Of a DNA stretch of 32,343 nucleotides, positions 1 to 32,343 are shown in pieces; positions within the stretch are counted from its first letter, which is position 1, and each line of letters starts with the position of its first letter. The stretch is from an uncultured Bacteroidales bacterium (GTDB taxonomy: Bacteria; Bacteroidota; Bacteroidia; Bacteroidales; F082). Made by a program: the position numbers and the translations under genes. The notes below the pieces were generated by a model, which worked only from the letters and a program-made list of their open reading frames with translations, made no database searches and had not been told where the DNA came from. The DNA is taken from assembly GCA_900318465.1 (NCBI GenBank), contig ONKQ01000032.1:1-32343 (forward strand), read 5' to 3'.

Positions 1-1136
1 AGTCTGACAAGATTCGCACTTTCTTCATCGGTCTTCTTCTTCACCAGCCAACCGATTTTTGGCGCAAGTGCAAAGTTTTCGGGGTTTTGTTCAAGGCCAA
101 AGAATCCTCCCCACAACTCAATCATCGTTTCCTCTTTCGTCCCATCTTCCAACAATTCCATGAAGCGAACATCAACTTTCGATATTTCATCAGGCAAATT
201 GGAATCGCGAGTCAAAGTCTTCAAATCGAAGCGCTTGCCGTCCTTGTCGTAGGGGAAGAACTTCACAATCCAACCGTCGATGATGTTGGGTGCGCCGTAT
301 TCTTCCTGCGTGTGCCATTTGAACAAATTGCGCCAAAACTTGACATCCTTCTTGCCTTTCGAAGCATCGATGAACTTCTTCAGGATGGGCTCCAATTCGT
401 TAATCCACCAATCTAAATCGAACGAGCGCAACTGCATTGCCTTGTCGTAAACCCGTTGCCAATCCTCAGTCGTGCCCAACAAGGTCACTTCAGGAATGCC
501 ACAAGCCGCATATATCACCACAAATTCAAAATAAGCCTTCGTGGTCTCCATCAAGGTGATTTGGGAGGCGATTTGCTCATACTGCGTCGTGGTCGAAAAG
601 TCAGCCATCATCGTCTCTGCAATCGTGCCTTTGGTGTTGTTACGAATATCTTCGGCAAATTGCGGAATCAGCACCTCCCATTCTGCCGAATCAAGCGGTT
701 GATCGCTTTCAACCACCAACGACAATTTGTCCGTGAAATCCACCATCCTATCGCGGTATTTCTCAGGGTCGGAATTGATGTGGTGCGAAAAACCTTGGGC
801 AATCAACATCCAAATCATATCGGGCGAAAATACGAACGGGCGATGTTCTGCGTAGGCATCATACATGCCATAGAAAAACGGATGAAACCAATGCCCATAG
901 TTCACAAGACGATCCGCATCAATATTCATGGAAAGAACTTCATTTTGGAAAAATTCACCATAAGGGACATTGGCGTTGGAACGCACCAGAGATTGGGCGA
1001 TGTCCATAGGTTCCCGCAAAGGAAGCAGTTTTTCTGGTTTAGAAAGTCTTTCAATCTTGATGGTAACTTGAGCCGAAGCCAACAGTGGAAATGCTAACAT
1101 CGACAGCGCAAACATAAAGCATAGAAGTCTTTTCAT
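1..1136 (-). CDS. DUF4419 domain secreted protein, C-terminus cut by window edge
   Basis: An open frame runs on the minus strand from the ATG at 1136 off the left edge (about 378 codons, no stop). It begins with a signal peptide (MKRLLCFMFALSMLAFPLLA, then SAQ). Around residues 80-120 it carries HPFFYGMYDAYAEHRP followed by FSPDMIWMLIAQGFSHHIN, the hallmark of the DUF4419 family. Later conserved stretches include the region ending CGIPEVTLLGTTEDW and LDWWINELEPILKKF. The family has no established biochemical role. The signal peptide places this member outside the cytoplasm. Family members are usually about 400 residues, so little is missing. The start is supported by a -7 promoter 28 bp upstream and by the signal peptide. 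Confidence 0.82.
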   Translation of the reverse strand, partial: MKRLLCFMFALSMLAFPLLASAQVTIKIERLSKPEKLLPLREPMDIAQSLVRSNANVPYGEFFQNEVLSMNIDADRLVNYGHWFHPFFYGMYDAYAEHRPFVFSPDMIWMLIAQGFSHHINSDPEKYRDRMVDFTDKLSLVVESDQPLDSAEWEVLIPQFAEDIRNNTKGTIAETMMADFSTTTQYEQIASQITLMETTKAYFEFVVIYAACGIPEVTLLGTTEDWQRVYDKAMQLRSFDLDWWINELEPILKKFIDASKGKKDVKFWRNLFKWHTQEEYGAPNIIDGWIVKFFPYDKDGKRFDLKTLTRDSNLPDEISKVDVRFMELLEDGTKEETMIELWGGFFGLEQNPENFALAPKIGWLVKKKTDEESANLVR

Positions 1137-1163
1137 GTCAATTCATTTTAGAGTTTAACGCCG

Positions 1164-1171
1164 CAAATATA
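1164..1171 (-). promoter_or_regulatory. Bacteroidota -7 promoter box (TATATTTG) for the DUF4419 gene
   Basis: On the minus strand the sequence reads TATATTTGCGGCG, matching TAnnTTTG, 28 bp ahead of the start codon at 1136. The expected transcript begins about 7 nt further on, giving a short leader. Confidence 0.6.
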
Positions 1172-1173
1172 AA

Positions 1174-1223
1174 CATTAAAACGATATAATCATCATTTCA
1201 GATAACATTTTTCCGTTTTAATG
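1174..1223. repeat. 10-bp perfect inverted repeat between rlmB and the DUF4419 promoter
   Basis: CATTAAAACG at 1174-1183 is mirrored by CGTTTTAATG at 1214-1223, with a 30-nt AT-rich loop. It sits just after the rlmB stop and just before the next promoter on the same strand. It could be a weak terminator for rlmB or an operator; the arms are perfect but AT-rich. Confidence 0.4.
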
Positions 1224-1227
1224 AATT

Positions 1228-1974
1228 TTATCCCATCCGCTGCCGCACCACCTCAAAACAAACCACGCCCGTGGCCACCGAAACATTCAACGAATCGATG
1301 TCGCCTGGCATGGGAATCATCAGCAGTCCGTCAAGGCGGGGGATGTATGCGGGACTGATGCCGTCTTCCTCCGAACCCAACACCACGCAGAGCGGGCCAG
1401 TGAGGTCGGCTTGCCAAAGGCTTTCCTTGGCTTTCTCGGTGAAACCCACCATGCGCAAGCCGCTAGCTTTCAGGAAGTCGATGGCATCTTTCATATTTTC
1501 GACGCGGCACACATTAATTAATGATAATGCCCCTGCCGAGGTCTTCATCGCATCGCCATTGATGAGTGCCGAGCCTCGGTTGGGAATGACGATGGCATCC
1601 ACGCCGGCGGCGTAGGCCGTGCGGGCGATGGCGCCGAAGTTGCGCACGTCGGTCACGCGGTCGAGCATAAGGATAAATGGGTCGCGGCCTTCCTCGAAGA
1701 CGGCGGAAACTACATTCTCCAAAGGCTGGTATTCAATCGGGCAGATGAAAGCCACCACGCCTTGGTGGTTCTTGCGCGTCAGGCGGTTCATCTTCTCTAT
1801 GGGCACAAATTGCACCGGCACGCCGCTCTTGCGGCAGGTGTTGGCAATCTCCGAAATCTCGGGCGAGCGCGTACCACCTTGAATATAAACCTTCTCGATC
1901 TCCTTCTGCGAGCGAATCAGCTCTAAAACGGGATGAATACCGAAAACCATATTGTTCTTGTAATTGTCTTCCAT
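1228..1974 (-). CDS. rlmB: 23S rRNA (guanosine-2'-O-)-methyltransferase RlmB, TrmH/SpoU family
   Basis: This 248-residue protein has an N-terminal substrate-binding domain (residues about 9-80, starting MVFGIHPVLELI) followed by a SPOUT knot domain. Three SpoU motifs are visible: NFGAIARTA at 112-120, LGSEEDGI at 199-206, and IPMPGDIDSLNVSVATGV at 220-237, which form the S-adenosylmethionine site and the catalytic Arg/Asn positions. The family 2'-O-methylates a guanosine of 23S rRNA in the peptidyl-transferase region; an alternative tRNA target (TrmH) is less likely because the N-terminal domain is of the RlmB type. It is transcribed alone from a promoter at 1991-1998. Length is normal. Confidence 0.92.
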   Translation of the reverse strand: MEDNYKNNMVFGIHPVLELIRSQKEIEKVYIQGGTRSPEISEIANTCRKSGVPVQFVPIEKMNRLTRKNHQGVVAFICPIEYQPLENVVSAVFEEGRDPFILMLDRVTDVRNFGAIARTAYAAGVDAIVIPNRGSALINGDAMKTSAGALSLINVCRVENMKDAIDFLKASGLRMVGFTEKAKESLWQADLTGPLCVVLGSEEDGISPAYIPRLDGLLMIPMPGDIDSLNVSVATGVVCFEVVRQRMG

Positions 1975-1990
1975 AACCTGAAATTTTGTG

Positions 1991-1998
1991 CAAAAATA
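1991..1998 (-). promoter_or_regulatory. -7 promoter box (TATTTTTG) for rlmB
   Basis: The minus strand reads CCTATTTTTGCAC, a consensus TAnnTTTG box 17 bp ahead of the rlmB ATG at 1974. The resulting leader would be only about 10 nt. Confidence 0.65.
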
Positions 1999-2006
1999 GG
2001 AATAAT

Positions 2007-2100
2007 GTTGAATCGTTGAAAGTTGAATCGTTGAATTGTTTGAAAAGATACCAGCAAATTCAACAATTCAACAAATAATCGGTTCAACAATTCAACAAAT
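2007..2100. repeat. Cluster of direct and inverted GTTGAAT-type repeats
   Basis: GTTGAATCGTTGAA occurs at 2007-2020 and 2022-2035. The opposite-orientation TTCAACAATTCAACAAAT occurs at 2059-2076 and exactly again at 2083-2100. The two halves are inverted relative to each other and could fold into a long AT-rich hairpin. The cluster fills the gap between the divergent rlmB and TonB-C genes. The same unit recurs at 23253-23274. Confidence 0.65.
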
Positions 2101-2104
2101 TGTT

Positions 2105-2112
2105 TACTTTTG
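2105..2112 (+). promoter_or_regulatory. -7 promoter box (TACTTTTG) for the TonB-C gene
   Basis: TACTTTTGCATC lies 21 bp before the ATG at 2134 and directly abuts the repeat cluster, so the repeats occupy the expected -33 region. Confidence 0.65.
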
Positions 2113-2133
2113 CATCATTAAAACCATAACGCC

Positions 2134-2916
2134 ATGAAAACAATTAGATTTATTGTTGCGCTTGCCCTCATCATGACAGGGCTGCAAATGAATGCACAAA
2201 ACAATGAACCCGAACCCATTTCGGGTAAGGCTTTGACCAAAGATTACATCAACCAGAACCTTGTTTACCCCGATGCCGACCTACAGCAAAACAACAGTGG
2301 CAAAGTGGTTGTGGGTATGCACATCGACAAGGAAGGCCTCGCTTCCAATTACGAGGTGAAATCCTCTTTCAGCGAAGAGGCCTCTCCCATCGCCTTGGCT
2401 TTGGTGAAGACCATCCTTTGGAAGCCTGCCTCACACGTTGGCATTCCCATCGACTGCGAGCATCTTTACGCTGTTGATTTCAATGCGAAGAACTATAAAC
2501 GCTATTGGAAGCGCCATGAACGCCCAACATTGCCGCTTACTCTTGAAGCCGATGATTCCAACAAAGTCTACGAAGACTTCCACCATCTTGAGCAACTGGC
2601 TCGTCCTTATTTCGCTGACGGCAGCAATATTGGAACATACATCGCCCGCAACCTGAAATTCCCTCCCGAGGCCAAGGAACGCGAAATCCAAGGCACGGTG
2701 CGCCTGAGTTTCGTTGTGGAGACTGACGGCAGTGTGTCGAACATCGTCGTTATCAACTCAGTGGGTGGCGGTTGTGATAACGAGGCCATCCGCTTGATGC
2801 AAGAGACGCATTGGCTCCCCGCCGAGAAGGATGGGAAATACGTCCGCAGCCGCAACATGCAAGACATCACCTTCAGTATCGGCAACCGCAACTTCCAAGA
2901 TGGGAACAGTTATTAG
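2134..2916 (+). CDS. TonB C-terminal domain (energy transducer-like) periplasmic protein
   Basis: This 260-residue exported protein has a signal peptide (residues 1-21, ending MNAQ). Its C-terminal part (about 165-255) matches the TonB-C fold: IARNLKFPPEAKEREIQGTV, then a GTVRLSFVVETDGSVSNIVV strand pair and a WLPAEKDGK turn. The first half (about 30-115) looks like a degenerate second copy: VYPDADLQQNNSGKVVVGMH, then WKPASHVGIPI. There is no obvious proline-rich spacer or N-terminal anchor that stays in the membrane, so it is unlikely to be a classical ExbBD-coupled TonB. Stand-alone TonB-C proteins of this kind are common in Bacteroidota and mostly uncharacterised. Confidence 0.82.
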   Translation: MKTIRFIVALALIMTGLQMNAQNNEPEPISGKALTKDYINQNLVYPDADLQQNNSGKVVVGMHIDKEGLASNYEVKSSFSEEASPIALALVKTILWKPASHVGIPIDCEHLYAVDFNAKNYKRYWKRHERPTLPLTLEADDSNKVYEDFHHLEQLARPYFADGSNIGTYIARNLKFPPEAKEREIQGTVRLSFVVETDGSVSNIVVINSVGGGCDNEAIRLMQETHWLPAEKDGKYVRSRNMQDITFSIGNRNFQDGNSY

Positions 2917-3040
2917 TTGATAGTTGAAAGTTGAGAGTTGAGAGTTTTTGGAAAGGGAAGTTTAAATCTTTGAATCTTTGAATTTTGAATCTTAAATTAA
3001 ATCTTGAATCTTATTTTAAATCATTAAATCCCAAATCATT
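2917..3040. repeat. Low-complexity AT-rich direct repeats
   Basis: GTTGA/GAGTTGA units fill 2917-2945 and TTTGAATC/TTGAATCTT units fill about 2965-3012. No clear TAnnTTTG box is found in this gap, so the next gene may be read from the upstream promoter or from a weaker site. No coding potential is seen. Confidence 0.5.
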
Positions 3041-3045
3041 ACACA

Positions 3046-3960
3046 ATGAAAAAAGTTTTATTCACTGCATTGGCATTATCGTTTGCCATCATTTCTTTCG
3101 CACAGGACGAACAACCGCAAGGCTGGAGCCACAAAGGTAACGTCGGCCTCAATTTCGGACAAAGTTCCTACACCAACTGGGCCCCAGGCGGACAAAGCTC
3201 TATCAATGGACAAGGTCTCTTTAACTATGAAATCCGTTACCTGAAAAACAAGTTCAAGTGGGACAACACCCTGAACGCTGCTTTGGGCTACAGCATTTTC
3301 GATTTCAAGAAAAAGCCTATCAAAACCGACGACAAGATTGAATTCACCTCATTGGCCGGCCTGAAAGCCAACGAGCAACTCAGTTACAGCGCCGAATTGG
3401 CCTTCCGCTCGCAGTTCGCCAAGGGCTTTAAATACGATGAGGATTCTACCACCTACATTTCGAAATTCCTCGCCCCGGCCTATATCAGTTTGGGTCTTGG
3501 TATCGAATGGGCGCCCAATCCGCATTTTTCGCTGTATTTCTCGCCTGTCACGGGCCGCATCACCATCGTCAACGATGACCGTTTGGCTGAGGAAGGTGCA
3601 TTCGGTGTGAACGATTTGGACAAAAACGACACCGTTCTTCACACCAACGCCCCCAAAGTGCGCTACGAGTTTGGTGCCCGCGCCGTGGCCAAATTCCAGT
3701 ATCCCATCGCCAAAAACATCGACTTCAACACGAAACTCGAGCTTTTTTCCAACTACCTCAACCATCCCGAGCGCATCGACGTGGACTGGCAGAACATGCT
3801 CGTGCTGAAAGTCAACGACTGGCTCAACGCCAACATCGCCACTCACCTTGTTTATGACTACGATGTTCCCTTCTACGATGCAGCAGGCGTGAAAATCGAA
3901 GGCTCGAAAGTGCAATTCAAGGAAGTATTGTCCATCGGATTCATGATTAATTTGAAGTAA
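3046..3960 (+). CDS. DUF3078 family outer-membrane beta-barrel protein
   Basis: This 304-residue protein has a cleavable signal peptide (residues about 1-19, ending SFAQ). It then shows alternating aromatic/polar strands typical of a barrel: GNVGLNFGQSSYTNWAPGG near residue 33, WDNTLNAALGYSIF near 73, LSYSAELAFRSQF, SLYFSPVTGRITIVNDDRLA and a final strand SIGFMINLK. The NFGQSSYTNWAPGGQSSING segment is characteristic of DUF3078, a family found in Bacteroidota envelopes without a proven function. The gene ends 2 nt before the phosphoesterase start, so the two are probably co-transcribed. Confidence 0.85.
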   Translation: MKKVLFTALALSFAIISFAQDEQPQGWSHKGNVGLNFGQSSYTNWAPGGQSSINGQGLFNYEIRYLKNKFKWDNTLNAALGYSIFDFKKKPIKTDDKIEFTSLAGLKANEQLSYSAELAFRSQFAKGFKYDEDSTTYISKFLAPAYISLGLGIEWAPNPHFSLYFSPVTGRITIVNDDRLAEEGAFGVNDLDKNDTVLHTNAPKVRYEFGARAVAKFQYPIAKNIDFNTKLELFSNYLNHPERIDVDWQNMLVLKVNDWLNANIATHLVYDYDVPFYDAAGVKIEGSKVQFKEVLSIGFMINLK

Positions 3961-3962
3961 AC

Positions 3963-4466
3963 ATGCTGAAAATCGGTATCTTATCCGATACCCATTGTAC
4001 CCTCGTGCCACAACTTTTCAACTTCTTCAAGGACGTTGACGAGTTGTGGCACGCTGGCGATTTGGGCAACATCGAAACAGCTGATGCCTTGGCCAATTTC
4101 AAACCTTTGCGCGCCGTTCACGGCAACATCGACGACCACACCGTGCGCCTGCAATATCCCGAAGACTTGTTTTTCCATGTGGAAGATGTCAATGTCTACA
4201 TGACCCATATCGGCGGCTATCCGGGCCATTACATGCCCGAAGTGAAGTGCATTTTGGAAGAAAAGAAGCCCGACCTTTATATTTGCGGGCACTCGCATAT
4301 ATTAAAGGTGATGTACGACAAGAAACTGAACTTGCTGCACGTCAATCCGGGAGCGGCTGGCAACTCAGGATTTCACAAGAAAATCACCTTTATCCGGATG
4401 GCGATTGACGGAAAGACCTTCAAGGACATGGAAATCTTCGAACTTGACCGAAATAAAGTCATCTGA
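3963..4466 (+). CDS. YfcE/MJ0936-type metallophosphoesterase
   Basis: This 167-residue protein is the usual length for compact calcineurin-like phosphodiesterases. All metal ligands can be seen: D9 and H11 in LSDTH, D33 in HAGDLG, N55 in HGNIDD, H82 in MTHIGG, and H110/H112 in CGHSH. These coordinate a dinuclear metal centre that hydrolyses phosphodiesters; the physiological substrate is not known for most of the family. There is no signal peptide, so it is cytosolic. It follows the DUF3078 gene by 2 nt and is closed by a hairpin terminator at 4475-4507. Confidence 0.88.
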   Translation: MLKIGILSDTHCTLVPQLFNFFKDVDELWHAGDLGNIETADALANFKPLRAVHGNIDDHTVRLQYPEDLFFHVEDVNVYMTHIGGYPGHYMPEVKCILEEKKPDLYICGHSHILKVMYDKKLNLLHVNPGAAGNSGFHKKITFIRMAIDGKTFKDMEIFELDRNKVI

Positions 4467-4474
4467 AAAACAGA

Positions 4475-4507
4475 AAAGCCGACCCCACGACGAGGTCGGC
4501 TTTGTTT
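4475..4507. terminator. Bidirectional rho-independent terminator
   Basis: AAAGCCGACC (4475-4484) pairs with GGTCGGCTTT (4494-4503) across a 9-nt loop, followed by a short T-rich tail. It lies between the convergent phosphoesterase (+) and DUF4293 (-) genes and can serve both. Confidence 0.8.
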
Positions 4508-4526
4508 TACTTGCTCGATTTCCGAT

Positions 4527-5021
4527 TTATCGGATGCGGTCGGTGGAACGCACCTTCTTGATGTCTTTCTTCAATCCCGACGCTGCGGCAATGCTCATCA
4601 ACAGCGCAGCCAACGGCAGGAAAATGCCGAGACGATAAGTCGGAGTGGCTCCAACAGGGCTGCCAATGACGCGGACGTAATAGGCAAAAACCACCGAAAT
4701 CCATGCCACAATGGCAATGATGTTGATTCGCGCGATTTTGTGCAACTTCACAAATTGGGCAAGCTTCACGGCACGGAAAAGTCCCATAGCCAAATAGCCG
4801 CTCAACAATACCACCGTAATAGTCAGAATGAGCACCGGCAGGCTGTAGAGATTCTTGAACGGGAAAGTACCATCGTCCCACTTATCAGGGGAAGTAACGC
4901 CAAACACATTGAAATCCAATGTATTGTACTCGCCATAATAACTTGCCAAAGGGAAGAAAAACAGCAGCGCAAACAGCAGCGCCGACAAGAAAAAGAAGAT
5001 GGATTGCAATCTTTGTGACAT
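4527..5021 (-). CDS. DUF4293 family integral membrane protein
   Basis: This 164-residue protein has four apparent membrane segments: about 5-25 (LQSIFFFLSALLFALLFFFP), 58-80 (LPVLILTITVVLLSGYLAMG), 98-118 (INIIAIVAWISVVFAYYV) and 130-148 (LGIFLPLAALLMSIAA). The opening MSQRLQSIFFFLSA and the four-helix plan match DUF4293, a Bacteroidota-specific family of unknown function. I chose the ATG at 5021 rather than the in-frame one at 5099 because the -7 promoter at 5046-5053 lies between them and the extension has no family match. Confidence 0.82.
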   Translation of the reverse strand: MSQRLQSIFFFLSALLFALLFFFPLASYYGEYNTLDFNVFGVTSPDKWDDGTFPFKNLYSLPVLILTITVVLLSGYLAMGLFRAVKLAQFVKLHKIARINIIAIVAWISVVFAYYVRVIGSPVGATPTYRLGIFLPLAALLMSIAAASGLKKDIKKVRSTDRIR

Positions 5022-5045
5022 AATGACAATGTTTTTATCAGGCTG

Positions 5046-5053
5046 CAAAATTA
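5046..5053 (-). promoter_or_regulatory. -7 promoter box (TAATTTTG) for DUF4293
   Basis: The minus strand reads GTAATTTTGCAGCC, 24 bp before the ATG at 5021. It decides the start codon of that gene. Confidence 0.6.
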
Positions 5054-5125
5054 CGATTTTATGCGCAGAAAAGTCCTTTGTTGGAAAAAAATTACGCAAT
5101 TGCTTGCAATTAAACGATTTTTGCG

Positions 5126-5133
5126 TACCTTTG
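5126..5133 (+). promoter_or_regulatory. -7 promoter box (TACCTTTG) and structured leader of rho
   Basis: TACCTTTGCAGC is followed by a leader of about 100 nt, long for this region. The leader contains two small hairpins, TGAACC/GGTTCA (5145-5150 with 5166-5171) and ATTCC/GGAAT (5212-5216 with 5221-5225), the second ending 18 nt before the start codon. A TTGC at 5104-5107 may be part of the -33 element. Rho is autoregulated through its leader in other bacteria; whether that holds here is inference. Confidence 0.6.
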
Positions 5134-5243
5134 CAGCACTTTTGTGAACCAAACTGATTAAAACCGGTTCAAAAAGCATCCCTAATAAAGTTACTGTAGA
5201 AAGAGATTATCATTCCGTTTGGAATCATCACATCAATCAATTT

Positions 5244-7139
5244 ATGTACACAATTTTTGAACTGAACGAGAAGTCATTGGACGACCTCAAACTCATTGCC
5301 ACCGAGATGGGCATTGACGACGAAAAGAAAAACAGAACCGATCTGATTTACGCCATCATCGACCACGAAGTGGATCATCCCGACATCAAGAAGGGTTCCA
5401 AAAACAAGAAAAAGCAGAAACCGCAAAAGAACGAAAAGTCGCAACAACCCGTTGAGCCTGTCAATGATGCGCCCGCCACTGAGCCTGTTTCTACGGAAAC
5501 ACAAGAGCCTGTGAAACAGCCAGAAGCAAACAAGAAAGCAGAGCCCGAGATACCAAGAAACGATGAGCGTCAGGGCAAACGTGCCCGTCGCCCGCGTATC
5601 AGTCGGAATGCCGAGTTCGCTCCCAACGAATCGCAACCCATAGCTGAAGAAACCACACCTATTAATAATCAGACAGAGGAACCCGTCGCTGAGCCTGTGA
5701 CGGAAACGCCCGCCGAAGTCGCCAACATTGAGTCGGTTGAAACGGAACAGCCCGTCCAAAACCAAGAGACTGAGCATCCTAACCACGAACAAGGCAACGG
5801 CAAGCGGAAACGCAAACGCATCTCAGAAACCATGGCCGAAGAGCCCAAAACGGAAACCACGACCGACCAAGAAGCTGAGAGCCAAAGTGTTGACAACGAA
5901 GAACCCAAGTCAAACGACGAGCAAGCGGAACCTCGCATCAACCGCGAGCAACAACAGCAGCAACAGCAACGTGAACGCCAAGAGAAACAACAAGCGCGCC
6001 GCGAAGAGCTGTTGGCCAAGTTCGACAGCACCGTTCAGGCCGAGGGCGTACTTGAAATCCTGCCTGAAGGTTTCGGCTACCTGCGTTCCTCTGATTACAA
6101 CTACCTCCCCTCGCCCGATGACATTTACGTTTCGCAGTCGCAAATCAAACTGATGGGCCTCAAGACAGGCGACACCATTCTTGGCGTCATCCGTCCACCC
6201 AAGGCAGGCGAAAAGTATTTCCCGCTCATCAAGACCATACTCATCAACGGAAGACGGCCCGAAGAAGTGCGCGACCGCATCCCCTTCGATTTCCTCACGC
6301 CACTGTTTCCCAATGAGAAATTCAACATCACGGGACACAAAGGTTGCACCATTTCGACCCGTATCATGGACCTCTTCGCCCCCATCGGCAAAGGACAACG
6401 TGGCTTGATTGTGGCCCAGCCCAAGACCGGTAAAACCGTACTGTTAAAAGAAGTGGCCAATGCTATCGCAGCCAACCATCCTGAGGTCTATCTCATCATT
6501 TTGCTCATTGATGAACGTCCCGAAGAGGTCACTGACATGCAGCGCAGCGTCAATGCGGAAGTCGTTGCCTCCACCTTCGACGAGCCAGCCTCGAAGCACG
6601 TGCAGATTGCCAACATCGTCCTCGAAAAAGCCAAACGTCTCACCGAATGTGGCCATGATGTGGTCATCCTTTTGGACTCCATCACCAGACTGGCCCGCGC
6701 CTACAACACCGTTTCGCCCGCATCGGGGAAAGTGCTGTCAGGCGGTGTGGAAGCCAATGCCTTGCAGAAGCCCAAACGTTTCTTTGGTGCGGCACGTAAG
6801 ATTGAAAACGGCGGCTCGCTGACCATCCTTGCAACGGCACTCATCGACACGGGTTCGCGAATGGATGAAGTCATCTTTGAAGAGTTCAAGGGCACCGGCA
6901 ACATGGAGCTGCAACTCGACCGTCGCCTGTCGAACAAACGCATCTTCCCCTCTATCGACATTGTGGCCTCTGGCACCCGTCGCGACGACCTGCTTGTCGA
7001 CGAGCGCACTTTGGCACGCGTGTGGGCTTTGCGCAACCACTTCGCCGACATGACACCATTGGAAGCCATGGAATTCCTGAAAGACAAAGTGGCCAAAACC
7101 ATCAACAACGAAGAATTTTTGATGACTTTGGACAAATAA
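5244..7139 (+). CDS. rho: Transcription termination factor Rho with a long acidic/basic low-complexity insertion
   Basis: Rho is a hexameric RNA-dependent ATPase that terminates transcription. The 631-residue protein starts with the Rho N-terminal helical domain (residues 1-42). Residues about 50-255 form an insertion rich in E, P, K, Q and T, with basic islands KRARRPR (112-118) and KRKRKR (187-192) and an eight-Q run (235-242). The cold-shock-like RNA-binding domain follows (about 265-335; [14 protein letters not shown]), then the ATPase core with Walker A QPKTGKT (392-398), Walker B VILLD (474-478), and the Q/R-loop region. Escherichia coli Rho is 419 residues; the excess is the insertion, as is typical in Bacteroidota. 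It has its own promoter and a strong terminator. Confidence 0.96.
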
Positions 7140-7153
7140 TCCACTTGAAAAGC

Positions 7154-7193
7154 AAAAAAAAGTGATGCAGTTCCAACTACATCACTTTTTTTT
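7154..7193 (+). terminator. Rho-independent terminator after rho
   Basis: An A-run, then GTGATG-c-AGTT paired with AACT-a-CATCAC (7162-7167 and 7180-7185 as outer arms) over a two-base loop, then eight Ts. The flanking A and T runs extend the stem. The -7 box of the next gene starts 2 bp after the T-run. Confidence 0.9.
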
Positions 7194-7194
7194 G

Positions 7195-7202
7195 TAGTTT
7201 TG
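7195..7202 (+). promoter_or_regulatory. -7 promoter box (TAGTTTTG) directly after the rho terminator
   Basis: TAGTTTTGGACGC ends only 5 bp before the ATG at 7208. With the usual spacing of about 7 nt the transcript would begin at or next to the start codon, so the mRNA may be leaderless. Confidence 0.55.
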
Positions 7203-7207
7203 GACGC

Positions 7208-7813
7208 ATGAAAAACACTCTCATTCTTCTCATAGTCACATTTTTTGGCCTACAAATGAACGGGCAGGACCTTTCCGTCCTCGACAGCATCCAAGCCAAA
7301 GGAAGCACCATCCAATCTATTAGTTCGCATATCACGCAAAACGTTGTGAAATCAGGCAATACCGAGATTGTAGAAGGTACACTCAATTATGTCAGTCCTG
7401 ACAAGATGGCCGCACATTTCGACAATGGTGACTACTTCATTATCAACGAGAACCGTATGAAAGTCGACATCGGCATGTTCCACGGAAGATTCAAGCTGAG
7501 CCGCAATAAATTCATGCGCTCGATGAGCCAAATCTACTTGTACGCCTTCCAAGGACGCTGCCAAGAATTAGCAGAGGTAAACAACTACGATTTACAGCTT
7601 AATGCGGAAGACAAGTTTTATATCGTCCAATTCACCTCCAAGAAAAAGAATTTCCTCGGCCTTGGCTATAAGCAGATTCTGTTTTATTACGAACAAAACA
7701 GCCTTATAATCAATCAAATCGTCCTTATTGACTATAACGACATCATTGAGACCTTTACCATTTCAGAGCCTCAATTTGACGTGAGCATCACGGAAAACTT
7801 TTTTGAGTTATAA
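7208..7813 (+). CDS. LolA-like outer-membrane lipoprotein carrier
   Basis: This 201-residue protein has a signal peptide (residues about 1-19, ending MNGQ) and an incomplete-barrel layout. SISSHITQNVV, EGTLNYVSPDKMAAHFDNGDY, FIINENRMKVDI and the later YEQNSLIINQIVLIDYNDII correspond to the LolA strand order. LolA proteins shuttle lipoproteins across the periplasm from LolCDE to the outer membrane. Sequence similarity in the family is low, and a general periplasmic lipid-binding role cannot be excluded. The neighbour downstream is an outer-membrane-type lipoprotein with its own promoter. Confidence 0.78.
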   Translation: MKNTLILLIVTFFGLQMNGQDLSVLDSIQAKGSTIQSISSHITQNVVKSGNTEIVEGTLNYVSPDKMAAHFDNGDYFIINENRMKVDIGMFHGRFKLSRNKFMRSMSQIYLYAFQGRCQELAEVNNYDLQLNAEDKFYIVQFTSKKKNFLGLGYKQILFYYEQNSLIINQIVLIDYNDIIETFTISEPQFDVSITENFFEL

Positions 7814-7858
7814 GGCAAATCCAGCCTTCATCACATCACCCGCTTCAAAAAAAATGCC

Positions 7859-7866
7859 TACTTTTG
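7859..7866 (+). promoter_or_regulatory. -7 promoter box (TACTTTTG) for the beta-helix lipoprotein
   Basis: TACTTTTGCACC lies 20 bp before the ATG at 7887, inside the region that would be coding if translation began at 7803. It therefore supports the downstream start. Confidence 0.65.
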
Positions 7867-7886
7867 CACCGCAAAACCTATCGATT

Positions 7887-9347
7887 ATGAAGAATCGGAG
7901 CATCATCATACTTCTTGTTTTGGTTTTGGTGGGACAAGCCTGCCGAAAAATCAACCCCATCAGCACGGATACGAATCTGAAGTTGGAGTTTTCGGCGGAT
8001 ACCGTCATTTTTGACACGGTATTCACAACTTTAGGTTCGTCCACACATCAATTGAGAATCTATAACCGCAACAGCGACGACTTGAAAATCAGTTCAATAC
8101 GACTGTTAGGTGGCGAAGCATCTCCTTTCCGTGTCAACCTTGACGGCGACAACGACATAGAGTTTTACGACAAGGTGATTCCCGGCAACGACAGCCTTTT
8201 CTCTTTCCTTTGCGTCACCATCAACCCCAACGACCTCAACACGCCTTTTGTGGTAGAAGATGAGCTGGAGTTTGTCACCAACGGCAATACACAGACTGTC
8301 AAGCTGTTGGCATGGGGACAGAATGCCATCTACATTGTGGCCGACAAGGTGGTGAATATCGGAGATGTGCCCTACCCTTACCACATTGTTGCCGACAGCC
8401 TTGAAACCACTGTCTGGACTTCCGAACGGCCATACGTCATTTATGGATGGGCACTTATCAACTCTTACGGCACCTTGCGCATCGAGGAGGGCACTCGCAT
8501 ATATTGTCATCAGGACGGCGGCATTTTCTCTTGGAGCGACGGTCAGCTCATCATCGACGGCACTGCCGAGAACCCTGTCATCATCCAAGGCGACAGGTTG
8601 GAACCCTACTACCGTGATACTCCAGGCCAATGGGGACAAATCCTTATGTTGGACGGGCGTGCTGGTGCCGACCACCGTGTGAGCCATGCCATCATCCGCA
8701 ATGGCACCATTGGCCTGAATTGCCAGTCCTCGCTCAAAGTGACGGAATGTGCCCTGCGCATCGACAACACCATCATTGAAAACCAAAGCGGGTATGGCTT
8801 GCTTTCCATTCTCTATCCCGTTGAGGCAAAGAACTTTACTATTGCCAACTGCGGCACAGCCAATGTGTGGGCCTTTGGCGGCGACTATCGTTTCATGCAT
8901 GGCACCGTAGCCAACTATTGGGACGCCTCGCAACACAAGGACAATATCGCAATGAAACTCATCAATTATGCCATTGACGCAGCCACCAATCAGCCAGCCT
9001 ATTATCCCTTCCATCTGGAAGCCACCAATTGCATTTTCTATGGGGCGCAAGACGACGAATTCCTCACGCAATTTGGCCCTGATGCCGACTCAAGTTTCGT
9101 TTTCGACCACTGCTTGTTCAAGTCAAAGAAATTCGATGGGGCAACTGAGGGCTTCAACCATTGCCTCTTCAACTACGATCCTTATTTCGCGAATTATCGC
9201 ACAAACGATTTGCATATCGACAGCATTGCCTCGCCGGTTATCGGCATGGGCAATCCAATGACAGGCAGCGAATTGCCCTACGACTTGGATGGCGTTCCGC
9301 GCAATGGCCGCATCGACATTGGTGCATACCAATACATTCCGAGATAA
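7887..9347 (+). CDS. Surface/periplasmic lipoprotein with right-handed beta-helix repeats
   Basis: This 486-residue protein has a lipoprotein signal (MKNRSIIILLVLVLVGQAC, lipidated C19). An immunoglobulin-like N-terminal region (about 25-145; VIFDTVFTTLGSSTHQLRIY) is followed by a long stretch of short hydrophobic strands and Asn/Gly turns (about 190-440; for example GTLRIEEGTRIYC, GQLIIDGTAENPVIIQG, HAIIRNGTIGLNC, ECALRIDNTIIEN). This is typical of a parallel beta-helix, and it ends with DLDGVPRNGRIDIGAYQYIP as in many helix-capped surface proteins. The family is common in Bacteroidales but has no assigned function; a catalytic triad of a polysaccharide lyase was not recognised. Confidence 0.8.
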   Translation: MKNRSIIILLVLVLVGQACRKINPISTDTNLKLEFSADTVIFDTVFTTLGSSTHQLRIYNRNSDDLKISSIRLLGGEASPFRVNLDGDNDIEFYDKVIPGNDSLFSFLCVTINPNDLNTPFVVEDELEFVTNGNTQTVKLLAWGQNAIYIVADKVVNIGDVPYPYHIVADSLETTVWTSERPYVIYGWALINSYGTLRIEEGTRIYCHQDGGIFSWSDGQLIIDGTAENPVIIQGDRLEPYYRDTPGQWGQILMLDGRAGADHRVSHAIIRNGTIGLNCQSSLKVTECALRIDNTIIENQSGYGLLSILYPVEAKNFTIANCGTANVWAFGGDYRFMHGTVANYWDASQHKDNIAMKLINYAIDAATNQPAYYPFHLEATNCIFYGAQDDEFLTQFGPDADSSFVFDHCLFKSKKFDGATEGFNHCLFNYDPYFANYRTNDLHIDSIASPVIGMGNPMTGSELPYDLDGVPRNGRIDIGAYQYIPR

Positions 9348-9353
9348 AAAAAC

Positions 9354-9387
9354 AAGCCCGCCTTGCATCGGCAAAGCGGGCTTTTTC
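9354..9387. terminator. Bidirectional terminator
   Basis: AAGCCCGC (9354-9361) pairs with GCGGGCTT (9376-9383), with the stem continuing after one mismatch (TTGC/GCAA), flanked by A-run and T-run. It serves the convergent lipoprotein (+) and subtilase (-) genes. Confidence 0.88.
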
Positions 9388-9406
9388 ATCTTCAACAATC
9401 AAGCGT

Positions 9407-11053
9407 TTATCGTGTCAGGACGACTTTGATGGTCTGACTGCCTAATTCCGAGGTAGCCTTGACGAAATAAATACCCGATTCCAAAGTGTTCAGATAAGTC
9501 TCCAAAGAGGTGTGGTTCAGTCCGTTGAAGCTGTAGCTGAACAGGTGGCGTCCCATAAAGTCATACACTTCCACATCAGCCTTCGCCCCTTCCTTCAAGG
9601 CCACACGCACCGCGCCATTAGAAGGATTGGGATACACATTGATGATTTCGTTGACCTGCATCTGTGTCTCGTCAACATGGAGCAAATCCAAGGCTTTCGA
9701 GAAGTCGGGGATGCCAAAGCCATAGCGTATGTCGGGATTGTCAGCACGGTTGCCGCACTGACGAATAATGTCGCAGAACTCCTGTACCGAAGCGTAAGGG
9801 TTAAATTGGCGCAAACAAGTCACTGCACCCGCCATGACGGGCGTTGCAAACGAGGTGCCGCTACCATTATAATAGGTGCCATCACTGGCAGCCACGTAAG
9901 TGTCTTGTCCCATAGCCATCACGTCGGGCTTGATGCGACCGTCGTAAGTCGGGCCCACAGAACTGAAATAGGCACGGTTGCCGCTACCGTCAACCGCACC
10001 GATTGTGAGGATGTGTTCAGCATCGGAAGGAATGCCCAAGGTGCATTGTCCGTTCCAGCTGTCGCCGTCGTTGCCAGCTGCATTCAGGCAAACCATGCCA
10101 CGGCTTGCAGCAACCTCGGCACCAATCGAAGCAGGAGCGGTATGCCCGTCGAAATGAGCAAAAGGATGATCCCATTGGCCCATGTCGAAGTCAACGTAAC
10201 CGAGCGAGGTAGAGCAAATGTCGGCACCGATGCTGTCGGCAAGTTCCGCGCCGCTCACCCAGTTGTATTCCTCGATGATGTTCTCAGTATAACCGTCCTC
10301 GGTATGTATCAAATAATAGGATGCTTTTGGCGCGGTTCCCACAAATACATTCGGAACGTAAGCCGCCATCGTGCTCAAGCAAGAGGTGCCGTGGGTGCTT
10401 TGGGAATAAACCGAAGTGGAGCCGTAGACGAAATCGCGGACACCAAGCAGACGCCCCTCTTCGCGCATATTGTCGAAACAAGGGTGCGTGTCGGTGCCGA
10501 TAAAGCCTCCATCAAGGACGGCAACAATCATGCCCTCACCTTGATAGCCGCTATCGTGAAGAATGGTCGCATTCAGTTGGTTGATTTGGGTGGCACCACC
10601 GCCATAATAGCCATACATACCCCTTTGGCTTTCAACGGCTTCCATTTCTTTGGCGAGCCAACGTTCTTTCAACTCTTGGGCTTTCGGGTCGTTAGGGCAG
10701 TTGCGCACCGTCTCAACGAAATCCAAAGCATTGACCGCAGCCACCACATTCTGGTTGTTGGTGTAGATGGAAACGCCATTCAGCCACTTGGAGGGATTGA
10801 GAAGTTGCGCGCCACATTCCGCCACGGCCTGAAGATACTGCGGATTGACAGGGATGTCGTACTCATCGATGGCAATACCTTGATTGGCACGACGTTGCAA
10901 AGCCCGAGGACTCAAATAGGCTTCGGGGTTGTCGATGGAATAGGGCGAGTCGTTTTTGTCGGTGAACTGCACCCAGTAGATGTTGGTTGCGACCTGCGCC
11001 TGTGCGAAAACAGCCGCTACCAAAAAAAGAAGTAAAAACGATACTTTTTTCAT
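9407..11053 (-). CDS. T9SS-secreted subtilisin-like serine protease (S8 family)
   Basis: This 548-residue protein has a signal peptide (1-20, ending FAQAQ) and a short prodomain (about 21-130). The S8 catalytic domain has D181 (VAVLDGGF), H221 (STHGTSCLS), oxyanion N328 (LNAAGND) and S401 (GTSFATPVMAGA). The last about 75 residues are a T9SS sorting domain: VYPNPSNG at 473-480, VYDFMGRHL near 496 and ESGIYFVKA at 525-533. The prodomain contains the SPRALQRR stretch seen in related Bacteroidota subtilases. It is expected to be exported through the outer membrane and anchored or released. All catalytic residues are present, so it should be active. Confidence 0.93.
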   Translation of the reverse strand: MKKVSFLLLFLVAAVFAQAQVATNIYWVQFTDKNDSPYSIDNPEAYLSPRALQRRANQGIAIDEYDIPVNPQYLQAVAECGAQLLNPSKWLNGVSIYTNNQNVVAAVNALDFVETVRNCPNDPKAQELKERWLAKEMEAVESQRGMYGYYGGGATQINQLNATILHDSGYQGEGMIVAVLDGGFIGTDTHPCFDNMREEGRLLGVRDFVYGSTSVYSQSTHGTSCLSTMAAYVPNVFVGTAPKASYYLIHTEDGYTENIIEEYNWVSGAELADSIGADICSTSLGYVDFDMGQWDHPFAHFDGHTAPASIGAEVAASRGMVCLNAAGNDGDSWNGQCTLGIPSDAEHILTIGAVDGSGNRAYFSSVGPTYDGRIKPDVMAMGQDTYVAASDGTYYNGSGTSFATPVMAGAVTCLRQFNPYASVQEFCDIIRQCGNRADNPDIRYGFGIPDFSKALDLLHVDETQMQVNEIINVYPNPSNGAVRVALKEGAKADVEVYDFMGRHLFSYSFNGLNHTSLETYLNTLESGIYFVKATSELGSQTIKVVLTR

Positions 11054-11075
11054 TGTGTTTAGAGATTAAATCGGA

Positions 11076-11083
11076 CAAAAATA
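11076..11083 (-). promoter_or_regulatory. -7 promoter box (TATTTTTG) for the subtilase
   Basis: The minus strand reads CCTATTTTTGTCCG, 22 bp before the ATG at 11053. It is divergent to the trmD promoter 43 bp away. Confidence 0.62.
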
Positions 11084-11126
11084 GGCATAATTTCCCAACC
11101 TGCATTTCAAATTGTGCCAAAATGCC

Positions 11127-11134
11127 TAATTTTG
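11127..11134 (+). promoter_or_regulatory. -7 promoter box (TAATTTTG) for trmD
   Basis: TAATTTTGCCGC ends 18 bp before the ATG at 11153 and rules out the upstream in-frame ATG at 11114 as start. Confidence 0.65.
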
Positions 11135-11152
11135 CCGCAAAATTCCAATTCT

Positions 11153-11842
11153 ATGCATATTGACATCATTGCTGTTTTCCCCGAAATGTTTGAAGGTCCA
11201 TTCACTGAGAGCATCATCAAACGTGCTGTCAGCAAAGGCATTGTGGAAATCGGGCTGCACAACCTTCGCGATTATACTACCGACAAACACCATAAGGTGG
11301 ACGATTATTCGTTTGCTGCCGGTGCGGGCATGGTGATGATGATTGAGCCAGTCGACAACTGCATCAGCCACTTGAAAAGCCAGCGCGACTACGACGAAGT
11401 CATCTACATGAGTCCTGACGGCGAGCTTTTGGACCAGCCTCTGTGCAACAAACTTTCGATGCAGCAAAACCTCATCATCCTCTGTGGACATTACAAAGGC
11501 ATTGATGAGCGCATTCGTGAACATTTGATTACCAAGGAGATAAGCATTGGCAACTATGTCCTCTCTGGTGGAGAGTTGGGTGCGGCGGTCTTGGTTGATA
11601 GTCTGGTGCGCTTGATTCCGGGCGCTTTGGGTGACGAGACTTCAGCCCTCTCCGACTCGTTCCAAGACGGATTGGTGTCGCCTCCGGTCTACACGAGGCC
11701 TCGAAATTACAAGGGTTGGGAGGTTCCCGAGGTGCTTTTGTCGGGAAATGACAAGATGATTAGCGATTGGAGACTCGAAAAAGCCATTGAACGCACGAAG
11801 GAACGTCGTCCTGAGATGTACGAAATTTTCAAAAAAAGCTGA
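11153..11842 (+). CDS. trmD: tRNA (guanine-N1-)-methyltransferase TrmD
   Basis: TrmD methylates G37 of tRNAs next to the anticodon and prevents frameshifting. The 229-residue protein starts [17 protein letters not shown], as the family does. It shows SPDGELLDQ (87-95), the knot segments [12 protein letters not shown] (110-121) and [16 protein letters not shown] (129-144), and VSPPVYTRP (175-183). The loop usually written PYGGGAGMV is here [10 protein letters not shown] (53-62), keeping the later glycines. The neighbour rplS is the usual partner of trmD, although here each has its own promoter; rpsP and rimM are not adjacent. Confidence 0.95.
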
Positions 11843-11872
11843 CGAATCTTAGTTTCGTATTGAAATTATATG

Positions 11873-11880
11873 TATCTTTG
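11873..11880 (+). promoter_or_regulatory. -7 promoter box (TATCTTTG) for rplS
   Basis: TATCTTTGCACCC lies 40 bp before the ATG at 11921, giving a leader of about 33 nt. It rules out the upstream in-frame ATG at 11870. Confidence 0.65.
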
Positions 11881-11920
11881 CACCCACTTTTTGGAGAAAA
11901 ATATACAAAATACATATAAA

Positions 11921-12274
11921 ATGAGTAAAAACGCATCAATCCAATTCATTGAGGATCAAATCGTTGTAAAAGACTTTGAATCCTTCAAGGCAGGTGATAC
12001 GATTACTGTCACCTACAAGATCGTCGAAGGACAGAAAGAGCGTTTGCAGAAGTTCCAAGGCATTGTGCTGAAGCGCAGTGGTCAAGGCAAGACTGGCACG
12101 TTCACCGTCCGCAAGATTTCCAACAACATCGGTGTGGAACGTTGCTTCCCGATTGCTTCTCCCATGATTGAGAACATCGAGGTCAACAAGCACGGTGCCG
12201 TCCGTAAGTCACGCATCTACTACCTGCGTGGTCTGCGCGGCAAGAAAGCCAAGATCAAGGAACTCAAGAAGTGA
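11921..12274 (+). CDS. rplS: 50S ribosomal protein L19
   Basis: This 117-residue protein is the normal length for L19, which sits at the interface of the 30S and 50S subunits. Recognisable segments are FKAGDTITVTYKIVEGQKER (26-45), RLQKFQGIVLKRSGQG (45-60), FTVRKISNNIGVER (65-78) and the C-terminal KSRIYYLRGLRGKKAKIKE. It lies downstream of trmD, with which it is classically linked, and ends just before a rho-independent terminator. Confidence 0.96.
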   Translation: MSKNASIQFIEDQIVVKDFESFKAGDTITVTYKIVEGQKERLQKFQGIVLKRSGQGKTGTFTVRKISNNIGVERCFPIASPMIENIEVNKHGAVRKSRIYYLRGLRGKKAKIKELKK

Positions 12275-12296
12275 TTTCCTTCGTCAGACGAAAAAG

Positions 12297-12323
12297 AAGC
12301 TCCGAGTTTTCGGGGCTTTTTTT
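12297..12323. terminator. Rho-independent terminator after rplS
   Basis: AAGCTCCGA pairs with TCGGGGCTT (one U-G wobble) across a small loop, followed by seven Ts. The convergent GH3 gene ends 6 bp further on, so it may also be used from the other side. Confidence 0.85.
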
Positions 12324-12328
12324 GTGCT

Positions 12329-14605
12329 TTATGGTATCGAAATGCGAGTTGAATTAGTAGTGTTTGAATCTCCTCCTACCATAACCGTGAACTCGCCATC
12401 TTCAACATGCCAGCCTTTTTCAGCGGAATAGACAGACAAATCGCGCTTGGTGAGGTAGAAAATCACCTGTCGGTTTTCACCTTTATTAATATATAACTTT
12501 TGGAAGCCTTTCAGCAGCTTGGAGGCGGGCGCAATGGAGGCCACTTCGTCTCGGACATAAAGCTGAACAACTTCGTCACCATCACGAGTGCCAATGTTTT
12601 TCACTTGGCAGGTGACTTTGCAAATTGTATCCATTTTGGATACAGTTTCAACCTGCAAGTTGCTGTATTCGAATTGGGTATAACTCATTCCATAACCAAA
12701 AGGATAAAGTGGCTTGGCGGATTCTTCTACATAATCACCCGTTTGAGGTTGAGAATAATAAACGGGAATTTGTCCCACCGAGCGTGGTATGGAAATCGGC
12801 AGACGGCCAGCGGGGTTGTAGTCGCCCCAAAGGATGTCTGCCAAAGCGGAACCGCCTTCCATGCCGGGATACCAAAGCGTCAGCAAAGCATTGGATTTTT
12901 CGGCGGCAAGGTTCATGTTCAATGGGCGTCCTTGTATATAAACGGTCACTACCGGCTTGCCTGTGGCGTAGATGCGCTGCATCAGTTCTTCCTGTTTGCC
13001 TAAAAGTTTTAATGTAGAGCGGTCGTAGCCCTCTCCGCAGTCCATGTCGGAAATGTGGTTATCAACAATAGCAGAGCCGGTTTCCTCATAGCTCGTCTTG
13101 AAGTCGCGGGCGGAGGAACCTCCTACAACCAAAACCACAACATCAGCGGCCTTGGCGATGCGCTCAGCTTCATCAATGTTGGCATCACTTTCGTCGCGGA
13201 TGGCGCAGCCTTTGGCATTGGTCACCTCTGCCCTGCCCTTTTCGCGGATGCCTTCGAGCATGGTCACGATGCGGTCGGGGGCTTGTGGCGCGGTGTAGTC
13301 GCCGAGTTGGTTGTACATATTATCCGCATTTGGCCCGATGACGGCCACCTTTTTGATATTATCGTCAAAAGGCAAAATGCCGTCGTTTTTCAGCAAAACG
13401 GCTGATTCCAAGGCCACTTGCTTGGCCAATTGGGCATTTTCTTTCGTGCCCACTTCGGCTTCGGCCAAAGCCTCATCAACGTATGGATTATCAAACAGTC
13501 CGAGGTTGAATTTCATTTGCAACACATGGCGCACGGCGCGATCGATGTCAGCTTCGGTGACGAGGCCGCTTTGCAAGGCTTCTTTCAGGAAACCTCCATA
13601 ATTATAACCGCCCAAGTCAATATCGACACCAGCTTTCAAGGCCAAGGCAGCGGCTTTGGCGGGGTCGGTGGCCACATGTTGGGTGGCATAAATGGCGTTT
13701 ACGGCGTTCAAGTCGCTGAAAACCACGCCCTTGAAATTCCATGATTTGCGCAACACTTCTTGAAGCAGCCATTGATTTGCAGAGCATGGAACGCCGTCGA
13801 TAGTGTTATAGGAGGTCATCACGGTTTTTGCGCCACCTTCGCAAATGGCTTTTTCAAAAGAAGGTAGATAATCGCTCATCAGTTTGTTGGGTCCGACTTC
13901 CACTGTGGCAGCATTGTGTCCGCCTTGCGGGATGCCGTAAGCAGCCAAATGCTTCAAGGTCGCGCAAACATGTTTCTGCATTCCTTTCACTACCGCAGCA
14001 CCTAAAACGCCCGAAAGATATGGGTCTTCGCCCATGGTCTCCTCCACCCTCGACCAGCGCGGGTCGCGAGCAATATCGAGAACTGGGCCATAGCCGATTT
14101 GTGCGCCTTGAAGACGCACCTCTTTCCCCATCACTTCTCCCATTTTCTCCAACAGTTCAGGATTCCAAGTGCTGGCTTGGCCTATTCCTGTCGGGAAAAC
14201 AGTAGTACCTACTGCCATGTGGCCGTGGGGTGTTTCTTCGCAAAACAACAGCGGAATGCCCAAACGTGTGTTCTCAACGGCGTGGCGTTGCATCATGTTC
14301 AGCAATCGCGCCGACTCACGAGGCTTTAAGCCAGTTTCCACTGTCTTCCTTGACCAAGGGTCGGCACGGAGTACCGCCCAACAGGAACCTAACGGCAAGG
14401 TGTCCATCATGCCAATGAAATCATCGGCGAGCCAAAGCGAATCACCTTCCTTGCCGTAGAAATTGAAACCAATGGGGCAAGTCAGTTGGCCGCATTTCTC
14501 TTCAAGGGTCATTTGCGACAATAAAGCATCCTCTTTGTCTTGCTTTTTGGTGCAGGAACAGAACGCAGTTAATACAACCAGCAATAAAAATAGTTTTCTT
14601 CGCAT
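12329..14605 (-). CDS. Glycoside hydrolase family 3 (beta-glucosidase/beta-xylosidase type) lipoprotein
   Basis: This 758-residue protein has a lipoprotein-type signal (MRRKLFLLLVVLTAFCSC, C18 probable lipid site). The GH3 TIM-barrel domain covers about 28-375, with MTLEEKCGQL (32-41), EETPHGHMAVGTTVFPTGIG (123-142), K218-H219 in LKHLAAYG, and the nucleophile candidate D298 in GVVFSDLNAVN. The alpha/beta sandwich covers about 395-610, with acid/base candidate E525 in MDCGEGYDRS. A fibronectin-III-like tail (about 655-755) carries QLYVRDEVAS. The family removes non-reducing-end beta-linked sugars; the exact substrate cannot be told. It stands alone with its own promoter, without SusCD neighbours in this window. 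Confidence 0.92.
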   Translation of the reverse strand: MRRKLFLLLVVLTAFCSCTKKQDKEDALLSQMTLEEKCGQLTCPIGFNFYGKEGDSLWLADDFIGMMDTLPLGSCWAVLRADPWSRKTVETGLKPRESARLLNMMQRHAVENTRLGIPLLFCEETPHGHMAVGTTVFPTGIGQASTWNPELLEKMGEVMGKEVRLQGAQIGYGPVLDIARDPRWSRVEETMGEDPYLSGVLGAAVVKGMQKHVCATLKHLAAYGIPQGGHNAATVEVGPNKLMSDYLPSFEKAICEGGAKTVMTSYNTIDGVPCSANQWLLQEVLRKSWNFKGVVFSDLNAVNAIYATQHVATDPAKAAALALKAGVDIDLGGYNYGGFLKEALQSGLVTEADIDRAVRHVLQMKFNLGLFDNPYVDEALAEAEVGTKENAQLAKQVALESAVLLKNDGILPFDDNIKKVAVIGPNADNMYNQLGDYTAPQAPDRIVTMLEGIREKGRAEVTNAKGCAIRDESDANIDEAERIAKAADVVVLVVGGSSARDFKTSYEETGSAIVDNHISDMDCGEGYDRSTLKLLGKQEELMQRIYATGKPVVTVYIQGRPLNMNLAAEKSNALLTLWYPGMEGGSALADILWGDYNPAGRLPISIPRSVGQIPVYYSQPQTGDYVEESAKPLYPFGYGMSYTQFEYSNLQVETVSKMDTICKVTCQVKNIGTRDGDEVVQLYVRDEVASIAPASKLLKGFQKLYINKGENRQVIFYLTKRDLSVYSAEKGWHVEDGEFTVMVGGDSNTTNSTRISIP

Positions 14606-14630
14606 TTTTTCTTTTTTATCACAAAACCGT

Positions 14631-14638
14631 CAAAACTA
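14631..14638 (-). promoter_or_regulatory. -7 promoter box (TAGTTTTG) for the GH3 gene
   Basis: The minus strand reads GATAGTTTTGACGG, 25 bp before the ATG at 14605. Confidence 0.6.
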
Positions 14639-14657
14639 TCAAAACTTTATTTGTATC

Positions 14658-14708
14658 GTCGGCTTGCCAACCGGCTTGCCGACGGAAGCCGCCAGTTGGC
14701 GGGCTTCC
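14658..14708. repeat. Pair of adjacent GC-rich palindromes (REP-like)
   Basis: GTCGGC (14658-14663) and GCCGAC (14678-14683) enclose a loop with an inner GCC/GGC pair. Immediately next, GGAAGCC-GCCA pairs with TGGC-g-GGCTTCC (14684-14708). They are far more GC-rich than the surrounding intergenic DNA and sit between ddh and the GH3 promoter. They could terminate ddh, but no T-run follows on the minus strand. Confidence 0.55.
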
Positions 14709-14751
14709 CTTGCCAATTCATTGTTTTGCAAGTTTTGTAGGTTTTGTTCCA

Positions 14752-15651
14752 TTAAACCAAGTGCCGAATCAGTTCCTCGCGGTTGCCGGGGAGCATGTCA
14801 ATGACGGGAATCTCCACCATCGTGTAGCAACCCGGCTGCAGGCGCATCGTGGCGCGGGCGACATTCACCAAAACCTGACCTGTCAAAGCGGGATTGTTGA
14901 TGCTCATGTTGAACTCCATGCGCTGGTTGGCGGTCTTGCCCGAAACACCCTTGCGCACCAAGTTCACGCCGTGGCCCATATCGCGTACCGCATCCACACT
15001 ATCCACAGCAAACACATGGGTTTCGTCGTTGGCGAAATAGGGGTCGGCTTTGATGTCGGCTGTCACTTGTTCCAAAGTCGCGCCGTCTTCAAGCTCCACA
15101 TAGACCATGCGGCGATGGATGCCTTCGCCAAGCGGAATGGTTACGGAGAGGGCGTTTTTCACGCCTTTCTTGGAGCGCACACAAACGCTATGCCCCATCG
15201 ACATTCCTGGTCCGAAATTGGTGTATGACAGGCCTTTAGGTGCCAGACTTTGCATCAAAGTGCGGACGATGGAATCCGAGCCAGGGTCCCAGCCGGCAGC
15301 AATGACGCTCACCGTTTTCGTTTCCTTATTAATGGCCATCAACTCGCGGCGATAGTCAACGATAGAAGTGTGAATATCAAAGGAATCCGCGGTATTGATG
15401 CCCAAAGGCAGGATTTGTTTGGCGTATTCGGGGCAACTGCGTGTGGGGCAAGCCAAGATGGCCACATCCACGTCTTTCAGTTCCTTGATGTCTTTAACAA
15501 CCTCGTATTGAGAGAGTTCAAAAGGCTTGTTTTCGGCACCGTTGCGGCGCACTATGCCCGCAATCTCGAAATCGGGGGCGGCCTCAAGGGCCTCAAGCGC
15601 AAAGCGGCCCACATTGCCGTAACCCACTACGGCGGCTCTGATTTTGTTCAT
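14752..15651 (-). CDS. ddh: meso-diaminopimelate D-dehydrogenase
   Basis: This NADP-dependent enzyme (EC 1.4.1.16) reductively aminates tetrahydrodipicolinate in one step to meso-diaminopimelate for lysine and peptidoglycan synthesis. The 299-residue protein has the Rossmann motif VVGYGNVGRFALEAL (8-22), ACPTRSCPEYA (67-77), NTADSFDIHTSI near 85, AAGWDPGSDSIVRTL (116-130) and the dimer/substrate segment TNFGPGMSMGHSVCVRSKKG. These are all diagnostic of Ddh rather than DapB. Length is normal. It is transcribed alone. Confidence 0.95.
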   Translation of the reverse strand: MNKIRAAVVGYGNVGRFALEALEAAPDFEIAGIVRRNGAENKPFELSQYEVVKDIKELKDVDVAILACPTRSCPEYAKQILPLGINTADSFDIHTSIVDYRRELMAINKETKTVSVIAAGWDPGSDSIVRTLMQSLAPKGLSYTNFGPGMSMGHSVCVRSKKGVKNALSVTIPLGEGIHRRMVYVELEDGATLEQVTADIKADPYFANDETHVFAVDSVDAVRDMGHGVNLVRKGVSGKTANQRMEFNMSINNPALTGQVLVNVARATMRLQPGCYTMVEIPVIDMLPGNREELIRHLV

Positions 15652-15671
15652 TTTTCGACAGATTTAATGGG

Positions 15672-15679
15672 CAAAATTA
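15672..15679 (-). promoter_or_regulatory. -7 promoter box (TAATTTTG) for ddh
   Basis: The minus strand reads TCTAATTTTGCCC, 20 bp before the ATG at 15651. Confidence 0.62.
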
Positions 15680-15705
15680 GAAAAAAAAATAAAACAATAA
15701 AAAAA

Positions 15706-17259
15706 CTATCTCTCCATCACCCACTTCCAGCAAGGGTCAATGCCGTCGCGGTAGTCCTCCCAAGTCTCGGGCAGGAGGATGTCGGGGATGATGGCGCTCT
15801 CGTAAGGTTTGGTGGCATCGGGGCGGACGAAGATTTTGTGGCTGATGATGCCTTGGGTGTGGGTGTTGGGCAGTTCCCAATAGAGAATGTCGCCATAATC
15901 GCTCGGCGCAAAGGTGCTGTTCTCCCCGATGATGGTGCCAATGCCGTTATCGACTGCCAAAGTAATCAACATGCCTGCACTGCTGAAAGTGTCTTTGCCC
16001 AACATGAAGATGACCTCGCCCGTGAAAAGGCTGTCGCGGCTTTGGTTCATCACAAACAATTCCGACATCTTCTTTTCAATCTCACCCTCTTCTTCCACAA
16101 AGTCAGGGTCATACAATTCGCCCAAGCGATAGGCCATGCCATTCTTTTGGAACTTTTCCTTATATTCCTTCGCCAAATCGGGATATTGGGTTTCCCACAA
16201 CTTCGAGACGCGAATGAGGCTTGAGGTCTCGCGCATTTCATCGACGGGTTTCAGCCACGAGAGCAACTGACTGCACAACTTGCTGTTGCCGCCACCGTTG
16301 TAGCGCACATCGACCATCAGGGTTTTCACGCCTTGCCGACGCATTTCCGAAAACATTTCTTGCAGAAACTCGCCAAAATCAGGGACTTGCGCCAACTGCT
16401 CTTCGGTCATCCCATGCGACTGCCCAAACATTTCCATCATCCGAAGCGTGTTTCGGTCTACGCACTGTGAAAAGCGTAAGTAGCAAAGCTGTTTCTCCGG
16501 CATGATGTTGTAACTGAAGTACTTGCTGCTCTTTTTGAAAGGAACATTGCTTTTGGGGGTATAGAACCATTCAATGTCATCTTCACTAAGTTCCTCTTGT
16601 CCGACCGCAGGCAGCAAAACTGTGTTGCCGTCGTCGAACTGAAATTCGAGCATGTCGTCGGGGCGGCGGTAAGGGTTGTAGTCCCAAGCCGTTTTCAACT
16701 GCATGTAATTGTTCACGCTGGCAATGAAGTGGTTGTCGTTGTCGCAGCTCATCAAGGGGCGGAAGCTCTCAATGACCTCGCGGGGAGGCTTGCCGTTGAT
16801 GGCAGTGACACGGTGCCCCAACTCGGCGGAAAATTCCTTCGTGATGGTTGTCAAATAAAAAGCGGTGTCGCCGTCGGCAAACAATGCGAAGGGACAAATC
16901 TTGCCATCGAAGCTCATCGACACTTTCGAGTGGCCGTCGTTGAGCGGCGAAAGGATGGATTGCAGATACTGTTTCAATTGGTCATCGCTCTCACAACCAA
17001 CGAGATACTGATAGCCCGCACGGGTCAGGCTGTCCATGTTGTAATGCCTTCTTCCGATTTCGGCAAAGATTGGATGCGTGTTTTCCAGCATGTCTGCAAA
17101 GAGCAGAAAATCACGCTGGTAGGCGTTCCCGTCGCGATAGAGTTCGCTGTTTTCCACTTCGGGATTGGCCAAGGTGTTGTAGGCATCTTCCTGAGCTAAC
17201 AGGGTTAAAGTGCTCGAAATCAGCAGCAAAAACATTGAAATGGTTTTGTAGTTTTGCAT
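15706..17259 (-). CDS. S41 family (C-terminal processing/tail-specific protease-like) exported peptidase
   Basis: This 517-residue protein has a signal peptide (1-22, ending TLLAQ). The region about 90-160 (LSPLNDGHSKV, then LGHRVTAINGKPPREVI) resembles the S41 cap and PDZ-like segment. The S41 core shows TLMVDVRYNGGGNS (313-326) and GKDTFSSAGM (421-430), where S426 or S427 is the likely nucleophile, followed by GTIIGENSTFAPSDYG. No clear T9SS tail is seen, so it probably acts in the periplasm or at the membrane. The stop lies 26 bp from the ddh promoter; it is not obviously co-transcribed with its neighbours. Confidence 0.85.
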   Translation of the reverse strand: MQNYKTISMFLLLISSTLTLLAQEDAYNTLANPEVENSELYRDGNAYQRDFLLFADMLENTHPIFAEIGRRHYNMDSLTRAGYQYLVGCESDDQLKQYLQSILSPLNDGHSKVSMSFDGKICPFALFADGDTAFYLTTITKEFSAELGHRVTAINGKPPREVIESFRPLMSCDNDNHFIASVNNYMQLKTAWDYNPYRRPDDMLEFQFDDGNTVLLPAVGQEELSEDDIEWFYTPKSNVPFKKSSKYFSYNIMPEKQLCYLRFSQCVDRNTLRMMEMFGQSHGMTEEQLAQVPDFGEFLQEMFSEMRRQGVKTLMVDVRYNGGGNSKLCSQLLSWLKPVDEMRETSSLIRVSKLWETQYPDLAKEYKEKFQKNGMAYRLGELYDPDFVEEEGEIEKKMSELFVMNQSRDSLFTGEVIFMLGKDTFSSAGMLITLAVDNGIGTIIGENSTFAPSDYGDILYWELPNTHTQGIISHKIFVRPDATKPYESAIIPDILLPETWEDYRDGIDPCWKWVMER

Positions 17260-17382
17260 AATTTGATAGATTTGTAATACCCGTAATACGGAGATGGGAG
17301 AAAAAAGTTACAGCCAATGCAAAAAATATTCTTGAAAGCTATTCTCGGTGGCAAAACTACATAATTTTCCGATTTTTCTCAC

Positions 17383-17390
17383 TATTTTTG
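17383..17390 (+). promoter_or_regulatory. -7 promoter box (TATTTTTG) for the C25 protease
   Basis: TATTTTTGCCCC lies 20 bp before the ATG at 17411. Confidence 0.62.
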
Positions 17391-17410
17391 CCCCGAATTA
17401 ATCTTACACA

Positions 17411-20400
17411 ATGAAAAAACTGTTTCTATCCTTAATTATGCTTGCCGCCGTTCTTTTCGCGCAAGCTCAAACCATCGAGCAAACCTATCATTTCGGCCAG
17501 CCTACCGTCAGCGAGCGCGATGGTTACCAGCAAATTGGCTTCCAAGGTTGCCTGCCCAACGGCATCGTGGGCGAACCTACACTACCTTGGCAAAGTATAA
17601 GCTTGCTGCTGCCACAAGGCCAAGAAGCAACTGCTATCAACGTGGAGTTTGCTGATTTTGTGGAACTTGAAGGCAATTTTAACCTTTATCCCGCTCAGAA
17701 GCCTCGCCCGATTTCGAGCGAAGAGGAGATTCCTTTTGCCAAAAACAAAAATCTTTATCGTTCCGCAGAGGTTTATCCCTCAAGGAATCACAGCAATGTC
17801 AACACGCAATACCTGAACGGTGTAGCCTTTGCCTTTAGTGGTTTCACGCCCTTGCGCTATGTGCCTGCCACGGGCAAGGTCAGCTATGCGCAAACGGTGA
17901 CGGTCACGATTGAGACAACGACAAGTCGCGACGACCATAGTCGCAAACTCTGGCTCACGCCCGAAAACGAGGCTTCCGTCAAGCGCTTGGCGCAAAATCC
18001 CAATGTGTTAGGCACTTACAACAAACGCGGTCGCGAAATCGGCGGCTACGACATGCTCATCATCACGGCTGAGGAATGGATTCCGAGTTTCGGCGAATAC
18101 ATGAACCTTTACAACGACAAGGGCATCCGCACCCGCATCGTGGCTTTGGAGAACATTTACGCTTCGATGGAAGGCGTTGACCATCAGGAGCAAATCCGCA
18201 ATTATATCATTCAGGAATACGAGGAAAACGGCATCTCTATGGTCAGCCTCGGCGGTGACGTGAGCATCGTGCCTTACCGCAGCCTCTATTGCTGGGCGCA
18301 GGAAGGCGAGGAAGACCAACTGCCCGCCGACATGTATTATGCCTGCCTTGACGGCACCCTCAACGACGATGGCGACGACCGCTGGGGCGAAGTGGGCGAA
18401 GACGACCTGCTGCCTGAAATCGGCATCGGGCGACTGCCTTTCAACAACGAGGCGCAGTTTGCAACCATCATGCACAAGACTTTCAGCTACTTGCAGAACC
18501 CCGTTTTGGGCGAGTTCACCTCACCCATCCTCGGCGCGGAGCATCTTGGCGATGGTTATTACGGTGATATTGACATGGAACGCCTCATCGGACAAAACGA
18601 CGACTACGACTACACAACATACGGATACCCAGAAAATTACAATTTCAAGCGTTACTACGCCACCCCACAACACGATTTCAGAGGAAGCGAGTTCCGCAAC
18701 GTGATTGGCACGGGCGGACAGTATGTGCACCATGTGGGTCACGCCAACGACGACTTTGTGGCGGGTTGGTACGGCAGCAGCATGGGCAACAGCTTCTTCT
18801 CGGGCAACGATGGCATCAACCACAACTACATGCTGTTCCACTCGCACGGTTGCATTTGCGGAAACTTCCCAGTCAGTTGCGTCCTTGAGAAGATGGTCAC
18901 CATTGAGACCGGTTTCGTAGTGACCACGGGCAACTCGCGCTACGGCTGGTATATGCCTTGGGGCGACGGCATGGCAGCACACATCCACCGTGAGTTTATC
19001 GATGCCTATTGCCACGACCACATTCCTTCAGTCGGCATGGCTTTGCGCGAGGGCAAGATTGCCACTGCACCTTGGGTCTCCATCCCGTATGATGAAAACC
19101 ACGAGGAAAACGGTTGCCTGCGTTGGAACATCTACTGTCTCAATGTGTTGGGCGATGCGGCCTTGTGTCCTTGGTTCGAGGAGCCGTTCAATCCGAATGT
19201 GGTTTATGAACAGGGTCTAAAGGTCGGAACGACTTCTACCACCGTGCATGTCAGCCATTTCGACACGCCTTTGGACAATTTCCGCGTTAGCTTGTATGAT
19301 GGCGAGACTTTGTTGGGCTTTGGCATTACAGACGAAAACGGCGACGTCGAATTGGGTTTTGAGCCTCTTGAAACCGTTGGTGCTTTGCGCCTCATCGTCA
19401 CGGGACAGAGCGCATGGCCGCAGACTTTAGAAGTCTTTGGTTTCGAGAGCGGCGAACCTTTCGTTTACGGCGACATCCTCAACCTCAGTGGAGAGGCCGA
19501 ATATGGCACCAACCGTTTCGTCAGCATGGATCTTTACAACAAAGGCGATGTGAGCGCACACAATGTCCATGCCGAGGTAAGCACCGATTGTGAGTATATC
19601 GACGTCATCCCCAGCAATTTCATCATCGCTGAACTTGCGGCCAACAGCACCGAGCATTTTGAGCAAGGCGGATTTATAAAAATTGCCAACAACATCCCCG
19701 ACCAAACCATTTTCACCCTGAATCTCACCACATACATCGATGAAACTCAGCAACATACCACCCAAAAGTCCTTCTATGCATTGGCACCCAACCTGCAATT
19801 TGCTGAAATAGAGGTGGATGACAGCCAAGGCGACCAAAACGGGTTCATCGACCAAGGCGAACTTATCACCTTGAAAATTCTTGGCGCAAACATCGGTCAT
19901 GCCCTTGCACCCCAAGCCTATCTGAAAGCCACCTGCGACGACGAGCGCATCCACATTATCGACAACACCGTACAAATCGGAAATGTTGACCGTGATGGCA
20001 ATTTTGATGTAGATTTGAGCTTTACGAGCGACGACGACATCATTGGAGGCACGATTTTCCACATCAACCTTGAGCTGCATACGGGTGCCTACACTACCGT
20101 GTTCGACTACAGCTTCTCCATCGGCGTGGCCGTTGAGACCTTCGAAAGCGGCGACTTCAGCTTTGTGGAATGGGAACACGCCGGCGACCAGCATTGGTTC
20201 GTCACCGACGAAGAGGCTCACAGCGGCACCTATAGCGCACGTAGCGGCGAGATTGGCGACGACGAAGTCTCCTATTTGTTGATCTACGCCGACATCCTTC
20301 ACGACGGTGAAATCAGCTTCTGGTTCAAGACTTCGACAGAAAACCGCAAGGACCTCTTTGCCTTCTTCATGGACGGCCACAAGAAAGACTGGTGGTCGGG

Positions 20401-20794
20401 CGAAAACGACTGGACCTTTGCAAGTTACGATTTCGAGGCCGGCAGCCATGTCTTCCAATGGATTTACGACAAGAACAGCAACGGACAGTCGGGCAGCGAC
20501 TGCGCCTGGATCGACGACATCACCTTCCCGCGCACCTGTGTCATCACCGAGGTTGAGGAAACCGTCGTCAAGAAAGGCAACAGCCTCTACCCCAACCCCA
20601 CCACAGGCCGCTTCACCATCGAGCTTAAAGAAGAGAGCAACATCTGTATTTTCAACATTTTAGGACAAGTAATGCATTTGGAAAGAGCATCAGGAATCCA
20701 TCAGATCAGCCTTGAAAACGCGCCCAAGGGATTGTATTTCGTGCAGATTCAGGGCGAAAACAGCACTGAGGTCAAGAAGCTTATCGTTGAATAA
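17411..20794 (+). CDS. Gingipain-like C25 cysteine peptidase with T9SS C-terminal domain
   Basis: This 1127-residue protein has a signal peptide (1-20) and an N-terminal prodomain (about 21-200; LPNGIVGEPTLPWQSISLLL). The C25 caspase-like catalytic domain covers about 210-580. The His/Cys pair is visible: H444 in HHVGHAND and C481 in HSHGCICGNF, matching the CxxGxF pattern of gingipains with a 37-residue gap. Beta-sandwich segments follow (about 620-880), then a MAM/jelly-roll-like region (about 905-1040; VETFESGDFSFVEWEHAGD). A T9SS sorting domain ends the protein (LYPNPTTGRF, later KGLYFVQI and KKLIVE). Known homologues are secreted extracellular proteases. Whether it cuts after Arg or Lys cannot be told. 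Confidence 0.93.
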   Translation: MKKLFLSLIMLAAVLFAQAQTIEQTYHFGQPTVSERDGYQQIGFQGCLPNGIVGEPTLPWQSISLLLPQGQEATAINVEFADFVELEGNFNLYPAQKPRPISSEEEIPFAKNKNLYRSAEVYPSRNHSNVNTQYLNGVAFAFSGFTPLRYVPATGKVSYAQTVTVTIETTTSRDDHSRKLWLTPENEASVKRLAQNPNVLGTYNKRGREIGGYDMLIITAEEWIPSFGEYMNLYNDKGIRTRIVALENIYASMEGVDHQEQIRNYIIQEYEENGISMVSLGGDVSIVPYRSLYCWAQEGEEDQLPADMYYACLDGTLNDDGDDRWGEVGEDDLLPEIGIGRLPFNNEAQFATIMHKTFSYLQNPVLGEFTSPILGAEHLGDGYYGDIDMERLIGQNDDYDYTTYGYPENYNFKRYYATPQHDFRGSEFRNVIGTGGQYVHHVGHANDDFVAGWYGSSMGNSFFSGNDGINHNYMLFHSHGCICGNFPVSCVLEKMVTIETGFVVTTGNSRYGWYMPWGDGMAAHIHREFIDAYCHDHIPSVGMALREGKIATAPWVSIPYDENHEENGCLRWNIYCLNVLGDAALCPWFEEPFNPNVVYEQGLKVGTTSTTVHVSHFDTPLDNFRVSLYDGETLLGFGITDENGDVELGFEPLETVGALRLIVTGQSAWPQTLEVFGFESGEPFVYGDILNLSGEAEYGTNRFVSMDLYNKGDVSAHNVHAEVSTDCEYIDVIPSNFIIAELAANSTEHFEQGGFIKIANNIPDQTIFTLNLTTYIDETQQHTTQKSFYALAPNLQFAEIEVDDSQGDQNGFIDQGELITLKILGANIGHALAPQAYLKATCDDERIHIIDNTVQIGNVDRDGNFDVDLSFTSDDDIIGGTIFHINLELHTGAYTTVFDYSFSIGVAVETFESGDFSFVEWEHAGDQHWFVTDEEAHSGTYSARSGEIGDDEVSYLLIYADILHDGEISFWFKTSTENRKDLFAFFMDGHKKDWWSGENDWTFASYDFEAGSHVFQWIYDKNSNGQSGSDCAWIDDITFPRTCVITEVEETVVKKGNSLYPNPTTGRFTIELKEESNICIFNILGQVMHLERASGIHQISLENAPKGLYFVQIQGENSTEVKKLIVE

Positions 20795-20914
20795 GAGGTG
20801 GAGCTCTATGTCTGCCCCTTGGGAAGGTTTGGAGAAGCCCGTTCTAAAGGCTTTCGACAAGACCCTGCTGTTGGCATTTATGATGTGCTGTTTAGGGCTT
20901 CCGTTGCCAACATA

Positions 20915-20949
20915 AAAAGCCTGCGTCATTCCGTTATGGGATGACGCAG
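20915..20949 (-). terminator. Terminator hairpin downstream of the Lcl-domain gene
   Basis: CTGCGTCATTCC pairs with GGGATGACGCAG (one wobble) over a short loop. On the minus strand the stem is followed by GCTTTTTATG, a usable T-run, so it best serves the minus-strand gene ending at 21056. It may also stop the C25 transcript. The remaining DNA in the 20795-21055 gap shows no supported gene. Confidence 0.75.
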
Positions 20950-21055
20950 ACTTGAAAGTTGATGGATGTGTTAGGGATGCCTCTATAATAATTCCTTGAA
21001 AACAGGAATCATCCAATTCTTAAAGCGGCCTTGTGTCGTATAGCACTCAGCAACC

Positions 21056-21682
21056 TTAAAAATCCCTCACACTGCGGACAATACGAGGAGCTGCTTTATT
21101 GTCGTTATAGCCATCCGAAGTATGTTCCGCTCCACCGATGGTGGTCAAATACCATGCATTAAGTTCTGAATATTCAGTTGAAGACCAATAGTTCCAACCA
21201 ATTCGAGGAATTATCGACCCACCCACTTGAGTGAGAATAGGATTGATTTCCTTGAGGTTTTTGTAAAGCCGCTTCAATTGACCCATAGCGGGCACATACC
21301 AACCGTGCTCGAAATCGACTGCGTGGAAAGCGGGATGATGCTTGCCGTTTTCACGGATAGTCTTGGTGTTGTTATATCCGTCAACATCACGAGACGCCGA
21401 GCCTCTGGTGGAGAAGTTCTCCAAATCGGTATCGTCGCCATATCCTCCCCATGCGAGCGAGCCAACATCCTCCAAAGCCACGGCCCATCCATGTTCATTT
21501 GAGTCGTCCACATAAAACACCACACCGATAGCCTTGAGATTCAATGAATCATAATCCGCTGGCCTAACCAGTGTGTCGCCTTCGCAAAGGATGTCGCCCA
21601 CTTTAACTTGAGCATTCACACACGGCACTACCAATGCCATCAGGAGAGCCGCCATCATAAGTTTCAAAACATGTTTACGCAT
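21056..21682 (-). CDS. Exported protein with Lcl/DUF1566-type C-terminal domain
   Basis: This 208-residue protein has a signal peptide (1-24, ending PCVNAQ). The rest reads as a compact Lcl-like (DUF1566) fold: KVGDILCEGDTLVRPADYDS, IGVVFYVDDSNEHGWAVALED, then HGWYVPAMGQLKRLYKN and YWSSTEYSELNAWYLTT, ending RIVRSVRDF. In this family such domains occur on bacterial surface proteins, sometimes binding glycans; the role here is unknown. It has its own promoter, so it is not part of the cobalamin-regulated operon although it follows on the same strand. Confidence 0.8.
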   Translation of the reverse strand: MRKHVLKLMMAALLMALVVPCVNAQVKVGDILCEGDTLVRPADYDSLNLKAIGVVFYVDDSNEHGWAVALEDVGSLAWGGYGDDTDLENFSTRGSASRDVDGYNNTKTIRENGKHHPAFHAVDFEHGWYVPAMGQLKRLYKNLKEINPILTQVGGSIIPRIGWNYWSSTEYSELNAWYLTTIGGAEHTSDGYNDNKAAPRIVRSVRDF

Positions 21683-21752
21683 AATTCTTTTAGTTTTCTG
21701 ATTTTCAATACATTAGATAAATTTTTCGCAGTTTTTCTGCCTTTTAACAGGG

Positions 21753-21760
21753 CAAAAGTA
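21753..21760 (-). promoter_or_regulatory. -7 promoter box (TACTTTTG) for the Lcl-domain gene
   Basis: The minus strand reads CTTACTTTTGCCC, giving a leader of about 65 nt. It lies after the operon terminator and separates this gene from the B12 operon. Confidence 0.6.
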
Positions 21761-21783
21761 AGATTTTTTCAAAACATACGAGC

Positions 21784-21811
21784 AAAAAAGCGAAACAAAT
21801 CTCACTTTTTT
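21784..21811 (-). terminator. Terminator of the cobalamin operon
   Basis: On the minus strand AAAAAAGTGA pairs with TCGCTTTTTT (one wobble) across an 8-nt loop, ending in six Ts. It begins 7 bp after the stop codon of the BtuF-like gene. Confidence 0.72.
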
Positions 21812-21817
21812 ACAAGT

Positions 21818-23083
21818 TTACTCGCTCATCAAATGGTAATATTTAGGCTGATAATCAGACCATTCATCGGTAAGGAGTTCGGGGTGGAAGAAATGGATAA
21901 AGTCGGCCAAGAGCAAATCAGGCTCGCACTGTGACTGCTCGAAATAACCCGTTTTCAAGATGTCGCAGACTATGATTTGGTGTTTCTTGTAGGCATCGAA
22001 AAGCGGATAGACGGGGTTCTCCTTCGCCAAAGTCGAGTAGGTCATAGGCGTAGGCGCAGAATTGATAACCCGCCAATATTCAGCCTTTTGCGCTTTTGCC
22101 AAAATGCTTTCGGCATCCATCGGGACGCTGGCCGTTGAGGGATTGTCTTTCCAAATGTAGTCCGCACCGGCATCGGCGAACAGCTTGGCGATATAACTCT
22201 GTCCGCCAGCCACGTACCACTGCCCGTTGAAGGCCAAATCGGAAAATACCGTCGGGCGATGCTCCACATTAGCGCATAGCGTTGAAAGGGCATTGTAACG
22301 CCTTTCAATGTCGACAAACCAAGCGTCGGCTTTGTCCTCGCAGCCCGCCAACATGCCGATGATACGAATCCATTCGGCGCGACCCAAAGGCGTGTTTTCC
22401 ATGTAGTCCGCAAAGGGGAACAGCACAGCTCCCGTGACGTTCAGGCCGCCTTGGTTGCCGTCGAAATAAGGCGAATAGAGCAAGGCATCAGGCTGCAGTT
22501 GAATCATCCGCTCAATGTCGGCGGCAGCCTCCGTACCAATGTCGTAAACCTTTTGCTGCGCCAATAATGAACGCATGGTCGAATCAGTTACGAAACGGCC
22601 TTCGAGTATGCCTTTCACACGGTCGATTTCTCCAAGACGCAGAAAAACAGCCCATTGCGTGGCCGAAAACGAAATCACCGACTTGACAGGAACGTTCAAA
22701 ACGCCTTTGACATCCTTGTCAACCATTTTGGTCGTATCTTTGATGATGGCAAACGAACCTAACGAAAGGGTCGTGTCCCAAGGGCAAATCACTTCCATGC
22801 GATAGCCATAGTCTTTCTCGAAAGCCAAAATGTTTCGGGCATGGCGCATTAGGTTGTCGCCTTGCGTCCTTTCGGGAGAATGACTACTTTTTGGAACACA
22901 AGCCGTAAATGCAAAAAACACTACTGCACACAAAACGTGCAAAGTAAGGGGCAAATTTGCACGCAGAAATCGCAGAACCCGCAGAAACCAACCGGCAGCC
23001 AAATTTGTGTCGCTTTGCGCTTCCCATAATTCAGCGTATTCTGCGTGAGACAAATTATAGGCGTAAGGCATATTATTTTCCAT
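21818..23083 (-). CDS. BtuF-like periplasmic corrinoid-binding lipoprotein (ABC transporter substrate-binding, PF01497 type)
   Basis: Last gene of the riboswitch-controlled operon. The body (residues about 75-421) has the class III binding-protein plan: VKSVISFSATQWAVFLRLGE, then VYDIGTEAAADIERMIQLQP with DALLYSPYF, a long linker helix, and a second lobe starting FSDLAFNGQWYVAGG with LFADAGADYIWKDN. The family delivers cobalamin or iron chelates to an inner-membrane ABC importer; the riboswitch favours cobalamin. A lipoprotein signal (VLCAVVFFAFTAC, C62) sits unusually far from the ATG at 23083, which overlaps the CWC gene by 11 bp. The first about 45 residues are encoded by repeat-like DNA, so a later TTG start (near residues 44 or 48) is possible. 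Confidence 0.82.
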   Translation of the reverse strand: MENNMPYAYNLSHAEYAELWEAQSDTNLAAGWFLRVLRFLRANLPLTLHVLCAVVFFAFTACVPKSSHSPERTQGDNLMRHARNILAFEKDYGYRMEVICPWDTTLSLGSFAIIKDTTKMVDKDVKGVLNVPVKSVISFSATQWAVFLRLGEIDRVKGILEGRFVTDSTMRSLLAQQKVYDIGTEAAADIERMIQLQPDALLYSPYFDGNQGGLNVTGAVLFPFADYMENTPLGRAEWIRIIGMLAGCEDKADAWFVDIERRYNALSTLCANVEHRPTVFSDLAFNGQWYVAGGQSYIAKLFADAGADYIWKDNPSTASVPMDAESILAKAQKAEYWRVINSAPTPMTYSTLAKENPVYPLFDAYKKHQIIVCDILKTGYFEQSQCEPDLLLADFIHFFHPELLTDEWSDYQPKYYHLMSE

Positions 23084-23237
23084 TGATTTCCTCCAAGCAG
23101 TCTTTACACAGACAGTCGCTGTAACTCGCTTTCAAATAGGCTTTTGTGGTGTCGGCGAGTTTCACTTTCACGCACCAACAATCCACGGAATGGACGCACT
23201 CGAATGTTTTTCCGCAACGGGGACAGGTTTTTGTCAT
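23073..23237 (-). CDS. Small cysteine-rich CWC-type protein
   Basis: This 54-residue protein runs from the ATG at 23237 (MTKTCPRCGKTFEC). It has eight cysteines: C5, C8, C14, C20, C22, C42, C44 and C47, in CPRCG, VDCWC and DCLCKDC contexts. This matches the cysteine-rich CWC family, which presumably binds zinc. An upstream in-frame ATG at 23336 is rejected because that segment is encoded by palindromic and low-complexity DNA. Its role is unknown. It overlaps the BtuF-like start by 11 bp, so translation is probably coupled. Confidence 0.75.
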   Translation of the reverse strand: MTKTCPRCGKTFECVHSVDCWCVKVKLADTTKAYLKASYSDCLCKDCLEEINGK

Positions 23238-23252
23238 TTGTTTAATTGTTGA

Positions 23253-23274
23253 TTGTTGAATTGTTGAATTGTTG
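23253..23274. repeat. TTGTTGAAT direct repeat
   Basis: TTGTTGAATTGTTGAATTGT and two further bases form three near-copies of a 9-bp unit. It is the same unit as the cluster at 2007-2100. Confidence 0.5.
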
Positions 23275-23286
23275 GGATTCGCAGAA

Positions 23287-23340
23287 AGTTCAAGCGGATT
23301 TTGCCATCCGCCCGAACTAAGTTGGGGATTTGCCATCCCC
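23287..23340. repeat. Two REP-like palindromes inside the cobalamin operon
   Basis: The first is nested: AGTTC (23287-23291) pairs with GAACT (23314-23318) and GCGGAT (23294-23299) pairs with ATCCGC (23306-23311). The second has GGGGAT (23324-23329) with ATCCCC (23335-23340). Both loops contain TTGCC. They lie in the 118-bp gap between the BtuG-like and CWC genes; neither is followed by a T-run on the minus strand. Confidence 0.6.
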
Positions 23341-23355
23341 TCAAAAGAATATCAA

Positions 23356-24453
23356 TTATTTAAACAACATTGCATTAGGAATGATGCCTGCCACAAACGA
23401 ACTGAGCAACACGCCATCATTGGAATAACGATAGACCGTGCCATTGACCATATAGTCCTTGACATCGGCAACATATAGCTCACCCGTCGAAGGCTCGACG
23501 GCGATATTATAGAACAAACCTTGTGGCTCAGCTGTGATGCGGAACGACTCGGAAAGGCTCATAGTAGCCAGGTCGAAACGACGCACCTCATTGTTGTAGA
23601 TGAGATACAGTCCATCGCCCGATGGATTGGATTTCAGAATGGAGGCAGTACCCTCAAACTCAAGGCGTTTCGTAGCGGTCTTCAGCTGAGGATCAATTTC
23701 CCAAAGCGAAGGACTTTCGCCATAGCCGACATCCCACGAGCGACCCTCACACAGCACCCATACATGGCCGTTCTTGTCAACAGCCAAGCCGTTAGGCTCC
23801 TTCCCCACCTCGATTTCAGCCACCTTCACGTCATTGTTGAGGTCAACGACCTGAACCGTGTTGTAGCTGTCGTGCGAATTGGCGTCGATGTAGTAATAAG
23901 ACCAGTTGCTGACATACAACTCATTGCCAACCTGCACCATCTTTTCAGTGGTTTTTCCCATCTCAACGGTGCCAGTATGCGTCATGGTCTGTGGGTTGAT
24001 AATCCAAAGATTGGTGCCAATCAAGTCGCTTACGTATGCCTTGTCGGGAGCCACAAAATGCATCTCGCGCGGCGAATAGAAATCGCCAATCTTGTAAGGT
24101 TTCGTGAGGTCACAAACCTGCGTGTTGGCGTCTATCTTATAGATATTGTTGCTGTTATTGACCACAATATACAAATTGTTGTCCACCAAGCTAAGGCTTT
24201 GGGCCACGTCGCCGATAGGAATATTATTGGCCTTGTAGAATAAATGATTGAACACCGTATCCGCCTCGGGGTCATAGAAACTCAGCGAGGCATTGGAAAA
24301 CTGATAGTTGCCTTCATTAAGGACATACACGCCTTTAAGATTCACGGGCTGTATCGTGTCGGAAGGATCGACGGGAACAGGCTGCGGATTGGGCTTGCAT
24401 GAGAACAACATTGTTGCAACAAAGGCCAGCAGAAACAAGTGTCTTCTTTTCAT
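23356..24453 (-). CDS. BtuG-like beta-propeller surface lipoprotein (YncE/DUF5074 type)
   Basis: This 365-residue protein has a lipoprotein signal (MKRRHLFLLAFVATMLFSC, C19) and a seven-bladed propeller body with repeated YVTN-like strands: GVYVLNEGNYQFSNASLSFY (about 41-60), SLSLVDNNLYIVVNNSNNIY (about 85-104), AYVSDLIGTNLWIINPQT, KMVQVGNELYVSNWSYYY, EPNGLAVDKNGHVWVLCEG and NIAVEPSTGELYVADVKDY. Bacteroides BtuG is a surface propeller lipoprotein that binds cobalamin very tightly and passes it to BtuB. This protein has the same architecture and lies in a cobalamin-riboswitch operon, so a BtuG role is the best inference. No BtuB gene is adjacent. Confidence 0.78.
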   Translation of the reverse strand: MKRRHLFLLAFVATMLFSCKPNPQPVPVDPSDTIQPVNLKGVYVLNEGNYQFSNASLSFYDPEADTVFNHLFYKANNIPIGDVAQSLSLVDNNLYIVVNNSNNIYKIDANTQVCDLTKPYKIGDFYSPREMHFVAPDKAYVSDLIGTNLWIINPQTMTHTGTVEMGKTTEKMVQVGNELYVSNWSYYYIDANSHDSYNTVQVVDLNNDVKVAEIEVGKEPNGLAVDKNGHVWVLCEGRSWDVGYGESPSLWEIDPQLKTATKRLEFEGTASILKSNPSGDGLYLIYNNEVRRFDLATMSLSESFRITAEPQGLFYNIAVEPSTGELYVADVKDYMVNGTVYRYSNDGVLLSSFVAGIIPNAMLFK

Positions 24454-24466
24454 TGGTAATCGTATT

Positions 24467-25429
24467 TTATTGTTTCACAACGCGTTTCGTAAATATCTTT
24501 CCGTCGGCAGTAACTCGAACGAAATAAATGCCTTGCGCCAGACTTCCCAAATCGAGAACGGCGTTTTCGGAAAGCATAATCTGTTGTCCGACAAGGTCAT
24601 AGACTTCAACCAATTGAAGGTTCTCTGCCTTCACCGTCAGAATGTCTTTCACGGGATTGGGATAAACTGCTATGGTTTCCATCTCGTTTTCAGGGACATC
24701 GAAATGCGCCACATCATGTATCACACCGACGGCATCCAAATCGAAGCCGCTGGAATAAAACGGTGTCGGGAACGGGTCGTTGACGATATGCCCCTCGGCG
24801 TCGTAGGTGGCATATTCTGGATCGATGGTGCCAACCACATCAATCAGGCGGACGTGCGTGATTTTGCTCTTGTCAAGAAGGGCGTTGTCCTCAACCTCAT
24901 CCAAGTCAAATGGCGTACCATAAAACACTTCGTATTTTCCGGCGAAGTTGTGGATTAACGTGGCATCCATGACACCGAAAGAGTCCATCTGCTCATCGAA
25001 AGGCACTTTGGTAATGGCGGGAAAACGGAAATAGTTCTCACCATCGGAGCTCACCTCCACGAAAGCCAATTCAAGGAAGCAATGTGGAACGTTATGGAAA
25101 GGGTTCTCAAACACGGCGAAGTCGGGGCCTCTATCGTTGCAAATCGGAGAAGCGAAAGTCAGCACAGCAGTGCCGCCGTCGCCCAAACTCACGACCCTGT
25201 TGTCGGCCTTGCCAAGCGCTGCGGCATCGACACCATAAGAGACGAGAGAGTCCGTGACACCTATTTGGATTGGCCCACGCTCAATGGTACATCCCGTGGC
25301 CCAAGCCAAAAATGCCGACGAGTCGCAATGCATGGCTGTGGTGCCGGCGACACCCGCCTCGGGCGCAAACTGAGCCCAAAGCATCGTCGGCACCAAAGCC
25401 AACATCAAAAACAAACTCTTTTTTATCAT
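24467..25429 (-). CDS. T9SS-secreted surface protein, second gene of the cobalamin operon
   Basis: This 320-residue protein has a signal peptide (1-20, ending LWAQ). The central domain (about 40-240) contains SLGDGGTAVLTFASPI (81-96), DFAVFENPFHNVPHCFLELA (103-122), FVEVSSDGENYFRFPAI (123-139) and SSGFDLDAVGVIHD (226-239). Homologues of this kind of domain are known beside corrinoid transport genes in Bacteroidota, but I cannot name the family with certainty. The last about 70 residues are a T9SS tail (IAVYPNPVKD, VEVYDLVGQQ, AQGIYFVRVTADGKIFTKRV). Its start overlaps the upstream stop by 4 bp (ATGA), showing translational coupling. Confidence 0.75.
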   Translation of the reverse strand: MIKKSLFLMLALVPTMLWAQFAPEAGVAGTTAMHCDSSAFLAWATGCTIERGPIQIGVTDSLVSYGVDAAALGKADNRVVSLGDGGTAVLTFASPICNDRGPDFAVFENPFHNVPHCFLELAFVEVSSDGENYFRFPAITKVPFDEQMDSFGVMDATLIHNFAGKYEVFYGTPFDLDEVEDNALLDKSKITHVRLIDVVGTIDPEYATYDAEGHIVNDPFPTPFYSSGFDLDAVGVIHDVAHFDVPENEMETIAVYPNPVKDILTVKAENLQLVEVYDLVGQQIMLSENAVLDLGSLAQGIYFVRVTADGKIFTKRVVKQ

Positions 25430-26685
25430 TTCACCACAAGTTTAGTGGTATGGACAACATTGTCGTTGCTCACCTTGACAAAATACACACCAGCATTCAG
25501 CATTTCGGTGCTGATGCGGACTTGTTCACCAGCCTTTGCGTCAACGCTTTGCTCGCTGACCAAACGACCTTGGATGTCGTAGACAGAGACAGTGGTCATT
25601 CCAGCGCTTTCGACAGCCAAGAATGCCTCGTTAATAGCAGGATTCGGATAAACGACCAGAGTGTTGGACTGGTTCTCGTTCACGCCCGTGTTGTCGGTGG
25701 CTGGTTCAATCGGTTGTTCCCAAGCAATGGTGGTCCAATCGGCAGACATGATACCGCAGGCATAGCCACCAATCTTTACAAAGTCGTTGTTGTGAATCGG
25801 TTCCTCTGCCATCATGTTCTGACCCATCAAACCATTCACGCTATGCATGGGAACATCATAATCAGGATCGCCCCATTGCGCATCAGGGTTGGGACACATC
25901 GTCAGGTTGTATTCGCTATCCACGTAGGTGATGTTGGTGGGAGCAGAACCGATTACCGTCAAGCGGCTATCAGCAGCAGCAATATCAGTAAGAGCTTGGA
26001 AAACAGTGGCTTCACCATTGAAACGGTAGCCCCATGCCAGAGCTGTTTCAGTGTAGCTGCACCAGCTGAGTGCAACCACGACCTCGTTTTCGCCCTCGCC
26101 AATCCAAAACAGAATCTCGTCAGCTGAAATAGTGGCATCTATAACCTCTCCACCTGCATTCGGGTCAGTAGCAGGAATAATCTCTGTAGTCCATGAAATA
26201 GTGGTCCAGTCGGCAGACATGATACAGCAGGCATAACCACCAATCTTTACAAAGTCGTTGTTGTGAATCGGTTCCTCTGACATCATGTTCTGGCCCATCA
26301 AACCATTCACGCCATGCATGGGAACATCATAATCAGGATCGCCCCACTGCGCATCAGGGTTGGGGCACATCGTCAGGTTGTAATCGTCATCCACGTAGGT
26401 GATGTTAGTCGGAGCAGAACCGATTACCGTCAAGCGGTTATCAGCAGCTGCAATATCAGTAAGAGCCTGGAAAACAGTGGCTTCACCATCGAAACGGTAG
26501 CCCCATGCCAGAGCTGTTTCTGTGTAGCTGCACCAGCTGAGTGCAACCACAACCTCATTTTCACCCTCGCCAATCCAGTATTGGATGTCGGCAGGGTCAA
26601 TAGTAGCATCTTGTTGTGCAAACAGGTTGGTCGTAAACAGACCGAAGATTCCAAGAAGGAACAATAAGGTAAAGTTTTTACGCAT
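25426..26685 (-). CDS. T9SS-secreted protein with two nearly identical about 132-residue domains, first gene after the cobalamin riboswitch
   Basis: This 419-residue protein has a signal peptide (1-24, ending LFAQ). Domain A (35-166) and domain B (192-323) differ at about 10 of 132 positions. Each contains WIGEGENEVVVALSWCSYTE, TALAWGYRF, TDIAAADNRLTVIGSAP, LTMCPNPDAQWGDPDYDVPM, GQNMM and NNDFVKIGGYAC, with conserved Cys, Trp and His residues that could contact a ligand. A T9SS tail covers 341-419 (VVYPNPAINE, VYDIQGRLV, NAGVYFVKV). The ATG at 26685 is preferred over one at 26715 because the signal peptide starts there. I do not recognise the domain family; the riboswitch suggests a corrinoid-related role. 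Confidence 0.78.
   Translation of the reverse strand: MRKNFTLLFLLGIFGLFTTNLFAQQDATIDPADIQYWIGEGENEVVVALSWCSYTETALAWGYRFDGEATVFQALTDIAAADNRLTVIGSAPTNITYVDDDYNLTMCPNPDAQWGDPDYDVPMHGVNGLMGQNMMSEEPIHNNDFVKIGGYACCIMSADWTTISWTTEIIPATDPNAGGEVIDATISADEILFWIGEGENEVVVALSWCSYTETALAWGYRFNGEATVFQALTDIAAADSRLTVIGSAPTNITYVDSEYNLTMCPNPDAQWGDPDYDVPMHSVNGLMGQNMMAEEPIHNNDFVKIGGYACGIMSADWTTIAWEQPIEPATDNTGVNENQSNTLVVYPNPAINEAFLAVESAGMTTVSVYDIQGRLVSEQSVDAKAGEQVRISTEMLNAGVYFVKVSNDNVVHTTKLVVK
25717..26583 (-). repeat. Tandem intragenic duplication, 471-bp period
   Basis: The DNA of the two domains (26188-26583 and 25717-26112) is nearly identical over about 396 bp, including long stretches without a single mismatch, such as the segment around 25775-25800 and its counterpart 471 bp further on. 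Identity at silent sites points to a recent duplication or ongoing gene conversion. Confidence 0.88.
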
Positions 26686-26803
26686 AATAGTATGATTTAA
26701 AGGTTTAACGTTCAATCAATTACAATAATGCGCTCACGGAAAACGAGGGTACACCTTAATTCTATAAGGAAAGCCAGCTCTTGTCCCGAAAGCTTTGTTT
26801 CAC

Positions 26804-26964
26804 GACAAGCGGCAGGTCTTCTGACTTACTCCTTATTATCTAACCGCCTTCCCGAAAAACCTTGGTTTTCAGTGGCATGATGGCCGACATGAAGAGTTTA
26901 CAGCAGCGGGAACTGTTCAGGATTTGCACCCGATTCCCTATTGAGCCTCGCGGCACCGCTTATC
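26804..26964 (-). promoter_or_regulatory. Cobalamin (B12) riboswitch
   Basis: Read on the minus strand, the RNA shows the class order. The P1 5' arm GATAAGCGG (26956-26964) is followed by GGTGCC, then AATAGGGAATCGGGTGCAAA, the core ACAGTTCCCGCTGCTGTAA, CCACTG, TCGGGAAGGCGG and the B12 box AAGTCAGAAGACCTGCC (26811-26827). The P1 3' arm CCGCTTGTC (26804-26812) closes the aptamer. It precedes the 419-residue gene by 118 nt. Riboswitches of this class switch off corrinoid uptake or synthesis genes when adenosyl- or other cobalamins are plentiful. Downstream, GACAAG (26780-26785) can pair with the CTTGTC of the P1 3' arm, a plausible expression platform. Confidence 0.95.
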
Positions 26965-26969
26965 GGCTG

Positions 26970-26977
26970 CAAAGATA
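26970..26977 (-). promoter_or_regulatory. -7 promoter box (TATCTTTG) of the cobalamin operon
   Basis: The minus strand reads GCTATCTTTGCAGCC, ending 6 bp before the riboswitch P1 stem, so the transcript begins essentially with the aptamer. Confidence 0.7.
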
Positions 26978-27020
26978 GCGGTTTTTCTTGTCGGTTATGC
27001 GCAAAACGAGAAAAAGTTTG

Positions 27021-27028
27021 TAACTTTG
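27021..27028 (+). promoter_or_regulatory. -7 promoter box (TAACTTTG) of the InlB-repeat gene
   Basis: TAACTTTGCCAC lies 23 bp before the ATG at 27052. It is divergent to the riboswitch promoter, with 43 bp between the boxes, so their -33 regions overlap. Confidence 0.65.
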
Positions 27029-27051
27029 CCACGCAAACGAAACTTTCAAAT

Positions 27052-30000
27052 ATGAAAAAGATAGCTTCACTCCTTACCTTATTAATAATGTGCCTTGGAG
27101 CAGCCTTTGCACAAGACGAGCCCATGCATGGCTGGCACACCTATTGCGGCAGCGATTTCAACAATGCCATTGGAGGGCCTGTCCCTTTCATCATCGCGAC
27201 GTGCTATCCTCCCGACATGGCCAGCAATTTTGCAGGTACGGCCATCACCAAGGTAGCCATATTCAGCGACAGCCTTTACAACGCCGTGGGGGGCACTTAT
27301 ACCTGTTCCATCTACTTGGGAGGAGAAACCCCTTCAGAGGGATTGTTCGTTTACTCTATGACTTGTGATGTTCCCCAAGGCCTCAACGACTGGGCAGAGT
27401 TCGAGATTTCCACTCCCATTTGGGTTACAGGAGATGTATCTATCTGGATAGTATGGCAAACCGAACAGCAACTGACCGCTTTCCCGATAGGCGTTTGCGG
27501 CGAAAACGACCCCAGTGGCAATGGGCACTGGTGGTGGACTGGTTTGAATGGGTGGGGGCACTCGGATTATGGCGACTGGACTGTGAAGACCTTCTTCGAC
27601 TGGGACGGACCGCAAATCCAAGCCCAAGATGTTTATGTTTCAGGCAACCATTTTACCACAGGCAAAGTCTTGAAAAACAATACGCTGTTATATAGCATCA
27701 CCGACAGCATCGATATTCAGTTGAAAGGCATCCAAGTAGCGGAAGACGGGACGGTTTACGGAGCTGGATATGCTTACAATAGTTCAGATGTTCATGGCTG
27801 CGTTTGGATGAACGACTCGTGCATATTCACAGCCGACACCAACACCTATTTCGACCACATCGCCCTCAATGGCAACGATTGGACAGTGGCTGGCGGCAAC
27901 AACGTATGGCAAAACGGCGAACTCCTTTATTCCTACAGCCACGAAGACGATGAGTGCCACATTCACAGTTTGGCTGTTGACACAACGATGGGCGACATTT
28001 ATGCAGGCGGTGTGATCTACCTCTCTGGCGAATACCTTGCGTATGCCAGCGTTTGGAAAAACGACTCGCTCCTTTGGATGGAAGATACCGTTTCGAGCGT
28101 CGAAAACATCTGCTTTGATGGCGGGAACCTCTATGCGGCGGGGTTCAAGGTTGCAAACGATTCCCTTTCATACGGTGTCATCTGGCAAAACGACTCCATC
28201 ATCTACCAAATGGAAAACGCCAACTTTGTGAACATTGCCGAATTTGAAGGCAGCCTCTATTGGACAGGGATTTCCCTGACAGATACCGTTGTTTATATTT
28301 GGCAAGACGGCGAGGTTTTATACGCCTTACCCGAACTTTCTGGAATCAGCAACTTGGTCGTCAACGAAAGCGGAGTGTATTATACCGATGCACAAACGGT
28401 TTATAAAGACGGCGAAGTCCTGTATCAGCCCGAAGAGTTCATCATCATCACCGACCTCGTCGTGAAGCCTGCCCCACCTCAACCGACATTCACTCTCACA
28501 CTCGAATCCGATAACCCCGATTGGGGCACCGTCATCGGCGGCGGCGAATATCACTATGGCGACACCGCCACCATTGAGGCCATCCCCAATGTCGGCCACG
28601 AGTTCCTGATGTGGAACGACAGCATCACCGACAACCCGCGAAATATTATTGTCACACAAGACAGCACTTTCATCGCTTCGTTTGGCCGAATTGAATACAC
28701 CATCAGCGTCGTGAGCGAGAACCCCGACTGGGGCAGCGTTAGCGGCGGTGGCACCTTCTATTATGGCGACACCACTGAGATTTCGGCCACGCCTTTCGTT
28801 GGCTATGTGTTTTCGAGATGGACAGACCAAAACACCGACAACCCTCGCACCATAGTTGTCACTGAAAACCGTGTCTACAGTGCCATCTTCACAAGGCAAA
28901 CTTGCACCATCGCCACCGGAGTTGCCCCTGAAGGCGCAGGCAGCGTGACTGGCGGCGGCACCCATTATTACGGCGACACCATCACTTTGACCGCCCACAA
29001 CAACCCAGGATATGAGTTCATCAAATGGGACGACGGCATTAGTGACAACCCAAGAGAAGTCGTCGTTGAAGGCGATGCGGCCTACAAAGCCGTCTTCAGC
29101 CTCTTGCAATACGAAATCACCACGGCCAGCGACCCCGTTGAAGGCGGAACCGTGACCGGAGGCGGAATTTACGACTATGGCAGCACGGCCACCCTGACGG
29201 CCACTGCCAACCCGGGTTACATTTTCCTCCGTTGGAACGATGGCGGCGGCTCCAATCCGCGCCACATCACCGTGACGGGCAACGCAAGTTATACTGCAAC
29301 GTTTTACCAGAGCGGCACACCGACCTACACAATTACCGTCCTGTCAAACAATATCCTGCTCGGCAGTGTTAGTGGCGGCGGCGAATATCTCGAAGGCACC
29401 ATCATCGAAATCAGTGCGACACCTTCACCCCATTCCGTTTTCACTGGCTGGGACGACGGCAACACCGACAACCCGCGCAGCATCACAGTCACGCAAGACA
29501 TGACCTTAACGGCCATTTTCGAGGCCGCACAAGAGACTTACGAAATCATTGTCGAGAGCAACAATCTGCTTTTGGGCAACGTTTATGGTGGAGGCACCTA
29601 TGCGGCCAACGCCTCCATTACCATCGGTGCCGTTCCTAACAATGGCGTCTACTTCACTGGCTGGCAAGATGGCAACACCGACAATCCACGCAACATCATC
29701 GTGATAGGCGATGCCACTTATACAGCCTATTTCGCGCCAGAGCCTGTACAGACCTATACCATCACCGTGCAATACGATGAAAATCAAGGCTATGTGATGG
29801 GAGGAGGCAACTATGTGGCTGGCAGCACTGCGACCTTGGCTGCCATCGCCAACGACAATTATTACTTCGTGAAATGGGGCGACGACAACACAGACAATCC
29901 ACGAACCATACTCGTCGACCAAGACATTACTTTGGCAGCTTTCTTCAATGGCACGGGCGTGGACGAAAACGACGGCACAGCGATACACCTCTACCCCAAT

Positions 30001-30192
30001 CCCGCCAACGACAAGATACGCCTTGAGGGACTTGAAAGAGATACAGAAATCAGCATTTACAATTCGTTTGGCATCTGCGTCAAAACGCTGACCATCAATG
30101 GTGAAAACGAAGTTTCGGTCAACGATTTGGCGGCTGGACTTTATCTTATCCGCATCGATGGCCACCAAACCGTGAAATTCGTGAAGCGTTAA
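27052..30192 (+). CDS. Large T9SS-secreted protein: carbohydrate-binding-like N-domain, propeller-like repeats and seven InlB-B-like repeats
   Basis: This 1046-residue protein has a signal peptide (1-20). An N-terminal beta-sandwich follows (about 25-185). About 195-460 holds six copies of a short motif (VWMNDSCIF, VWQNGELLY, VWKNDSLLW, IWQNDSIIY, IWQDGEVLY, VYKDGEVLY), suggesting propeller-like blades. About 480-965 holds seven repeats of about 70 residues, each with G-(S/T/N)-V-x-GGG, a (Y/F)-x-x-W and DNPR-x-I-x-V pattern, as in divergent InlB B-repeats. A T9SS tail ends it (HLYPNPANDK, AAGLYLIRIDG). Such repeats are structural stalks of adhesins. The ATG at 27052 is chosen over 26941, which would run through the riboswitch DNA. 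The flippase follows after 6 nt. Confidence 0.87.
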   Translation: MKKIASLLTLLIMCLGAAFAQDEPMHGWHTYCGSDFNNAIGGPVPFIIATCYPPDMASNFAGTAITKVAIFSDSLYNAVGGTYTCSIYLGGETPSEGLFVYSMTCDVPQGLNDWAEFEISTPIWVTGDVSIWIVWQTEQQLTAFPIGVCGENDPSGNGHWWWTGLNGWGHSDYGDWTVKTFFDWDGPQIQAQDVYVSGNHFTTGKVLKNNTLLYSITDSIDIQLKGIQVAEDGTVYGAGYAYNSSDVHGCVWMNDSCIFTADTNTYFDHIALNGNDWTVAGGNNVWQNGELLYSYSHEDDECHIHSLAVDTTMGDIYAGGVIYLSGEYLAYASVWKNDSLLWMEDTVSSVENICFDGGNLYAAGFKVANDSLSYGVIWQNDSIIYQMENANFVNIAEFEGSLYWTGISLTDTVVYIWQDGEVLYALPELSGISNLVVNESGVYYTDAQTVYKDGEVLYQPEEFIIITDLVVKPAPPQPTFTLTLESDNPDWGTVIGGGEYHYGDTATIEAIPNVGHEFLMWNDSITDNPRNIIVTQDSTFIASFGRIEYTISVVSENPDWGSVSGGGTFYYGDTTEISATPFVGYVFSRWTDQNTDNPRTIVVTENRVYSAIFTRQTCTIATGVAPEGAGSVTGGGTHYYGDTITLTAHNNPGYEFIKWDDGISDNPREVVVEGDAAYKAVFSLLQYEITTASDPVEGGTVTGGGIYDYGSTATLTATANPGYIFLRWNDGGGSNPRHITVTGNASYTATFYQSGTPTYTITVLSNNILLGSVSGGGEYLEGTIIEISATPSPHSVFTGWDDGNTDNPRSITVTQDMTLTAIFEAAQETYEIIVESNNLLLGNVYGGGTYAANASITIGAVPNNGVYFTGWQDGNTDNPRNIIVIGDATYTAYFAPEPVQTYTITVQYDENQGYVMGGGNYVAGSTATLAAIANDNYYFVKWGDDNTDNPRTILVDQDITLAAFFNGTGVDENDGTAIHLYPNPANDKIRLEGLERDTEISIYNSFGICVKTLTINGENEVSVNDLAAGLYLIRIDGHQTVKFVKR

Positions 30193-30198
30193 ATCCAC

Positions 30199-31509
30199 AT
30201 GTTCAAGAAAATCCTCGGAACGGGTGCGGCAAGGGCTATCAATGTGCTAACGCAGATGGCTACGCTCATCATGGGCACCAAATGCCTCGGTGCTGCCGAA
30301 TGGGGCAAGGCCTTCATTGCACAAACCGACATCACCTTTTTATTAATAGGCATCGAGCTCATCGCCGGCAGCGGATTGGTGTATTTCACACCACGCAAAA
30401 AACTCACGACCTTAATGACCATTTCCTACTGTTGGATTGCTTTTGTGATGCTGCTTTATGTGCTGCTGTTCAATGTAATGGCCTTTTTTCCAAATTTTTA
30501 TCACAACATTGTCCCCGAAGGCTATGCCTGGCTCGTCCTTGTGATGACCTGCGTTTACAGCTTCCACGGCTTCAACCTCAACCATTTCCTTGGAAAAGAA
30601 AAAGTTTCCACCTATAACTGGTTGTTTCTCACGCAAATACTCACCCAAGTTTCGATGATGGCAGTGCTCATCTTCGTGCTCAATCTGAGAACTGCCAAGG
30701 CCCTACTCTACTCCCAACTTTGCGGCTACAGTTTGGCCACTTTGATTGGCTGGATTCTCCTATTCCCCAAACTGAAGCGCGAGGAGCGAGAGCCATTGAA
30801 GGACAGTCTGAAAGAAATGCTTCATTACGGAGCGTTTTTGCAACTTTCAGCTTTGGTCGGCACACTCAACAAGCGGCTGAGTCTCTATCTGTTGAAAACG
30901 CATTGCGACGAAAGGTCCATCGGTGTGTATGCCTCTGGAACACAAGTCACTGAAGGCGTCAATATTGTGGGACAAAGCATCGGTTTGGTGGCGTTTTCCG
31001 CCTTGAGCAACACCGAAAACAAGCAACGTGCTTCACAACTCACCTTGCGCTTCATGAAACTCGCAGTTCTGTTGACTTTCACCGCTTTGTTGGTGATTTG
31101 TCTGCTCCCGACGGCTTTCTTTGAGTTGTTGTTCTCGGAAGAGTTTGCCGATATTCGTCCCATCATTTTGCTAATCTCACCCGGAATTGTTTTCTATTCA
31201 GCGCACACCATTTTGGCCAACTATTTTTCCGGTACCGGCAAGCCGAAATACAATCTATACGCCTCACTTATCGGGCTTTCTGTCACATTGATAGCCGCCT
31301 TTAGTTTGATTCCTACTTTAGGTATCCGAGGCGCTGCCATCACCACTTCGCTGACTTATACGGCTTTGTTTGTTTTCCAATGGGTAGTGTTCCATAAACA
31401 AACAGGAAGTCGATTGAGGCAGCTAATTCCTGAAAAAGAGGATTTTAGCTGGTTGAAAGCGGAGTTGCAAGGCATTTTTGGAAACAAATCTGATACAAAT
31501 CTTTCGTAA
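30199..31509 (+). CDS. Wzx/MATE-type polysaccharide flippase-like membrane protein
   Basis: This 436-residue, strongly hydrophobic protein has about 12 predicted membrane helices. It opens with KILGTGAARAINVLTQMATLIM, the usual first helix of the polysaccharide biosynthesis protein family, and contains ISPGIVFYSAHTILANYFSG and GKPKYNLYASLIGLSVTLIA toward the C-terminus, as in Wzx proteins. The family flips lipid-linked sugars across the inner membrane. No glycosyltransferases are next to it; its partner is the secreted repeat protein 6 nt upstream, with which it is probably co-transcribed. Confidence 0.85.
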   Translation: MFKKILGTGAARAINVLTQMATLIMGTKCLGAAEWGKAFIAQTDITFLLIGIELIAGSGLVYFTPRKKLTTLMTISYCWIAFVMLLYVLLFNVMAFFPNFYHNIVPEGYAWLVLVMTCVYSFHGFNLNHFLGKEKVSTYNWLFLTQILTQVSMMAVLIFVLNLRTAKALLYSQLCGYSLATLIGWILLFPKLKREEREPLKDSLKEMLHYGAFLQLSALVGTLNKRLSLYLLKTHCDERSIGVYASGTQVTEGVNIVGQSIGLVAFSALSNTENKQRASQLTLRFMKLAVLLTFTALLVICLLPTAFFELLFSEEFADIRPIILLISPGIVFYSAHTILANYFSGTGKPKYNLYASLIGLSVTLIAAFSLIPTLGIRGAAITTSLTYTALFVFQWVVFHKQTGSRLRQLIPEKEDFSWLKAELQGIFGNKSDTNLS

Positions 31510-31535
31510 ACCTCTTACTCATCCCAATTTTTCCC

Positions 31536-31543
31536 TATTTTTG
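31536..31543 (+). promoter_or_regulatory. -7 promoter box (TATTTTTG) ahead of the structured RNA
   Basis: TATTTTTGCCACTGG is followed by no plausible ORF; the next coding start is over 300 bp away. Transcription would begin near 31550, where the paired region starts. Confidence 0.62.
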
Positions 31544-31549
31544 CCACTG

Positions 31550-31830
31550 GTTTTGGGACGTAATTCTCATTACCAAGACATAATGGAAAAGAAGCGTTAT
31601 GCTTCGTGTTGCAAGAGGAAACCTAGGAAATTTCAACTGCGACATCGCTGATCTGAAAGTGGAAAGCAAATATAACTATGCGAGCATAGCAGCTCCAAAC
31701 GCTCAAAGCGTGGACTGCTATTAACATCTTGTTATTTTGGGCTTTCCTAGGGCCTCCTCTTGAAGATGTGAGCATACAGGGCCACGCTTCTTGTTTGAGA
31801 AAAGTCTTTTTGATCCCTGAAAGACAATAA
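31550..31830 (+). ncRNA. Structured non-coding RNA, rod-shaped, possibly 6S-like
   Basis: The 360-bp gap between two plus-strand genes has its own promoter and nested helices. AAGAAGCGT (31589-31597) pairs with ACGCTTCTT (31784-31792). TATGC (31598-31602) pairs with GCATA (31772-31776). CAAGAGGA (31612-31619) pairs with TCCTCTTG (31755-31762), and CTAGGAAA (31623-31630) with TTTCCTAG (31743-31750). An inner ATAAC (31672-31676) pairs with GTTAT (31731-31735). The tip is a hairpin, ATAGCAG with CTGCTAT (31686-31692, 31715-31721), continuing through TCCA/TGGA and CGCT/AGCG. GGGA (31555-31558) may close with TCCC (31814-31817). The long interrupted rod with a central open region is like 6S RNA; tmRNA, RNase P RNA and SRP RNA signatures were not found. 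Exact ends are estimates. Confidence 0.7.
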
Positions 31831-31869
31831 TAAACCCTATACAGTGTTATATTTTCAAACCGAAATAAT

Positions 31870-32343
31870 ATGATGAGACAGTTTAAAGCCTTATTATTGT
31901 TGACTATCGTCTTACTATCAGTCGCTTGCAGCCGAATCGATGAAGTTGACATCAACAGTTTCAATCAGCCGGATGGCGAGGTTTTGAACGGCACCGTAGC
32001 CGTGTTCGGCAATGTGACTACCGAGATGCGCCAGCACCGCGTCACCATTTCACCTGTGCATCAATGGGGCGACAACCAAGCTGTTTTGCCTGAAATCAAC
32101 CGCGTTTTCGTGCTTTGCGGCAACGACACGATTCCTTATATGGAAAAGGCAGTTGACCGTAGCAGCATGGTTTTTGTTTCGGAGCAACCCTTCAAAGGTG
32201 AGGCGGGCAAGACCTACAAACTCGTCGTCGAAACACCTACGGGTGACATCACCGCCGAGGACTATCTGACGCCTTTGGGCAACACGGATTACTTCCAAAT
32301 CATCCAGGACCACACAAAAGTGAGGAGTTATCAGATGCAATCG
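31870..32343 (+). CDS. Lipoprotein, DUF4249-like, C-terminus cut by window edge
   Basis: The frame from the ATG at 31870 (a second ATG follows directly) stays open for 158 codons to the right edge. It begins with a lipoprotein signal (MMRQFKALLLLTIVLLSVAC, C20). The next part (LNGTVAVFGNVTTEMRQHRV, then TISPV, FKGEAGKTYKLVVETPTGDI and TAEDYL) resembles the N-terminal sandwich of DUF4249 proteins, which in Bacteroidota usually sit beside a TonB-dependent receptor. That receptor would lie outside the window, so the assignment is tentative. Confidence 0.72.
   Translation, partial: MMRQFKALLLLTIVLLSVACSRIDEVDINSFNQPDGEVLNGTVAVFGNVTTEMRQHRVTISPVHQWGDNQAVLPEINRVFVLCGNDTIPYMEKAVDRSSMVFVSEQPFKGEAGKTYKLVVETPTGDITAEDYLTPLGNTDYFQIIQDHTKVRSYQMQS

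Follow-up and report, generated by a model that had tools for sequence, protein, structure and literature searches.

An operon in an uncultured Bacteroidales bacterium places two proteins with type IX secretion system (T9SS) sorting domains directly behind a cobalamin riboswitch, ahead of genes for BtuG-like and BtuF-like proteins, and this raises the question of what the two leading proteins do. The window, that is, the whole stretch of DNA analyzed, comprised 32,343 nucleotides. A sequence-only reading of it had assigned the two proteins, here named ORF1 and ORF2, to the capture or handling of corrinoids.

Organization of the operon

The following features were assigned.

26970–26977, minus strand: Bacteroidetes-type −7 promoter element TATCTTTG, read from the sequence
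26794–26975, minus strand: cobalamin riboswitch aptamer RF00174 (covariance model, model positions 1–189, 115.1 bits, E = 2e-28)
25426–26685, minus strand: ORF1, 419 aa from ATG (ORF calls), with a signal peptide seen by eye, two transcobalamin-beta-like (DUF4430-like) repeats, and a T9SS type A sorting domain
26176–26610, minus strand: ORF1 repeat 1 (residues 26–170), from repeat comparison
25705–26139, minus strand: ORF1 repeat 2 (residues 183–327), dN/dS to repeat 1 of 0.30
25432–25653, minus strand: T9SS type A C-terminal sorting domain of ORF1 (residues 345–418), PF18962, 52.5 bits
24467–25429, minus strand: ORF2, 320 aa, overlapping ORF1 by 4 bp, with a distant BtuH-type domain and a T9SS type A sorting domain
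24701–25351, minus strand: BtuH-like domain of ORF2, from alignments and PDB profile search
23356–24453, minus strand: BtuG-like beta-propeller protein, 365 aa, after a 13-bp gap, with a lipoprotein signal seen by eye
23073–23237, minus strand: CWC cysteine-rich zinc-ribbon protein, approximately 54 aa (PF14375, E = 1.1e-11); these coordinates hold if the start is the ATG after the 118-bp gap
21818–23083, minus strand: BtuF-like periplasmic binding protein (ORF5), overlapping the CWC gene by 11 bp (PF01497, 82.4 bits)
21782–21813, minus strand: terminator-like hairpin with a T-rich tail, from hairpin search

The aptamer, previously described as complete, scored far above the gathering threshold of 31.5 bits; riboswitches of the RF00174 class sense cobalamins. 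The five tightly spaced genes were recovered with the overlaps and gaps that had been claimed for them, and, as had also been noted, the operon contained no receptor, permease, or ATPase gene, neither btuB nor btuCD being among the five. The boundaries were less firm than proposed. The element TATCTTTG is present, and we take it to match the Bacteroidetes −7 consensus TAnnTTTG; the nearest TTTG upstream lay 24 bases away, which is longer than the usual spacing of such elements, so that a promoter at this site is at best plausible. The hairpin with its T-rich tail was likewise found, but the region has eight hairpins of this kind where shuffled sequences average 6.5, and the hairpin alone is therefore weak evidence for a terminator.

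The T9SS tails claimed for both leading proteins were borne out: TIGR04183, the T9SS type A sorting domain, matched ORF1 and ORF2 with 55.5 and 54.0 bits, respectively, against a curated cut-off of 23. Direct sequence searches of the PDB with either protein matched the sorting domain and otherwise gave no credible relative. The T9SS component SprA (TIGR04189) was encoded on contig C53 of the same genome. A T9SS tail was also present on a C25 peptidase at 17411–20794 in the window.

Uptake components inside and outside the operon

The BtuG-like protein matched solved propellers, 8bmy among others, with an E-value of 2.8e-57, and PF16819 (DUF5074) with 70.3 bits (cut-off 27.2). A genome search for PF01497 gave a single match, the BtuF-like protein; the operon context suggests that this protein is specific for B12. 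The sequence-only reading had placed receptor and permease elsewhere in the genome, and candidates for both were located: one BtuB-like receptor on contig C30, which matched solved chains of the BtuB type with E-values of 4.5e-63 and 1e-57, and one FecCD permease on contig C44. The latter had its highest scores with haem permeases and FhuB and lower ones with BtuC, and may serve as the BtuC of this organism.

A distant BtuH domain in ORF2

A phmmer search with ORF2 alone did not reach BtuH-type proteins. The iterated ORF2 profile reached five of them with E-values of 1e-23 to 1e-33, and the family profile matched the BtuH domain of BtuG1 (8blw, E = 3.1e-6) and BtuH2 (7biz, E = 0.0037) in the PDB. 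These profile results indicated that ORF2 carries a distant BtuH domain. Asn83 and Phe85, invariant in the ORF2 family, aligned to Asn399 and Phe401 of BtuH2, which contact B12 (PMC8941943). The position of Gln333 of BtuH2 is not Gln in ORF2 of the window, and the match spans approximately 100 residues, the part of BtuH2 with His476, Tyr510, Trp511, and Trp577 lying outside the alignment. No relative turned up when viral contigs were scanned with the ORF2 profile. From its domain, ORF2 would be expected to bind corrinoids.

ORF1 and a possible transcobalamin-type fold

ORF1 carried two near-identical tandem units 157 residues apart, each a copy of a domain of approximately 150 aa, and the dN/dS of 0.30 between them was consistent with constraint. 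In a Pfam scan, ORF1 of the window did not match PF14478 (DUF4430, the transcobalamin C-terminal domain) up to an E-value of 1, and 5 of 10 ORF1-type proteins scanned gave no match to it. Three orthologues from the same genus, L225, L226, and L227, passed the cut-off of 23.8 with 73.2, 30.0, and 47.6 bits, L226 and L227 being near-copies of each other in the first repeat.

The window's own repeat was modelled poorly (pLDDT 56). A Weeksellaceae relative with 28–30% identity to the window's repeats gave a family model with a pLDDT of 89.1 and a pTM of 0.88. When this model was compared with the PDB by Foldseek, ranks 1–9 were all transcobalamin, intrinsic factor, or haptocorrin, as were 16 of the first 19; the top match was 5no0 (TM 0.69 by target, probability 0.98). 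The E-values were weak, the best being 0.08, and all 62 lay above 0.001. Among 50 matches listed against a viral structure library, the highest probability was 0.06, a weak control because viruses may simply lack the fold. In the model, a helix (46–56) is followed by a beta-hairpin (strands 60–68 and 71–79). This order of elements and the PDB ranking fit a beta-grasp fold with a hairpin insert, as judged from the relative and with the weak E-values given above.

Profile comparisons added little. The modelled group, when its profile was compared directly with the order's DUF4430 proteins, gave no match, and the comparison with the window's genus was no more than suggestive (probability 49%, P = 1.7e-4). 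Against the PDB, ORF1 profiles gave nothing useful: one search listed a phage protein (E = 0.013) and BolA (E = 0.39), and another gave no match. DUF4430 proteins from the order gave nothing useful there either. Taken together, model and orthologue matches support a probable remote relationship of ORF1 to the transcobalamin-type B12-binding fold, and we infer that ORF1 may bind corrinoids. At the place where its relatives share the motif WWMYxVNG, ORF1 of the window reads PMHGVNG; therefore, its predicted binding surface may have changed.

Association with cobalamin riboswitches in other genomes

ORF1-type matches occurred in 33 of 295 genomes surveyed from the window's order. RF00174, counted on the same strand within 7.5 kb upstream, preceded 35 of the 38 non-self matches (37 genes), or 32 of 35 by operon, where chance predicted 0.15 of 38. 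It accompanied all seven new loci in another family sample, and five of six in a phylum sample, one of which (G230) was also in the order sample; when 201 genomes were sampled from the family around G230, only 8 had ORF1-type matches. Among 80 named loci of the Flavobacterium/Chryseobacterium type, the seven checked with Rfam all had RF00174; a regular expression for the riboswitch core hit 75 of the 80, a count that has no control and was not used as evidence. For ORF2-type loci, 11 of 28 had no riboswitch within the stretch examined. The order riboswitch-ORF1-ORF2-BtuB was seen at 8 of 20 mapped loci of relatives, with BtuG next after BtuB in six of the eight, and in three mapped relatives the ORF1 and ORF2 domains lay in one polypeptide. 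Homologues of both proteins were thus tied to cobalamin riboswitches and to BtuB, BtuG, and BtuH genes; this association and the remote kinship to B12-binding folds supported the proposed role of the leading proteins in corrinoid capture or handling.

Alternative explanations

Since other proteins of the genome, such as the C25 peptidase, carry T9SS tails, ORF1 and ORF2 might be general surface cargo lying near the riboswitch by accident in this genome. The retention of the riboswitch in other genomes and in the separate sample led us to reject this reading, which is close to refuted. The ligand might also be something other than cobalamin itself, whether a different tetrapyrrole or a precursor or analogue of B12, for example cobinamide or haem. 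In favour of this, the single FecCD permease that was located comes closest by score to permeases for haem and hydroxamates, and the SLBB superfamily may bind varied ligands (PMC1796856). The riboswitch class of the operon, the occurrence of BtuB, BtuG, and BtuH within the operons of relatives, and the position of other DUF4430 genes of the order beside cobU, cobT, ATR, or cobQ (judged by eye) make it very unlikely.

ORF1 might also bind no corrinoid and act as a structural or docking protein, with capture left to ORF2 and BtuG. BtuL of B. thetaiotaomicron is described as promoting vesicle release without binding cobalamin, and BtuK2 and BtuL show that a place in a B12 operon does not imply B12 binding (PMC12751083). 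The WWMY aromatics seen in relatives are missing from the repeats in the window, which also have no PF14478 match. Against this stand the family fold, which ranks B12-binding proteins first, the same-genus orthologues above the DUF4430 cut-off, and the dN/dS between the repeats, which is consistent with constraint. Furthermore, the PDB list of the ORF1 model includes 5np4, in which a transcobalamin beta domain on its own holds cyanocobalamin; therefore, a lone domain can bind. We consider a purely structural ORF1 unlikely.

Comparison with known systems and proposed function

The ORF1 family model appears to share with the beta domain of transcobalamin, intrinsic factor, and haptocorrin (DUF4430, PF14478) the beta-hairpin directly after a helix, described as a mark of the SLBB transcobalamin-like clade in a source whose passage on that clade names Gram-positives, planctomycetes, euryarchaea, and animals, Bacteroidetes not being among them (PMC1796856). 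Besides the PF14478 matches of the orthologues, both are linked to B12 uptake. Unlike those carriers, ORF1-type proteins had no alpha/alpha-toroid partner domain in Pfam scans and have one to three tandem copies, a T9SS tail, and partners of the BtuH and BtuG types; the copies in the window further differ in lacking the WWMY aromatics. The ORF2 domain resembles BtuH, the B12-binding surface lipoprotein of B. thetaiotaomicron (7biz; 8blw), as a remote homologue with the Asn and Phe kept and with similar operon neighbours. It is shorter (approximately 190 against 280 residues), lacks the BtuH inserts in the alignment, had no PKD domain that we could find, and is joined to a T9SS tail where BtuH has a lipid anchor. 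In the BtuBG uptake loci of Bacteroides, genes for BtuG-like and BtuF-like proteins likewise follow a cobalamin riboswitch, whereas here the BtuB-like receptor and the permease lie on other contigs.

IPR026444 is presumably the T9SS sorting domain. It is given for 229 of 824 BtuJ (DUF4465) proteins in a report whose account of BtuJ, like the present locus, concerns riboswitch-controlled loci, with BtuJ binding B12 (PMC12751083). In BLASTP comparisons, ORF1 and ORF2 resembled BtuJ in the sorting domain only. A BtuJ-type protein with a T9SS tail lies behind its own riboswitch in the same genome (L009:2087–3937), outside this operon.

We propose, with a probability of about 0.74, that the locus is a B12-repressed operon for T9SS-exported corrinoid capture, feeding BtuG and BtuB. 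When B12 is scarce, the riboswitch would permit expression. ORF1, with two transcobalamin-beta-like domains, and ORF2, with its BtuH-type domain, would leave the cell via the T9SS, stay on the surface or be shed, and catch corrinoids there. These would be passed to the BtuG lid and the BtuB-like receptor of C30, and BtuF (ORF5) would carry them across the periplasm to the FecCD-type permease of C44. A more speculative and rather doubtful extension is that ORF1 and ORF2 together play the part of intrinsic factor in bacteria. Once secreted, their beta and BtuH-like domains, which some relatives have fused into one chain, would clasp one corrinoid from two sides, and the pair would be shed in the manner of a siderophore and recognized by BtuG and BtuB.

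Significance

In 2007, bacterial transcobalamin-like domains were predicted to scavenge B12 (PMC1796856). Our literature search, with subscription journals mostly outside its coverage, found no bacterial test of the prediction. Through the ORF1 family, a transcobalamin-like domain is linked to BtuB, BtuG, and BtuH and, in dozens of genomes, to a B12-sensing riboswitch; the prediction is therefore directly testable with small soluble domains. The operon suggests the existence in Bacteroidota of a T9SS-delivered set of surface proteins for B12 capture, a parallel to the Bacteroides lipoproteins, and the ORF1 family bears on the origin of the beta domain in animal B12 carriers.

Organization of the operon

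The minus strand of positions 21782–26977 carried a complete cobalamin aptamer (RF00174; 115.1 bits, E = 2e-28) and five tightly spaced genes. From the first gene to the last, the junctions were an overlap of 4 bp, gaps of 13 bp and 118 bp, and an overlap of 11 bp, in agreement with the sequence-only reading; the 118-bp value presupposes a start of the CWC gene at 23237. The genes, followed by two flanking genes, were:

25426–26685, minus strand: ORF1, 419 aa, terminated by a T9SS type A sorting domain (TIGR04183, 55.5 bits; cut-off 23)
24467–25429, minus strand: ORF2, 320 aa, terminated by the same domain (54.0 bits; cut-off 23)
third gene, minus strand: ORF3, matching solved BtuG chains (E = 3e-57)
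fourth gene, minus strand: ORF4, CWC cysteine-rich protein
fifth gene, minus strand: ORF5, PF01497 (BtuF family) binding protein
17411–20794, plus strand: C25 (gingipain-type) peptidase with a T9SS tail
26941–30192, plus strand: large protein that by eye contains numerous segments similar to one another

ORF1 consisted of two tandem units spaced by 157 residues, with 85% identity over the aligned stretches and a dN/dS of 0.30. The repeats of same-genus ORF1 orthologues seemed far more divergent than this pair, suggesting that the window's repeats were duplicated or homogenized recently.

Association of ORF1-type genes with B12 loci

An ORF1 profile matched 34 of 295 genomes of the order, including the window's own, and RF00174 was sought in the other 33, counting riboswitches on the same strand within 7.5 kb upstream. 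Whether homologues lie behind cobalamin riboswitches had been proposed as a check on the sequence-only reading; they did so at 35 of 38 matches, where riboswitch number and genome size would predict 0.15. The 38 matches represent 37 genes because one G511 gene was counted twice, and they form 35 operons because in each of the genomes G403 and G502 a single riboswitch precedes two of the genes. Counted by operon, the proportion was 32/35. No riboswitch was found for the loci of G371 and G474, and that of G570 was 23 kb away. A match to the ORF2/BtuH domain lay within 5 kb of at least 23 of the 38 ORF1-type matches. In a separate sample, 8 of 201 genomes had ORF1-type matches, one of which (G230) was already known; RF00174 was upstream on the same strand in all seven new loci, and relatives of BtuB, BtuG, or BtuH were present in six of the seven maps, the exception being L264. 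In a phylum sample, a riboswitch was found at five of six non-self ORF1-type loci, G230 included. A contig scan gave 329 relatives; the 80 best, which were kept, all came from Flavobacterium, Chryseobacterium, and their kin. Anywhere in the stretch examined, a BtuH relative was present in 80/80 of these loci and a TonB receptor relative in 78/80, and a riboswitch was upstream in all seven loci checked. These counts are not independent events, because many of the genomes are kin. ORF1 is tied to B12 loci.

The order riboswitch-ORF1-ORF2-BtuB was found in 8 of 20 mapped loci (L228–L235), with BtuG next after BtuB in six of them; L229 and L234 stop at the contig end. Within the window's genus, the riboswitch of L225 was followed by an ORF1 with three repeats, ORF2, BtuG, and BtuF, and those of L226 and L227 by ORF1 and ORF2 only. 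The ORF1 and ORF2 domains were fused in one chain in L236, L237, and L238, and in the flavobacterial L047 and L049 the ORF1 domain shared a chain with a T9SS-tailed BtuG-type propeller (DUF5074). These gene orders placed the window's operon in a widespread module; the BtuB gene has probably moved out of this operon.

Predicted fold of the ORF1 family

For the ORF1 domain of L164, a Weeksellaceae relative, modeling with 40 further rows (the window contributed two, its ORF1 repeats, and 38 other loci among the 80 contributed the remainder) gave a pLDDT of 89.1 and a pTM of 0.88. The model had two strands, a helix, and then a hairpin; according to a passage of PMC1796856, a hairpin in that place marks the transcobalamin-like clade. 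In a Foldseek search against the PDB, the nine top-ranked matches were all chains of transcobalamin or intrinsic factor, and these two proteins together with haptocorrin accounted for 16 of the top 19. The E-values were weak (best 0.08; all 62 above 0.001); the top target, the isolated human beta domain (5no0), had a TM score of 0.69 by target length, a probability of 0.98, and an rmsd of 5.6. With the same model, the top probability in a viral library was 0.06 among the matches listed (50 of 94).

According to PMC4350170, DUF4430 (PF14478) lies C-terminally in transcobalamins. A sequence search detected it in 7/198 genomes of the order; in two of these, G395 and G414, the matches fell within ORF1-type proteins. 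Three same-genus ORF1 orthologues scored 73.2, 47.6, and 30.0 bits against PF14478 (cut-off 23.8); among ten ORF1-type proteins scanned, five had any match and three exceeded the cut-off. The other five of the DUF4430 matches in the order comprised four loci with cobU, cobT, ATR, cobQ, or BtuG-type genes by eye (L248, L250, L251, and L252) and one (G325) near a weak BtuH-type match. The four loci, all in the window's order, encode single-domain DUF4430 proteins, which are likely corrinoid-salvage binding proteins; no description of such a protein was found in the literature searched.

The window's ORF1 aligned over its full length with the L227 orthologue (40% identity), and a profile of the window's genus matched the modeled group with an E-value of 4e-32. 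However, the window's own copies had no PF14478 match, contained a short insert and PMHGVNG in place of the relatives' WWMYxVNG, and gave no usable model in structure prediction. Against DUF4430 proteins of the order, the genus profile was suggestive at most, and the modeled group had no match. We therefore regard ORF1, fairly confidently, as a member of a transcobalamin-like family; corrinoid binding by the window's own copies is rather less certain, with a probability of about 0.6.

ORF2 as a distant BtuH

The ORF2 domain matched 29 of 296 genomes of the phylum, including the window's own. A cobalamin riboswitch was present within the stretch examined at 17 of 28 non-self loci, two of them scoring just 35 and 37 bits, and absent from it at 11. 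A BtuG-type gene was found in the mapped stretch of 22 of the 28 (phmmer, window BtuG as query, E-value limit 1e-3); in the stretches examined, L057, L058, and L070 had neither. Pfam scans of representative loci confirmed TonB receptors. An iterated ORF2-family profile reached five BtuH-type proteins (E = 1e-23 to 1e-33), one of which matched the BtuH domain of BtuG1 (8blw, E = 1e-67) and BtuH2 (7biz, E = 2e-45); a profile built without these five still reached 8blw (E = 3.1e-6) and 7biz (E = 0.0037). The invariant N83 and F85 of ORF2 aligned with Asn399 and Phe401 of BtuH2; this numbering was deduced from a uniform offset of 100, with which three residues mentioned in PMC8941943 agree. According to that paper, Asn399 and Phe401 contact the phosphate and lower base of B12. 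The Gln333 equivalent was not conserved in the window's ORF2, and the alignment stopped short of the C-terminal contacts. By sequence, ORF2 is a predicted distant BtuH. In NCBIfam, ORF2 (24467–25429) also had a weak match, under the family's cut-off, to LIC_13355 lipoproteins (E = 2e-4).

Other corrinoid-related genes in the genome

The window's genome (3.67 Mb, 132 contigs, 98.9% complete) had five cobalamin riboswitches, including that of the window. The others were:

C21, L006:8140–13933: followed by genes for an fn3-rich protein (1384 aa) and for a second protein (537 aa) bearing a T9SS-like tail
C53: precedes an anaerobic ribonucleotide reductase
C15, L008:445–1905, at the contig start: precedes an HpaB-type enzyme; next genes CoA-transferase-like by eye
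C70, L009:2087–3937: precedes a DUF4465 (BtuJ-type) protein that carries a T9SS tail and, by eye, three segments resembling one another

The tail of the 537-aa protein scored just below the Pfam cut-off, and neither C21 protein matched a known corrinoid family. One BtuB-type receptor relative was found with one BtuB-like query (contig C30; E = 4.5e-63 and 1e-57 against solved BtuB-type chains), and one FecCD permease (C44), followed by an ATPase-like gene; the best solved relatives of the permease were heme permeases and FhuB, with BtuC behind these. The expectation that receptor and permease are encoded outside the operon was therefore borne out. ORF5 was the one PF01497 protein found, and SprA of the T9SS was present.

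Proposed role in corrinoid capture

This operon arrangement was not described in the titles, abstract beginnings, and passages searched, with most subscription journals lying outside this set. The nearest were a Flavobacterium psychrophilum transcriptome, which reports that a cobalamin riboswitch precedes a TonB receptor (PMC9723704), and a paper on BAM structure that mentions both BtuG and T9SS (PMC12578637). In B. theta, according to parts of PMC12751083 and PMC10404256, B12 represses riboswitch-linked operons, several surface proteins of these operons bind B12 tightly, and B12 is taken up by BtuBG.

For the present operon, the sequence, the context, and the families were established. The entry IPR026444 is presumably the T9SS sorting domain. 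A published precedent for T9SS delivery is DUF4465, for which a part of PMC12751083 gives 229 of 824 sequences with IPR026444. The operon would be repressed by B12, ORF1 and ORF2 would be exported via the T9SS, and the exported proteins would bind corrinoid and hand it over; T9SS cargo would here take over the job of the B12-binding surface proteins of B. theta.
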